Part shown: positions 1 through 64,000 of the stretch, one piece after another | Position numbering within the stretch: the stretch's first letter is position 1 | Layout of the letters: each line of letters opens with the position of its first letter | Made by a program: the position numbers and the translations under genes | Source of the DNA: Candida dubliniensis CD36 | Taxonomy: Eukaryota > Ascomycota > Pichiomycetes > Serinales > Debaryomycetaceae | Assembly (NCBI RefSeq): GCF_000026945.1 | Contig: NC_012861.1 | Location: forward strand, 1,116,001-1,180,000 | Direction: 5' to 3' | DNA: 64,000 nt | Notes under the pieces: generated by a model | The model's database searches: none | What the model was told of the DNA's origin: nothing | Seen by the model: only the letters and a program-made list of their open reading frames with translations

Positions 1-104
1 ATCTTCTTCAAATAATGTTTCTTTTCATCTATCTATTATACATTCTGACAAAAAGCAAAAATTGAAAAGGAAATTATCAAATACTAACAATTTGTTCTTA
101 TTAG

Positions 105-389
105 TTACACGGTGTTCATTTCAAAAAGAGAGCCCCAAAAGCTGTCAAAGAAATCAAGAAATTCGCCACTTTACACATGGGTACTACTGATGTTAGATTA
201 GACCCAAAATTGAACATTGCCATTTGGAAAAGAGGTGTTCAAGGTGTTGAAAATAGAATGAGATTAAGAATTTCTAGAAAAAGAAATGATGAAGAAGATG
301 CTAAAGAAAAATTGTTCGCTTACGTTGAACCAGTTATTGTCCCATCTACTAAAGGTTTACAAACCGTTGTTGTTGAAGATGATGAATAA
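105..389 (+). CDS. RPL31: Ribosomal protein L31 (eL31), last exon, 5' partial
   Basis: This is the large-subunit ribosomal protein eL31, near the peptide exit tunnel. The exon opens at 105 with residues [20 protein letters not shown] and continues to [10 protein letters not shown], closely matching yeast Rpl31. The preceding bases are intron: a perfect TACTAAC branch point lies at 82-88 and the acceptor TTCTTATTAG ends at 104, so the first exon (about 18 codons in yeast) lies left of the window. The ATG at 177 is internal (Met of LHMG), not the start. Codons are strongly biased, as in other ribosomal protein genes. Family identity is certain; the 5' exon cannot be seen. Confidence 0.95.
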
Positions 390-818
390 ATGATTTACTA
401 AATAAAAAAAAAAAAAAGAGAAGTTGATGGCATTAATAATGACATTGTTTTTTTTTTGTTTTTTTGTTTTTTATCATTTATTCAGGGGTTTATTTTAAAT
501 ATCACACATAGTTTGTATAATAATACGTAAAGAGAAAATAATCTTAAATTATTTCTGTTTCCAGGTTTAGGTAAATCATAAGAGTTATCCAATGACCCAT
601 AATCAGTAATAAACTTGAATACTCTAAAAATAGTGAATCCTGGTCGAACTACTACAACTACAATTAGTCTACATCAAATCTATCAACAATTGAAAAAAAA
701 AAAAAAAAGTGGAAAAATGTATATTTCAAATTACTAAACTAAATTAATAACCTACGAGTCTGTTAGTAAATCAATCTTCAATTTAAACTCTTTTCTTTTT
801 TTTTTGAGATATACTATT
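390..818. other. RPL31 3' flank
   Basis: There is no gene here. The stretch holds poly-T/A runs typical of a 3' UTR and terminator, and the branch point (762-768) and possible acceptors (near 752 and 739) of a putative minus-strand intron described with the snoRNA at 819-990. Confidence 0.6.
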
Positions 819-990
819 AATGAATGATCAGTGTAACTATGACTATTAAATGTACCAAATCATTACAAATTAAAGTCGAATTGACATACCAAAACGGTAA
901 TCAATCTAACGAAAAGACATTATATCTTCCCCTTGTTCCAATTAATGGGTACGAAAATTTTTAAAAAATTATCATCATAATTCATTCATT
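819..990 (-). ncRNA. Candidate intronic C/D box snoRNA guiding 25S rRNA methylation
   Basis: On the minus strand a C box ATGATGA (978-972) and a D box CTGA (831-828) are enclosed by a perfect 9-bp terminal stem, AATGAATGA (990-982) with TCATTCATT (827-819). The bases just upstream of the D box, AGTCATAGTTAC, are exactly complementary to the universally conserved 25S rRNA block GTAACTATGACT, with one unpaired base before the box. Yeast 25S is 2'-O-methylated there (Cm2197, guided by snR76, as I recall); the five-base rule here points to the adjacent A. A donor GTATGT at 1044-1039 and TACTAAC at 768-762 suggest it is excised from an intron of a host with no evident ORF. At about 170 nt it is long for a C/D RNA. 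A 46-codon plus-strand frame (824-964) overlaps it and is probably spurious. Confidence 0.72.
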
Positions 991-1369
991 AATATATTTT
1001 TTTTTGAAATTTTGACAATGGTTATTATTATTAGTCTAACATACTGGTTGTTTCTTCTGTAAAAGTAATTGGATAGTAAGTAAAATTAAGATTAAATGAA
1101 ATGGTGTTGAAATTTTTTTTTTTTTTTTCTTCTTCTTCTTCTTCATCGCCTTTTTTGTTTTCTCTCGATGTTAAGATTCTTTGGTTTTTTATCGGGTAAA
1201 AAGAAAAAAAAAAAAAAAAACATAGGCAATTATTAGGGCTCACTAGACTACAAAACTAAACATGTTAAAGTAAGTTAATTCTAAATGCTCTATGTATTGT
1301 TTGAATTAAGCTAAAGAAATTATCTTCTGATATTGACATGGAAAAAATTACATGAAAAAAAAAAATAAT
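991..1369. other. Intergenic region with putative non-coding host exon
   Basis: No protein gene is visible. On the minus strand this would hold the first exon of the snoRNA host, ending at the donor GTATGT (1044-1039). A TTC-rich and poly-T block (1108-1145) and a poly-A run (1205-1220) create a low-complexity minus-strand frame that is not a gene. Confidence 0.5.
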
Positions 1370-1456
1370 TGGTCCCTAGCAGGATCGAACTGCTGATCTT
1401 GGCGTAACAAATGGAATTTATTAGCACCACGCCTTAACCAACTGGGCCAAGGGACC
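1370..1456 (-). tRNA. tRNA-Ile (anticodon AAU) with a 13-nt intron
   Basis: The gene folds as a standard cloverleaf: acceptor GGTCCCT with AGGGACC, discriminator A at 1370, a D arm typical of fungal tRNA-Ile, anticodon stem TGGTG/CGCCA and T arm AGCAG-TTCGATC-CTGCT. The anticodon AAT is at 1422-1420. Thirteen extra bases (1418-1406) sit one base 3' of the anticodon, exactly where eukaryotic tRNA introns lie; removing them gives the normal 7-base loop and a 74-nt tRNA. The SEN34 gene in this window encodes a catalytic subunit of the enzyme that removes such introns. A retroelement insertion lies about 230 bp upstream of its 5' end. Confidence 0.95.
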
Positions 1457-1681
1457 TTTTACGAAAGCTTGATCTAAAACTTGATTGATATCTATTTTAA
1501 ATTGCTAAACAAAATATAAGAGGAAACAAACCTATATATATAAACACAAACTACAAATCTATAATCGAGAAAAAGACCAAATAGCTTACTAATTCAGTGA
1601 TGAGTCATCACAGTAATTAGTAATACATAATTATTCAGCAAGAGTAAATACTACACAAAGAGGTAACCTAATTATAGCACA

Positions 1682-1897
1682 AAGCTTGTTGTATAATGAG
1701 CCTCCCTCCGTCGCACTGACAATAGCATTATCATGTTATTGTGCAAGGACGATCTCTGATCGTCTAAGGTATTTACTTATTTACACTTTCGGTGGAAACT
1801 CGTCAACGAGTTTCTGATATTATTAATTTGGTTGTTTCAGAGTGATCTGATGACTCCTCGTCACTCTGCTTTTCGGTCTATATAAGGATTCTAATTT
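1682..1897 (+). repeat. Left inverted arm (U3 end of LTR, plus orientation) with AAGCT duplication
   Basis: The arm 1687-1897 matches the reverse complement of 2504-2608 almost base for base once 106 extra bases (1720-1825) are set aside: 33 bp before the insert and 72 bp after it. The extra segment contains three consecutive inverted repeats, at 1720-1741, 1748-1764 and 1795-1814. The arm contains a TATATAAGG box near 1880. The AAGCT target duplication is 1682-1686. Confidence 0.85.
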
Positions 1898-2608
1898 TCT
1901 GATTTGCCCGGATTCAAACCGGGTATCTAAATATCTATTTTTCAATTCATCCACGAATTTTGGCCATGGATACTGTTCAAATATGAATTTAGAGGTCTTA
2001 TACCAAATCAATGCCTCCCCGGTTAGATACCTAGCACTAAGACGCGTAAGTTCCTTGCCACCAACATCCATGTTCCTAGATTCCGCATAATCCTCCATCT
2101 CATAAATAAAAACGAAAAGAATTTCTGGGTCATCACTAATTCCACCTTTAAACTTTGTAGGCTTAACCACGTCATTGCCTTTACTCACACTTTCAGCAAT
2201 AACGGATCCAAGGTATCTTAATGATTCTTGATTCATAACGATGGGAGCTTCTTTGGACAAGTTCATTGACCCTGGGATACTCATGACTACTGTTTGGATC
2301 TTTTACCGCAATGCTACCAGATAATGTATTTCCTGCCTAGAATGTGATGTGGGTTATTGATATTGATAACGGGAATCTAGAATGGGGAACCACTAACGTA
2401 ACTTCTAACTGTGATCCTTATTATTCAAACTAAATTAAACTAAACTTAAACTTGACTGATTCACTAACTAACTAAATCCAAAATATATATAAAAAGATAA
2501 GGGAAATTAGAACCCTTATATAGACCGAAAAGCAGAGTGACGAGGAGTCATCAGATCACTCTGAAACAACCAAATTCAGTGCGACGGAGGGAGGCTCATT
2601 ATACAACA
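1687..2608 (-). mobile_element. Truncated LTR retrotransposon with inverted LTR ends and 5-bp target duplication
   Basis: The unit begins TGTTGTAT and ends ATACAACA and is flanked on both sides by AAGCT (1682-1686 and 2609-2613), a perfect 5-bp target duplication. Those end octamers match the termini of the Ty3 sigma LTR. Reading the minus strand from 2608: LTR start, TATATAAGG promoter box near 2516, an R/U5-like stretch, a primer-binding-like TGGTAGC (2319-2313) and a gag start at 2284. At about 1898 gag joins a second LTR start in the opposite orientation, so both ends are U3 termini. Pol and a normal 3' LTR are absent. It is a defective element upstream of a tRNA gene; family assignment beyond LTR/Ty3-like is inference. 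Confidence 0.8.
1823..2284 (-). pseudogene. Gag fragment of LTR retrotransposon, fused to LTR sequence
   Basis: The frame encodes 153 residues. About 130 look like the N-terminal part of a Ty3/gypsy-type Gag: KFKGGISDDPEILFVFIYEM, then YLTGEALIWY and WPKFVDELKNRYLDTRFESG, the usual spacing of the retrotransposon gag domain. From about residue 130 the frame simply runs through the inverted LTR (ESLYRPKSRVTRSHQ) and stops, so the C-terminal part of Gag, including any zinc knuckle, is lost. The junction falls on AAATTAGAA, a stretch shared with the intact LTR copy. The remnant is non-autonomous. Confidence 0.75.
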
Positions 2609-2613
2609 AAGCT
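2504..2613 (-). repeat. Right inverted arm (U3 end of LTR, minus orientation) with AAGCT duplication
   Basis: This is the 105-bp counterpart of the left arm, lacking the 106-bp hairpin-rich segment. It carries the TATATAAGG box that would drive the gag remnant on the minus strand. The AAGCT duplication is 2609-2613. Confidence 0.85.
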
Positions 2614-3139
2614 TGTAAAAACTCCACATTTTCATATAAATAAGTTTTTGATATATATATGTTTTGTTTTGCTTCATATTGTATCTTCTATTTATATTGA
2701 TACAGAAGTGAACTCTCAAATCCAATTGAGTTTTTACATCTTACACCTTGCGTTTAAATACTTGATTACGTCAAAAATGTATAGTAAGAGCCTAATATAC
2801 TGTATTCTTTAATCAATATGCTCTTACGCCACTGTTCAGCCAACGATTTATATCACTGATGTGATTGTAAATTGGAAACTTGTTGAATATTTTGCAAATT
2901 GCTAATGTGGTAGTTCTTCCCCTCCTTATAATTTAATTTCGTTTTCTACCCCCACATTTTTTTTTTTTTATCCAGCGGAACAGATTTTCACACTCACTCA
3001 CTCTCACAGTTAAATTCTGTCTGTTAATATTTTGTTCGTTCTGGTTCGTCCCGCAATAAATTCAAACAATTTTCAACCCATTCTTTTTAACAAACCATTA
3101 TTTTTTTAATCTAGTTTAGCATTATAAACATCAATTACA
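2614..3139. other. PEX6 upstream region
   Basis: There is no gene. The stretch is AT-rich, with a (TC/AC)-rich block at 2985-3015 and a poly-T tract near 2960; it is the presumed PEX6 promoter and 5' UTR. A frame starting at 2537 spans the LTR arm into this region and is not a gene. Confidence 0.5.
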
Positions 3140-6100
3140 ATGCCATCCGTTGCATCTTCCTCAAATGATGTTTCTATTTCACAGGAAGCTTTTGAGTCTG
3201 TTACAACCATTGCTAATGTTTCAATAATCAATGATCCTTCACTTAACCAATATGATACATTAGATATAGGTGATGAATTATTCTCCAAATTGTTCCCTAA
3301 AGAAGAAATAAATTCATCTACTCAAATCGTCAATAATAAATTTGTTTTAGTCAAGTTATTAGGTGCTCCTGATTATTTTAACAAATTTAGAATTATGAAA
3401 CTTCATGAAGTTCGTTATCAATTAAGAGAATCCATAGTGATTACAAATGATTCAAATTTAGTAAAATTTAATAATGATTCTTTGACTTTAAACAAAGCCG
3501 TCATAAAATCTATTGATTATGATGATATACCTAAATTATCACAAATATTTGTTTCTATACCTCATGAAATCTATCAATTATTACATGAAAAATCACCACA
3601 AGTTATAAAACAGAAATTTTTAACACAATTATTGGTTGATAATGGGAATGTTGTAAATGAAGGAGATTCGTTGAGATTAATTAATGGTACAGTCAATTTA
3701 TGTGAACCTTTGACTCAAGGTAGAGTTGAATACAATACCAATATTGTGTTGATTAATCAAAATGAAGATAAACCTAGTGAACAAGATAGCACCGATAATA
3801 ACAAAAATATCGATATAGAATACGAGCAAGATTTAGTCTTTGATCAAGATGAAAGTCTCGATTTGTCTGGTTACTTATCATCAAGTTTACAATTTGACCA
3901 ATTTACAAAATCAGACAAGCTCAATAGATTTAAAGTTGGTCCATTACCACAAAAATTCAATATCGATGATTTACCTCTGAATTGGAAAAAAGATGATACA
4001 GAATTGTTTGTATTTATTAATAATATTGACTTTATTAAATTGGGATTTCCAATATTCAATGGTGATTTAGTGAAAGTTAAAACAGGGACAGAAACAGTTG
4101 TTGTTAGAATATTCACATTTACTGAACCTCAAAACAGTTTCAAAATTGGCACGGTTTATATGTCTCCAATTTTATTGATAAATCTTAAATTACAAAGTGA
4201 TTCCTATATTGAATTTGATCCGGTCACCCAATTAGATACATTATCTAACACAATCCCTATTGCAGAATCAGTGACAATTTCAAGAGTTAGTTCACAAATC
4301 ACCATGGATAAAACTTATCAACAGAGTTTTTTCTCGAGTTTAAAGACAACTTTGAGTACTCGATTAAAATGTGTCAAGCAGGGTGATTATCTCCCCGTTG
4401 TAATTGACACTGTTTTGGCGAAAACTATGTTTGATAATTTGATTGAAGATGGTAATGACAATGAAGAAACTGCTGGGTCTGGTGATGGCATTGATGCTAT
4501 TCCTATTGGTAATCCAGATGCTGTTGCATGGTTTAAGATAACCGAGGTAAAGGGAGCAAATAGTATTGACACCAACCAATTTCTCATTGATCCTTTGAAA
4601 ACAATGCTAGTATCATCTGGTGTTGAAAGCATTAGATTACCACAAAATTCATTTGTGAAATGGTATCAATATTTGAATTTACCCCCAATTTTTAATTACC
4701 AAGAAGGAACAAATTTCAAATATGCTCAAGAGTTTAAGAAAACTTTATCTACTTGTCTTTCCTCCAAGATTAATTTGAAAACTTCGATATTGTTGACATC
4801 AATGAGTAGAGGTATTGGTAAAACAACTCTTGTGAGAAACTCATGTATAGAATTGGGTTTGAATTTAATTGAGTTGGATTGTTTTGATTTGTTGAACCCA
4901 GGTCAAGAATTGAAAACTATTGGGCTTTTAACAGGTAAAATAGACAAGTTAATTGCTAATGTTCAAAGTACTTCTTCATTCCATGTCATTTATCTCAAAC
5001 ATATTGAAAACTTGTGTCCCAAAACTGATGAAAATGATCAAAACTCAAGTATTTTCACATCATTGTCTTTAAAAATTATTCAAGTATTGCATGATTATTT
5101 GAAAAATTATCCAAATCTAGTGGTAGTTATGAGTTGTAATGATTATGATAAACTTAATGATAATTTGAAATCAATAATAAAATTCACCATAGAATTCACT
5201 GTTCCTAGTGAAAATGAAAGATTAGAAATTTTTCAATTCTTAATTAACAATGAGAAGAATAAAAATTTTACCAAAGATATTAATTCTTATCCTTTCATAA
5301 TCAGAAAAGATATCAATTATAAAAATCTTGCATTGCAATCTGCTGGGTTAACTCCACGAGACTTGATATCCATCATTAAAAAATCGAAAAAATTGGCCAT
5401 CAAACGATTAATCAAATTATCAAAAGATTCCAAGATTTCCATTCAAAATATAGTTAACATTGGTAATGGCGGGGTGATTAATTGGGTACCTGATGATTTT
5501 AATGCTGCTATCAACGAAGCACGTAATCAATTCAGTGATTCTATTGGTGCACCACGTATTCCTAATGTCAAATGGGAAGATATTGGTGGATTGGATCTTG
5601 TCAAAGATGAAATCTTGGATACAATTGATATGCCCTTGAAACATCCAGAATTATTTAATAATGGATTGAAGAAAAGAAGTGGGATTTTATTTTATGGTCC
5701 ACCAGGTACTGGTAAAACTTTGTTGGCAAAAGCAATTGCTACCAACTTTTCCCTTAATTTCTTTTCTGTCAAAGGTCCTGAATTGTTGAACATGTATATA
5801 GGGGAATCAGAAGCCAATGTTCGTCGTGTGTTCCAACGAGCTCGTGATGCCAAACCATGTGTTATTTTTTTCGATGAATTGGATTCAGTGGCACCGAAAA
5901 GAGGTAATCAAGGTGATTCTGGTGGAGTTATGGATAGAATTGTATCCCAATTATTGGCTGAATTAGATGGTATGAGTAGTGAAGGTGGAGATGGTGTATT
6001 CGTTGTTGGTGCTACTAATAGACCGGATTTGTTAGATGAGGCCTTATTAAGACCTGGTAGATTTGATAAAATGTTATATTTAGGTATTTCAGATACCGAT

Positions 6101-6616
6101 GAAAAACAAACAAAAATATTGGAAGCTTTGACTAGAAAATTCAAATTGGGAGATAATGTGAATTTGCAACAAGTTGCTGCCAAATGTTCATTTACATTTA
6201 CTGGTGCTGATTTCTATGCCTTGTGTTCTGATTCGATGTTGAATGCTATGACTAGAGTTGCTAATGAAGTTGATGAAAAAATAAAACAATACAATTTGCA
6301 ATTGAGCCAACAAGGAAAAGAAAAAGTAAATACAAGATGGTGGTTTGATAATGTTGCTACTGAAAAGGATACGACTGTTTTGGTGCAAATGGAAGATTTT
6401 ATCAAGGCACAAAATGAATTGATACCTTCTGTTTCTGCTGAAGAGTTGCAACATTATTTGAGAGTTAGAGAAAATTTTGAAGGAGGTAAAGAAAAGGCAA
6501 AACAACAACAAGAGCAACAAATCCAGAATCACGAAGATCAGCAAGATACCCCTGAGATCATCCATGAGGAGGATTTATTAAATAATGTTCTCAAGTTAAA
6601 TGGTAATGGCCATTAA
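3140..6616 (+). CDS. PEX6: Peroxisomal AAA ATPase Pex6
   Basis: Pex6 forms with Pex1 the hexameric AAA+ motor that extracts the import receptor Pex5 from the peroxisomal membrane for recycling. The 1158-residue frame has the family layout: a long divergent N-terminal half, a degenerate first ATPase domain (SRGIGKTT near residue 556) and a canonical second one (Walker A GPPGTGKT near 853, Walker B VIFFDELD near 908, then GATNRPDLLDEALLRPGRFD). The C-terminal tail is Q/E-rich. Length is in the usual range. CTG codon 280 (3977-3979) is in frame and would be read as serine in this clade. The gene is convergent with MDJ2. Confidence 0.95.
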   Translation: MPSVASSSNDVSISQEAFESVTTIANVSIINDPSLNQYDTLDIGDELFSKLFPKEEINSSTQIVNNKFVLVKLLGAPDYFNKFRIMKLHEVRYQLRESIVITNDSNLVKFNNDSLTLNKAVIKSIDYDDIPKLSQIFVSIPHEIYQLLHEKSPQVIKQKFLTQLLVDNGNVVNEGDSLRLINGTVNLCEPLTQGRVEYNTNIVLINQNEDKPSEQDSTDNNKNIDIEYEQDLVFDQDESLDLSGYLSSSLQFDQFTKSDKLNRFKVGPLPQKFNIDDLPLNWKKDDTELFVFINNIDFIKLGFPIFNGDLVKVKTGTETVVVRIFTFTEPQNSFKIGTVYMSPILLINLKLQSDSYIEFDPVTQLDTLSNTIPIAESVTISRVSSQITMDKTYQQSFFSSLKTTLSTRLKCVKQGDYLPVVIDTVLAKTMFDNLIEDGNDNEETAGSGDGIDAIPIGNPDAVAWFKITEVKGANSIDTNQFLIDPLKTMLVSSGVESIRLPQNSFVKWYQYLNLPPIFNYQEGTNFKYAQEFKKTLSTCLSSKINLKTSILLTSMSRGIGKTTLVRNSCIELGLNLIELDCFDLLNPGQELKTIGLLTGKIDKLIANVQSTSSFHVIYLKHIENLCPKTDENDQNSSIFTSLSLKIIQVLHDYLKNYPNLVVVMSCNDYDKLNDNLKSIIKFTIEFTVPSENERLEIFQFLINNEKNKNFTKDINSYPFIIRKDINYKNLALQSAGLTPRDLISIIKKSKKLAIKRLIKLSKDSKISIQNIVNIGNGGVINWVPDDFNAAINEARNQFSDSIGAPRIPNVKWEDIGGLDLVKDEILDTIDMPLKHPELFNNGLKKRSGILFYGPPGTGKTLLAKAIATNFSLNFFSVKGPELLNMYIGESEANVRRVFQRARDAKPCVIFFDELDSVAPKRGNQGDSGGVMDRIVSQLLAELDGMSSEGGDGVFVVGATNRPDLLDEALLRPGRFDKMLYLGISDTDEKQTKILEALTRKFKLGDNVNLQQVAAKCSFTFTGADFYALCSDSMLNAMTRVANEVDEKIKQYNLQLSQQGKEKVNTRWWFDNVATEKDTTVLVQMEDFIKAQNELIPSVSAEELQHYLRVRENFEGGKEKAKQQQEQQIQNHEDQQDTPEIIHEEDLLNNVLKLNGNGH

Positions 6617-6911
6617 ATGTTGGAGTTTATAGTGAATACACAATGAAGCATTTAAAAGGAAAATCTGATTGTAGGCTGATAAAGTGTCTTGCAAAATATT
6701 CTACTACTTCTACTATCTGGAAGAGCGTGTCCTTGTTTCGTTTCGAATATTCTATATGTTGCAGCTTTTATATAACTGTGTAACTATATACACCATTAGA
6801 ACTTTAACAATCTAAGCTGATAATTGAATTCTCATCATAATTGTTACTTTTTCGAGTTCTTATGAAAGTTTGGTTTTGGAATAGTTGGTTTATGGGATCT
6901 GTCATCATATT

Positions 6912-7343
6912 CTATTTGTTGACCATATAACTCTTATCAAGAATATCTTTAGCTTCATTTATTCTTTGACTTATATATTGACTACCATTTTTATCAGGGT
7001 GATTCAAAATCATTAATTTTCTATATCGATCTCGAATCATTTTCTTATCAAGATTTAAAATATCATTGCCTTCAATACCTAAAATCAATAATGCTTCTTG
7101 TTCAGTCATTGGATCAAGAAACGGTCGATTGGGATATTTCAGTCGTAAATATTTATAATGCGCATATCGTGGATCAGACTTGTTTATCGACATTGAAGAT
7201 TCTAAATTAATTAACTTTATATTATTGAGTGTGGCTATCATTTGAGGTGTTAGATGAAGATATTGTTTATATGCGGTGATTGTTGCTTTCGTGGTTAGCG
7301 CCACTATCGTCGCCCCTAATCCAATAATTATAGGTAATACCAT
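6912..7343 (-). CDS. MDJ2: Mitochondrial inner-membrane J-protein Mdj2
   Basis: Mdj2 is a Pam18/Tim14-like co-chaperone that stimulates mitochondrial Hsp70 at the TIM23 import motor. The 143-residue product starts MVLPIIIGLG, as in yeast Mdj2, with one N-terminal membrane segment (about 1-22). The C-terminal J domain (about 85-143) carries the HPD motif in LMILNHPDKNGS, followed by INEAKDIL. The N-terminal start motif and the longer spacer separate it from Pam18. The gene is divergent from CDC19. Confidence 0.85.
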   Translation of the reverse strand: MVLPIIIGLGATIVALTTKATITAYKQYLHLTPQMIATLNNIKLINLESSMSINKSDPRYAHYKYLRLKYPNRPFLDPMTEQEALLILGIEGNDILNLDKKMIRDRYRKLMILNHPDKNGSQYISQRINEAKDILDKSYMVNK

Positions 7344-8922
7344 AAAGAAATTAGGTTTCTAATCTTGTTTTATGAGTCACAGAAAACAATTATGTTGGGG
7401 ACAATGTGACTTTAAGAATAGGTAAATTAGTTAAGACTGCTCTTTAATATCAAAACTTATTATCGCATAGTCTATTGGTGAGAGAAATAAATTAAAATGT
7501 CGTTTGACACGCACTAACAAATTTGTACTTGAGAGACATTTCTTTACTCCAAATCAATGTTCAAGTTTGATTGATATCAGATGGGAATATCCAATAGATT
7601 CTTAAATAGCGATGAAATCAAATTTGTCTTTAATGAAAGTTATCTCTAGCCAGATTATATTCTAGGCAATACTTTGGTTTTTTTTCTGACATATTTTGCA
7701 GCAATTTTATAGAAAAACTTTTCAGCTTAGAATGCTCTTCTAAATATTCGCTATTGTGTCTTCTGGGTAACTCAATTTACATGACTTGGAAGGTATTTGG
7801 TTGCTTTAGGGACAACTACAGACTACCTGATAGTATTTTCAATACTTTGTTTCTCCATGGAACGCCATTTTGTCTTTCTACAAAAATGGAAGAAAGAACA
7901 CAGACGGCATCCAATATCAATGGAATACCCGAATCCTTCATTAGCCTACTAAACTGATTAGTTTATTTAAGTTGATAACAAGAAGTATGAGTGTGGTTCT
8001 ATTTCGTGTTTACTCATACAAATCTTTTAACATTAGCAACTTGTTGTAACAACGTTGTCTAAATTCTTGTTGGGTTTTGTGTCACAAGGCGCCTCATCTC
8101 ATAGAAAAACGAAATTCAGTGTCATTGCATATCCAAGCTCGATAAAACAACATTACGTAACATCAAAAGTACAATGCTACTTAGAACATCTCCTCAGTAC
8201 CCATGAAACCTGTTTTTATAAAATAAACAATTATAATAACAATACCCCAAAAGACTGAAATTATGTACGCCGGCCCCCCACTAACTTCTTGTGTCTTAGA
8301 ATCAATCCGTTTGTTGACGGGACATCCTACATATTTTCACTGGAGTTAGTGATTTTTTCTTTCCTTATTCTGAATAGTAGGATTCAATTGTAAATGAATA
8401 CATCATGAGATTCTAGATTGCATAAAAACCTGTCCGGGCCGGCATATAACTCAATTGAAATGAAACAACAACGTAGAAACTAATTTATTGTAGTTCCGAG
8501 TTTAGAATTGTATTGTGCCAATTGCAACTGGTGATGAAAAAAAAAAAAAAGCACCAGCAGTTAAGAGAGAACAAAAACAAAAAGCGAGTAAATAAGGAGA
8601 TACACAACAATCAATCTTTTTTTCTCTTTCTCTGTCGTGGGTTGATTAAAAATAATTTTCCTTCTTCCTTCTTACTTCTACTTCTTCGGCACACTCTCGT
8701 TCGCGGAGTGCACAAAATCCCCAATCAATAATTTTTTTTTTTCCAACATAGATTTGATATAAATAACCCACGACATCGGTATAATTTTTCCTCTTCTTTA
8801 TAATTGTTATATTTCTTTTTCTTTTTCTTTTCCCTTTTCTTGTATTTTTTTTTCTTTTTCTTCTTCTTTTTTCAATAAGAGTTATCGATTAACTTAGTAA
8901 TTACCTACAAACTACATAAACA
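7344..8922. other. MDJ2-CDC19 divergent intergenic region
   Basis: No convincing gene is present. Two short plus-strand frames (7754-7957 and 8055-8258) start at TTG rather than ATG and have no recognisable content. GC-rich patches at 8271-8280 and 8434-8443 stand out, and a CT-rich tract (8790-8870) precedes the CDC19 start, as in highly expressed yeast promoters. Confidence 0.5.
8758..8765 (+). promoter_or_regulatory. Probable TATA box of CDC19
   Basis: TATAAATA lies about 160 bp before the CDC19 ATG and is followed by a pyrimidine-rich tract, a layout usual for strong glycolytic promoters. Confidence 0.5.
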
Positions 8923-10437
8923 ATGTCTCACTCATCTTTATCTTGGTTAGCCAACTTCAATGTTGAAACTGTCCCATCTAAATATTTGAGAAGATCCTCA
9001 ATCATTGGTACCATTGGTCCAAAAACCAACAACGTGGACGTTTTGGTTAAATTGAGAAAAGCTGGTTTGAACGTTGTCAGAATGAATTTCTCCCATGGTT
9101 CTTATGAATACCATCAATCCGTCATTGACAATGCCAGAAAATCCGAAGAAGTTTACAAAGGCAGACCATTAGCCATTGCTTTAGATACCAAAGGTCCAGA
9201 AATCAGAACTGGTACCACTGTTGGTGACAAAGACTACCCAATTCCACCAAACCACGAAATGATCTTCACCACTGATGATGCTTACAAAACCAAATGTGAC
9301 GACAAGGTCATGTACATTGACTACAAAAACATTACCAAAGTCATTGCTCCAGGTAAAATCATATATGTTGACGATGGTGTTTTGTCATTTGAAGTTGTCT
9401 CCGTTGCTGATAACCAAACTTTGAAAGTCAGATCCCTTAACGCTGGTAAGATTTCTTCTCACAAAGGTGTCAACTTGCCAGGTACTGATGTTGACTTGCC
9501 AGCTTTATCAGAAAAAGATATTTCTGATATTAAATTTGGTGTTAAAAACAGAGTCCACATGATCTTTGCTTCCTTTATCAGAACCGCCAACGATGTTTTG
9601 GAAATCAGAAAAGTTTTGGGTGAAGAAGGTAAAGACATCCAAATTATCTCCAAGATTGAAAACCAACAAGGTGTCAACAACTTTGACGAAATTTTGGAAG
9701 TCACTGATGGTGTTATGGTTGCTAGAGGTGATTTGGGTATTGAAATTCCAGCTCCACAAGTCTTTGTTGTTCAAAAACAATTGATTGCCAAATGTAACTT
9801 GGCCGCCAAACCAGTCATTTGTGCCACCCAAATGTTGGAATCCATGACCTACAACCCAAGACCAACCAGAGCTGAAGTTTCTGATGTCGGTAACGCTATC
9901 TTGGATGGTGCTGACTGTGTTATGTTGTCTGGTGAAACCGCCAAGGGTAACTATCCAGTTGAAGCCGTCTCTATGATGCACAACACCTGTCTTACCGCTG
10001 AAAAGGCCATTGCTTACCCACAATTGTTCAACGAATTGAGATCATTGGCCAAGAAACCAACTGCCACCACTGAAACTTGTGCCGTTGCTGCTGTTTCTGC
10101 TGCTTACGAACAAGATGCTAAAGCTATTGTTGTCTTGTCCACCAGTGGTCTTTCTGCCAGATTGGTCTCCAAATACAAGCCAGATGTTCCAATCTTGATG
10201 GTTACCAGAAACGAAAGAGCTGCCAAATTCTCCCACTTGTACAGAGGTGTCTACCCATTCATTTTCGATAAACCAAGTATCGAAAACTGGCAAGAAGATG
10301 TTGAAAACAGATTGAGATGGGCTGTTTCTGAAGCTGTTGAATTGGGTATCATTTCTAAAGGTGACTCAATTGTTACTGTCCAAGGTTGGACTAGAGGTTC
10401 TGGTCACTCTAACACTGTTAGAATTGTCCAAGCTTAA
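8923..10437 (+). CDS. CDC19: Pyruvate kinase
   Basis: Pyruvate kinase converts phosphoenolpyruvate and ADP to pyruvate and ATP in the last step of cytosolic glycolysis. The 504-residue length equals that of fungal enzymes. Visible family features are [15 protein letters not shown] at the N terminus, the active-site signature IISKIEN near residue 242, [12 protein letters not shown] and CATQMLESM in the catalytic barrel, and a C-terminal allosteric domain ending TVRIVQA. Codon use is extremely biased (GGT, GCC, TTG, AGA), as expected for an abundant protein. COQ5 lies downstream in the same direction, about 330 bp away. Confidence 0.97.
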
Positions 10438-11692
<1,255 letters not shown>

Positions 11693-11849
11693 AATAATTT
11701 CAAACCAATCAAAGAAGAAAACCCCAACGTAGAATTAGTTCATGTACATAAATATATCTATGATATGTATTAATATAACAAATAAATACAAACTAACCAG
11801 TCTATACAGATTATTTTTTTTTTTTTTTTTATTCGAAGAATGACTTCGT

Positions 11850-12104
11850 TTATCCTCGTTTTGTCTCTAAAACCTTTGCATCAATTTCACCTAATGACCT
11901 CTGTTTCAATTTCAACTGGAGCAATTTAAATTTGGGACAACATACACTTGTTGCTTCGGGACCTTCACACTCATAGAATTCTTTGCAGCATTTATATAAA
12001 TCATCAATATACTTAGTGCACTTGGATTCATTATACCCATTTTTCTGTAAACAATTCTGAATAGCACATGCCTGGGGTTTGCATGTTTCGTTCACTTCAG
12101 ACAT
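11850..12104 (-). CDS. CMC4: Intermembrane-space cysteine-motif protein Cmc4
   Basis: This is a small (84 residues) twin-cysteine protein of the mitochondrial intermembrane space, a family imported by the Mia40 relay. Cysteines at 8, 13, 18, 29, 39, 40, 46, 55 and 56 and the block QACAIQNCLQKNGY...LYKCCKEFYE match yeast Cmc4; C29 and C39 form a CX9C spacing. The molecular role of Cmc4 is poorly known. Its start is 168 bp from that of the divergent gene at 12273. Confidence 0.85.
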   Translation of the reverse strand: MSEVNETCKPQACAIQNCLQKNGYNESKCTKYIDDLYKCCKEFYECEGPEATSVCCPKFKLLQLKLKQRSLGEIDAKVLETKRG

Positions 12105-12272
12105 TCTACGTTTGTATCGGGGTTGTAAAAAAAAAAAAAAGGAACAAAGATTGAAAAAAAAAAAAAATTAAAACTAAAACAAAACATTTAGAGAAGAGGA
12201 TACAAGATAAATCTATACAAGAAGTATCATTAGGATAACTCCACCTACATTTCTCAGCAACCTTAGTTAAAA

Positions 12273-12716
12273 ATGTCTGAAGATAGAAAAGCAAGATTGG
12301 CTGAATTGAGAAAGAACAGAGCCAACAATCGAGGATCACTGATAAAAACATCTCCACAATCTGAAGAAGAACCTCAAGATCTTTCACTAACAAAGACACT
12401 GTCTGTGGCTGCTCATGAAAATTTACAAGAAGCTACTGAAGATAAAGAAGAAGCAGCATCTTTGTTGCCACCAACCTTGCAACTAACAAATGGAGAGACT
12501 GTAGAAGTTGTTTCACAAAGAATCTATAATGAAATACTAAATAGAGTCCACAACGAAACAATATCAGAGTTTTTTGAACAGGACAAATCAACGAAACCTA
12601 AAGTATCCTATACCAAGGATATGAAAGAGGACTTGCGAAGCTATTATCACAAGGCTGAAATAAGGACAAATAGAGCTATTAATAAAATAATACTGGACAA
12701 ACTAATGCACGAGTAA
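12273..12716 (+). CDS. Probable Cwf18/CCDC12-family spliceosome-associated protein
   Basis: The product has 147 residues. The basic N terminus RKARLAELRKNRA and the C-terminal block KDMKEDLRSYYHKAEIRTNR followed by AINKIILDKL resemble the two conserved ends of the Cwf18/CCDC12 family, which is found in activated spliceosomes. The middle is acidic and low in complexity. The family call is from memory of those motifs and is moderate; otherwise it would be an uncharacterised small coiled-coil protein. It shares a compact divergent promoter with CMC4, and ATP4 follows on the same strand. Confidence 0.55.
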   Translation: MSEDRKARLAELRKNRANNRGSLIKTSPQSEEEPQDLSLTKTLSVAAHENLQEATEDKEEAASLLPPTLQLTNGETVEVVSQRIYNEILNRVHNETISEFFEQDKSTKPKVSYTKDMKEDLRSYYHKAEIRTNRAINKIILDKLMHE

Positions 12717-12939
12717 CTGGTTTTAGTTATACTGATTAAATGTGTAGTTAATTACTTAATTAGGAAATCTAGTATCTTCCAATCATATTTGTTTCTCGCT
12801 TTTCTCGTTCTTGCCTGTCCGAACAACCAAAAAATCAAAATTGTAAAAGTGAAAGTGAAAGGAAAGGAGAAAAAAAAAGAAAAAACTACATAGTGTTGAA
12901 AACTTTTCATATCACGTCAACGTAATAACTATTCCCACA

Positions 12940-13641
12940 ATGTCCATGATCAACAGAATTGCATTGAGAAGTGCTCGCCCAGCCATGGGAATGGCTTTCC
13001 GTCCAACTCCAATGGGTTTGAGATACTTGTCTGCCCCAGCTGACCCCAAACAAAAGGCCAATTCAATCATTGATGCATTACCAGGTAACAACTTATTGTC
13101 TAAGACTGGTATTTTGGCCACTTCAGCAGCAGCTGCCATCTACGGTATTTCCAATGGAGTGTTTATTATACACGATGAAACCATTTTGCTTGTTACTTTT
13201 GCAAGTTTCACAGCTTTGGTCGCCAAATTCGTTGCTCCTTTATACACTGAATGGGCTGATGGTGAAATCAAAAAAGTCAACGATATATTGAATCAATCAA
13301 GAACCAACCATATCGAAGCCGTTAACAAGAGAATTGAAACTGTTTCAGAATTGAAAAATGTTGTTTCAACCACTGAAGATTTATTTGCTTTATCTAAAGA
13401 AACCGCTCAATTCGAAGCTGATTCATTCGAATTAAAACAAAAATTGGCAGTTTCCCACGAAGCCAAGTCTGTTTTGGACTCTTGGGTTAGATTTGAACAA
13501 CAACAAAGACAATTGGAACAAGAACAATTGGCCAAAGAAGTCATCGATAAAGTTAACAAAGAAATTGCCAATCCAAAATTCCAAGATAAAGTATTGGCTG
13601 AATCTCTTAACGAAATCGAAAAGTTGTTTGCTAAAAACTAG
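12940..13641 (+). CDS. ATP4: Mitochondrial F1Fo ATP synthase subunit b
   Basis: Subunit b is the peripheral stalk of the ATP synthase; it links the membrane Fo part to the F1 head. The 233-residue product has a mitochondrial presequence (MSMINRIALRSARPAMGMAF), the family block KANSIIDALPGNNLLSKTG, two hydrophobic stretches (about 45-90) and a long helical region ending near IEKLFAKN. The motif HEAKSVLDSWVRFEQQQRQL matches yeast Atp4. Codon bias is high. The gene is convergent with MSI1, 109 bp apart. Confidence 0.95.
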   Translation: MSMINRIALRSARPAMGMAFRPTPMGLRYLSAPADPKQKANSIIDALPGNNLLSKTGILATSAAAAIYGISNGVFIIHDETILLVTFASFTALVAKFVAPLYTEWADGEIKKVNDILNQSRTNHIEAVNKRIETVSELKNVVSTTEDLFALSKETAQFEADSFELKQKLAVSHEAKSVLDSWVRFEQQQRQLEQEQLAKEVIDKVNKEIANPKFQDKVLAESLNEIEKLFAKN

Positions 13642-13750
13642 ATAGATCTTTTATATATAACGAACAAAAAGGTTTGATGCCTAAAAGAGTGTTGCACAAT
13701 ATATATTTTATTATACTATTTATCATTATCTACTAGTAGTACTTGGGTAG

Positions 13751-15049
13751 CTATTTGAATTTGTCTGTAACAGAATGCGTTGGTTTCCAGACATGTAAAG
13801 AATTATCGTCTGCAACACTAGCAACCATCCAGTGATCCGCATGTGACCAATCAAAATCATTAACCCCTAGCATATGACCCAAATGAGTGAATATGGTTGA
13901 ATCATTGTTTATATCATGTAACTTAACCAGATGGTCTGTAGATGAAGACCCTAGAATATTGTGGCATTTAGGATTCCATTTCAATTGGGTAATTGAATCA
14001 GAATGACGATGTAATTCACTAAGCGAATTGTCAAAATTCCTAATGTCCCACACCTTAATTACTCCAGTGCTGTCTCCTGTAGCTAAACCAGTCGCATACC
14101 CAGGATTACAAGCAACACTATTGACACTATTTCCAATACTTTTATTTTGAACAACAGAATTTTCACTTCTAGTATCGTAAATTTTTAAACACCCGTTATC
14201 ATCAGCAGTGCAAAATAACGAGTCGTGGGTTGGAAACCACTCAATATCATTTACCCCAATGGCATTATTTTCCCAATATTGGCGTTCGTTCAAAGTCTCA
14301 GAATCATATTTCTTCAAATCGTACAAGTTAATGACTCCATTCATATCAGCACTCAACAAAAGCCCTTCGCTGTTTCTGTTCCAATCAATGGCAAATATGT
14401 CTGCTGTGGATGGAATATGCTTATTGACTAGTCTTATTTGCACTTTGCTCAATTCTGTATCATCTAGTATAGTATTTTTAAAGCTCTTGTGTCTGGTCCT
14501 CTCATATATTACCAAATCTCCTAGGTTGTTGGCACTCGCAAGAATATTAGGCTTTTGAGGCATATATCTGACTTTGTTCACATCTCCTAAATGGTTGATC
14601 TTTTGCAAAGTTTTGGTTTTGTTTAGTGTTGGAGTGGCCAATTCAAACTCTTCTCGTTCTGGATTAAAATCAAGCTTATTTATCTTTATATTTTGATTAA
14701 GGTTTTTAAAACTGGGTATTTGTAAGATAGATATATGATCAATTGCTTGACCCAAAGTAAATGTACCAAGGAGTATTCTTTGGGCTATGATTTGTTCCTC
14801 GTTCTTATTTTCATCCAAATCGTTTAAATGTGTTATATCAGGGAAAAATTGAACTGATAAAGATGGCCAAAGCAAAGAGTTTGTAACTAAGTAATCGTAT
14901 AGTAAAGGTGCATTCTTCTTCCACACGCGATAGTTCTGTTGAGTTTTCTCATCAATAGCAAATTCTTCGACTAATGTATCTTCGTGATTGTTTTCCAATT
15001 CATTTCTTTTGTCAGATTCGTCATTCGTTAAATCTATAGCAATCGACAT
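13751..15049 (-). CDS. MSI1: WD40 histone chaperone subunit Msi1 (CAF-1 small subunit / RbAp48 family)
   Basis: This is an RbAp46/48-family WD40 protein of 432 residues. It has the family N-terminal helix YRVWKKNAPLLYDYLVTNSL followed by LWPSLSVQFFPD, and seven-blade propeller motifs (IDWNRN..LLSADMNGVINLYD, IEWFPTHDSLFCTADDNGCL, TGVIKVWDIRN, WNPKCHNILGSSSTD). The C-terminal block GHMLGVNDFDW and HVWKPTHS resembles yeast Msi1/Cac3, the small subunit of chromatin assembly factor 1, more than Hat2, but the two paralogues are close and Hat2 is the main alternative. The gene is divergent from EFM4. Confidence 0.8.
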   Translation of the reverse strand: MSIAIDLTNDESDKRNELENNHEDTLVEEFAIDEKTQQNYRVWKKNAPLLYDYLVTNSLLWPSLSVQFFPDITHLNDLDENKNEEQIIAQRILLGTFTLGQAIDHISILQIPSFKNLNQNIKINKLDFNPEREEFELATPTLNKTKTLQKINHLGDVNKVRYMPQKPNILASANNLGDLVIYERTRHKSFKNTILDDTELSKVQIRLVNKHIPSTADIFAIDWNRNSEGLLLSADMNGVINLYDLKKYDSETLNERQYWENNAIGVNDIEWFPTHDSLFCTADDNGCLKIYDTRSENSVVQNKSIGNSVNSVACNPGYATGLATGDSTGVIKVWDIRNFDNSLSELHRHSDSITQLKWNPKCHNILGSSSTDHLVKLHDINNDSTIFTHLGHMLGVNDFDWSHADHWMVASVADDNSLHVWKPTHSVTDKFK

Positions 15050-15480
15050 TGGTTCATATGATATCTTGTTGATGTCAAAACTTGATTAAAAAATTCAAGA
15101 CGCGGTATTGAGTTTTTATTTTTATTTTTTGCTTCGCTAATTATTGTTGATTTCTCAACAGTGCACGACAGAAATGCTTGGTTCATCTCAAACTCACAGA
15201 TTTAAGTGAATCATTTAACATCAATTACCGTGTTTAAGATGCTACTACTGGTTAATTGAAGGATTATCCATTATTTCTAGTTTTCTGGATAATTATAAAC
15301 AAAACCATACACAATTCAAGAACATTGAAGGCTGGTATCAATTTTGGTGGACATCCATTTTTTTGGTAGCGGCATTCGGAATATTTTTCCGGAGTGATTA
15401 GCCATTTCGAAAAAAAAAAAAAAGTCAAAAAACTAATCTAACATTACAATTCGTCTTGAACTTTGTCTTGCCTTACCAAT
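15050..15480. other. MSI1-EFM4 divergent promoter region
   Basis: There is no gene. The region holds two promoters back to back, with a poly-A run at 15411-15423 and no element I can name. Confidence 0.5.
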
Positions 15481-16280
15481 ATGACTGAAGAAATAAGATT
15501 AAACTCATCTAAATTAGGAAGTCAAGAATAGTAAGTGCATATCTACCAATACAGTTTGTGAAACTTGTTACTAACAAGAAATCTTAAAGTTGGAATAATT
15601 TCTACAAAAAAGAACAAGAGAATTTCAATGAAAATGATGAAGACACAGGAGAATGCTGGTTTGACGACTCCGACGCTGAATCCAAAATGATTCAATTTAT
15701 AATCGATAAGCTAAATGATGAAGAGTTGCCTGAAGAAATAAGTTCTCAATCAGTTATCAGATTTTTAGATTTGGGTACAGGGAATGGCCATTTACTATTT
15801 CAACTTCTGGAAGACATAAATGAAGAAAATGAAGGCGATAAAACCTTTGAATATATAGGGATTGATTATTCACCGGATTCCGTAGAATTTGCTAAAGGAG
15901 TTGCTAAAAGAAAGCATTCTGAGTTAAAAGTCAATTTTGATCAAGTTGACTTGTTGCAAGTGAATTGTTCATTTTTGCAAAACAAATTTGACATATTGCT
16001 AGATAAAGGTACTCTAGATGCCATTGCCCTTAATCAAGACCCGTTGGCTGACTTCAATGGAAAGATAGGGATGGATGTCTACGCTTCTCAAGTTGAAAAG
16101 ATGATGGTAAAAGGATCTATTCTATTGATAACGTCATGTAATTTTACAAAAGACGAACTTATTAAAATTATTACAAAAGATACAAAATTGGAAGTCTGGG
16201 ATGAGATAAATTATCCAAGTTTCCAATTTGGTGGTGTCAAGGGCTCTACAGTTGTGAGCATTGCATTTGTTAGAAACTAA
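15481..16280 (+). CDS. EFM4: Elongation factor 1A lysine methyltransferase Efm4 (See1), two exons
   Basis: Efm4 is a seven-beta-strand methyltransferase that methylates translation elongation factor eEF1A on lysine. The coding sequence is 15481-15530 joined to 15590-16280 (246 residues). The 59-nt intron has donor GTAAGT at 15531, branch TACTAAC at 15569-15575 and acceptor ending at 15589. Splicing restores KLGSQEYWNNFYKKEQENF, the conserved start of yeast See1/Efm4, which the unspliced frame lacks. The SAM motif FLDLGTGNGHLLF lies near residues 72-84; DKGTLDAIAL and the C-terminal block FQFGGVKGSTVVSIAFV also match the family. Confidence 0.92.
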
Positions 16281-16360
16281 TGATTAATATACATCTTTCT
16301 TTTTTCCAGATTCATGTAAGTTCAAAACAAATATCAAGCAAAAATGGGGAGGAAATAGCT

Positions 16361-17494
16361 CTATTCTTTGATTTGCTCCTTTAAAGCATCAATTTTATCT
16401 ACTAATTCATTGCGCAAGCTCTCTGAACCAAATTTTAGTAAGTATTGGATTGGAGTACCTTCAGAATTGACCGAGTTCAAACGGAGAAATTTACCTGGAG
16501 TTAAGCTTGCTTCCAATCCTTTCAAGATCTCAGTGTCTGCAGTTATTTTATAATTTAACACTACTCTCAACAACCCTTGTGACCTCATGACTAGTCTAAT
16601 TTGTCTTTTATCTGCTTTGGATTGATCTAGATGCAATGGACCCACACCTCTCTCTTTCCAACCCTCGTTAATTTTCGATAAATTCAACTCAAATATCTTA
16701 GCTGTACAGTTAAAATGTGATATTTCATCTTCCTCACCAGTTGTTTGTTCCACTGGTGCCAAATCAACTTGTTTGAACTCTTGTGGTATCGATGGATTGT
16801 TATTGTTATTGCTGTCTTTATTGTTGTTATCAGTAGATGATTGTTTGTCATCTTCTTTGTCAAGGAATGACTTTTTCTTAATCGAATCTTGAAACGCGTT
16901 GGAAAATCGAGTGTTGGCGCCGAATGTGGATCCAAAAGTAGCTGGTGTAGATGTTGTTGGTTTTGCTAACGTGGCTGATGTTGTTGTAGTTGATTTTGCT
17001 GGTTCCGGTGTTGAACTAGCACTTGATGTGTTCATGTTTCCAAACGATGTAGTGGCGCCAAATACTGGTTTAGGACTGCTGGGAACAGTAGTTGCATCAT
17101 TGAACGAGTTTAATGGTGTGATCTTTCCTGGGGAAAAGCTGAAAGAACTAGATCCAAAAGTTGCTTGTCTTTTAGGGAGTGGTGGTGGTTCTTTGTTTAA
17201 TATCCTTCTTTCTTGCTGTTTAGTGTCTATATTTACTGTGTTTTTCTTCTCTGTTTCTTTTTCTTGTTGTTGTTGTAGTTGTTGTTGTTCTTTCTCTTTT
17301 TCATTTGAAAACTCCTCCTCTAATTTCAGGATTCTTGTTTCCAACTTCACAATTCGGTCCTCAAATTTTTTTGTAATTTCCTTCACAATGGATTGTCGTA
17401 AATCATCATGAGCAATCGACTTTGTTCTTTTCAATTGAACTGAGGACAGTTCCTCTGAATCGATTTTTCTTTTACTTGGACTCTCGTCTGGCAT
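16361..17494 (-). CDS. YRB2: Ran-binding nucleoporin-like protein, probable Yrb2
   Basis: The 377-residue protein has a basic N-terminal nuclear-localisation-like stretch (SPSKRKIDSE...LKRTKS), a coiled coil (about 40-75), scattered FG motifs (FGSSSFSF, FGATTSFG, FGSTFG) and a C-terminal Ran-binding domain (about 250-377) with EGWKERGVGPLHLD and VMRSQGLLRVVLNYKI. Size and arrangement fit Yrb2/RanBP3, a cofactor of Crm1-dependent export, better than Nup2, which is about twice as long. The gene is convergent with EFM4 (80 bp apart). Confidence 0.78.
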   Translation of the reverse strand: MPDESPSKRKIDSEELSSVQLKRTKSIAHDDLRQSIVKEITKKFEDRIVKLETRILKLEEEFSNEKEKEQQQLQQQQEKETEKKNTVNIDTKQQERRILNKEPPPLPKRQATFGSSSFSFSPGKITPLNSFNDATTVPSSPKPVFGATTSFGNMNTSSASSTPEPAKSTTTTSATLAKPTTSTPATFGSTFGANTRFSNAFQDSIKKKSFLDKEDDKQSSTDNNNKDSNNNNNPSIPQEFKQVDLAPVEQTTGEEDEISHFNCTAKIFELNLSKINEGWKERGVGPLHLDQSKADKRQIRLVMRSQGLLRVVLNYKITADTEILKGLEASLTPGKFLRLNSVNSEGTPIQYLLKFGSESLRNELVDKIDALKEQIKE

Positions 17495-17782
17495 TGGATT
17501 GGGTGGTTGTTTATATTTAATTCCGTTTCTAAATGTCTAAGTTGAATAGCACCAAAAACAAATAAATAGAAAAGTCCAGGAGGTTAAATGAAATAGAGAT
17601 GGGAAAGAAAGGGAGAGAAAAAAAAAATAATAAGCTGTCAACGAACAACGAAAAAAGAGTTTCTTAAGCAACTGAATCACTCAAATATTTTCCGCGTTGA
17701 GAGATTGGTGGTTGCGACACTAACTTTTTGTTTTTAATTAAATACAAAACCTACTTAATGAAAGCAACAACTATCATCATTA

Positions 17783-18907
17783 TCAATCTCTTCTCCTTAT
17801 ATTCCTAATTGATCTATCATCACTTGCAGGTTTGTAGCTGTAGGTCTTTTCCATAGATGGATCATCCCCAATAGACGAGTACTTTGCATACTTGTCTTTT
17901 ATTGATGTTGCTGGAGCTCTCACATCCAGTGCAGTTCTTGGTCCAGAAGAGTAACGCTGTGGAAATTGCGGCTGATAGGAACTTGGATAAGTATTGTATT
18001 GAGGTTGCTGTTGCTGTTGCTGTTGCTGTTGATATTGAAATTGTTGTTGTTGGTCATGTTGCGGTGGTGGTGCAGTGTTAAAAGCTGGATTATTGGCAAT
18101 GATAGTTCTTCTTGCAGTAGCAGCTACAGATTGTACTTTCCCCTCTTTAACATAACCTCTTCCACCTTCTCCTCCACCTAGTCTGCGTGGTCGCCAATTT
18201 TTCAATACTCTGCTTCTTTCAATATCAACGAGAATTGGTCGGTTCCCCAACTTTAATCCAGTTCGACTTAGATCATTAACACAAGCTACGGCATCGGGAT
18301 TTCTTTCATATACCACAAATCCATACCCTCGTGACTTACCTTGTTTATCTCTTATTATTTTTATAGATTCAATCATTCCATATCTAGCAAATGCACGAGA
18401 TATATCCAATTCAGTTAAATTGTAATCCAATCGAGCAATGAAAACTGTTCTAAACGGATCTTTCATAAATTCACGTTCTTGTTTTGCAAAAAGTGTCGGG
18501 TTATTCCATTCTTCTAATTGTCGCTCATGATCTTTGTCCTTGGCTAAACGTTTCAAATTTGCTTCGTGCTGTTTTTGCTTGTGTTTCACGATTTTTGAAA
18601 TCTTCTTCGGCACCGCCAGAGCTTTTGATTCACGTTCCGGTAGTTCTTGAGATATGTATTTTTCAATTTCATGTTTAAGTGATGATATCGGAGATATGGG
18701 TTTCGTCGATCGTTTCTCTGGTGGGTAATCTATTGGTGATATATATGGAAATGGTGGTTTCGGTTGAAACAATTTCTGTATATTCGGTGGGTATTTTTCA
18801 GTGTTATCATTCTAAATACAAAACATAAGCAGACGAAATCGTTAGTATTGTAAAGACAAAAAAAAAAAAACCAAATAGATGTTATTCTAAATATATTCAC
18901 TTACCAT
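17783..18907 (-). CDS. SNP1: U1 snRNP 70K protein Snp1, with intron directly after the start codon
   Basis: Snp1 is the U1-70K homologue, which binds stem-loop I of U1 snRNA in 5' splice site recognition. The coding sequence is the start codon 18907-18905, an intron 18904-18812 (GTAAGT donor, TACTAAC branch, TATTTAG acceptor), then exon 18811-17783; 343 residues. Splicing gives MNDNTEKYPPNIQKLFQPKP, matching the yeast Snp1 N terminus, which the unspliced ATG at 18772 would lose. The RRM has RNP2 VFIARL and RNP1 SRGYGFVVY; RRLGGGEGGRGY is the U1-70K hallmark. The C terminus is Q- and P-rich (Q tract near residue 260). Confidence 0.92.
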
Positions 18908-19145
18908 TTCATATTACTTGAGAATGTCGAGTACGGTGTGGTCTGATTAAGTGGTCTTCTCAATGAAAAAACTTTTGTTACTTTCGTATAATATTCAAAA
19001 TTTTGCTTGCGTAGTAATACTCAAAGGAAAAAGGGAAAAAAAGAACACACACACACACACAATTCACAGTCACTCCACACTTTTTTTTATTAATATCAAT
19101 TCATACTTAACAACCTGTTATTTACTTCATAAGTGTTTAGTTGCA

Positions 19146-19535
19146 ATGTTTGGATCAAAAGATAAAGAACCTACTGAGATTTTCAAAAACAATGAGAAAT
19201 TGAGCATTCAAGACCTTCCTATTTTCACACGTTCCCAATTAGCCCAATATAATGGAACCGATAAACCAGAATTGTATGTTGGTATAAGAGGATATATTTA
19301 TGATGTTACCCCTAATTCCAATAGTTATGGTCCCGGCAAGGCTTATCATAAATTGGTTGGAAAAGATGTGAGCAGATTGTTAGGGTTAAATAAGTTAAAA
19401 TTATCAGAGGATAGTAATGAAGATACTTGGTACACTGATGATTTAGATGAAAAGCAACAAGGAATAATTGATGATTGGGTCAAGTTTTTTAAAATGAGAT
19501 ACAACATTGTCGGTGTTATTGTTGATCATAATTGA
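19146..19535 (+). CDS. DAP1: Heme-binding sterol regulator Dap1 (MAPR family)
   Basis: Dap1 is a cytochrome-b5-like heme protein that supports Erg11 (lanosterol demethylase), sterol synthesis and resistance to DNA-damaging agents in yeast. The 129-residue product has the MAPR core: FTRSQLAQYNGTDKPELYVG, RGYIYDVTPNSNSYGPGKAY (Tyr ligand region) and GKDVSRLLGL. The frame is open further upstream, but the sequence before 19146 is low-complexity promoter shared with SNP1, so this ATG is taken. Yeast Dap1 is slightly longer; no N-terminal membrane segment is evident from this start. Confidence 0.9.
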   Translation: MFGSKDKEPTEIFKNNEKLSIQDLPIFTRSQLAQYNGTDKPELYVGIRGYIYDVTPNSNSYGPGKAYHKLVGKDVSRLLGLNKLKLSEDSNEDTWYTDDLDEKQQGIIDDWVKFFKMRYNIVGVIVDHN

Positions 19536-19874
19536 TCAAGAGTGAAGTTTAGCTGTTTTGAGTTTGTGTTTAATATTTTGTATTTTTTTTTTTTAATAGG
19601 CGCTATATGATAGTTTGAATACATGGAGTTTAATAATAGTGATTCAGTGTTCTAAATCAAGGTTTCAACCTGTTTAGAGTTGGAAATAACAGTATTGGTA
19701 ATATCATGTAGGCACCCATTTTGGCACTGTACAAAAAAAGTTGTGGATACGCTCTCCACTAAAAAAAAACAACAACAGACCGATTCGTATTGAACTTCTG
19801 AGAGATTCTTCTGTTCTGCTTCTATTGCGTAACCTGATTGGAGAAGTTTATTTATATATCATTACTATCAAACC
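19536..19874. other. DAP1-reductase intergenic region
   Basis: 3' UTR of DAP1 and promoter of the reductase gene. No other feature was seen. Confidence 0.5.
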
Positions 19875-20891
19875 ATGTCTGCTTCAAAATCTACTACAAC
19901 TGTTTTTGTTTCTGGGGCTTCTGGTTTTATTGCGCAAAATGTTATCAAGCAATTGTTGGCTAATGGATACAAAGTCATTGGATCAGTAAGATCTGAATCG
20001 AAAGGCAAAGAATTAACAGATATTATACAATCAAAGGACTTTGAATTTGCTGTTATCCCTGATATTAGTGCTGTTGGAGCATTCGATGACGTCTTGAAAT
20101 TGAATTCACAAATATCGGTGTTTATTCATACAGCTTCTCCCGTCACCTATTCAGCAAAAGATGTTCAAAATGAACTCATCAAACCTGCTGTGGAAGGAAC
20201 AAGGAATGCCTTGAATGCAATTAAGTTATATGGGCCTCAAATTAAGCGAGTGGTTGTGACATCTTCGTTTACAGCCATTGCACTGGGGAAGAATTTTGAT
20301 CATAATAAGTATTACACAGAAAACGATTGGAATCCAGTTACATTAGAACAGGCATTATCTGATCCTGAAGCAGCATATTCTTATGCCAAAAAAATGGCAG
20401 AAAAGACCGTTTGGGATTTTGTTGAAACTGAATCACCAACTTTTAAAGTAAGTGTTGTCAATCCAACAGTTGTTTTTGGACCACAGGCTTTTGGGGTCAA
20501 GGATAAATCGAAATTGAATTTACTGATTGAAATGATTGATGATATTCTTACTTTGAAACCGAACGACGAGATCCCACCTTATGCCAGTCGATGCATTGAT
20601 GTTAGAGACGTTGCTAAAGCTCATTTAGTTGCATTTGAAAAAGAGGAAGCAATCAATCAAAGGTTGGTGTTAATAAATCAGCCGTTTAGTAATGATTTGC
20701 TTGCATATATCGTTAAGAAGAATTTCCCTAGTCTCAATATTCCCGAAGGTAATTTGGAAAGAAGTCAAGAATGTATACAAAAATCTTGTATCAAAACAGA
20801 TTTGACAAAAACTCAAGAAATTCTTGGATTTGACTATATACCAGTGGAGAAAACTATCCTTGATACTATTCAACAGCTCTATGACGCTTGA
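19875..20891 (+). CDS. GRE2-type NADPH-dependent methylglyoxal/aldehyde reductase
   Basis: This is an extended short-chain dehydrogenase of the Gre2/dihydroflavonol reductase group (338 residues). It shows the nucleotide-binding motif VSGASGFIAQNVI (about 11-23), the catalytic serine region VVTSSFTAI and a YxxxK catalytic pair in AYSYAKKMAEK. NPTVVFGPQ and DVRDVAKAH are also typical. Gre2 reduces methylglyoxal and isovaleraldehyde; the substrate here is inferred. C. albicans has several paralogues, so no symbol is given. The gene is convergent with the MDR reductase at 21033. Confidence 0.88.
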   Translation: MSASKSTTTVFVSGASGFIAQNVIKQLLANGYKVIGSVRSESKGKELTDIIQSKDFEFAVIPDISAVGAFDDVLKLNSQISVFIHTASPVTYSAKDVQNELIKPAVEGTRNALNAIKLYGPQIKRVVVTSSFTAIALGKNFDHNKYYTENDWNPVTLEQALSDPEAAYSYAKKMAEKTVWDFVETESPTFKVSVVNPTVVFGPQAFGVKDKSKLNLLIEMIDDILTLKPNDEIPPYASRCIDVRDVAKAHLVAFEKEEAINQRLVLINQPFSNDLLAYIVKKNFPSLNIPEGNLERSQECIQKSCIKTDLTKTQEILGFDYIPVEKTILDTIQQLYDA

Positions 20892-20923
20892 AATATTCTG
20901 CTAAAAGCTGAAAATTATCAAAT

Positions 20924-20941
20924 TATATATATATATATATA
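20924..20941. repeat. (AT)n tract
   Basis: About nine AT units in the reductase 3' UTR. Confidence 0.8.
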
Positions 20942-21032
20942 TTACTACTAGATTGATATGATTCTGTATGAATAACTAGAATAAAAAAAAAGAAAACAGT
21001 TAAACAAGCATGTAAAATATCTCGATTCACAC

Positions 21033-22082
21033 TTATTTGTAGTCTTTAACATTAATGATTAACTTACCTTGAGCTGTACCGGTCTTATTATATTCAATTG
21101 CGTCGTTTAAATCTTCGAATTTGTAAATCTTATCAATAAAAATTTGAACATCTTCATTTGCAACATATTTCCTTGCTTTGTTAATCCATCCATTGCCACC
21201 TGCCCCCAATAAAACATATTGATACGAATAATCTAACATATGAAGCCAACTCAAAAATGTTCTAAAGAATGATCTACTTGTGCCTTTAAAAAATGAGTGA
21301 GGATCATCACCAACGATGGTATGATAAGTACCGTTCTTGACCAAAATTTGTTTCAAATGTGGGAACAATTCATTACCTCCCCAAGTATCAAATATATAAT
21401 CGAAAGGCTTATCCTTGACATTTTCCAAAACCTGGTTCAAGACGTTTTCTCTATAATTGATAATCTTTGTTGCCCCCAATTCAGTGACAAGTTCTTGAGA
21501 TCTAGGCGAGCAACTAACAACTATTTCTCCAGCTTGTTCTGTTTGTAACAATTGTACCAAGTATCTTCCCACTGAGGTGGCCCCACCAAACACCAAAATT
21601 TTTTTCCCCTTAATAGGCAAGTCACCAATAACTTTGATGGCAGTACCCAAAACTAATGGCCAAGCAGCAGCTTGTTCCAAACTGATATTTTGTGGCACGG
21701 TGGCAATCTCGGTTTTGAATAACCCTTTGGTGTCTATTAACAAATATTGACTAAATGTCCCATCATCAGTGATTACACCTGGATGAAACCCTTGAACAAA
21801 TTCACCAACTTTGAAGTTTTTGACGTTGGAGCCAAGACCAACAATTTCACCGCTATAGTCTTTACCAATACCATGCATTGAGAAAGGTGGGAAATAAGTG
21901 ATTTTTTTCAATTTATAATCAACTGGGTTTAATGATGCATAATAGATTTTGATCAATATTTTATTCTTGGGGATGATAAAGTTACCTTGAGTATCAGTGG
22001 GAAAATCGAATTTATCAGTGATTATCTTTAATGGAGAACCCCCATTTTTAAAACCATATCTTTTATAAGTTAACTGTGTCAT
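21033..22082 (-). CDS. Zinc-free MDR oxidoreductase (quinone reductase / Yim1-like)
   Basis: The 349-residue product is a medium-chain dehydrogenase/reductase without zinc ligands. It has the GroES-like domain block YYASLNPVDYKLK, HGIGKDYSGEIVGLGSNV, the hinge AAAWPLVLGTAIK and the Rossmann motif LVFGGATSVGRYLVQLL. Overall pattern is closest to yeast Yim1 and related proteins of unknown physiological substrate. Paralogous tandem families are common in Candida; a specific name is not assigned. Confidence 0.85.
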   Translation of the reverse strand: MTQLTYKRYGFKNGGSPLKIITDKFDFPTDTQGNFIIPKNKILIKIYYASLNPVDYKLKKITYFPPFSMHGIGKDYSGEIVGLGSNVKNFKVGEFVQGFHPGVITDDGTFSQYLLIDTKGLFKTEIATVPQNISLEQAAAWPLVLGTAIKVIGDLPIKGKKILVFGGATSVGRYLVQLLQTEQAGEIVVSCSPRSQELVTELGATKIINYRENVLNQVLENVKDKPFDYIFDTWGGNELFPHLKQILVKNGTYHTIVGDDPHSFFKGTSRSFFRTFLSWLHMLDYSYQYVLLGAGGNGWINKARKYVANEDVQIFIDKIYKFEDLNDAIEYNKTGTAQGKLIINVKDYK

Positions 22083-25000
22083 TTTTGTGGTGTAGACGAA
22101 AAGAAATCAATTAATAGTTGACTTAATTATTGATTATATGATTAATAAACCAGAAAAAAAGGAAAATTTGAAAATTTGAAAATAAAAGGATCAATCACTT
22201 TTTATATTGAATTATCCCAAGCATTGCTTAATTTATACTTTTTTGCCAGTTTTGGTATGTTTTTTTTTTTTCTGAATGATAATGAGTTTTCATTAAAGTT
22301 CTCTTGAACAGGACTATACTAACAGCCTAAGGGATTTAAACTTCTAGAAGAGAAAAGAAACTACAAACTGTGTACGGCTAGCGGAAACCATTTTTTTAAA
22401 ACAAGAACCATCTCCGCTTTTTGCAGAAGTGTCATTTTCACGTGACCACCCATTTGTTCCTTGTCTCTAAGTCGAGTTAATAACTGAGCAAACGTGTATT
22501 AGTAATGCGGAAATTCGGAAATGCGGGTAAATTCCGTTTTGTCAAAGTTCGAGTGTAGTTCCGAGAAGCAATAACAGCAACCACAACAGCTTGGTTGCAA
22601 AATAAGCAAGTTCCGTTATTCGTCCTCTCTTGAAGTACAAATATTTTTGGAATGGCATTACCAATTTATTTGAGTAATGAACTGAATGCAAGACTGGTTT
22701 GAAAAGTATAGTATATAAACAATTCTTATAACAAAGTTGGAACTCATGCACTAAATGGGTATTCTCATTAACTGTTATCTCTTTTTTTTCAGATCAAAAC
22801 TTCTAAGCTTAATACTTCTGGGTTGATGCTAATATCAATGAATAAATGATATCCCTTACATGTTTGGTAATATTTTTCTGGGTTTTTTTTTTTTTTTGAT
22901 TTTGTTTAATTTTGGGTCCGGAAATGAAACCAATTTACGACAAAACTAGGCTCAGCGTTTTTGGTCTCACAGGAGGTATTAAATAATTAGCAGTACTCAA
23001 TTTCATTTATAATCGTCTACAAGTGAGCTGTATTCCACCCTTGTTACTGGAAGTGACCTGTAAAAGGATGCATTACAATAGCCATTCCAGCAAAGTTGAA
23101 ACAGTGATGGGCTTGTTGCGTTTTCTTTTAGTTGTTGCCAGCACAAAAACTAAAAAAAATACACGATTGCACGTTACTCATTTGTCTCAACTGGTAAACT
23201 TTTTATCTCAAATAGGTGGTGTTTTTAGATATTTTTTTCTTTTTGCTTTACAATCCGCGCCCGCCTTAATTTTTTTCGAAATCGGCAAAACCTGAAACAA
23301 GCACAAACGCACCTCTCCAACCAAACAGTTACGACGACAGTCCAAACTACTATCCACCAAGAACAAAGCAAAGCTAGAAGATTATCCGAATACTCAACAA
23401 ACTAACAAAGGTTATTGTTGACCATGGAGCCCCTGAAACAAAATAACGATCAGGTGAATGACGAATAGCCCGTTTTTATTATGTATTTAGGCATGCTTAG
23501 TTTTTAGTTGTATGAGAAACAAAGAAATACACTTTAAACAACTCAGCTAGCAATCTAACATTTAGTGATTTCTACGAATTTTATACAAAAATGGATTTAA
23601 CACGGAAGAATTGCATCTTGTCTTTGGGTTCATAACCTTTTTCTTTCTTCTCTAATTGTTTTGCTTTTTTTTTTTTTAATTTAATTATCGGTGTTATAGT
23701 TTAGTGCCTATGCAAATGAAGTATGTGTAGTTGTTGAAACAATGAGGGTTAACTACTGTTGAAGAGGACAGGTAATTCTTGTTTTTGGAAGATAGTGGTG
23801 GTGGTGGTGATGGTGGAAGTAAGTCGACAACAAAACAAACCTATTTGTGTAATACTAAAGATAAAAACAACACCACCATACATAATAATAAAGTAGTTCT
23901 CTTAGAAACTCGTTTTTGTGCCCTGAGAAAAATAATTTTTTTTTTTTCTTCTTTTTCTTTGTTCCCTTTTTTTTTCTTTTTCCCTTGTTAGTCACTTTGA
24001 GGTACACACACACAACTTAACCGATATCATTGGTAATTATTTATCATTAATGTTTCAACCGATCTAAATACTTCATCCACCAACTCTTTTATTGTTATTA
24101 TTTCGGCAAACAGATTGACCACATGTTTACAACATTCTCTTATATATTTTTTTTTCTTTTTGCTTTCGCTAATCCAATACACCATAAGCTTAACGAGATC
24201 AAATAAATAAAGTGTACAAGGTGGGTGAATTATAGATGCGAGGACTCAAATTCGGATTTTGATGAAAACCATTGTTTTTTTTTTTTTAATTTGTGTTTGT
24301 CTTTTCAAATTTAGAACACAATTAGATGACTAGCCACTATTATAAATAGGCACACTCGGATGATTGTTCATTGCTATCATCATATTGAAGTAATTTTAAC
24401 AAGTAACCAAGTAACAAGTGGAATGAGTTAAAAATAGCTATGCAAAATATGCAGTTTTTCAAGTACAGACTATATGCAGTACATAGAATTCCAGATTCAA
24501 TTTCGTTTCCCAGATTTCAGCCCTTGAGCGTGTTTGACTACTATTCAGCTACACGATAAGGACAGATTTACAACCAGCTATACTTGCTAAGTGTGGGCAG
24601 TGTTTAGTGTAGTTGAATAAACACTTGGTGTAGATTTCCCGTTACATCCATTTTGAACACGGTCCACCCTTGGGTAGTGGAGATATCTTACACAATAATA
24701 CTGGCCAACCCACCTGTAGTCAAGTCAATTTAACAGCACGATTAGAATGAAACGATGGTGAATAATAAACAAATTACACGTAGCTAAATACACATAATAA
24801 ATGTGAATTTTAGAATACTAGGAAGACATGCAGGTAAAACCAGGAAAAATCGTGTCGTTTTTTTTTTAGTATTTTTTTCAAATATAGGAATACAAAAAAT
24901 GTTGAATCTGGTATTTCTCATACAGAGAAGAAGAGGGAAGCAAAAAAAAAAAAACTAATCCTAATTAACTCTCCTGCAATTTTTCTTTTTTGGTTTTCAA

Positions 25001-25202
25001 CAAAGAAACCAGTCGAGTCAGTTTCACATATTCTTTTCCTTCCCTACTTTTTTTTTTTTCTTTTAGTTTTGTACATATTTCATCTGGTTTTCACCGTCAG
25101 TTCCAACTATCACCCATTATTAGAACTTGAAAGTTTTCATTGTCCTTGTTAGTTGTATTTTATAGTACGATTTTAATTTTTTTTTATTGAAATTTACCAA
25201 TC
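22083..25202. other. 3.1-kb intergenic region, divergent promoters
   Basis: No convincing protein gene on either strand. The stretch has many poly-T/A tracts. One plus-strand splice-signal pair (donor GTATGT 22255-22260, branch TACTAAC 22317-22323) suggests a short non-coding spliced transcript. An ATG in strong context at 23423 opens only a 13-codon frame. The size suggests a complex promoter for the gene at 25203. Confidence 0.5.
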
Positions 25203-28200
25203 ATGGATGCAGGCACAGGGGCTTTAACATCAAAAGTTCGTTTAAGACAACACCTATTAGACGGAGAACAAGACATTGATACACTAAGTGAATCCTTACA
25301 ACAACATCAATATCAACAACAACAACAGAATCCCAAATACAACCGATTTCAGCCGGCTTATATACAACAACAACATCAGCAATTTATGAATGTTCCAGGC
25401 GCAGTATCCCACACAAATCTGATAACTTCGGCATCAACCACAAATTACGATATAATGACACCTTTGCCTGCCACAGGATCACCGTTCACTTCCAATAGTA
25501 ACCCAAGCTATACAAACATCAATACGAACTCTTCAAGAAAATCGTCCATGACTTCCCAAACTGCAGCAGGAGTAAATCGATTCTTTCGAAGAAACAAAGG
25601 TGCGGACTTGAATTTCAATGAAGATTCAGGGGCAGACATTATGGATCTTACCAACGGAAGCAGTGTATCCTTTGAGGATATCACTCATATGAGGAACAGG
25701 GGCCCCTACGCCATGAGCTCTCATAAGGCCCTTGATACTGCACCAATAATTCCTACATTGGGAGGTGGCGGAGCACTAGGTGGAATAGGACCAGCTTCTG
25801 GCTCAAAAGTTAACAATGTCCAATATAGGAAACAAATGAACCAACAGAAGAAACTAGCGATGATCAACGGTGCCAGGGCAAATTCGTTGGCAACAGGTAA
25901 TCCCATGATGATGCAACAGTCTCAGTATATGGGTGGCGGGCCCAATGACCCACGAACAATGTCAATGGTGAACTCCAACCCGAGAACGATGTCATTAAAT
26001 TCCCAAGGACCAAGAACTATGTCCATGAGATCAGGCCCATTCCCACAAAGGGTACCTTACAACCCACAACTACAACAACAACAACAACAACAAGCATATG
26101 GACCAGGAGGGGCAGGACCCAGAGCACAATCTTTAAGAACTGGCCCATATCCTCCACAACAAGTACCCATGGGTAATGGTGTGCCACCAAATGGCCCAAG
26201 AACCATGTCATTGATGAACGGTGGAATGCCAAATAACGGTCCAAGAAGCATGTCTTTAATGAATGGTGGCATGCCTCAAAGCTATCCTAGAACTAAGTCC
26301 TTGGGAACGCTGGGCCCACCATTAGGATATCAGGGACCACCATTAAGAAGTCAGAATCTAGTTCCTGCCAATCCTCCGCAACAGCAGTATCAACCACCAC
26401 CACAACAACAACAACAAATGGACCGAGCATATGGGGCGCCTCCGCAAGAACAGCAATATTCGCAACCAATTCAGCAGGCATACGGTCCGGGTCAACAGCC
26501 ATTTATACCTAGAAATGCTCCACAATTACAACAACAACAATATAATCAATGGCAAAATTTACCACCGCAACCACAAAAGTTATCTCAAAATTCAAGTGAT
26601 TCCCTTCAAGAAGCAATTGTTGAAGAAGAAGAAGAAGAACCACAACAGCTACAGCCTAATAATTATAATGCAGATCCTATTTCCAAAGACAAATCTGAAA
26701 CGCGTAATGAAGAGAATATAATTTACAATTTTGAGAATGAAGATCCAAATGCTGCCTTGTCTCGTAAGTCAACATTAAAGAAGAATAATTCCATGAGAGT
26801 TCGTAAATTGAACTTATTCAATGATGAAAAACCACAAACTGGCAAGAAAACTCTCTCCAGAAAGAAGCCACCTGTTAGTCCTGCCGATGCCAATTTTGCC
26901 CCTGTGAGCTCTAACGACAGTGTACAGAATTCGGTAAAGGACCTACCTAGAATACCAGATACTTCAAACGAAGCATTGCCACAAAAATCTCCAATCCCAG
27001 ATTATGAAGAACAAGAAGAGGAGGAGGAGGATCTTAACGAACTACCCGGTTCACCCACTTTTAATGTTGTTGCTCCTCCTACTAGAGAGTCTTACCTTGA
27101 TGACGAAGATACCAATCCTAGTAACGATGGATATAAAGCGTTAGGTGCAAACGCAAGAGCCTCTACACACGATGTATTTGTTACTGCGTTGGATTTCAAC
27201 TCTCCTCAAAAGAGTAACAAATCCATGAAAATAGGCTCACCTCATCCATCCCCACAGAAGTCTCGCATACTGGGCAATTCTGATTTTCCATCGCCTAATG
27301 TTGAAAAAGATCAAAGTGACGAACAATCCACATTGCAAGAAGATTCTGCAGGTGCTGATACATCGGCTGAAGACACAACCCCTAAGACGTCTCCACCACT
27401 CAATAATCCATCAATTAATCGCAACATCCTGGATTCTAATCTGAAATTTCGAAATATTGTGGCAAATACTGTTTTCAGTAAATTTAGATCCCCGTCAGCT
27501 GAGGCAACACCAAAATTTTCTAGTCCAGTTATTCCTAACCGATTTGCTGATGGTGATGAACAGCAAAGATCGGAATCGTCTTCTGTTTATGAGAGCAATA
27601 CTCCTAGAAAAATGCTGAAGTATGATTTGAACAATTCGGACACAGACGATAGTGAAGTAAGAAGAAGAGATCAAAATGGGGTTTTCGAACAAAGCACAAA
27701 TGGCGAGACCACGCCGCCAACTTCATCGACATCTAATATTTCACATAAAGTGGGTGAAAAGTATATGTACATGGGTGAAGAACACGAAGGGAACAACGCC
27801 AGTAGTCTTGATCAATTTGGGTCTCTGTTGGAACCTTCACAGCAAGAAGAGAAACAAAAGGGAGGAGTTAATACCCATTCCAGCAGGAGAAATTCATATG
27901 ATAGTAGTTTCTATCAAAATTTCAGCGAACCCATTCATGATATACCTGAAGAACAAAGAAGATCTCAAGACAAAACCCCTGATTTCACCCAATTTAACAC
28001 GGATAAACATGAAAATATTGAGTTGGAACGGGATTCGGTGCCGAAATCAATTCTGGCGCGTCGTTCCTCTAGTGGAGAATCGATAAAGATGCTATTATCG
28101 TCTCATGGTAGTGTCACTAAATTATCGTCAGCAACACCAGCATCTGGACAAACTGTGAATAAGCGTTCATCATTTTCACTTAATGGTACAAAGAATATCT

Positions 28201-29219
28201 TCAAAAGATTTTCGAAATCGAGCAAAAGAACGAGTTCTATAGATGAAGGTGATTCAACAATGAACCCTATTTCGTCAAGAAATTCTTCAATGACACAAAC
28301 TTCAAAGCAGCCTTTGTTTAGCAGACGAGTATCATCTTCTGGGAATATGAGTTTATCGGATCCATCTGTGGCCAAGGCTGCAGCTAGCCAAAAACAACCG
28401 TTGACATTTACTAAAGAAGAAATGAGTATCATGAATTGTAATAATGACTTGTTGAATGAATTGGAGTTGGTCACTACAGAGTTGGCCTCATCAATTAAAC
28501 GAGAATTAGCATTAGAAAGTAAATTGAGAAGCAGTCCGCAACAGCAACAGAATTCTCCTAAATTAGATGAAGAATTGAAATCTGAACTCACTGAAAAATC
28601 TCGGGTTATTGCTGATTTACAAGAAAAATTGAGCAAAGAAAGAAGATTGAGATTTATTAGTGAAGAACATGCCTTGTTGGGTGAACATGGACAAGCACCT
28701 TCAGCTTTGAAGTTAAATTATGAAAAAACTGAATTATACAAGCAATTGTTAATTAAAAATGATTTAGTTCATCAGTTAGAGGATAAATTATCTGAATATG
28801 AGAAAAGAAATAGTGGATTATTACAACATGAAAGGCCTTCACATGATATTGATTTACTTGAAAAATACAATGAGTTGTTGAAAGAAAACACTAATTTGAA
28901 AGTACATGTCGTTCCTGATTTAGAAAGAAAATTGGCAGAGAAAAGTCAAGTTGATGATTATGATGAATCACAATTAGAAATTCAAACGTTAAAGATGCAA
29001 CGAGATGAATTAAGGGAAGTTATCAATAAGTTGACATCACTGAATAATGCAGAATTGAAACTTGCTCAAGAAAAAATCAAACATTTACAGTCTAAATTAG
29101 ATGATATGAAACAAATAAATGATAGATTAACGAACAGAAATGTGAATGATGGTAAAAAAGGTGGTAAATTGAATGGATTTAGTATTGTGAGTCCAACCAA
29201 AAAGCTATTTGATGATTAA
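25203..29219 (+). CDS. Large Q/S-rich protein with RxxS repeats and C-terminal coiled coil, function unknown
   Basis: I do not recognise this 1338-residue protein with certainty. In order: a Q-rich segment (about 30-60); Ser/Asn-rich sequence; a block (about 245-365) with the motif P-R-[TS]-[MK]-S-[LM] repeated at least six times; Q/P-rich sequence; acidic runs (EEEEEE near 475, EEEEEDL near 610); long Ser-rich stretches; and a C-terminal coiled coil (about 1075-1320) opening with SIMNCNNDLLNELELVTTEL. Such a plan is typical of fungal polarity or septin-associated scaffolds (Epo1-like or Uds1-domain proteins are candidates), but this is inference. Many Ser-Pro and RxxS sites suggest heavy phosphorylation. 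Confidence 0.85.
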   Translation: MDAGTGALTSKVRLRQHLLDGEQDIDTLSESLQQHQYQQQQQNPKYNRFQPAYIQQQHQQFMNVPGAVSHTNLITSASTTNYDIMTPLPATGSPFTSNSNPSYTNINTNSSRKSSMTSQTAAGVNRFFRRNKGADLNFNEDSGADIMDLTNGSSVSFEDITHMRNRGPYAMSSHKALDTAPIIPTLGGGGALGGIGPASGSKVNNVQYRKQMNQQKKLAMINGARANSLATGNPMMMQQSQYMGGGPNDPRTMSMVNSNPRTMSLNSQGPRTMSMRSGPFPQRVPYNPQLQQQQQQQAYGPGGAGPRAQSLRTGPYPPQQVPMGNGVPPNGPRTMSLMNGGMPNNGPRSMSLMNGGMPQSYPRTKSLGTLGPPLGYQGPPLRSQNLVPANPPQQQYQPPPQQQQQMDRAYGAPPQEQQYSQPIQQAYGPGQQPFIPRNAPQLQQQQYNQWQNLPPQPQKLSQNSSDSLQEAIVEEEEEEPQQLQPNNYNADPISKDKSETRNEENIIYNFENEDPNAALSRKSTLKKNNSMRVRKLNLFNDEKPQTGKKTLSRKKPPVSPADANFAPVSSNDSVQNSVKDLPRIPDTSNEALPQKSPIPDYEEQEEEEEDLNELPGSPTFNVVAPPTRESYLDDEDTNPSNDGYKALGANARASTHDVFVTALDFNSPQKSNKSMKIGSPHPSPQKSRILGNSDFPSPNVEKDQSDEQSTLQEDSAGADTSAEDTTPKTSPPLNNPSINRNILDSNLKFRNIVANTVFSKFRSPSAEATPKFSSPVIPNRFADGDEQQRSESSSVYESNTPRKMLKYDLNNSDTDDSEVRRRDQNGVFEQSTNGETTPPTSSTSNISHKVGEKYMYMGEEHEGNNASSLDQFGSLLEPSQQEEKQKGGVNTHSSRRNSYDSSFYQNFSEPIHDIPEEQRRSQDKTPDFTQFNTDKHENIELERDSVPKSILARRSSSGESIKMLLSSHGSVTKLSSATPASGQTVNKRSSFSLNGTKNIFKRFSKSSKRTSSIDEGDSTMNPISSRNSSMTQTSKQPLFSRRVSSSGNMSLSDPSVAKAAASQKQPLTFTKEEMSIMNCNNDLLNELELVTTELASSIKRELALESKLRSSPQQQQNSPKLDEELKSELTEKSRVIADLQEKLSKERRLRFISEEHALLGEHGQAPSALKLNYEKTELYKQLLIKNDLVHQLEDKLSEYEKRNSGLLQHERPSHDIDLLEKYNELLKENTNLKVHVVPDLERKLAEKSQVDDYDESQLEIQTLKMQRDELREVINKLTSLNNAELKLAQEKIKHLQSKLDDMKQINDRLTNRNVNDGKKGGKLNGFSIVSPTKKLFDD

Positions 29220-29388
29220 AAAAAAAAAAAAAATATGTCAAGTTATATAAAGTAGAATAGATTGGTTAAGAAGGGATAAAGGTTTCATTAATTGTATATT
29301 ATTTAAATATTTTTATTTTAAAGTATTACTATTATTATTGTTATTATTGTTGTTGTTATTGTTATTTTTGCCTCTATATAACCTCACA

Positions 29389-30291
29389 TTAAGTTAATAA
29401 AAATTTTGCAATCACTTTACCAATTAAATCACCTTGATTATTTAAACTATTAGTTTGGTATTTAAATTTTTCATATTCTTGTTCATTAAATACACCATGT
29501 TCAAAAGAGTTCTTTAAAATATCCAATTCTATTGGGGTAGTAAATTCTGGATGACCTTGGAAAGTCAATAATCGTATAGGACAAGTTTTGGTGGTTATCA
29601 TTCCTTGAATATTACATTTCACAGTTGATCCAATACTCACCATGTCTTCAAATCCAGTAATTGTTGGCAATCCATGGATTATATCTTGATGAGACTCAAC
29701 TAAATTCAAATGATCTAATAATACTTGATTTTCAGGATTGTCGTCGTTATTGTTATTACTGTTATCCTTTGGCGATAATAAAGCCGGTAAAAATGGAGTG
29801 TTTTCTATTTTGAAAATTTCTTGATTCAATTCAATAGTATGGGTTCCTGCTTCCCAACCTAATTCATTTCTACCAATTTTACAACCTAAATTTTTGGCCA
29901 ATATCTGATGACCAAAACAAATTCCCACAATAGGTAATTTTGTTGATAATTTAAATAATGTTTCCACAATAAATTCATCTAATTTGTTGATCCATAATTT
30001 TGAGTTATCAAAGGCGTCACTTTTCGACCCACTCAAAACAACCCCAGTAATTAGATTTGCCGAAAGATTGTGGTTTAATTGTTGATATGCTTGAGATAAT
30101 TGTGCTTCGTCATCAGTACAAAGTTGATATTTAATCATAGGATAGTTGATTTGGGCACGATTCAAAAGATCAATTATATTATCTCCAAAATCACCATGTT
30201 TATCAGTGACATTTGGAATGTAGGATTGTAAGACTAAAATGGCAATGTGTTTTGTAGTTGTTGTTGTTGTTGGTGGTGACGATGAGGACAT
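29389..30291 (-). CDS. Class I glutamine amidotransferase-like protein (YLR126C family)
   Basis: The 300-residue product is a stand-alone GATase1 domain. The nucleophile elbow GICFGHQ (Cys near residue 122) and the partner motif FQGHPEF with catalytic His and Glu are intact, so it may be an active hydrolase. It resembles the uncharacterised yeast protein Ylr126c. No synthetase domain is attached, and the substrate is unknown. The gene is convergent with the 1338-residue gene. Confidence 0.85.
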   Translation of the reverse strand: MSSSSPPTTTTTTKHIAILVLQSYIPNVTDKHGDFGDNIIDLLNRAQINYPMIKYQLCTDDEAQLSQAYQQLNHNLSANLITGVVLSGSKSDAFDNSKLWINKLDEFIVETLFKLSTKLPIVGICFGHQILAKNLGCKIGRNELGWEAGTHTIELNQEIFKIENTPFLPALLSPKDNSNNNNDDNPENQVLLDHLNLVESHQDIIHGLPTITGFEDMVSIGSTVKCNIQGMITTKTCPIRLLTFQGHPEFTTPIELDILKNSFEHGVFNEQEYEKFKYQTNSLNNQGDLIGKVIAKFLLT

Positions 30292-31188
30292 GGAGTATTT
30301 GGATTAAAACGAATGCTAAATCAGTATATATGTGTATATAAGAATAAAAATAAATAAATAATAGAGTTTATCTGGTTTTATAAGAAAGAAAAACTAGACA
30401 AGAAGGGAAACAACAATTATAGTGTTGAATGTGATCAGGTGTAGACAGGGCCAAAAGATAAAGGAAATAAAAGGTACAAACGAAATACACAATGGACAGC
30501 GAGGGTGAGGAAAGAAAATCCGAAAACAAAACAAAAACAAAAAAGTATTAGTAGTGTTAAACTTGACAGCGAGATAAACTTAACTCAATTTAGTTCACTC
30601 AGAACTACAATAACAATAACGGGTCAATAATTAAGTAAGTAAATGCAACAAAGCTGTGGCTAATGTACTCAGAAAAAAAATAACCCAAATCAGTCAATCA
30701 ATCAATCAATCAATCAATCCTTTTTCTTCTTTTCTTTTTTGGTTGACAGGTATTATTTAGAAACAGCGGGGTAGTTCTTCATTGGACAGTACCTCCTTTC
30801 CCCCACCATATTAGGATGTAAGAGGAAACCATTCACAGAAAACAAGTGATTAGTTTAGAATTGTGTAGAGTTTGATTTGTGTGAAGAGGTAGAATTTATT
30901 GTCGTGTTTAAATTGACACTTTCTTCTTTTTTTTTTTTTGTTAGGGCTTTATAAACATCTGCAATTTCCTACCAAACTGTAGCCAGACATCGCAGGAATT
31001 ACACGTACAATACTCGCAGAATAATCGTGGTAAAAAGACGACTAGTACACCAGAAAAAAAAAAGACCCGAATCCCACTACCACCCACTATAAAAAAATCC
31101 AAAGACAAAAAAATTTTTCAAGTTTTGCAAATTTTTTCTTTCTCCTTCAACTCAATCAAACTTTATATACTTCCATAAGGATCAATTA
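30292..31188. other. Intergenic region upstream of snoRNA host
   Basis: There is no gene. It holds a (TCAA)n microsatellite (30692-30720), a poly-T tract (30927-30939), and the presumed promoter and first exon of the snoRNA host transcript. Confidence 0.5.
30692..30720. repeat. (TCAA)n microsatellite
   Basis: About seven tetranucleotide units. Confidence 0.85.
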
Positions 31189-31245
31189 GTATGTTTTATT
31201 TATTTATGTTTATTGACTTTCTATATTTCAAATAATTTTTTTTTT

Positions 31246-31345
31246 AGATAATGATGAATCAAATGTTTACACAGACCTGTACTGAGTGGACGAACGGTTA
31301 TGTTAGTTCATTTGAAGGATAACGACATGCCTCTAGCTGATATTT
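31246..31345 (+). ncRNA. snR56: C/D box snoRNA, snR56/U25-like (18S rRNA methylation guide), probably intronic
   Basis: The C box ATGATGA is at 31251-31257 and the D box CTGA at 31337-31340, closed by a short terminal stem. An internal D' box CTGA (31282-31285) is preceded by CACAGACCTGT, complementary over 11 bases to the conserved 18S rRNA sequence ACAGGTCTGTG, with one unpaired base before the box. The five-base rule selects the first G of ACAGG, consistent with the known yeast Gm1428 site guided by snR56 (human U25). The RNA lies between donor GTATGT (31189-31194) and branch TACTAAC (31409-31415), with an acceptor at 31428-31429, so it is probably processed from an intron of about 241 nt in a non-coding host. 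Confidence 0.8.
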
Positions 31346-31783
31346 TTATTTTCCCCAAAAAAATCTATTTGTCATATATACATATATACATTGGATTTGA
31401 ATTATTGTTACTAACAGTTTTATTTCAAGTGGTTATATAGTATGTTATAGTTCAAGAATAAATTCAGTTAAATTACCAACAAATTATGATTCAATTGTAG
31501 AGCAGAGCACATTCTTATTTTTGGCGATGCACCATTGGTGTTCCTGTCACATAGCCAAAATTTCACAAGTCCGTACTTTTTTTTTTATAATATTAACTAA
31601 ATAAAATACATGATATATCCTAAATAGGGATTTCGTGGTGTCATTACTCTAACATGTGTATCTCCATTATTGCATATATTTTATAATAATCGAAGACTAA
31701 AATGCTATGAAAAAAGAACCCATTCCCCAAGAAAAAGATATTATATAATATACTACTATTATTCCTCACCTCAAATAGTTTGT
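31346..31783. other. snoRNA host exon and RPS8A 3' flank
   Basis: No protein gene is present. A perfect inverted repeat TTTTGGC/GCCAAAA (31519-31525 and 31554-31560) with an inner CACC/GGTG pairing is the only visible structure. Confidence 0.45.
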
Positions 31784-32404
31784 TTATTTCTTAGCAGTTA
31801 ATCTTCTCAAGTAGAAGGCCAATTCTTCACCTTCCAAGATGTAACCATCACATCTACCAGATTGACCTGGTCTTGAAGAAATGACAGCGTATAATCTACC
31901 AGAACCGAATTGAGAGTCAACAGCGGATTCAATGGCAGCAGCACCAGATCTAGCAGCCAATTTTCTTTCGACTTTTCTTGATCTCTTGGCATCGGCAACT
32001 TCAGCAGCGTGAGCAGCGTGAGCACCACCCTTCTTTTTACCTAAAGTAGCACCGTAGTGGTTTTCGTACCATTGTCTGAATGGAGTAGCATCAATTTGAA
32101 CAACAGCAGATTTGGTCAAGGTGTTGGTTCTAACCAATTCGTTATTAGATGGATGGTAAACGACACCAGCAATTCTGGTTTTTCTGGATACACCTTCGGA
32201 ACCCCAAGAGAAGTTACCGGTTTCAACTCTCAAAGCTCTGAATTTTTGGTTACCACCTCTGGTTCTAACAGAGTGGATTCTTTTTGGACCAATCTTGGTG
32301 TTGGCTGGTTGTCTACCTAATTCGAACTTTCTCTTCTTTCTGAATTGGGCTCTTTTGGCACCAGTGGCGGATCTTTTGTGACGTGAATCTCTAGAAATAC
32401 CCAT
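31784..32404 (-). CDS. RPS8A: Ribosomal protein S8 (eS8)
   Basis: Small-subunit ribosomal protein eS8, 206 residues, uninterrupted coding frame. It starts MGISRDSRHKRSATGAKRAQ and has the family blocks GRQPANTKIG, RVETGNFSWGSEGVSRKTRI and SSRPGQSGRCDGYILEGEEL. Codon bias is very strong. The 5' UTR probably carries an intron: reading the minus strand, TACTAAC (32436-32430 region) and the acceptor CTATAG end just seven bases before the ATG, with a GTATGT donor at 32783-32778 (about 373 nt). The promoter carries Cbf1/Tbf1-like boxes. Confidence 0.96.
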   Translation of the reverse strand: MGISRDSRHKRSATGAKRAQFRKKRKFELGRQPANTKIGPKRIHSVRTRGGNQKFRALRVETGNFSWGSEGVSRKTRIAGVVYHPSNNELVRTNTLTKSAVVQIDATPFRQWYENHYGATLGKKKGGAHAAHAAEVADAKRSRKVERKLAARSGAAAIESAVDSQFGSGRLYAVISSRPGQSGRCDGYILEGEELAFYLRRLTAKK

Positions 32405-32410
32405 TTTTAC

Positions 32411-32783
32411 CTATAGCAATGTTGTTAGTAAACTTTGTTCTATGATGGAATCGCATTCCAACTAAAACAAATAATAGGAATATAACCAATTAGGAAAACT
32501 GTATTTGCAAAATTTTTGATTCCTGATGGAATGCTTTCAGTAATGGTTTCCCAAAATTTAATCAAGTTATCTTCTCTTCAATAAAGTTGCTGTAGTAGTA
32601 ATGGTGATAGTTGTATTTTAGAAGATGATTCCATTTAATTGTACAATATTTTGAACTTGGTGAATCTATTCTAACATAATCTCTTATTCCTTGTTCTTTT
32701 CCCATTCATATCAAAATATCCATTATATTCCTAATCATTGGTAATTCATATTATAGTTGATAGTACATGTTGTCTTTACATAC
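32411..32783 (-). other. Probable 5' UTR intron of RPS8A
   Basis: Donor GTATGT at 32783-32778, branch TTTACTAAC about 20 bp before the acceptor, and acceptor TTGCTATAG ending at 32411. The only nearby start codon follows the acceptor, so the intron would lie wholly in the leader. No snoRNA was recognised inside it. Confidence 0.65.
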
Positions 32784-33327
32784 ACTCTTGTATCACTGTT
32801 AATTGAAAGAAGACTGTAAATAAAACTTCTAAATTATGAAAAATTTTTTTATTTTGTTAACTGAGTGAGAAACCAAAGAGAAAAAAGAGCTCGCTCAGTC
32901 CAACAGTACTAGTATTGTGTGTGTTACATAGAATTCCACATAAGACTATGTGTGCGTGTAGCATTAACCAAAAAAAAAAAAATACTATGAGTGCATGTGG
33001 TAGCGATTTACATAGTTAAGTGCGAGATTTTATTGTGGTGAATAGAAAATAATACTGGGCAATACAAGAGCCTGTATATTGTTTGCCCACGTGTAAACAA
33101 AACATCACAGGGCTAAAGCCCTAATTTTATAAATTGCTTTTTTTTTTCTATTATGGGCTGCATTTATTTAATTGTATGACGCAGCTTTGTGTTACGTGAC
33201 CCCGATGTCAAAACAGAAAGAAAAAACTATTCAAAACAAAAATAAAGATAGAAAGGTAGATCTTTGCTAAAGCCATAATCATACCCACACATAGCTAAAC
33301 GTTCATTTTTGGAGAAGTAAAGGAAAT
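32784..33327. other. RPS8A-DPH3 divergent promoter region
   Basis: There is no gene. It contains the Cbf1/Tbf1-like cluster at 33088-33124 and another ACGTGAC motif near 33195. Confidence 0.5.
33088..33124. promoter_or_regulatory. CACGTG box and AGGGCTAAAGCCCTAA palindrome (Cbf1/Tbf1-like sites)
   Basis: CACGTG is at 33088-33093. Fifteen bases on, an inverted pair AGGGCT/AGCCCT (33109-33122) forms two facing GCCCTA-type sites. Cbf1 and Tbf1 are known to control ribosomal protein genes in C. albicans through such boxes. The site lies between the divergent RPS8A and DPH3 genes. Confidence 0.65.
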
Positions 33328-33540
33328 ATGGAATCAATATATGACGAAATAGAGATTGAAGATTTTACATTTGATCCAGTCCAACAAATATTTCAATACC
33401 CATGTCCCTGTGGTGATCGATTTGCCATTAGTTTATATGACATGCAAGAGGGAGAAGATATAGCTGTTTGTCCTAGTTGTTCATTGATGGTTAAAGTGAT
33501 ATTTGAACCTGAAGATTTAGAAGAGTATCTAGAAGGATGA
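33328..33540 (+). CDS. DPH3: CSL zinc-finger protein Dph3/Kti11
   Basis: Dph3 (Kti11) is a small iron/zinc protein that supplies electrons for diphthamide synthesis on eEF2 and works with Elongator in tRNA wobble-uridine modification. The 70-residue product is full length for the family: [12 protein letters not shown], the four metal cysteines in YPCPCGDRF and VCPSCSL, and [12 protein letters not shown] at the end. The only ATG with the complete domain is used. Confidence 0.96.
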
Positions 33541-33600
33541 TAAGGTTTTTTTTTAAAAAAAGTGTTGTTTATGATTTCAATGCAAGAAAAATGAGATGAG

Positions 33601-33888
33601 ATGGACAATGAAGATATGTATTTGATCCGTTGTGTTAATGTTTAGGATTTCGACTTGAAACGAGATAAGTATCAGGTTCTTGACTGGGTCTCCACTCAAC
33701 TTTGTCAGAGTACAATCAACACATACCAGGATCAGGATGTTTTTCAAATAGTTGTTGGATGTGATAAACCAAAAATGTATAAAATTGGAAAAGCCACACG
33801 ATCAAGCTTCATTCAAGGCAAGAATAGTAAACAAAAAGCTAGTGTTGGAACAATATTTGGGTTTTATAAAAACAAAATATTTACATAG
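33601..33888 (+). other. Unassigned short reading frame interrupted by one TAG
   Basis: From ATG 33601 the frame reads 14 codons, meets TAG at 33643-33645, then stays open for 80 codons to 33888 (includes FQIVVGCDKPKMYKIGKATR). The downstream part has no ATG near its start and I recognise no family. TTTAG at 33641-33645 could be a splice acceptor, but no branch point or donor of normal spacing is visible. It could be a decayed gene, an unannotated spliced gene or chance. Confidence 0.25.
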
Positions 33889-33988
33889 GGAGTTTTATAT
33901 AGATTTTTAATATCAAAAAGTATTCACTTACATCATGGTAAATATTTTGTTTTCAATTGAAAATTCAAAAAAAGTTGGAAAAAAATAA

Positions 33989-34070
33989 CGACAACTGCAG
34001 GACTCGAACCTGCGCGGGCAAAGCCCAAAAGATTTCTAATCTTTCTCCTTAACCACTCGGACAAGTTGCC
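33989..34070 (-). tRNA. tRNA-Ser (anticodon AGA)
   Basis: An 82-nt class II tRNA: acceptor GGCAACT/AGTTGTC with one G-U pair, discriminator G at 33989, D-loop block GAGTGGTTAAGG, anticodon loop ATTAGAAAT (AGA), a long variable arm TGGGCTTTGCCC, and T arm GCAGGTTCGAGTCCTGC. There is no intron. It reads UCU/UCC serine codons and is not the CUG-reading tRNA-Ser(CAG) of this clade. The D stem carries a T-A pair where the usual fungal gene has G-C, a compensated change. Confidence 0.96.
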
Positions 34071-37000
34071 AATTACGAAAATTTGAAATTTCATGTATTA
34101 TTGAGAGGATTAAAACCCTTAAAAAATGATATCTTGTGTAATCGGTTTTCATTCAAGTAACATCTGTATTTCTTTCAAGTTACTGTTCAATTTCAAGCTA
34201 GCATTAGAACGGCAGCTTTTAAAGACGGTTTCATGTTTATAAAAATAAAGATATTCTTAAAGCATAGAAACAAACTTCATTAATTTGTGGGTTGTTCCTT
34301 TTTCTACACGTTTCCAAAGATTAATTTTTGCTTATCTGTAGTTTTGAGATTATGCATGAACTAGTAGTGATATATTGGTATTACTTTTACCACCACCTGG
34401 CTGGGTGATGGGGAAAAGGGAAGAAAGCAGGCTAGGTTGTTTTTGCTTCTTTCGTGCACGATTAAAATATAAATTATCGGGACATATCAACCACATCTTT
34501 ATTGTGTCAAACCTTATAGATAAGAAATGATGATAGAAGACGTCATAAAATATTAATAAAAACCATCATATATTACCAACATTAAGATTTTAGCCTTTTC
34601 TCCATTTCTTTTGAGATTATTTTCATGGATTCTCACAACCTCGGGTATATCAAGCATGGAAAGAAGGTAAATATAATGTAAGAAATCGTACTTGCGTTAT
34701 TTTTTCTTTGGCCGTGTCTGGTGTATTAATAGTAACTTTTTGGATTCACTATTTTTTTTTTCCCATATTTGTACCTTGAATTCTGACGGTGCAGATGGAA
34801 GGTGAATTTAACTTTTATGTTACGATTTTGTTACAGATTCTTGGTTATTGAAATTGAAGTTTGATAAATAGTTATTGTCAAACTTCTCTTTGTGTATTTC
34901 AAATGAATTTGTTCAACTAATATTACAACTACCAGTAGTACCAATGTCGATGCTTTGGATTTTTATTTTGCTTTGGTTAATAAGAAAAGCTAATTTTTTT
35001 GTTTGGCAACTACTACGATTCAATTGTGTAGAGAACAAGAAATATGATCAACGTCAATTGTTTAAAATTTCAAGTTTAGTTCAAGATTAAATGTTTAAAA
35101 AGTAGAATGGATTTAGACTTTTTAGAGTTATCATCGCCACTACTTCGTGAACAACAATGAAAACATCCAAATAGTTTGATCAAATCAAATTAATTAAATA
35201 GATATTGGTACTGTTATGAAAGAATTAATTTGGCCTAGTCAACTGTATGGTTATTGGAACCTAAAGGCGGCTTTTTTTTTTTCAAACTATTTTTGTATTA
35301 ATTTTGGATCGAAATATTTTCTCAGTCTTTTTTTTTGCCTCGAAAGGTTTTCGATTTAAGGAATTTTATTATTATTTGTAACAATGAACCATAACAAAGT
35401 TACGTAAGCGCACTTACTTGAACAATTTAGTGAACATACTTTCATTTCCTACCGTAATGGATATTTGTTTTGTCTTTTTGGATTGGCTATCAATAGAGAG
35501 AAAGAAAATCAAAGTTTGTTTAATGCTTTACTGTGGGAACGGAATTATTCAAACTAGGTACAAATACTAAAAGATGACACAATTTCATAACCAGTCTTTT
35601 TTTTTTTTTTTTCTTTTTGTCTTTCTTTTCCCCCCACTCAATTGTTGTTCTGGTACTAAAATCATCCTAAATCTTATATTTGTTCTGATATCATAACTAT
35701 CATTCTTATAAACGAGAAATGCTTCGAACAAAAAGTTTAAATCTACAGTGTCATATTTCCATTTATTGTCCCGACAACCAAAAAAAAAAAAAAAAACATG
35801 TTCTTGTTTCGGAAAGTTTTTCGGAATGTATTGATTATCTGTAAACGCAGGAAAAGAAAAGTTAATGCAAAATAGTTGAAGTTGCAGATTTTGGTGAAGG
35901 TGGTATGAGTTTGATGAAAAATAAGAAACATCCATATTTGTGCGTCAGTATTCAGTTAAATTGTCAAACGTTTGAAATACATATTTACCCATTATACTCT
36001 ATCAGAAACAATATCATAATTGAAAGCATGAAAGGGCACTTTGAAAAATTAGACAACCGTAGAGATACTTTTTATTAAACTGTCACTAAAACCGGTTACA
36101 AAATACTGCAGAAGAGGGCTTTGCTACAATTCTTTTTTTTTGGGGCGGGCAGAAAACTATTTTTTGCAATATTGGTTAAAAATAGAGAAATGGATTGTTT
36201 TTCCATATTAGGCATAAACATCCCAAAAAAACAAAAGTGCCCCAAATCCAAATTTCGGAAAGAAATTACGAGCTTTTTCTTTTGGATTGAGTTGATTATT
36301 ATCGATGTCGGAATTGAATAATTCTTTAAGGTATATTATTATTGAATGCCACGTAACCACTTGCTTGTCTCACAATTTTAATTATTTTTTTTCTTTAACA
36401 GGTAAACCAATTTCATTTGGGTACAGCTTATTGTCCTAAACTTATCCGTATTAAAAAAAAAAAAAAAGAAAACCTCACAAATTGTTCATATCAAATAACA
36501 ATGCTCTATCATTTGTCAGAAGGTAATGGCTAAGTACATTTTCAGAAGCTGTATGGTGACTGTAGAATTCTTTTTCTTTTGTACCGAGGGTGGACCGACC
36601 GGCCTGTTTATTTTAACTGCTCCGGCTCGAATTGTAGAAAAAGAATGTTTTGTGCCAAAGTTCTAATTAAACACTTTGTGTCAGTGGAAATAAATACCCG
36701 CAAGTAAAAACATTACACAAACAAGGATAATTTGTTTTATTGGAATATGTTGCCCTGGTGAGTAAGCACACACAAAACAATTCCATTGTGAACGCAAAAT
36801 GCAATAGTTTGTTTATTAATTTTAGAGAATGCACTAAATAAAAAACAATATACATCACACAATACAGTATTGTTAGCTCCTTAGTCGTTGTCGTCGTTGT
36901 TGTTGTCGTCGTTGTAGTATGTTATTAGGTCGATTAAAGATGAAATTTTTATTGTTTAATGGAAAAATCCAAGACAAGAGAAAAAAAAAAGGGATTTTGT

Positions 37001-40000
37001 GAATGAAAACTATTGGATGTAATTATTCTAATCAATCAAGCTAATTCTTAATACGTGCTTAATGAACTTACCGATATTCATAGAACACCCCTTGAGTATG
37101 ATCAGTCCAACCCAGTCCATGCAGATATTTCTTGACACCGATTTTTTTTCACGCCGTGACAAATAATATACTTGCAGTTTCAGTTGCGTTTGTAGATGCA
37201 TCTAACGTACATAACCATTCAAAACGTTCCGTGACGTTAAGTTAATTTAAGATAGTTCAGGCGAACAAAAAACTCAATAACCAACAGCAAAATAGTACCC
37301 ACATGTGATTCTTAAATTTCATTTCAACCGAAGTATACACCTATGAAGTGATACTGTGATTAGATATCGGGTTGAAAACTACGAGGAAGGGAGAAATTAG
37401 ATCATTTTTCGGATCAAGGATCAAGAAAAAGTCAACATTAAATCCGTCTCGGAATTTTTTATTTTGTGTAAGTATGTCGTTGCGGCGGGGGTAAGGAAAT
37501 ACCCGGTTCTATCTATCCATCTATCTAATAATTAAAACAAGGAAGGACTTATAAATGGTTGATTGATCAATTATTCTCCTCCATGTATTTGATTCTAAAG
37601 CACACTTGAACAGGTATACCTTTTTTTTTACAAGTGTTTAGATAACTACGTAATGCAATTTTTTTTTTTTTGAGTATCCTTCTTAGATGATGACGGTAGT
37701 ACTGAGGGGTAAATTGATGGAAACAGATATCAACTTGAAATTTATACGATAACGAACAAACAAACGGACGAACGACAGCTGCAAGTTCAACATCAGGGAG
37801 ATTTTTGCTTAAACAGATTGGATTAAGATCGGACAAGACAGGAGAGAAAGAACATTTCTCATTATGCACGATTTCTTGTCCTCACAATTTTGCACAACAT
37901 ACACTGACAACCTTCTAGATCATCAAGAAACCACCACTTTTACATCAACATGTATTGGAATTTTGCAATAAAACATCAAAGAGCATTGATATGAGATTCA
38001 ACTAGATGGATACAGAAACTACAGATCAGTAACATAATGCATTATCGTTGTTACTTTCTCTTGCTCAAACTGAAATTACACATGCATATACATACATGTA
38101 GCTTATTTCTTTGTCAAACTTTTTGGAATGACACAACTGCCATCAACAACAACAACAATAATCATGACAAGCGCTTATAGTTCAAAGCTTTTTGAGTTTT
38201 TTTTTTTGTTGTCTTTGTTGGATTGTTTTTTGAAATGTAAGATTCAAATCGTACTTGTTGTTGTGGTTGTTATGTTAAAATTCTTGGGTTCAAAAGTGAA
38301 TCTGTCGAGTACCTATTTGGGAAGTTTACTGATACATTTCAAATTAACCTATTACACGCAAAATTGACTTTGTCATCAGTACAATTGCCTTTTCTAATTC
38401 AGTTCTTTCAACAACAAAACATAAAAATTTATAAATTAGACTTAGACTGTAACTAGCATTTCCAGGTATAAAGATTCTCAACTTAGTTTAGATTTTACTT
38501 TGGTTGCTTTGTTAATTGTTAGAAAGATAAAGTTATCTATTTTTGTTGTTAGTGAACATAGTTTATTATCAAGAAAACAACAAGAGTTTCATAGTTCAAA
38601 ATGCGTGGTGAATGATAAATGCACACAGGTTTAAAACTTATTTAGAATTTCATTTAGCTCGATTAGTCACTGCTTCCCATTATTGTCACAACTAATTGAC
38701 TACTCTTATTTTTGAAATGAATAAACAAGGAGAAACAAAAAAAAAAAAACAACTTTCTTCTTTAGCTTAATGGAAAATTAAGGGTAGAAGTAAGAGTTGG
38801 CTGTTAGGTAAATTATTTTTTTTGGGGGAGATTTCTGGATTGGTGGGTGCTAGAGGAAGAGAGGAGGGTATATGGTAAAGGTCTTTGTGATGTGTATCTC
38901 TGCCGTGGGTACCTCATACGTTTCAAATTTTCTTGTTTATCTATTTTCTTGTTTTACCATTTTGTGCATTCAAAAAATAGAAAAAAGTTTTTAATTAACG
39001 TTAATCCACTATTGTTACTATTCTTCTTTCTACCATTCAAAACGTTTTCTTGCCACATTAACATACCTATAAACCCGCACACACATTGGTCAAGTATTTC
39101 ATAAGATGTTTTCACTTCCAATAATGGTTTGCAATTAGTTGTTTCCTAACCAATAACCATCCAATCTTTCGCTAATAATTAGTTTACCTAACTTACTTTG
39201 GAGTTTGCACAAAAGAAAGAGTATCAAATAAAATATTTGGTCGTTATGTTCGGTTAATTTGAAACCAAGATTTCAATTGTCTAAAGCAGGAAAGATACAA
39301 AAAAAAATTTAAAATATACATCACAAACTTATTGTTAGAATACTTGGCACCCCCGATCTACCCATCCGCTCAACCATCACTGGCAATATCACTATTTTCC
39401 CATTACAATTTAAAATGACAGAAAAAAAAAAAAAATAGAAACAAAAAAAAAAAAGGTTTTATTTTAGATGCAGATTGTGGTGGTGGTGCTACTACTGCAA
39501 GTTGGACTAAATGTATAGTTTAGGTTAGTGTAATTTAGTCTTGGTTTTGTCACTCTTTTCCTCTTACAATCGTTCTACTAAAGTAAATGAGAAAACACAA
39601 TACCTGAAGGGAGCGGAAATAGCCATTTATGCACAAGGGGGAAAAGAAACAGTCACCAAAGGGCAAAACACACAACAACAACGACAATCAGGTCAAACCC
39701 ACAAGAGGAAGAAAAAGAAGAGGACGAAAGAAAAAAAAAAAAAAAACTATAAAACTCTCACGAAATATCTTCTAAATCAATCACACCTACTTTACCACAA
39801 CCTTACTCACCATACTACTATACTACTACTAGTACACATCACACACTACACATAGCACATCACTTGACCAATTCATACACATACACACACACACACAAAC
39901 AAACACCATCCAGCCTATCCATCACACAACTTCAATAGGATTTTATTTTACTTCATTCTTTCTCTCTATCTTTTCTCATTGTTATTTCAAAGAAAGAGGA

Positions 40001-40153
40001 AAAAAAAAGGAAAACTCTCGGATAATATTTCCCCCCCATTCCACAAATAACAACCGGTTAAGTGCTAGTCTCACCACGACCAATCTATTATCATCGACAT
40101 TCTTTTTGTCTTTTACTTTTTTTTTTTTTCTTTGACAAGAGCATATCCAAGTT
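34071..40153. other. 6-kb gene-free region upstream of the Myb regulator
   Basis: No protein gene, tRNA or recognisable snoRNA was found on either strand; the longest frames are about 100 codons and built on poly-A/T or low-complexity sequence. Poly-T/A tracts, AC-rich runs (39825-39905) and isolated GC-rich patches (near 36595 and 37485) occur. Very long upstream regions are known for Candida transcription-factor genes, so this is read as regulatory sequence and a long leader, by inference. Confidence 0.5.
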
Positions 40154-41992
40154 ATGTTTAATAAACCAGACCATTATCCACCACAACATATCAACCGGTC
40201 TCACCAGGATCCAAATTTACATCATCAACCGTTCAATTATCCACATCAATACAATGGGTTGCCACCAATAGGAATGATGATACAACTGAATGCTCATTAC
40301 CAACCTCAAGCTCAACCGCAAGTACCGCAACCTGCAGCTATATCTCATGGTCAACTTCCTCTTCATCTCCAACAACAGCAGCCACCATTAGCACAGCAAC
40401 AACATTATATTCACCAACAACCAGTCTTCCACCAAGCTAACCATGTGGTAACACATGAACACAAACCAAATACCAGCCCTAACCATAAACGAGGCCCATG
40501 GTCCCGCGAGGAGGATGAAAAATTACTCGATTTAATCAAAGTTCATGGTGCTTCAAATTGGGTTAAGATATCCAGCAGCCTTGAAACTCGTACTGCCAAA
40601 CAATGTCGTGAAAGGTATCATCAGAATTTGAAGCCATCATTAAATAGATCTCCTATTACTGCAGAAGAGGGTGCCAAGATCGAGAGATTGGTTGCAATTC
40701 ATGGTAAGAAATGGGCTGAGATTTCTCGTCATTTGGAAGGACGTTCTGATAATGCCATTAAGAACTGGTGGAATGGCGGTGCTAATAGGAGAAGAAGAGC
40801 AAGTTTGGCCACCACAACTCTGATTCTCAATGAAAGTAATTCAAACGTCGGAGACCTTCAGAGACAATCCCCAACCTCAGAAACTTCCACTATCAATTCT
40901 GACGCTGAACTGACAAATAAAGAAGATTCTACTCATAATAAGTCGGTATTACCTCAGCCACAACCACAGCAGTCGACTGCTAATTATCCACCAGCAAGTG
41001 CCCCTGCTCAACCATCATCAATTTCTTCTCTGTATCAACCCCAGCCATTTCAACATGCACAACCACAGAGATTGCCTAGTTTCCATCAACTACCCCAAAT
41101 TGCATTTAAAACATCCATGTTTGGTAAGGACAATGAGAAAAACACTCTTCCAAGTTTATCTAAATCATTGCATCCAGACTCCTTTTCATCATCAACCCCA
41201 CCACCATTAGAAAACAATCAAGTTGCTGCTGGCAGTTCACCATTAAAATCAACCAGTCATAGATCGGCAAGTTTTGACATGAATTCCAATGTATTGCCAC
41301 CCATTTCTCAATCTAATAAGAGAAGATTGATTGACGATCAATTTGGTCGTAGACATTCTAGTGTTTCTTCAACACTTTTCCATAATCAAAAAAATGTATC
41401 TCATCCTAATTTACTTCTCGTCCATTCTGCCCGTACTTCTGTTAGTGGACCTAGTGGAAGTACTTATGGACCTGGGTCCCCATCATACAATGGATCACCA
41501 TTACTGATGAGCACAGCCGCATCAAGAAACAATTCAATCACTCATTTTGAACTTATCAACAATTCAACGGTGCTTTCAAGAAGATCAAGTACGTTTAATT
41601 CTGATTTTTTCCCTAATCCATTAGCCAAGGAAAACAACAATGGCATTGACAATAGTGCCAATAACCATAAACGACACGAGTCACAAAATTCATCTTTTAA
41701 TTCTCCAATGTTGACACCACTGACAAGGTTTTCGGTGTCTTCCATCACGTCAGCACATAATTCAACTATACACAATTACAATTCTTCTTCTGTGACATCC
41801 CCTAGCACATCGTTTAAAAATGCATATTCGGGTAGTAGCACATCAATAAATTTACCAGTTGAAGAGGAGTCAGAAATTGGTGTTGATAAACATAAAACCA
41901 ATGAACCCAACAGAGATGAAATTACAGTTGAACAAAACGGTGACGAGAATATTGGTAAAAAAAGAATGGCGGTTTCTTCATTACTTGATTAA
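40154..41992 (+). CDS. BAS1: Two-repeat Myb transcription factor (FlbD-like)
   Basis: The 612-residue protein has a Q/H/P-rich N terminus, then two Myb repeats (about 111-212): RGPWSREEDEKLLDLIKVHG with ASNWVKISSSL, and SPITAEEGAKIERLVAIHGK with KWAEISRHLEGRSDNAIKNW. The repeats match Aspergillus FlbD, a developmental regulator, more than three-repeat Bas1. The remainder is Ser/Asn/Pro-rich and disordered, with RRxSS-type phosphosites. I recall the C. albicans orthologue being listed as BAS1 (orf19.6874); that symbol is from memory and functional equivalence with yeast Bas1 is doubtful. The 6-kb upstream region suggests complex control. Confidence 0.85.
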   Translation: MFNKPDHYPPQHINRSHQDPNLHHQPFNYPHQYNGLPPIGMMIQLNAHYQPQAQPQVPQPAAISHGQLPLHLQQQQPPLAQQQHYIHQQPVFHQANHVVTHEHKPNTSPNHKRGPWSREEDEKLLDLIKVHGASNWVKISSSLETRTAKQCRERYHQNLKPSLNRSPITAEEGAKIERLVAIHGKKWAEISRHLEGRSDNAIKNWWNGGANRRRRASLATTTLILNESNSNVGDLQRQSPTSETSTINSDAELTNKEDSTHNKSVLPQPQPQQSTANYPPASAPAQPSSISSLYQPQPFQHAQPQRLPSFHQLPQIAFKTSMFGKDNEKNTLPSLSKSLHPDSFSSSTPPPLENNQVAAGSSPLKSTSHRSASFDMNSNVLPPISQSNKRRLIDDQFGRRHSSVSSTLFHNQKNVSHPNLLLVHSARTSVSGPSGSTYGPGSPSYNGSPLLMSTAASRNNSITHFELINNSTVLSRRSSTFNSDFFPNPLAKENNNGIDNSANNHKRHESQNSSFNSPMLTPLTRFSVSSITSAHNSTIHNYNSSSVTSPSTSFKNAYSGSSTSINLPVEEESEIGVDKHKTNEPNRDEITVEQNGDENIGKKRMAVSSLLD

Positions 41993-42776
41993 TGGTAATA
42001 CCTAGTTTTGTACATTGGTTCCACCTTATTATCAACTTCCCCAACTGCGACTTGTAATTTTATGTTTCCATTTCTTGCAATATATTTGTTTCCGATATCT
42101 GTATATTTACTTGTTACTCATTGTCAAATGTTTTATTATTTTTTTTTTTTTTTTTTGGTTTCTTACATAAGTGATTTGAATTGTCTTGTTGCTGTATTAA
42201 TTTTGTATTTTATTTGCACCACCAACGTTGGTAGACTTTAGTTGGTTTCTAACTTGTTAATTAGTTTGCAAGTTTTTGTCAGAAACAGGAGAATCAAGAG
42301 TTATTGAGTGGTAGACTTTTTCGTTTGTATATTTTTACTTTTTTTTTTTAATCTTGATAATTTTTTTTAATAATGTGATAGTATAGACTACATAGTCGAA
42401 AGCCTGGAATTCATGTTGAATATAGAACTTGAACAGTTAGCAAAAACATACAAATAGAAAAATGAAAGTACTTGATTGTAAGAGGTGCTGGAATGAGATG
42501 TAGATTTACAACGCTAAGTCCTCCTCCATAGTTCTTGATAAATTACACCAAGAAGAAATTAGACTCCTGAACTGATTGTCTTGCCAGACAACCCGAAAAA
42601 AACCCAACCAAGACGAACAAACAAAAAAAAAAAAAAAGGACAGAACAAAAGCCCACTACAACAACAGTAATAATTGACAAACTTATTCAAGCAACACTAG
42701 ATATCAATCCTTTTGTCATTTGACAGCCATATAGTTTTACTTTGACTTTGATTTTTACAATATATTTCTTTGTATC
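41993..42776. other. Myb gene 3' flank and VPS35 promoter
   Basis: There is no gene. It contains poly-T tracts (42134-42156, 42350-42370) and a poly-A run (42623-42637). Confidence 0.5.
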
Positions 42777-45587
42777 ATGCAATTATCAGCGACAGAACAA
42801 AATTCGATACTTCAAAGTTGTATCGCCAATATCAATCAACAATCTAATCTTATGAAACATGATTTGAATGAAAATAAATTATTGCCAGCTTTGAAACATT
42901 GTTCCAATTTTCTTAATGAATTACGAACCAACTCATTGTCTCCAAAACAATATTATGAGATTTATATGTTAGTTTTCGATTCATTAGAGACCTTATCAAC
43001 ATATTTGCTAAACTCGCATACAGCAAGACAAAAGTCAAAGCATAATGAGGCTAAGGGCAACGATTCTATCAACAACGGGAAGACAGAAGATAATGGGGAA
43101 GGGGCATCGGTGTTTTTAGCAGATTTGTATGAAATCGTTCAGTATTCAGGAAATATCGTGCCTCGATTATACATGATGATTGTTATTGGTACAACCTATA
43201 TGTCGATTGAAGGATCGCCGAAAAAGGATTTAATGAAAGATATGATAGAAATGTGTCATGGAGTGCAACATCCAATTCGTGGGTTGTTTTTACGGTATTA
43301 TTTATCTCAACGAACAAAGAATTTATTACCCTTCCAAAACCAAATAGATTTTGAAGAGACAGTGGAATTTTTAATCAAGAATTTTATTGAAATGAATAAA
43401 CTTTGGGTTAGGTTACAACACCAGGGACATTCATCAGAACGTGAATTGAGATATCGTGAACGGAAGGAATTGAAGATTCTTGTTGGATCAAATTTAGTTC
43501 GTTTATCACAAATTATCGATGATTACAATGGAGATGCCAATTATTCTGCAATTGAATATTATAAGGACAAGATTTTCCCCACTATTACTGAACAAATCAT
43601 TCAATGTCGTGATCATTTAGCTCAAAGCTATTTGATTGATGTTTTAATACAAGTTTTCCCCGACGATTTCCATTTCGCCAGTTTGGATAATTTGTTGAAC
43701 CAAGTGTTTGTTAATTTACACCCCTTATTGAAGAAGAGTGAATTGGTACAAACTTTAATTGATAGATTTATTGCTTATCATAAATTCTCCAGTGACATGA
43801 ATCAATTATCAATAGAAGAAACTGGAGGCAATGCACTGGAAATCAATGTTGATCAATTGTTTCAATCATTTTGGCAATTTTATAACAAATTAATTACAAC
43901 TGCAGACCCCCCATTACCACCAGAAGAACATTCAATGCTTTTGCAGTCATTCATTAATCTTTTATTGACTTTTGAACCAAATGATTTCTCAAACCTAGAT
44001 ATTATTTATAAATTTGCTGAAGAAAATTTAGCGACTCAAGGGAATAATACCGAAGTTGAGCAGGAAATGTGGACGCAATTGTTGCTTGTCCCTATATCAC
44101 ATTTCAAATCAATTAAAACTTTATTGTCGTTAGAGAACTTTTATCAATTTTATTCCAAATTGGACAACAAAGCTTTACAGAAGCAAATAGCCATTGCAAT
44201 CATCGATAGAATTTTAGAGATTGCCAATGATAATGATAAAGAATTATTGCACAACACTGATGAAATCGATGGAGTTTTCAAATATCTTATGGTATTAATT
44301 AAAGTGTCACCAAGTAAATTAAACACGGCTAAGCATTTGGGGGTCACTAAAACGATCAAAGTAAACAATGGCGAGACATTAATTACTGAAGAATTTCTTG
44401 ACACTCAAGAGAAGATTTGCAAGTTAATTCATCTTGTTGAAGTTAGTGATGATCCTATTAAAAATGTTTCTAATTTGATGTATATTAGAAAAAAATATTT
44501 AAACAAAAATTTCGAGAATATCATTTATACGTATCCCACTTTGATATCGAAAATTTTATTCAAATTGAAATTAGCTGGCTATGTTAATTTACATCAACGA
44601 AAGAAAATGAAAAATGATACGGTTGATTTACAAATCACATCAAATTTCAAAAATCTATCGGTGATTATTGATGAATTGTATCAATATCATCAAGAATATT
44701 CTTCTGAGTTGATCCTCAACATCTATTTAAACGTTGCTACGGTTGCTGATCAATTGAAATTAGAATCTATATGTTATGAATTGTTCAACCAATGCTTTGT
44801 CGTTTATGAAGAAAACCTTATCTTGACACCTCATCAGTACAAGACCTCATCAACAACTACTCATATCGATCCTCATGATTCACTTTCAGGCGGGTCATTG
44901 GCTTATGAATCGGTGTTATCAATTGCCAACACTTTAGTGAAAACAAGAAACTTTTCCAAAGAAAATTACGAGAATTTAATCACCAAATTGACATTATATG
45001 GTTCAAAATTATTGAAAAAACAAGATCAATGTCGTGCAGTGTATTCATGTGCCCATTTATGGTGGTGGAGTGAAACATTGTTACCTCCAGGTGAGAAATC
45101 ACCTACAATAAGTGATGATAAAGATGAAGCCAATCTCCAGGATAATAGCGACAAACCTAAGGAGTCTGATGCTGAAGCTGAACCAGAAGTTGGCTCCAAA
45201 GGGGAGCCTGAGTTAGAGGAATCTAATGATGAACTTGTATTGTATCGTGATCCTAAACGAGTATTGGAATGTCTTCAAAAATCATTACGAGTTGCAGATT
45301 CATGTATGGATCCGTATCTTTCCCTTAAGTTATTTCTTGAAATACTCAATCGATGTATTATTTTCAATGTTTATGGCAACAATTTGATTGATACTCGATA
45401 CATTAATGGGTTGATTGATTTGATAAATACCAATATTGATAACTTATCCGACGACAAGGGTCATGATGAAGACTTTGACGATAATGTCACTGCAAGTGAA
45501 GATAATAAAGAGGCAGTATTGTTGAAACAATGTCGCAGGTTTCTCAAGCGAACTTTATCATATATTTCAGAACAAAGTTTAATTTAA
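42777..45587 (+). CDS. VPS35: Retromer subunit Vps35
   Basis: Vps35 is the cargo-binding alpha-solenoid core of retromer, which recycles receptors such as Vps10 from endosome to Golgi with Vps26 and Vps29. The 936-residue length matches the family. The signature PRLYMMI (near residue 127), which contacts Vps26, is intact, followed by PIRGLFLRYYLSQRTKNLLP. The C-terminal part carries an acidic low-complexity insert (about 775-820) before the conserved VLECLQKSLRVADSCMDPYL block. No other retromer gene is in the window. Confidence 0.95.
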   Translation: MQLSATEQNSILQSCIANINQQSNLMKHDLNENKLLPALKHCSNFLNELRTNSLSPKQYYEIYMLVFDSLETLSTYLLNSHTARQKSKHNEAKGNDSINNGKTEDNGEGASVFLADLYEIVQYSGNIVPRLYMMIVIGTTYMSIEGSPKKDLMKDMIEMCHGVQHPIRGLFLRYYLSQRTKNLLPFQNQIDFEETVEFLIKNFIEMNKLWVRLQHQGHSSERELRYRERKELKILVGSNLVRLSQIIDDYNGDANYSAIEYYKDKIFPTITEQIIQCRDHLAQSYLIDVLIQVFPDDFHFASLDNLLNQVFVNLHPLLKKSELVQTLIDRFIAYHKFSSDMNQLSIEETGGNALEINVDQLFQSFWQFYNKLITTADPPLPPEEHSMLLQSFINLLLTFEPNDFSNLDIIYKFAEENLATQGNNTEVEQEMWTQLLLVPISHFKSIKTLLSLENFYQFYSKLDNKALQKQIAIAIIDRILEIANDNDKELLHNTDEIDGVFKYLMVLIKVSPSKLNTAKHLGVTKTIKVNNGETLITEEFLDTQEKICKLIHLVEVSDDPIKNVSNLMYIRKKYLNKNFENIIYTYPTLISKILFKLKLAGYVNLHQRKKMKNDTVDLQITSNFKNLSVIIDELYQYHQEYSSELILNIYLNVATVADQLKLESICYELFNQCFVVYEENLILTPHQYKTSSTTTHIDPHDSLSGGSLAYESVLSIANTLVKTRNFSKENYENLITKLTLYGSKLLKKQDQCRAVYSCAHLWWWSETLLPPGEKSPTISDDKDEANLQDNSDKPKESDAEAEPEVGSKGEPELEESNDELVLYRDPKRVLECLQKSLRVADSCMDPYLSLKLFLEILNRCIIFNVYGNNLIDTRYINGLIDLINTNIDNLSDDKGHDEDFDDNVTASEDNKEAVLLKQCRRFLKRTLSYISEQSLI

Positions 45588-46948
45588 AGGTAACATAAGT
45601 GACAAGTTGGCCATACACGATGAAGATATAGTTTACATTCACAAACATAAAAGTTGTGTAGTAAAAAAAAAGAGATTATCATCAACCAATGATCCATCTC
45701 TATAGTTGTAAATATATAGATATGATATCATGAAAAGTAGTTTGCTGGCTAAATAGTTAAAACAAAATATGAAAGTTTAAAATGTAGAGATAGAGTCGGA
45801 ATAAGAACCGAATTGAGAATAGGAGAAAAATAGAAAGGTGTGATATCAGTATTTGAGAACAAGATGGGAACGTGGTGGTGAAGGGAGGCATAATATGGGA
45901 ATGAATGACTGATGTGTGAAAGTCTAATCGCCACAGACTTTACGGGTTTACTAAATTAACTACTACTACTACTACTACTACTACCACGCTCACATGAACA
46001 TTAAGATTATATCTAAAGCTTAATTAACTTCTTTCATATACTGTGTAGCCATCAGAATAATAAAAGGATATTCATTGTTTGAGCCAACTTAAAATTATTG
46101 GTGGAAATGAGAAAGAGACGTATTTATGTATTGTTTTTGGTAGGATAACTAATAAAGAGCATCATTGAATTAATTTGAGAGTTGATCAAACATGTTTGCT
46201 ATAATCGTTTTTGTCAGTAATATGTGCTTTTATGGGTCTTTGATGTTAAAAAACCCAGCAATCATCCTAACGATAACTCCGTTGCCCTTGTGTGGTTGAC
46301 ACGGAGTTACCAGTGAGTAAAACTCTAAATTGAAAACACTTTACTTTATTACGATTTGACTTTTGAAGGGAGACAAACAAACAGATGTAATTAGAGTTAG
46401 TATTAAGTTGAAAGGAAGTGTGAACGGAAGCGATAAAGTAGTTGCAACTGTATATCTATCTTCGATAATCATTGAATAAAATTTGTATTTACCTCTCAGC
46501 CCCCCAATCTGGTAACAACAATAACTACTGGTTGTATTTGAATGGAAACCTTGGACGGCAAAACAAAGACAAGTAAAAACTCTATTTGGGATTGCCACAG
46601 TGAAAATTCAACCAATCAACAAATACCAAGAACTTTATTCGGAGATCTTCTATAGACAGAGATTGATATTTTCGTTAGTTCATCCCCTATTCCAAACAAA
46701 AAAAAAATAGATTTCAAAGCCTTGTTAATATTATGTAAATAGACTTTGCCATATGTGGGATTTTTTTTAATCCATATCTCTTGTTTCTTTTTCCTTCAAC
46801 TCATCCTCTATTCCCACTGACAATACAACGATCATGTTAAACTGTAGTATTGATGATTCTTGTATGGGTTCATGAATTATCCTACCAATAAGTAAGCATA
46901 GCTAAAAAATAAAAACAGATCAATTGTTAGTAATTGCAAAAAAAAAAA
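45588..46948. other. VPS35 downstream intergenic region
   Basis: No protein gene is seen. Contents: an (ACT)n repeat (45961-45984), a perfect 9-bp inverted repeat TAACTCCGT/ACGGAGTTA (46274-46282 and 46301-46309), and on the minus strand a branch point TACTAAC (46932-46926) with acceptor TATTTTTTAG ending at 46902. Confidence 0.5.
45961..45984. repeat. (ACT)n microsatellite
   Basis: Eight trinucleotide units in the VPS35 3' flank. Confidence 0.85.
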
Positions 46949-47118
46949 ATATTCTCAATCTTTGCTGCGGCCACAATGTACATCAGAAAAATAATAATTA
47001 GGGATGAAGAGGAAGAACGCAGCTAAATATTATTGAGAAGGGATTTTTGTTTTAGCAAATTTGAAATCCCGTCACGTAATTTTAAGCCCACCCGATAATA
47101 ATTTCTGAGGATTAAAAC
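46949..47118 (-). ncRNA. Candidate intronic H/ACA snoRNA
   Basis: On the minus strand two hairpins with internal loops flank an ANANNA-type hinge. The 5' hairpin has a lower stem GTTTTA/TAAAAC (47118-47113 with 47054-47049) and an upper stem GAAAT/ATTTC; the hinge ACAAAA is at 47050-47045. The 3' hairpin has a lower stem TTCTCAAT/ATTGAGAA (47039-47032 with 46959-46952), an internal loop and an upper stem GCTGCG/CGCAGC. The tail reads ATA rather than ACA. A branch point and acceptor follow about 20 and 45 nt downstream, as for an intron-encoded RNA. No donor or rRNA target was identified, and the pocket-to-box spacing is slightly short. Confidence 0.4.
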
Positions 47119-47318
47119 CAATGGTTGAAACAAAAGCCTCAGTTGCCATAATTATTTTATAAAACTAATCCTCTTATTTTATTATTCATATTCACTTCGA
47201 CTTTAAAACTTTAAATATAATATATAATACCCTTTCAATTCTGTCACAACTGCCACCACATTTCTTTTGTTCATTTGATTACTGTTAAGTTTAACTTTCC
47301 ATTTTTCCAAAGGTAATC

Positions 47319-50189
47319 ATGTCATCAACAATTCCCAGTGAAGACAAGAAACCTTTATTGGATTCTGAAATGGAACCCGACGTTTCTATTGATAATAACG
47401 AAGTATTACCACCTTATTCGGACAATGAAAAACATCAGTTATTGCCTGATAACGAAAAATGTGACTTGGAGGCAATTCCAACAAGTTATCGAGTAACTCG
47501 CCATTCCAATAAATTCAAAAGATTTTGTCAAATTTTATCATTATTTGGCGTCCTTTATTTGGTAAACTTTTTATACATCAATCGTAATGACTTTTCTCAT
47601 GGAATGTCATCTTATTTCAAATTTAACTGCAGCTCCTTAGCTTCGCAGCAACCCCTTCAAGAAGCTAAACTTGACCATCATCCAATTTTCAGAAATTTGA
47701 TTGATGTGGTTGATACTACATACTCTGGTCAACAAGAAGGCAATGACACTGCTAAAGAAATCATTTCTGTCACCAATCCATATACACCTAATCCTCGCTA
47801 TGGAGAATCATTGTACACCACGACTTTGATTAAGAACCATAAGTTTGCTAACAGTTGGAACCAACCGGCAATTGTCAATTTTACTGCTCCATCAAACATA
47901 TCCTTTGATGCAGTGGTTTTAACTTTACACACTGAAGTAGACGGTGTACAATTTGATAGATTGGCTAATTTGTTTGTTGATGGTATTCAAGTTTGGAGAA
48001 CTTCAACTATTGAACCTGGTGGTCGTAAAGTATTTAGTGATTTCAAGAAGGATGTCAGCAAGTATTCCAATCTTTTCAAAAAAGAAAACGTACAAATCTT
48101 ATTCCAATTGGACAACTTAGTTACATCCAAGTTGACAGGTATTTTCGATGTTACTTTAACCGCAGATTTTTACAAGTTCCACAGACACCCACACCACCAT
48201 GATGGAAGAAATGAACACAATGAAAAACGTTGTGGTCATGATGATAAATTGAATGAGTTCCATGATGAACATCAGGATCAAGGCTATGAAAAAGAATTTA
48301 ATGATGCTTTTGACCATCAAAAGGGTGACTTCCAAGGAGATGAAAAAGACCATCATGATGAACCTCACAAAGGAAAGCATGATAAAAATAAGCACCATAA
48401 AGATAAGCACCATAAAGATAAGCACCATAAAGATAAACACCACAAGGACAAAGATGGAAAACACAAAAAACCCAAAGAACCAGAGCATCCACCACACGAA
48501 CCAGGTGACAAACCACCTCACCATCCACCACATGAACCACCTCACCATCCACCACATGAACCACCTCACCATCCTCCTCATGAACCACCACACCATCCTC
48601 CTCATGAACCACCACACCATCCACCGCATGACCCAGATCATCATCATGGAAAATACCACGAAGAACGTAGAATTTTCACTGAAGCCAAACCTGCAGATGT
48701 GATTTATCCTTTGACTTTCAACAAGAACCCTAATCAACCTCCAGTTGTTTACCTTGCATCCAATAAACTCTCAGTCAATTTACCAAAAGTTACCAAAAAC
48801 ACTACACGCTTGACGCTTTCGATTTTCACTTCTGGTAATGCCGCTGATGAATTTTGGTACACCAATGTCGTTGACAAATACAAGGATATTTTTGCTGATA
48901 GTGGTAATCCATTTATTGGTAAAGGACCAGTTAGAGTAGTCAATGTTTATTTCAATGGTGAGAAAATTGCTGCTCAAACCCCTGAACCTGTCATTTTCAC
49001 TGGTGGCATTTCACCGGCTTTATGGTCACCTGTTGTTTCATTCAATGCATTCGATGTACCTTCCATTGATGTTGATGTCAGTGGTTTATTGCCATATCTT
49101 TGGGAACATCAAGCTATCGAAGACAAAATATTGGAGATTGAAGTCAGTAATGGGTTGGGTGAAATCGATAAGGACACCACTACTTCAGTAAATGAAAATT
49201 GGGTTACATCTGCTAACTTATTAACGTACCAAAATGACCAAGTTATTGATGCTACTGGTGAAGTCATTAATATTGACCATGAAAGTTCCGGAATTGTTCT
49301 TACAGTTGCACCACCTTACACCCGTTCATTACAACAAGTCATTGATGCTTCCTTCAGTGCTCAATTGATCAGTCAAGTCAGCTTGACTTTGAAAAATAAC
49401 AGAACTTTGAATACAACTATTAGTAGTTATTCCAAAGCTGAAGTATCAAATGTTCAAAGCTATTCCCGTTCTGGAGATATCCAATCTATTGTCCATGCTG
49501 GTCGTTCTTCACGTTCGGTTATTATTCAAGACAACGATTCTCCAGTGTCTAAAGAGGTTGCTAAGCACGAATCTAAACACCACAAACCAGAAATCCCAGA
49601 TAATACTATTTCTATTGTTAACATCACATTGAATTACCCATTGGTACTCCATTTGCAACAAATTTCAAAAGACATTGGTTCTGGCGATAATTTTTTCGTT
49701 GATTATGATGTCAAGTTGGCCCATTCTTCATCAACTGACATTTCATTTGGTGCTATCCATGGTAGCGTTCATACAACTGCTTCTCAAAATGGCACTTCAA
49801 GATTTTTCTTGTCTTCAAAAGGTAATCATGGGTTTGGATCAACTTTTAGCAAGTACAAATCAAAGTTCAAGTTTGGTCCACATGAAAGAAAGTATAAAAG
49901 AATTGTCAATGCAGTCAATGGAACCATTGTTTTAGACAAGTCCAAATCAGGCGAAGAGGATGAACATGGTAAAGCTCATTTGTCTTCGGTAATGAAAGCA
50001 ATGGAAAATATGTCAGTTTACAAGAATGCTTCACAAATGTTACAGAGCATTATGAATGCTTCAAGAGCTTCTTTTAAAGGATTTTTTGGTGCCAAGCCTG
50101 GATGTCACGGCATGAAACACCATGAAAATGTAGATGACCATAAAAAAATGAAGCATAAGATGAGAAAACATGTATCTGACGCTCATTAA
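47319..50189 (+). CDS. Membrane-anchored PNGase-A-family protein with His-rich repeat insert
   Basis: The 956-residue product has a cytosolic N terminus, one membrane segment (about 68-88, ILSLFGVLYLVNFLYI) and a lumenal or outer body, a type II topology. The core resembles the peptide:N-glycanase A (amidase A) family: VVLTLHTEVDGVQFDRLANL followed by FVDGIQVWRTSTIEPGG, and later GKGPVRVVNVYFNGEKIAAQ. Between the two core parts (about 320-445) is a His/Lys/Pro-rich insert with tandem HHKDK and PHHPPHEP units. Enzymatic activity is not established for fungal members. A His-rich tail ends the protein. Confidence 0.85.
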   Translation: MSSTIPSEDKKPLLDSEMEPDVSIDNNEVLPPYSDNEKHQLLPDNEKCDLEAIPTSYRVTRHSNKFKRFCQILSLFGVLYLVNFLYINRNDFSHGMSSYFKFNCSSLASQQPLQEAKLDHHPIFRNLIDVVDTTYSGQQEGNDTAKEIISVTNPYTPNPRYGESLYTTTLIKNHKFANSWNQPAIVNFTAPSNISFDAVVLTLHTEVDGVQFDRLANLFVDGIQVWRTSTIEPGGRKVFSDFKKDVSKYSNLFKKENVQILFQLDNLVTSKLTGIFDVTLTADFYKFHRHPHHHDGRNEHNEKRCGHDDKLNEFHDEHQDQGYEKEFNDAFDHQKGDFQGDEKDHHDEPHKGKHDKNKHHKDKHHKDKHHKDKHHKDKDGKHKKPKEPEHPPHEPGDKPPHHPPHEPPHHPPHEPPHHPPHEPPHHPPHEPPHHPPHDPDHHHGKYHEERRIFTEAKPADVIYPLTFNKNPNQPPVVYLASNKLSVNLPKVTKNTTRLTLSIFTSGNAADEFWYTNVVDKYKDIFADSGNPFIGKGPVRVVNVYFNGEKIAAQTPEPVIFTGGISPALWSPVVSFNAFDVPSIDVDVSGLLPYLWEHQAIEDKILEIEVSNGLGEIDKDTTTSVNENWVTSANLLTYQNDQVIDATGEVINIDHESSGIVLTVAPPYTRSLQQVIDASFSAQLISQVSLTLKNNRTLNTTISSYSKAEVSNVQSYSRSGDIQSIVHAGRSSRSVIIQDNDSPVSKEVAKHESKHHKPEIPDNTISIVNITLNYPLVLHLQQISKDIGSGDNFFVDYDVKLAHSSSTDISFGAIHGSVHTTASQNGTSRFFLSSKGNHGFGSTFSKYKSKFKFGPHERKYKRIVNAVNGTIVLDKSKSGEEDEHGKAHLSSVMKAMENMSVYKNASQMLQSIMNASRASFKGFFGAKPGCHGMKHHENVDDHKKMKHKMRKHVSDAH
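48390..48636 (+). repeat. In-frame tandem repeats: 15-bp HHKDK units and 24-bp PHHPPHEP units
   Basis: About four 15-bp units (48390-48450) are followed by six 24-bp units (about 48511-48636). All preserve the reading frame, so length polymorphism would be tolerated. Confidence 0.85.
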
Positions 50190-50379
50190 GATCGGTCCTT
50201 ATTTAGTTTAGGGGTTTGCTACTTGTTTCGCTTTTATCCTTTGCTTTTCTTTATTACAATACTGTTGTTCCTGGCAGTAAGTTTTTATATTTCTTTTTGT
50301 TTATACTTTACATAAGTTGTTTTTATTATTGACAAGTACTGTTCTTTTTTTTTTTGTTTCACAACATCGCAGAATAAAA

Positions 50380-51231
50380 TTAACCAAAACCAGCCCATTC
50401 TATAGAAAAAGTCAACGGCACAGACTCATCAAATAGATCACATAAAGCTTCATCGTTTAGTTCCTGATGTACCTTATCCGTTTCTTTATCATAGCCCATT
50501 ATAACCAAATTCTTCTTAACACTAGTAGCCAATCTTCCACCCACAACAATGTCATGAATGTCAAAAAACTCGAATCTAACAATCGAATAGGAATGATAAC
50601 GTAAAGGATCTCCTGGATAAATAACCAAGTCACCACCAAATTTTATTCCAGGGTTAATAAAGTAACCTTTGTTTTGTAAATAACTGTAATACTTATAGTA
50701 GGTGATAAATTTGTTAATCAGCATTGACGAATCCTGTAAATAATTGGTGATGTAATTGTGAATCCTCAATTGATGATGTTTGGCTAACTCTAAATTATAA
50801 TCATTATCTGAATTAGGCGTTGTTATCAAATTACCTTGATAGTTGTTATTTTTGATATTTCCCTTTAATAATTTAAGCTTTGCTTCACGATATGTTAATT
50901 CATCAACTAAAATAGCTTTATTGTACTGAAGTAACCAGATCACTTCCCAAATTATTAACTTAAGGGGAACAGAAAGAAATATATTTTGTTGTGGATAATG
51001 TTGCAATGTCCCCATCAACACACCAAGTATATTGTAATCATTGCGTAGAGTCTTTATATCATCAACATTAAATACCAAAACTTCTGGTTGGTGAGAAAGA
51101 TTAATGACTGGTAAAATAATTGGGTTTACAAAATTATTGTCAGTGGTAGTAGCTATAGGCTTATCATTATTTTCCATTATAAGAGGTGAGACCAAACTGT
51201 TGCTTGAAGGTTTCAAGAAAAACGAAGCCAT
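50380..51231 (-). CDS. SEN34: tRNA-splicing endonuclease catalytic subunit Sen34
   Basis: Sen34 cleaves the 3' splice site of tRNA introns within the Sen2/15/34/54 complex, on the outer mitochondrial membrane in yeast. The 283-residue frame has the C-terminal nuclease fold with the presumed catalytic Tyr-His-Lys triad: GGDLVIYPGDP, LRYHSYSIVRF and TSVKKNLVIMG. The family end SIEWAGFG is present. The intron-bearing tRNA-Ile in this window is a natural substrate class. The gene is divergent from COG4 (275 bp). Confidence 0.93.
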   Translation of the reverse strand: MASFFLKPSSNSLVSPLIMENNDKPIATTTDNNFVNPIILPVINLSHQPEVLVFNVDDIKTLRNDYNILGVLMGTLQHYPQQNIFLSVPLKLIIWEVIWLLQYNKAILVDELTYREAKLKLLKGNIKNNNYQGNLITTPNSDNDYNLELAKHHQLRIHNYITNYLQDSSMLINKFITYYKYYSYLQNKGYFINPGIKFGGDLVIYPGDPLRYHSYSIVRFEFFDIHDIVVGGRLATSVKKNLVIMGYDKETDKVHQELNDEALCDLFDESVPLTFSIEWAGFG

Positions 51232-51506
51232 ATGTTAGATCGGAGCATTTTTTTTTTTCTCTTCTTCACACAGCATCGACTTGTCCTGCAAAACAGTTTT
51301 TTCTCTCTTTTGGTTAGTGATGTTGTTGTTGTTTTTCCGGTTGAGTTTGGTGAGACACACTAGAATCAACAAAAACAGTTGAGCTTATTTCTTTTTCAAG
51401 TGTAAAGTGAAACTTTCAACATCCTTCAATCCTTTACCTAACAGCAAACCCCCTCCTCCCCCTCCCTTTTTTTTTATAACTTTCTTTTTTTGGTTTTGTT
51501 AGCAAC

Positions 51507-54155
51507 ATGAAAGAGAGTAATGGAAGTGGTACTTCTATTTCTCAGAATTCATTTAAAGCATTAAATGAGGTAGAAGTAGCGAAAACAACAGCGGAGTTAA
51601 AAGCAAAATACCAATCATCTTCGACTCCCAATGATTTGTATAACTTAATTGATGAAATTGATGCCGCCATGGCTAAGATAGACAATAATCTTAACAATTT
51701 TACAGCTTTGAATTCTAGTAAACTCCAACAGGATATAACCAATATAGAGTTGGCAAGAACCACTAAATTATCATCAGCAATCTCGAATTCAAATAAATTG
51801 ACGTCAATTTTTTCACAGGCAAATGACTTGGGCCACAAGTTGACGTTTAAAATCAAATCGTTAGATCAAGAAATTGGCAACGTAAACAAAACATTGGAAT
51901 ACGTGACAAACATTCAATTATTGAAGAATAACATCAACCAAGCAAATTATGCTATCGAACACAAAAATTGGGAATTAGCAGCTCAATGTATACATACCAT
52001 CAGCTCGAAGATCCCCCCTGAATTGATTTCTGGGAAATATGCATCGGTCGTGATTCCGTCTACCGAATTACCTGTAATGCCAACGGTTGCAATCGCCAAT
52101 TGGACAGATAAATTAACACAAGTGTTTAAAGAAAAATTCACTGAGGCAGCAAAAGCTAGAAATGTTGAACAATTGACGAAATTTTTCCAATTATTCCCAC
52201 TAATCAACCAGGAAGAGATTGGTCTTAACTGTTATTCTAAATTTATCTGTGAAATCATCAATGAAACATCTAAAAGTCTAACAGCAGGGTTGGAGAGTGC
52301 CCATGATTTGAAGCCAGCTATATTTTCTAATGTTGTCATGCAATTATTTGAAAATATTTCAATGATGCTATCTCAGCATGGGCCCTTAATTAAAAAGTAT
52401 TATAGTGCCACATATCCACTGGCATTGTCATATGTTATTAGCAAAATCCAAAGAGAAATCGACTTACAAGTTGGAATAATTGCTGATACCTTTTATGATT
52501 TGAGAAGATTAGATAAACACTTCCAAGATATCAAATTATATAGTTTTCCATTATTAACTAGAAGATTGGCAGAACTAAAAGATCACACAACTCAAGATCA
52601 GGAGTCCAGAAGAACTAGTTTTGATACATCAGACGAATTATTACCAATAAGATTAATTGGTGATTTAATACAAGAATTATCTTCAATTTTTGAAAACTGG
52701 ACGTTATACTGCCGATTTATTACCGTCAAATATTTACAAGAACCCCAAAATAAACAAAATGGGAAAGCAACAACAGAAGAACAAGAGTTACTTTTACCTG
52801 ATTTAATTCGCAAATCTACTTTTACAAGAAAAATCAATGAAAAGCTTTTGCCTTCATTTGAGATCTTGCACAAGTTTTATTTCCGGCGTTCGATAGAAAA
52901 ATCAATCACCATCGAAGAATTGCCATCATTAGATGCATATTTGGTATTAAATAATGAGCCTGGAGTTCACCCAGAACAGGTACCCATATCTTCTGTTGCT
53001 GAAGATTTAACTTTGGTTTTAAACACCACTTTACGTAACATTATTCAATCTGGATTGCCTACAGCTGTGAAGAGTTTTATCAATGAAAGTTTCCGTATTG
53101 TTCAACAAGATTTCTTGAATGGATTTTTCATTAAAAACTTGAATGACAATCAACCAAGATATAACCAAACGTTATCATTGATAGACCCTGCCAGTACTAT
53201 CAACCGCACCAACAGTCCAATTAGTAGAAGCGGAACTCCCGACGTACATGGAGGTAGTGGTGGATTATCAACCGGGGCAGGATTTTTGAAGGGTGCTTCA
53301 AGTGCCTTGGGAAGTGTTGTTAGTGGTTCTGGTGCAATTGTAGGTAGTTTACAGACCACTCCAAATAATCCAAAATTGTTGAATTTCATTATTTATTTGA
53401 ACACCGTGGCCATGGCTCAAGAATATTTCACCAAAGTGTTCCAGAATATAAATAAGGACAGTTATTTACAGTCTTATTATCCTTTTGGTAAGGACAAGAA
53501 TAAAATCGCAAATATTTTAAAACAAGATTTTTTAGATCCATTCACCAGTGTTAGCAATAAAATCATTTCCGAAAGTTTAATTAATTTATACAATCAGCTG
53601 ATCAAGAATAAGTTGCTTATGCTTGTTAATGACTTTTTTACTGAAACTCCAACTGCAAATAATGAAACAAACTATGTGATTTATTCTACCAATAACATAA
53701 ATGATCCTACAATTTTAATTAAATTCACTTCAAACTGGCAGTCCTTAATGAAACCATATCTACAAACATTGCACAAGGCTCTTTGGAGTAAATTATTGCG
53801 ATTAGTTGTGGTTAACTTAACCAATTTGTTAGAAAAGAAATTGTTCATGATATTAAATAAATTGAAAATTAATGAATTGGGTGCTATAAAGTTAGAGAAA
53901 GATGTTTCGTATTTAATTAACGAAATTTGCCGTGATAACTACTATTTGCGTGAAAAGTTTGTTAGACTAACTCAAATAGTATTATTGGTAGGTATGGATG
54001 ATGAAGAGTACGAGGAAAGTAATCAACCAGTGACTAAAGCTCCAGAAACTGAAGAAGATGGAAGGGAAAGAGATGATTTTGATGATGAAATTGGTGGCAT
54101 AAATTGGGTGTTAACACCACATGAGAGAATTCAAATACGTAAATACAGGATTTAG
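51507..54155 (+). CDS. COG4: Conserved oligomeric Golgi complex subunit 4
   Basis: Cog4 belongs to the eight-subunit COG tether for retrograde transport within the Golgi and binds SNAREs. The 882-residue protein is helical throughout, with an N-terminal coiled coil (about 40-140) and the Cog4 core around LNTTLRNIIQSGLPTAVKSF and the C-terminal end INWVLTPHERIQIRKYR. A Gly/Ser-rich low-complexity loop (about 570-610) interrupts the middle. The gene is convergent with YTH1 (81 bp apart). Confidence 0.93.
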   Translation: MKESNGSGTSISQNSFKALNEVEVAKTTAELKAKYQSSSTPNDLYNLIDEIDAAMAKIDNNLNNFTALNSSKLQQDITNIELARTTKLSSAISNSNKLTSIFSQANDLGHKLTFKIKSLDQEIGNVNKTLEYVTNIQLLKNNINQANYAIEHKNWELAAQCIHTISSKIPPELISGKYASVVIPSTELPVMPTVAIANWTDKLTQVFKEKFTEAAKARNVEQLTKFFQLFPLINQEEIGLNCYSKFICEIINETSKSLTAGLESAHDLKPAIFSNVVMQLFENISMMLSQHGPLIKKYYSATYPLALSYVISKIQREIDLQVGIIADTFYDLRRLDKHFQDIKLYSFPLLTRRLAELKDHTTQDQESRRTSFDTSDELLPIRLIGDLIQELSSIFENWTLYCRFITVKYLQEPQNKQNGKATTEEQELLLPDLIRKSTFTRKINEKLLPSFEILHKFYFRRSIEKSITIEELPSLDAYLVLNNEPGVHPEQVPISSVAEDLTLVLNTTLRNIIQSGLPTAVKSFINESFRIVQQDFLNGFFIKNLNDNQPRYNQTLSLIDPASTINRTNSPISRSGTPDVHGGSGGLSTGAGFLKGASSALGSVVSGSGAIVGSLQTTPNNPKLLNFIIYLNTVAMAQEYFTKVFQNINKDSYLQSYYPFGKDKNKIANILKQDFLDPFTSVSNKIISESLINLYNQLIKNKLLMLVNDFFTETPTANNETNYVIYSTNNINDPTILIKFTSNWQSLMKPYLQTLHKALWSKLLRLVVVNLTNLLEKKLFMILNKLKINELGAIKLEKDVSYLINEICRDNYYLREKFVRLTQIVLLVGMDDEEYEESNQPVTKAPETEEDGRERDDFDDEIGGINWVLTPHERIQIRKYRI

Positions 54156-54236
54156 AAAACAAGTTCAATATATACATTTGCTTAATGTTGTAATTGATCA
54201 TGTAATTCCCTTTCTATACACTCTAAAACTAGCATC

Positions 54237-54887
54237 CTATACACTTTCTTCCTTTGGTTCAGAATCATCTTTCATTTCCGACTCTTCTTCCTTGGCATTT
54301 TCCACATGCTTACTTGTCATTTGTATTAAATTATCGGGTCTAATTCTCAAATTCAAATTATGGAAATCAAATTTAGGATGAGTAAATTCACATTCAGGAC
54401 CTTTAGGACAAAATCCATACAAATACAAAGGACATAGCACTCGTCTAACATGACGATTCTTACAATTGGGACCTTCACTGCAAAATCCTTGATTATAGTT
54501 CAAGCACTCAGGTATTTTCAGTTGTGGATCAACATGTAGATATAAACACTCTGATGTTTGAGTACAATAGCCATTTTTGGAATAAAACAAACATTCCGGC
54601 ATCTTTCTTAAATTATATTCATGTAGAAATTCGCAATGGTCACCCTTTTTACACAATCCTCTTAACCAATGTTTACATACAATCTTATTCGAATACATTG
54701 CTGACACATGTTTATTAGGGCAATTGTTGCCCTGTGGACAAGAATTGTCAGGGTTTAATGGATTGTAAAATTGACACACTGGACGATCGGGATCAAGCCC
54801 AAAATTGTATTCCTGACGCAAAAATGGTTCAAACTTGAAATGTCTATTTGATGTGTTTGGGTGTATTACTGGATTCAGCTGTAGCAT
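54237..54887 (-). CDS. YTH1: mRNA cleavage/polyadenylation factor Yth1 (CPSF30)
   Basis: Yth1 is the CPSF30 subunit of the cleavage and polyadenylation factor that helps read the poly(A) signal. The 216-residue product contains five consecutive CCCH zinc fingers, each visible: [10 protein letters not shown]...[34 protein letters not shown]...[24 protein letters not shown] and [20 protein letters not shown] short acidic tail follows. Length equals that of other fungal Yth1 proteins. Confidence 0.97.
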
Positions 54888-55437
54888 TTGTAAATGTTAA
54901 AGTCTTGGTAATGTGTTCTGATCTAGTGATAGCTTGATATTGAGAATAACAAGTAAGTGATTTGAATGTAACAGATTAAGAAAGTAATGAATAAATAGAT
55001 AAATTTCGTTTATCGCAGTTCAATTCTTGATTAATAATTGTAGTAGGATTGGCCTATCAGTGATAACGATGATGAATGACCTCAAAATAATACAAAGATT
55101 TTTCTAGTATAAATCCTGTTTATTTTTTTTTTTCTCTCTTTCTTTTTCGTCCCATTGAGGTTAGTGTAAATGCAGGAATGGTTTTTTTTTTTGTTTCTAT
55201 TTGCGGCTACGGAACGAGATTTAGCTTTTGCGTGGCGGATTAGTAAATCTCATACCATCACCTTGTGGTTGCAGCACCACCAACTTACACGTAAACTTCG
55301 CAACTTATTAGAAAAAAAAAAAAAATCATACCATTATTATTAGGGGTTATCCGCACACAGAACGGTTGATGTCTAAATATAAATTTGACACTCTCCCACT
55401 TTTATCTTAACCTTCTTGATTCAAAGAAATCCTATAA
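54888..55437. other. YTH1-OSM1 divergent region
   Basis: There is no gene. It contains poly-T/A tracts and a GC-richer patch (55203-55240). The OSM1 frame becomes open only after the in-frame stop TAA at 55435-55437. Confidence 0.5.
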
Positions 55438-55593
55438 AGTTCTTCCTCAATTCAAACTATTTTGGAAGGAAAACAAAAGCTTAGGTCAGTCATCACGTTG
55501 GTCCGAATTTTCAAGCGATATCTATTAATAATAGGTATCAGTATATTTTTAGTTTATTGGAATACATCTTTACACACATTCGCCTCATCGTTC

Positions 55594-57105
55594 ATGTCCA
55601 AAATCTTGTCATCAATTTCAGGAAACATGAGTAAATCAATTGCTAAGTACGATACAATTGTGATTGGATCAGGGTTAGCTGGATTAACAACAACTTATCA
55701 ATTACTGAAAGCCGGACAAAAGGTGGCTTTGTTAGAGAAGAGCGACAAGTTAGGGGGTAACTCCATAAAGGCTTCATCAGGTATCAATGGTGTTCCCACA
55801 AAATACCAAAAACAACCACTGCAAGACTCTATTGAGTCTTTTGTTCAAGATACTTTGAAAACTGGGAAGAACTTGAACGATAAGAAGATGGTTGATATTT
55901 TAACTAAGAATTCCCGCGATGCCATCTATTGGCTTAACGACGAAATAAATGTCGACTTGTCTAATGTTGTTTTATTAGGAGGTCATTCGCATGCCAGAAC
56001 CCACAAGGGTGACAAGTTACCTCCTGGATTTGCAATAGTTTCTGCATTAACTAAGAAGCTTGATGGTATCCAAGCAGAAAACCCGAACCAGCTTACAATT
56101 TTAAAGAGTTCTACCTTGACTAAGATTTTAACGGAAGGAAACAAAGTCAAGGGAATAGAATTTACGGATGGTGAAAAGCAAACTCAGCAAATGCACGCAG
56201 ACAATGTCGTCTTGGCCACTGGTGGGTTTTCCGCTGATTTCGACTCCCCAACATCATTGTTGCAAAAGTACAGACCAGACTTGCTTGGATTCCCTCTGTC
56301 AAATGGTGCACAAACAACTGGTGATGGACAGAAAATTGCCGAACGTGATGTCGATGCAGAGTTGATTCATATGGACAAAGTTCAAATACACCCTACTGGA
56401 TTTATGAAAGTGTCCAATCCTAATGAAAATTGGAAATTCCTTTGTGGTGAACTTATGAGAGGTATTGGGGGTATTTTACTTTCGCCAGCTACTGGTTGGA
56501 GATTTGTTGACGAATTGCAACCAAGAGACATTGTAACCGATGCGGTATTGAAAGGTTCTAAGGTTGGTCAAGACAATGAGATTGGGTTGAAGTCTGATAA
56601 TGGGGATGGATACGGTTCTGTAATTGTCATTAGTGGGAACGATTACCAAAAAGCCACTACTCACATTGAGTTTTACAAATCTCAGGGATTATTACAAGAA
56701 GGATCGATTGAGGATTTGTATCAATTATTGATCAAATTAAATCCAAAATTGCCATTAACACTTAACCAGTTACAGGATAAATTTTCCGTTTATGACGCAG
56801 CTATCGAGGCTACGCAACAGGATAGTTTAGGAAGAACAAAATTCGGAAGCAAATTTGGAGATTTGAAGAAATTGTATTTTGGTGTGACTACACCGGTTGT
56901 ACATTTCACTATGGGTGGTATTAAAGTTAATCCATCTAATGCAAAGGTTGTCACCAAATCAGGAGATACAATTTCCAATTTGTTTGCAATAGGTGAAGTA
57001 AGTGCAGGTGTGCATGGTAATAACCGTTTGGGAGGATCTTCCTTACTTGAATGTGTTGTATTTGGTAGATTTGTTAGTGAGAATATTCTTGCTGGTAAAA
57101 ACTAG
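55594..57105 (+). CDS. OSM1: Soluble fumarate reductase Osm1 (possible longer non-AUG form from 55438-55462)
   Basis: Osm1 is an FAD-dependent fumarate reductase that reoxidises FADH2, for example during oxidative protein folding without oxygen. From ATG 55594 the product has 503 residues; a second in-frame ATG is at 55627. FAD motif TIVIGSGLAGLTT, LGGNSIKASSGI and the C-terminal NRLGGSSLLECVVFGR are intact. The frame is open 52 codons upstream of 55594, back to a stop at 55435, and encodes a basic-hydrophobic segment (RIFKRYLLIIGISIFLVYW) like the ER-targeting N terminus of yeast Osm1, but contains no ATG. TTG 55462 has A at -3 and G at +4. Confidence 0.9.
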   Translation: MSKILSSISGNMSKSIAKYDTIVIGSGLAGLTTTYQLLKAGQKVALLEKSDKLGGNSIKASSGINGVPTKYQKQPLQDSIESFVQDTLKTGKNLNDKKMVDILTKNSRDAIYWLNDEINVDLSNVVLLGGHSHARTHKGDKLPPGFAIVSALTKKLDGIQAENPNQLTILKSSTLTKILTEGNKVKGIEFTDGEKQTQQMHADNVVLATGGFSADFDSPTSLLQKYRPDLLGFPLSNGAQTTGDGQKIAERDVDAELIHMDKVQIHPTGFMKVSNPNENWKFLCGELMRGIGGILLSPATGWRFVDELQPRDIVTDAVLKGSKVGQDNEIGLKSDNGDGYGSVIVISGNDYQKATTHIEFYKSQGLLQEGSIEDLYQLLIKLNPKLPLTLNQLQDKFSVYDAAIEATQQDSLGRTKFGSKFGDLKKLYFGVTTPVVHFTMGGIKVNPSNAKVVTKSGDTISNLFAIGEVSAGVHGNNRLGGSSLLECVVFGRFVSENILAGKN

Positions 57106-57408
57106 TTTATAGTTAATATTACGTCGTAAAGAGTAAGAGTTTGTCCTAGAGTATATGTTACACCATGCATTGAACATATTTTCTGGTTAGTCTCAATAAA
57201 TTACTGTTATTATTAATATTTTTATATTATATGTATTTACTATTTGAATAAAAGTAAAATAATAATAAATGCCTTTTATTTGTATGAAACCAAGTCATTA
57301 TATTACACCAAATAATGGATACGAACCACATTATTTTCTTAATTCATCGTAACTATTTTCTTTTCTCTTTTTTTTTTTAACTTCCCCTATATATTTAAAC
57401 AACAAAAC
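57106..57408. other. OSM1-RPL33 convergent 3' region
   Basis: An AT-rich stretch with 3' UTRs of two convergent genes. Nothing else was seen. Confidence 0.5.
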
Positions 57409-58180
57409 TTAGATGTTAGATGGGTACAACATAATTCTAACAGAAGCACCGAAAGTCTTTGGTGGCAAGTTCTTTTTGAAGTTAGCTCTGACTAAACCAT
57501 TGTTACCGTGAGTTCTGGTGACTTTACCCCAAATGACTCTAATTTTAGAACCTCTGATTTCTTTTGGAGCTCTGTAAACGTAAGCAATTCTTTTACCCAA
57601 GTAGAATTTAGCGTCCTTTGGAGTAGCAACACCTTCAATTTGAATCAATGACACGTTTGGGTTGGTAACGCTCTTAGAACGTTGGTAAGAAATGTGTTTA
57701 CCTTTAACGTATACTATAAAAAAAATGAAATGTTAGTATTTGATTTCTGAAATCTTTATTTTTATTGAAACAAAACTAATGGCAATAAGAAGGAAACTTG
57801 AAATACTTGTAAACAGTCATTATTTTAAATAAATTTAAGTAGATTGATAGTTCCATAGTTCTTTGAATCGATTCTTGTAAATACTTTATAGTTGAATATC
57901 ACCAAAATAAAGCACTATATTAACCATATATTCTTTAACTATTGTTGGTATTCTAAATGTTCTTTATAAATTGCTTTTTATTAAACGTTTTGTAGTACAT
58001 TAGTTTGACAAATTCATGGAATTCTCTTATACTCAGTTTTGGTGCTTGTCTTTGTCAAATCTTGATTTTCGATTCTCCTTTGTTTCATTAATGACTTAGG
58101 TTTCATAGTCCCTTCTTGATTCCACTAGTTTGCTATATTCTGCTTTCATTCTTGAACATACATCTGTGTGATTCAGCCAT
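57409..58180 (-). CDS. RPL33: Ribosomal protein L33 (eL33/L35Ae), two exons
   Basis: Large-subunit ribosomal protein eL33, 107 residues. Exon 1 is 58180-58162 (MAESHR plus one base), intron 58161-57714 has GTATGT donor, TACTAAC branch (near 57742-57736) and TTTTATAG acceptor, and exon 2 is 57713-57409. Joining gives [20 protein letters not shown], collinear with yeast Rpl33, and the end [15 protein letters not shown]. The 448-nt intron is long for this genome; I recognised no snoRNA in it. Codon bias is very high. Confidence 0.96.
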
Positions 58181-58629
58181 TGTTAATAGTTTAGTTATCT
58201 TAAATGGTTATATAAGAACAAGGTTGTTTGAAATTTTTTATGACAAAATTAGATACTGATTTTTTTTTTTTTTCGCAGTACTCAGTCACACACGCTCTCC
58301 CGCTCTACAGTACTGTATGGAAAGACTGTTACTACAGAAACCACTAACGAAAAAAAAAATACAAAAGGCAAAATGTGCGTGCACACAAGTCAGTGCGACC
58401 AAGAATGCTGTGTAATTTTAATTCTTTTTGCCTGTATATAATAGCCCTACTTGAGTGCACGTGATAACCCTAAGCATGTCTACCACCAAAAAGATTGCGC
58501 TTTATTCGAAGCTTGATTGCAAATAATCTATCGATTTGCAAAACTTCTATAGTGAACTGTTTATATTTAAATGATGTACTGCTATTAAAATCATTATTTT
58601 ACATAACTGAAAACCTACTCTAGATTGAT
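58181..58629. other. RPL33 promoter / KES1 3' flank
   Basis: There is no gene. It contains the Cbf1/Tbf1-like cluster and a poly-T tract (58260-58273). Confidence 0.5.
58443..58473. promoter_or_regulatory. Cbf1/Tbf1-like box cluster upstream of RPL33
   Basis: AGCCCTA (58443-58449), CACGTG (58458-58463) and AACCCTAA (58466-58473) lie within 31 bp, about 265-290 bp upstream of the RPL33 start. The same pair of motifs precedes RPS8A, matching the known Cbf1/Tbf1 control of ribosomal genes in Candida. Confidence 0.7.
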
Positions 58630-59922
58630 TCAAAAGACTATTTCTTTTTCATCTTCCAACTTTTTCAAGTTAACACGCCAATGCTTGGCTTCACCATGGT
58701 CGTACTTTGAGTTTTTCAAAGTTCCTGAAGGTGCATTGTGGATCGACAAGTTAGAAATGTTGGTCAAGTTTGTAAAATCATCCTTAACCGGTGTGTCCGC
58801 ATCCTTGTTCAAATAATCAATTTTATCAAACCATCTAGTTTCCCAAGTTATGCCTGCCTCTTTTTCCTGTTTTCTCAATTCACGCTGCTCGTTCTCAATC
58901 AACGTCTTCTCGGTTGCAATTAAATTGTAATCGGATTTCTTTATAGCTTCTGCAACTTTATACCAAGCTTTTCTAGATTCTAATTTGTGTTGCTCTTCAA
59001 TGGGCTTCACCTGCAAGTGATGAGTTGGGGTTTTGCTTGCATCGTAAAATACTTCATTTTTGGAAGTTGGAGTAGAAGAACCTTTACCAATATATGACTT
59101 CCCCGACCATTGACCCAGAATAGCAACCAAGGCATTTTCTTTACTGGCACTAGCATACGCATCACGGTAAATTCTTGCTTTAAAGGTGTTTTTCTTACCG
59201 GAAATCCAACCACGTCCACTATATTCAATCACAGTAATATGTCCACTGGAGGCTTGTATGTATGAGGTACCTTCTAATTCAACAAAAGGGGCAGCTGTAA
59301 TCAAACCCTCGATATGCAAAGGTGGCAAGGTGATTAAAAAAGTTTCATCTATTTCTGGATATTTCAACAAGGCATGTCCGTATTGCTTGATGTTTATAGA
59401 AGTAGTAGAGATGCTTGATGTAATCCCATTGTAGCCTTGTAAAACGATCCCGTGTTTCTTGTTTTTAATGGCATACGCAGTCACTGGTGGATGATGGCTG
59501 ACTTGTTCAGACACCAAGTCGGTTTCTCCTGTCTTGTCGTCCTGCCATTTTCCCACAAAAAGCTCGCCCAAAAACGGGTTCAAAGGTTTCTTTTCACTAC
59601 CCATGCTTTCGTTTCTTGAACAATATTGAGACTTTAATGTAGATATAAACCATCTAGTTACGGCTATCATTTGCTGTAAATTGATAGCTTCAATTTCTTC
59701 TTTTGCTGGATTTTCTGTGGTTTTGATTAAACTTGGGGCAATAAATAAATCGGGATGTTCAGCCCAATACTGAGAATATTCCACCAATGAAGTGGGGGAT
59801 AAGATAAAAGGTGGTGCAGTCAAAGATGATAAATCTCCATTGAACGAAGCAATGGACTTTAAAAACGAAGTCCAAGATGACGATTTGGCTGTTTCTTCGG
59901 AAGTGGATTTGGAGTTTGACAT
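58630..59922 (-). CDS. KES1: Oxysterol-binding protein homologue Kes1/Osh4
   Basis: Osh4/Kes1 is a soluble sterol/PI4P exchange protein that counteracts Sec14-dependent Golgi secretion. The 430-residue product is the short ORD-only type, without PH or ankyrin domains. It begins with a lid-like amphipathic stretch ([20 protein letters not shown]) and carries the family signature [12 protein letters not shown] near residue 140, with [12 protein letters not shown] before it. The C-terminal helix region has [22 protein letters not shown]33 lies downstream on the same strand. Confidence 0.95.
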
Positions 59923-60455
59923 GACAAAAAATATATACCGTTGGCCTGAAGACGATGTGTTATTATAAAATATAGATAATCAATAAAATGCAACTACTGC
60001 AAGATTTTTGCTTTCTTTTTTTGTAGTTTTTTTTTTTCTTTTTTGACAAACTTTATAGAGATATGGCTATACGTTATTAAAAAGAAAAAAAAAAAAAAGA
60101 ATATGCCACAACTAAAGGATATTCAAAATTTCGTTTGGGAAAAGGATTGTTAAGATTAATTTGCTGTTCGTTTTCGCCCTTGTCGTTTCCGTTTGGCGCG
60201 TTCGGTGAAAGAATGAGGGAAAAATAGAAGAGAGACAGAGAGCGGGAGAGATTTAAAATGGGAAAGTTAAGGGAGAGATATCTTAAAGTTTGTGTTCGCT
60301 TTAGGGCAAATTTTCTTAACGCTCTTGTGATTTGTGTTGAAAGTGCGCGGGATGTGGATATTTCGGATATTCCTGAAACAACTTTTATCATTGAAATCCG
60401 ACATTAATTTTTGAGTTGTCCTACTATATACATCTCTGTATGATTCCATATGTTT
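59923..60455. other. KES1 promoter / GWT1 3' flank
   Basis: No supported gene. A 104-codon minus-strand frame (60077-60391) is low-complexity at its end and resembles nothing I know. Poly-T and poly-A runs lie at 60027-60037 and 60083-60100. Confidence 0.45.
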
Positions 60456-61922
60456 CTAAAGCTTGATGTAGATCTTCTTTTTGTCTAAATATAAAGCAAG
60501 TAATGTCCAAGCAAGACTATAACCGATCAAGATAATTACTGCCATCCTATTACTAGTTTCCAAAGTGTTGATAGACATGTTAATAAACCCAGTTAATAAA
60601 TTGCTAACCAAGAAGATAAATAAACCATTGTTGTTAATAGAGTCCAATACAGTAGAAGCAAGAGTCCCCGGTATAAATTTTTCAATTAAATCGTAACATA
60701 ATAAAAACGTGGCATTGTACGAAACAACCCACATGACATACGGGAAATTGGCTAGTCTTCTTGAAATTGGTTGCAAAAACGATACGTTGTTGATAAACAA
60801 ACTAAAGACTAAGTGATAAAAGATGCATGCCATATATAGTCCCTGAGTAGTCGTAACTGAGAAAAACAGCAGCACCACCAGCAGCTCCTTCTTGGGTTGT
60901 TTTTTTGTAATACGAATTTTGCTTATGGTTATTAAGTTGTTTTTTGTTTTGTAGCCTGTTAAAACAAATGATCCAAAAGACTGACCTATTATGAAAACGC
61001 AAAGATATCCAATAAACGAAAACATACCCTCTTTGTTCATGGTGATGAACGAATCAAGTCTGTTTTCACTACTCAAAATAAATTTCAACAAGCCAGTCTT
61101 ATTCAACGCTACCTCATAACCAATTGAAATTCCAATTCCTATGATGAATCTCGGAACCAAATTCAATAATGGGTCTAATATTCCTAAAATGATTGGCAAA
61201 AACCCTAAAGTGAAGAAAAAATTCCAATGGATTCCATATTCTGTTTCGTGTTCCTGATAATCCAACTGTTTAACACTGACAAACCGAATAACCCCCAAAA
61301 CAAGTATAGGCACTGACTTGATAAAATTTGCCTTAATCGTTTTCAAATAGCTCTTCCAACTAAATCTGTAGTTGTCTGTGTGATTTTTGATCAATTGTCG
61401 AGAATTAGCCAACCCCATGGAAAAAACAAAGGACCCAACTCCCAAATCCATCATGGATGTGCCCCATGTTTCCACTTTGGCAAACCTTCTTGGGAAAATA
61501 GGGAAATCAACTGCCAATATAGCTAGATTGGTAATAATCATCATTTGAGAGCGATACGCGGTTATAAATTGTTTTCTTGGTAATAGTTCATCCAGTTTAG
61601 TTTCTTTTGCACCACTTTGCGTACGAGATGAAGACGGTTTTTCAACATGGTAGTTCACTAGATATATGATCAATGATGGAATAACAATAAAATAATGTAA
61701 ATAAGAAGGGTTGTTGCTATAAACAGTAATTGATGCTAGTATTGTCAACACATTAAGAATGTAGTCGTAAACCAAAGCCAAATCACCAAGAGACTTCTTC
61801 AACAATCTAAAGGACAAATAAGATGACAATGCTATACTGGTTACAGCGTAAATTTCTTCAATTGTACCACCAGTCAAATCCGAAACAAATTGTTCTTTTA
61901 AGTGTTTTAAAGACGATGTCAT
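60456..61922 (-). CDS. GWT1: GPI inositol acyltransferase Gwt1
   Basis: Gwt1 acylates the inositol of GlcN-PI in the ER, an early step in GPI-anchor synthesis; it is the target of the antifungal manogepix. The 488-residue product is a polytopic membrane protein with about a dozen hydrophobic segments. Family features include the N-terminal KEQFVSDLTGGTIEEIYAVT and the block FPRRFAKVETWGTSMMDLGV followed by GSFVFSMGL. Length matches fungal Gwt1. The gene is divergent from SPO7. Confidence 0.96.
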   Translation of the reverse strand: MTSSLKHLKEQFVSDLTGGTIEEIYAVTSIALSSYLSFRLLKKSLGDLALVYDYILNVLTILASITVYSNNPSYLHYFIVIPSLIIYLVNYHVEKPSSSRTQSGAKETKLDELLPRKQFITAYRSQMMIITNLAILAVDFPIFPRRFAKVETWGTSMMDLGVGSFVFSMGLANSRQLIKNHTDNYRFSWKSYLKTIKANFIKSVPILVLGVIRFVSVKQLDYQEHETEYGIHWNFFFTLGFLPIILGILDPLLNLVPRFIIGIGISIGYEVALNKTGLLKFILSSENRLDSFITMNKEGMFSFIGYLCVFIIGQSFGSFVLTGYKTKNNLITISKIRITKKQPKKELLVVLLFFSVTTTQGLYMACIFYHLVFSLFINNVSFLQPISRRLANFPYVMWVVSYNATFLLCYDLIEKFIPGTLASTVLDSINNNGLFIFLVSNLLTGFINMSINTLETSNRMAVIILIGYSLAWTLLALYLDKKKIYIKL

Positions 61923-62710
61923 GGTAACAACTCAATTATGCGGGGAATTTGAATATTAAAAGAAAATTGTTAATTTAAACTATGAAAATAATAATTAAAG
62001 GTGTGTGTGGGTGGGTGGTAGGAAGGAGGAGAATTGGTTGTTTGGTGAACAGTTTGGCTGAGATCAGGAATTGTTTAATTTGATGAGTCTTTGTATATGC
62101 ACAGAACGATTTTAAAATCGGGTGTCAAAAAAAAAAAAAAAATCAAACTTTGGATAAATCTTATTTATATGCTTTAATTAAATCGACACAGTGATGTGAA
62201 TTTGTTGTTCCAATTGAGATTCAAATGTTTCCTTTCAAGTAAGAATATTCGGGTTCTGTGAAAAAAAAAAAAAGGAAAAGGGAAAACTGTTGTCAATTCA
62301 ATCTTATTAAACTAGAAAATATATTATGGGTTGTAGATCACGACTTGAGTTAGTGCGATAGCCTGACAAGGGAAAAAAAGAAAATTTTTCTACTTTTGAG
62401 GTTAAAAAAAAAAAAATTTGAGTGAGATTCAAAATGGGGAAGGAAATAAACAATAAATTCCCATTTATTAATAAACGAATACTTATAAAAGATCAAATTA
62501 AGTACTCAAGTTAATTTATCGTTATTGTTTAGTTATATTCAGGTAACTACCCAATAGTTTTATTTTGCCATAGCTAGCAATCACATTTGATAAGAATTGT
62601 ATATTAAAATTGTGGCTAGTTTATCATTTTTTTTTTAACAAAGATAACAAAGAAAGGTTTACAAATCAAACAACAAATTCCATTTACTTCGTTTAAATAG
62701 AGTCCTTAAA
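61923..62710. other. GWT1-SPO7 divergent region
   Basis: There is no gene. It contains a GT-rich run (62000-62020) and several poly-A tracts (62127-62142, 62261-62273, 62405-62416). Confidence 0.5.
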
Positions 62711-64000
62711 ATGTCGAATTCAATTGGATTTGAGGAAAACGAAACAATTGATGGTGCAACATCCAAAGTTAAACAACTGCACTCGGCACTGAGTTTGAAC
62801 TCATCCTCGTCAAGACGCAATTCATTGGAAAGATTATCACACGAAGAAGATATCTCGTCACCAACCAGTAGCATAAATTATATGTCATCTTCATCAACAA
62901 AATCACCACCGCCTTCACCACCGAATTCTCCACGTTTGGAAAATACTAAAAAGATGATTAAAATGATGTCGATTACATCTCCCATGGGATCACTGAGTGA
63001 GTCAGTGGTGCTTTCTGATTCAGACGAGAGAAGTTCTTTGGAATTACAAGAGCGTGGCACGATAACTCCATCAAGACGTATGGAAGTAAATCAGAGTTCT
63101 GATGACGAAGATACAGAATTTGATTCCACGAGATTGAGATTTTCCGCCCATAAAGGTCACAGAAAGAGTGGATCAGACGAGGAGAGTCCTAGCAAACGAC
63201 CTATAAAATTGTCAAGGGGGGCATCACCAGCACGCAAAGGTCGCAGAAGAGGTAGCAGCCTTTCACCTGATTCAGACACAAACACTCAAGGGAAAACATC
63301 TTCCACAAGCAAACGCAAGTCACGTAGAAAATCAAAAGACAGTGATAAGTCTCATCGGTCCGAATTCTTTGGTACAGGATATACGTCTATGCCAACATCT
63401 GGGAAAGTATTTAGGAATTTGCTAATATTGGAGGAAAATCTTAGAGAGCAGGTTATACAACAGCGAGCCATGAGACGCAAGTATTTGACATTTTTGAGTA
63501 TATTGTGCTCCATCATTGCAGCATTGTCACATCATTTATTCTTCTTAGATAACTCATCTACTGGTACTTTGAGGGTCATCTTGCAATTTTGTTTATTGGC
63601 AACAATAGTAACATTGATGTTGTACCATTTGTCAGGGGAATATCAGAAGACCATTGTGCTACCACGAAAATTTCTATCACTGACAAACCAAGGTTTAAGA
63701 CAACTAAATGTTAGGTTAGTTAAAATAAAGACACCCTTTTTCGATAAGTTGACCGATTTGATTAGAGAAATTCTGTTGGCAATTGTCAATTTCAATTTAA
63801 GTGTTTTCCATAAGTTGTCACCTGGGTCAATTCAAAATAAGAATTCGAAAATAGAAGTATTTTTGGTAACTTGTCAGTCTCAATGTCAGCCAAGAATTGG
63901 TGTTACGGACGTTAAGTTAGTGTTGAATGCAAGAGTTTTCAATATTGATGTCAGGGAAGGATGGGAAATGTATCGAAGTGAGTTTTGGATAAATGAAGGT
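62711..64000 (+). CDS. SPO7: Nem1-Spo7 phosphatase regulatory subunit Spo7, 3' partial
   Basis: Spo7 is the membrane partner of Nem1 phosphatase, which dephosphorylates the phosphatidate phosphatase Pah1 at the nuclear/ER membrane and so controls lipid synthesis and nuclear shape. 430 codons are present and the frame is still open at the window end. A long Ser-rich, basic N-terminal region (1-230) is followed by two membrane segments (about 257-278 and 292-312) and the Spo7 core (YQKTIVLPRKFLSLTNQGLR, then VRLVKIKTPF). The N-terminal extension is much longer than in yeast Spo7 (259 residues in total). Confidence 0.9.
   Translation, partial: MSNSIGFEENETIDGATSKVKQLHSALSLNSSSSRRNSLERLSHEEDISSPTSSINYMSSSSTKSPPPSPPNSPRLENTKKMIKMMSITSPMGSLSESVVLSDSDERSSLELQERGTITPSRRMEVNQSSDDEDTEFDSTRLRFSAHKGHRKSGSDEESPSKRPIKLSRGASPARKGRRRGSSLSPDSDTNTQGKTSSTSKRKSRRKSKDSDKSHRSEFFGTGYTSMPTSGKVFRNLLILEENLREQVIQQRAMRRKYLTFLSILCSIIAALSHHLFFLDNSSTGTLRVILQFCLLATIVTLMLYHLSGEYQKTIVLPRKFLSLTNQGLRQLNVRLVKIKTPFFDKLTDLIREILLAIVNFNLSVFHKLSPGSIQNKNSKIEVFLVTCQSQCQPRIGVTDVKLVLNARVFNIDVREGWEMYRSEFWINEG

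Follow-up and report, generated by a model that had tools for sequence, protein, structure and literature searches.

The minus strand beside RPL31 in Candida dubliniensis CD36 raises the question of whether it encodes a box C/D snoRNA and, if so, which one, which rRNA base it would guide to modification and how it would be released from its host. A sequence-only reading of the DNA had proposed an intron-encoded C/D snoRNA in a non-coding host next to RPL31, and our follow-up of the window (the whole 64,000-nucleotide stretch that was analysed) supports this as a prediction. The best explanation, which we hold with high confidence, is an snR63 orthologue, predicted as a box C/D RNA that a short non-coding transcript carries in its intron. 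The minus-strand locus is very probably a real and ordinary member of this known family, and very probably intronic. The predicted RNA and its neighbour are made up as follows.

815..994, minus strand: snoRNA body with terminal stem and box C/D, predicted snR63 orthologue (Rfam RF01259 match, boxes, stem)
972..978, minus strand: C box ATGATGA (sequence)
828..831, minus strand: D box CTGA (sequence)
982..994, minus strand: 5′ arm of the terminal stem, 13 bp (sequence)
815..827, minus strand: 3′ arm of the terminal stem, 13 bp (sequence)
105..389, plus strand: last exon of RPL31 (eL31), convergent neighbour (Pfam; exon start by eye)

The RPL31 exon was recognised by Pfam PF01198 (L31e) on 177-386, with an E of 2.8e-15. 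Both boxes of the RNA were found on the minus strand as had been claimed, the C box at 978-972 and the D box at 831-828. The terminal stem is perfectly paired, as had also been described, but is 13 rather than 9 bp long, positions 994-982 pairing with 827-815 through 13 of 13 Watson-Crick pairs. RUGAUGA and CUGA boxes joined by a terminal stem, as in a box C/D RNA, are present at 815-994, giving a predicted snoRNA of 172 nt with the 9-bp stem or 180 nt with the 13-bp stem. When the whole window was shuffled 100 times with its dinucleotides kept, both strands being scanned and G-U pairs allowed, a C box, a D box and a stem of at least 9 bp came together at 0.03 chance sites per shuffled window. 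The predicted snoRNA folds with a z of −3.2, and one of 200 shuffles folded as well.

Rfam was searched in E-value mode over the region 600-1300, up to an E of 10. Ranked by E-value, snR63 (RF01259) came first, matching 979-826 on the minus strand (E 2.5e-5) and covering the full model from 1 to 255. Its score of 27.5 bits does not reach the curated gathering cut-off of 50 for snR63; the boxes, stem and guide are all present. With curated cut-offs, an Rfam scan of the whole window listed a tRNA alone, without this locus. Agreement with RF01259 is concentrated largely toward the 3′ end, where 20 consecutive letters, AUAGUCAUAGUUACACUGAU, taking in the guide, an extra A and the D box, are those of the consensus and run to the last but one letter of the match. 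This extra A and a length near 170 nt had been called unusual in the sequence-only reading; both are normal for snR63: the A belongs to the RF01259 consensus, and the model runs to 255 positions, against about 172-180 nt for the C. dubliniensis RNA.

A genome-wide search with RF01259, in which 27 of 1034 candidates were scored, listed another locus, and 815-994 was not among the matches listed. The other match (G000:C4:1471418-1471535, L002; 20.5 bits, E 0.016) spans model positions 69-204 only, without the guide end; the pattern of guide plus D box is absent from it, and it is probably due to chance. RF01259 also matched 5 of 14 prokaryote control genomes below the cut-off, and none above it, so weak matches to this model are common.

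The predicted target follows from the guide, which lies next to the D box.

833..844, minus strand: guide AGTCATAGTTAC, 12 nt, predicted to pair with GTAACTATGACT, a block in helix 69 of 25S (sequence)

We take this block, quoted from the sequence-only reading, to be a conserved stretch of 25S, and the 12-nt complementarity is that to the quoted block; a search of the genome assembly for the 25S block stretch gave 0 matches. One A (832) separates the guide from the D box. In the 14.6-Mb genome (8 contigs) the guide followed by 0-3 nt and CTGA has one exact match, at this locus, a single-copy count that holds for this exact pattern. Across the 100 dinucleotide shuffles of the window, both strands included, the 12-nt guide arose once, and guide, A and D box together 0 times.

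Five bases upstream of the D box, by the five-base rule, stands the T at 836, whose pairing partner is the second A (A4) of GUAAC. Among all positions of the 12-nt block, A4 of GUAAC alone fits the spacing of Am2256, Psi2258, Psi2260 and Psi2264, and the letters expected downstream of the block also fit Psi2266, m5C2278, Am2280, Am2281 and Gm2288. The helix 69 sites named in passages of PMC8307265 and PMC8393311 are Am2256 (snR63), Psi2258, Psi2260, Psi2264 and Psi2266. The predicted target is very probably the 25S A equivalent to yeast Am2256, the known snR63 site in helix 69, and both the identity with the consensus and the register show a guide and D box of the snR63 family aimed at Am2256. 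The sequence-only reading had derived by the same rule the A next to Cm2197: that the base is an A was borne out, but the register makes this A the equivalent of Am2256, and the C beside it is therefore not Cm2197. Sequence elements, Rfam match and register are all direct observations.

The snR63 of S. cerevisiae (RF01259) has the same design, with C/D boxes, the guide AGUCAUAGUUACA-CUGA, the same extra A and a long body, and its target is likewise given as 25S Am2256 in helix 69 in passages of PMC5199042 and PMC8307265. Deletion of snR63 in yeast, as described in part of PMC5199042, took away one third of the Am peak in which Am2256, Am2280 and Am2281 fall together, the last two being the two snR13 sites that share this peak with the snR63 site. 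The helix 69 bridge, within which Am2256 lies, touches the A- and P-site tRNAs (passages of PMC8307265 and PMC8393311), and losing one or two helix 69 modifications is reported to have little or no effect in yeast (a passage of PMC8393311). The present result establishes which guide RNA this is in C. dubliniensis and what it probably targets.

In human the snR63 orthologue is U46 (SNORD46). In an excerpt of PMC2656528, human U46 is marked (I), which we read as intronic, and it is likened to the present RNA by description alone. A table row for Neurospora crassa CD33, excerpted from PMC2780460 with its headings out of view, reads 26S-Am2218, 13/0, D, snR63, U46, Intron; CD33 would thus share with the C. 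dubliniensis RNA a D-box guide to the equivalent A and an intronic position. The row also gives 102, which we read as a length in nt, and this comparison too is by description alone.

The intronic position in C. dubliniensis is predicted from splice signals on either side of the RNA.

752..1044, minus strand: predicted host intron, 293 nt (donor, branch, AG by sequence only)
739, minus strand: alternative predicted 3′ end of the intron, 306 nt (second AG)
1039..1044, minus strand: 5′ splice site GTATGT (sequence)
762..768, minus strand: branch site TACTAAC (sequence; branch A at 763)

The donor and branch site that had been said to bracket the RNA are both in place (1044-1039 and 768-762), and the candidate 3′ splice sites are the AG at 753-752 and that at 740-739, with 11 nt from branch A 763 to the G of AG 753-752. 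Donor, branch and AG flank the snoRNA as the sequence of an intron-encoded snoRNA would have them. The listed frames include no long one that spans the locus on the minus strand, the largest there being a 70-codon GTG frame (1243-1031) that crosses the donor. From what is generally known of intronic snoRNAs, the host would be transcribed and spliced from 1044 to 752 or 739, the intron lariat would be debranched, and exonucleases would trim the RNA to the stem shielded by box C/D proteins. The 12-nt guide beside the D box would then pair with helix 69 of 25S, and fibrillarin (Nop1) would methylate the A five bases from the D box, the equivalent of yeast Am2256. We infer host transcription, splicing and 25S methylation in C. 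dubliniensis from these elements.

The snoRNA could instead be real but transcribed independently, with incidental splice signals, as appears to be the case for snR63 in S. cerevisiae: the yeast RNA is marked (M) in an excerpt of PMC2656528, which we read as monocistronic, whereas the C. dubliniensis copy lies in a predicted intron. The splice signals alone are not rare, because the window, both strands included, has 6 pairs in which TACTAAC follows GTATGT by 40-500 nt, of which 2 are at the snoRNA locus and use one branch site. We nevertheless regard independent transcription as unlikely. The snoRNA lies centrally in the predicted intron, with 66 nt from donor to C box and 65 nt from D box to branch A, and central placement between donor and branch is the usual layout of intronic snoRNAs. 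The Thr-Tyr codons of a relative, P0004 (see below), fall at about the expected place and are compatible with the donor, a weak point judged by eye. Candida practice also speaks for an intron: passages of PMC5033589 give about half of Candida snoRNAs as intronic, most C/D ones included, and transcripts without coding potential as hosts of most snoRNAs. Candida snR50, described in the same passages, is a C/D RNA in the intron of just such a transcript, but has another guide and lies at another locus. In that part of PMC5033589, snR39 and snR59 are the sole yeast C/D RNAs named as not found in the C. parapsilosis group; because the missing list names these two only, the survey implies that snR63 is present there, unnamed. 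The intronic snR63 orthologue would be one more instance of a known pattern, in which a snoRNA that is free-standing in baker's yeast lies in the intron of a non-coding Candida host.

A second consensus donor, GTATGT at 884-889 on the minus strand, lies inside the snoRNA and upstream of the same branch site, a point against the main reading. It is very unlikely, though conceivable, that this internal donor (889-884) competes with the outer one and that the choice between them tunes the amount of snR63 and the methylation of helix 69; the one observation in favour is that the motif is present. Under such competition, splicing from 1044 would release the snoRNA, and splicing from 889 would cut through it.

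The plus strand opposite the snoRNA holds an open 46-codon frame (824-964), which could in principle encode a real small protein, the RNA signals being coincidence; we find this highly implausible. A protein search with the frame gave 4 matches from 4 candidates, one of which, P0001, is the frame of the window itself. P0002 (63 aa) matches all 46 residues without a difference. For P0003 and P0004 the identity is 90%, extending over 65% and 63% of the query respectively, and about 30 residues are in common with the frame before they diverge. The DNA of these relatives was viewed solely as back-translated predicted proteins, and the places of gaps, set by a home-made score, are approximate. In this view P0002 aligns to the window without a gap and continues reading where the window frame has a stop, but P0003 and P0004 align only with a gap of one base near the start of each. 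Downstream, P0004 is three bases short and in frame; P0003 is two short, and this further shift puts it out of frame, with a C-box frame that differs from that of P0002 and P0004. P0002, P0003 and P0004 all end differently, yet the letters for the C box and stem stay compatible in 3 of 3. The guide region is reached by P0002 alone, where it is identical to the window frame, and P0003 and P0004 do not extend to the guide or D box. No Pfam domain or source name was found for any of the four proteins. A conserved RNA accounts for the pattern among the relatives better than a conserved protein does, although a protein would fit P0002 and the downstream stretch of P0004 as well. With a protein, the guide, boxes, stem and Rfam match would have no explanation. 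Translation and conservation of this frame had been named in the sequence-only reading as something that would refute its RNA; in P0003 and P0004 the frame is not intact. The small protein was rejected on the broken frame of these two, with P0002 keeping the frame and P0004 in frame downstream.

To an snR76-like guide aimed at Cm2197 or the base beside it we give almost no credence: a C does adjoin the predicted A in the target block, but the search for an snR76-like Rfam model that had been suggested, run on the minus strand, returned snR63 as the best match, the 13 matches listed up to an E of 10 do not include snR76 (a further match to a related family, overlapping and lower in score, being left out unnamed), the A fits 2256 alone within the block and the register excludes 2197, and Cm2197 is given as a separate site with its own guide, snR76, in passages of PMC5199042 and PMC8307265. 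On the Rfam match and the register test we rejected this identity.

An argument for a snoRNA promoter was also considered upstream of the predicted host.

1233..1240, minus strand: AGCCCTAA, candidate Tbf1 site upstream of the host (weak; motif match)

We take ARCCCTAA to be the Tbf1 site motif. The window contains it 8 times where 3.9 would be expected, and as many as 8 were reached in 4 of 100 shuffles; a motif count of this kind is not evidence on its own, and the argument was dropped. PMC2926782 mentions a related motif, ACCCTA, in one passage.

Further along the window, a tRNA at 1370-1456 on the minus strand scores 45.8 bits in Rfam against a cut-off of 29 and is absent from the whole-window scan list. 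Its anticodon loop, CTAATAA, reads by eye as Ile-AAT, about 13 extra nt after the loop are probably a tRNA intron, and ARAGORN assigns it no amino acid. An element at 1679-2616, next to a tRNA, has inverted arms at 1825-1897/2504-2576 (99%) and 1679-1719/2576-2616 (93%) and a 159-codon minus-strand frame (1823-2302) with no Pfam match at E up to 0.001; it is possibly a retroelement remnant. A PEX6-type AAA ATPase gene (Pfam AAA and PEX6_4th) occupies 3140-6613 on the plus strand.
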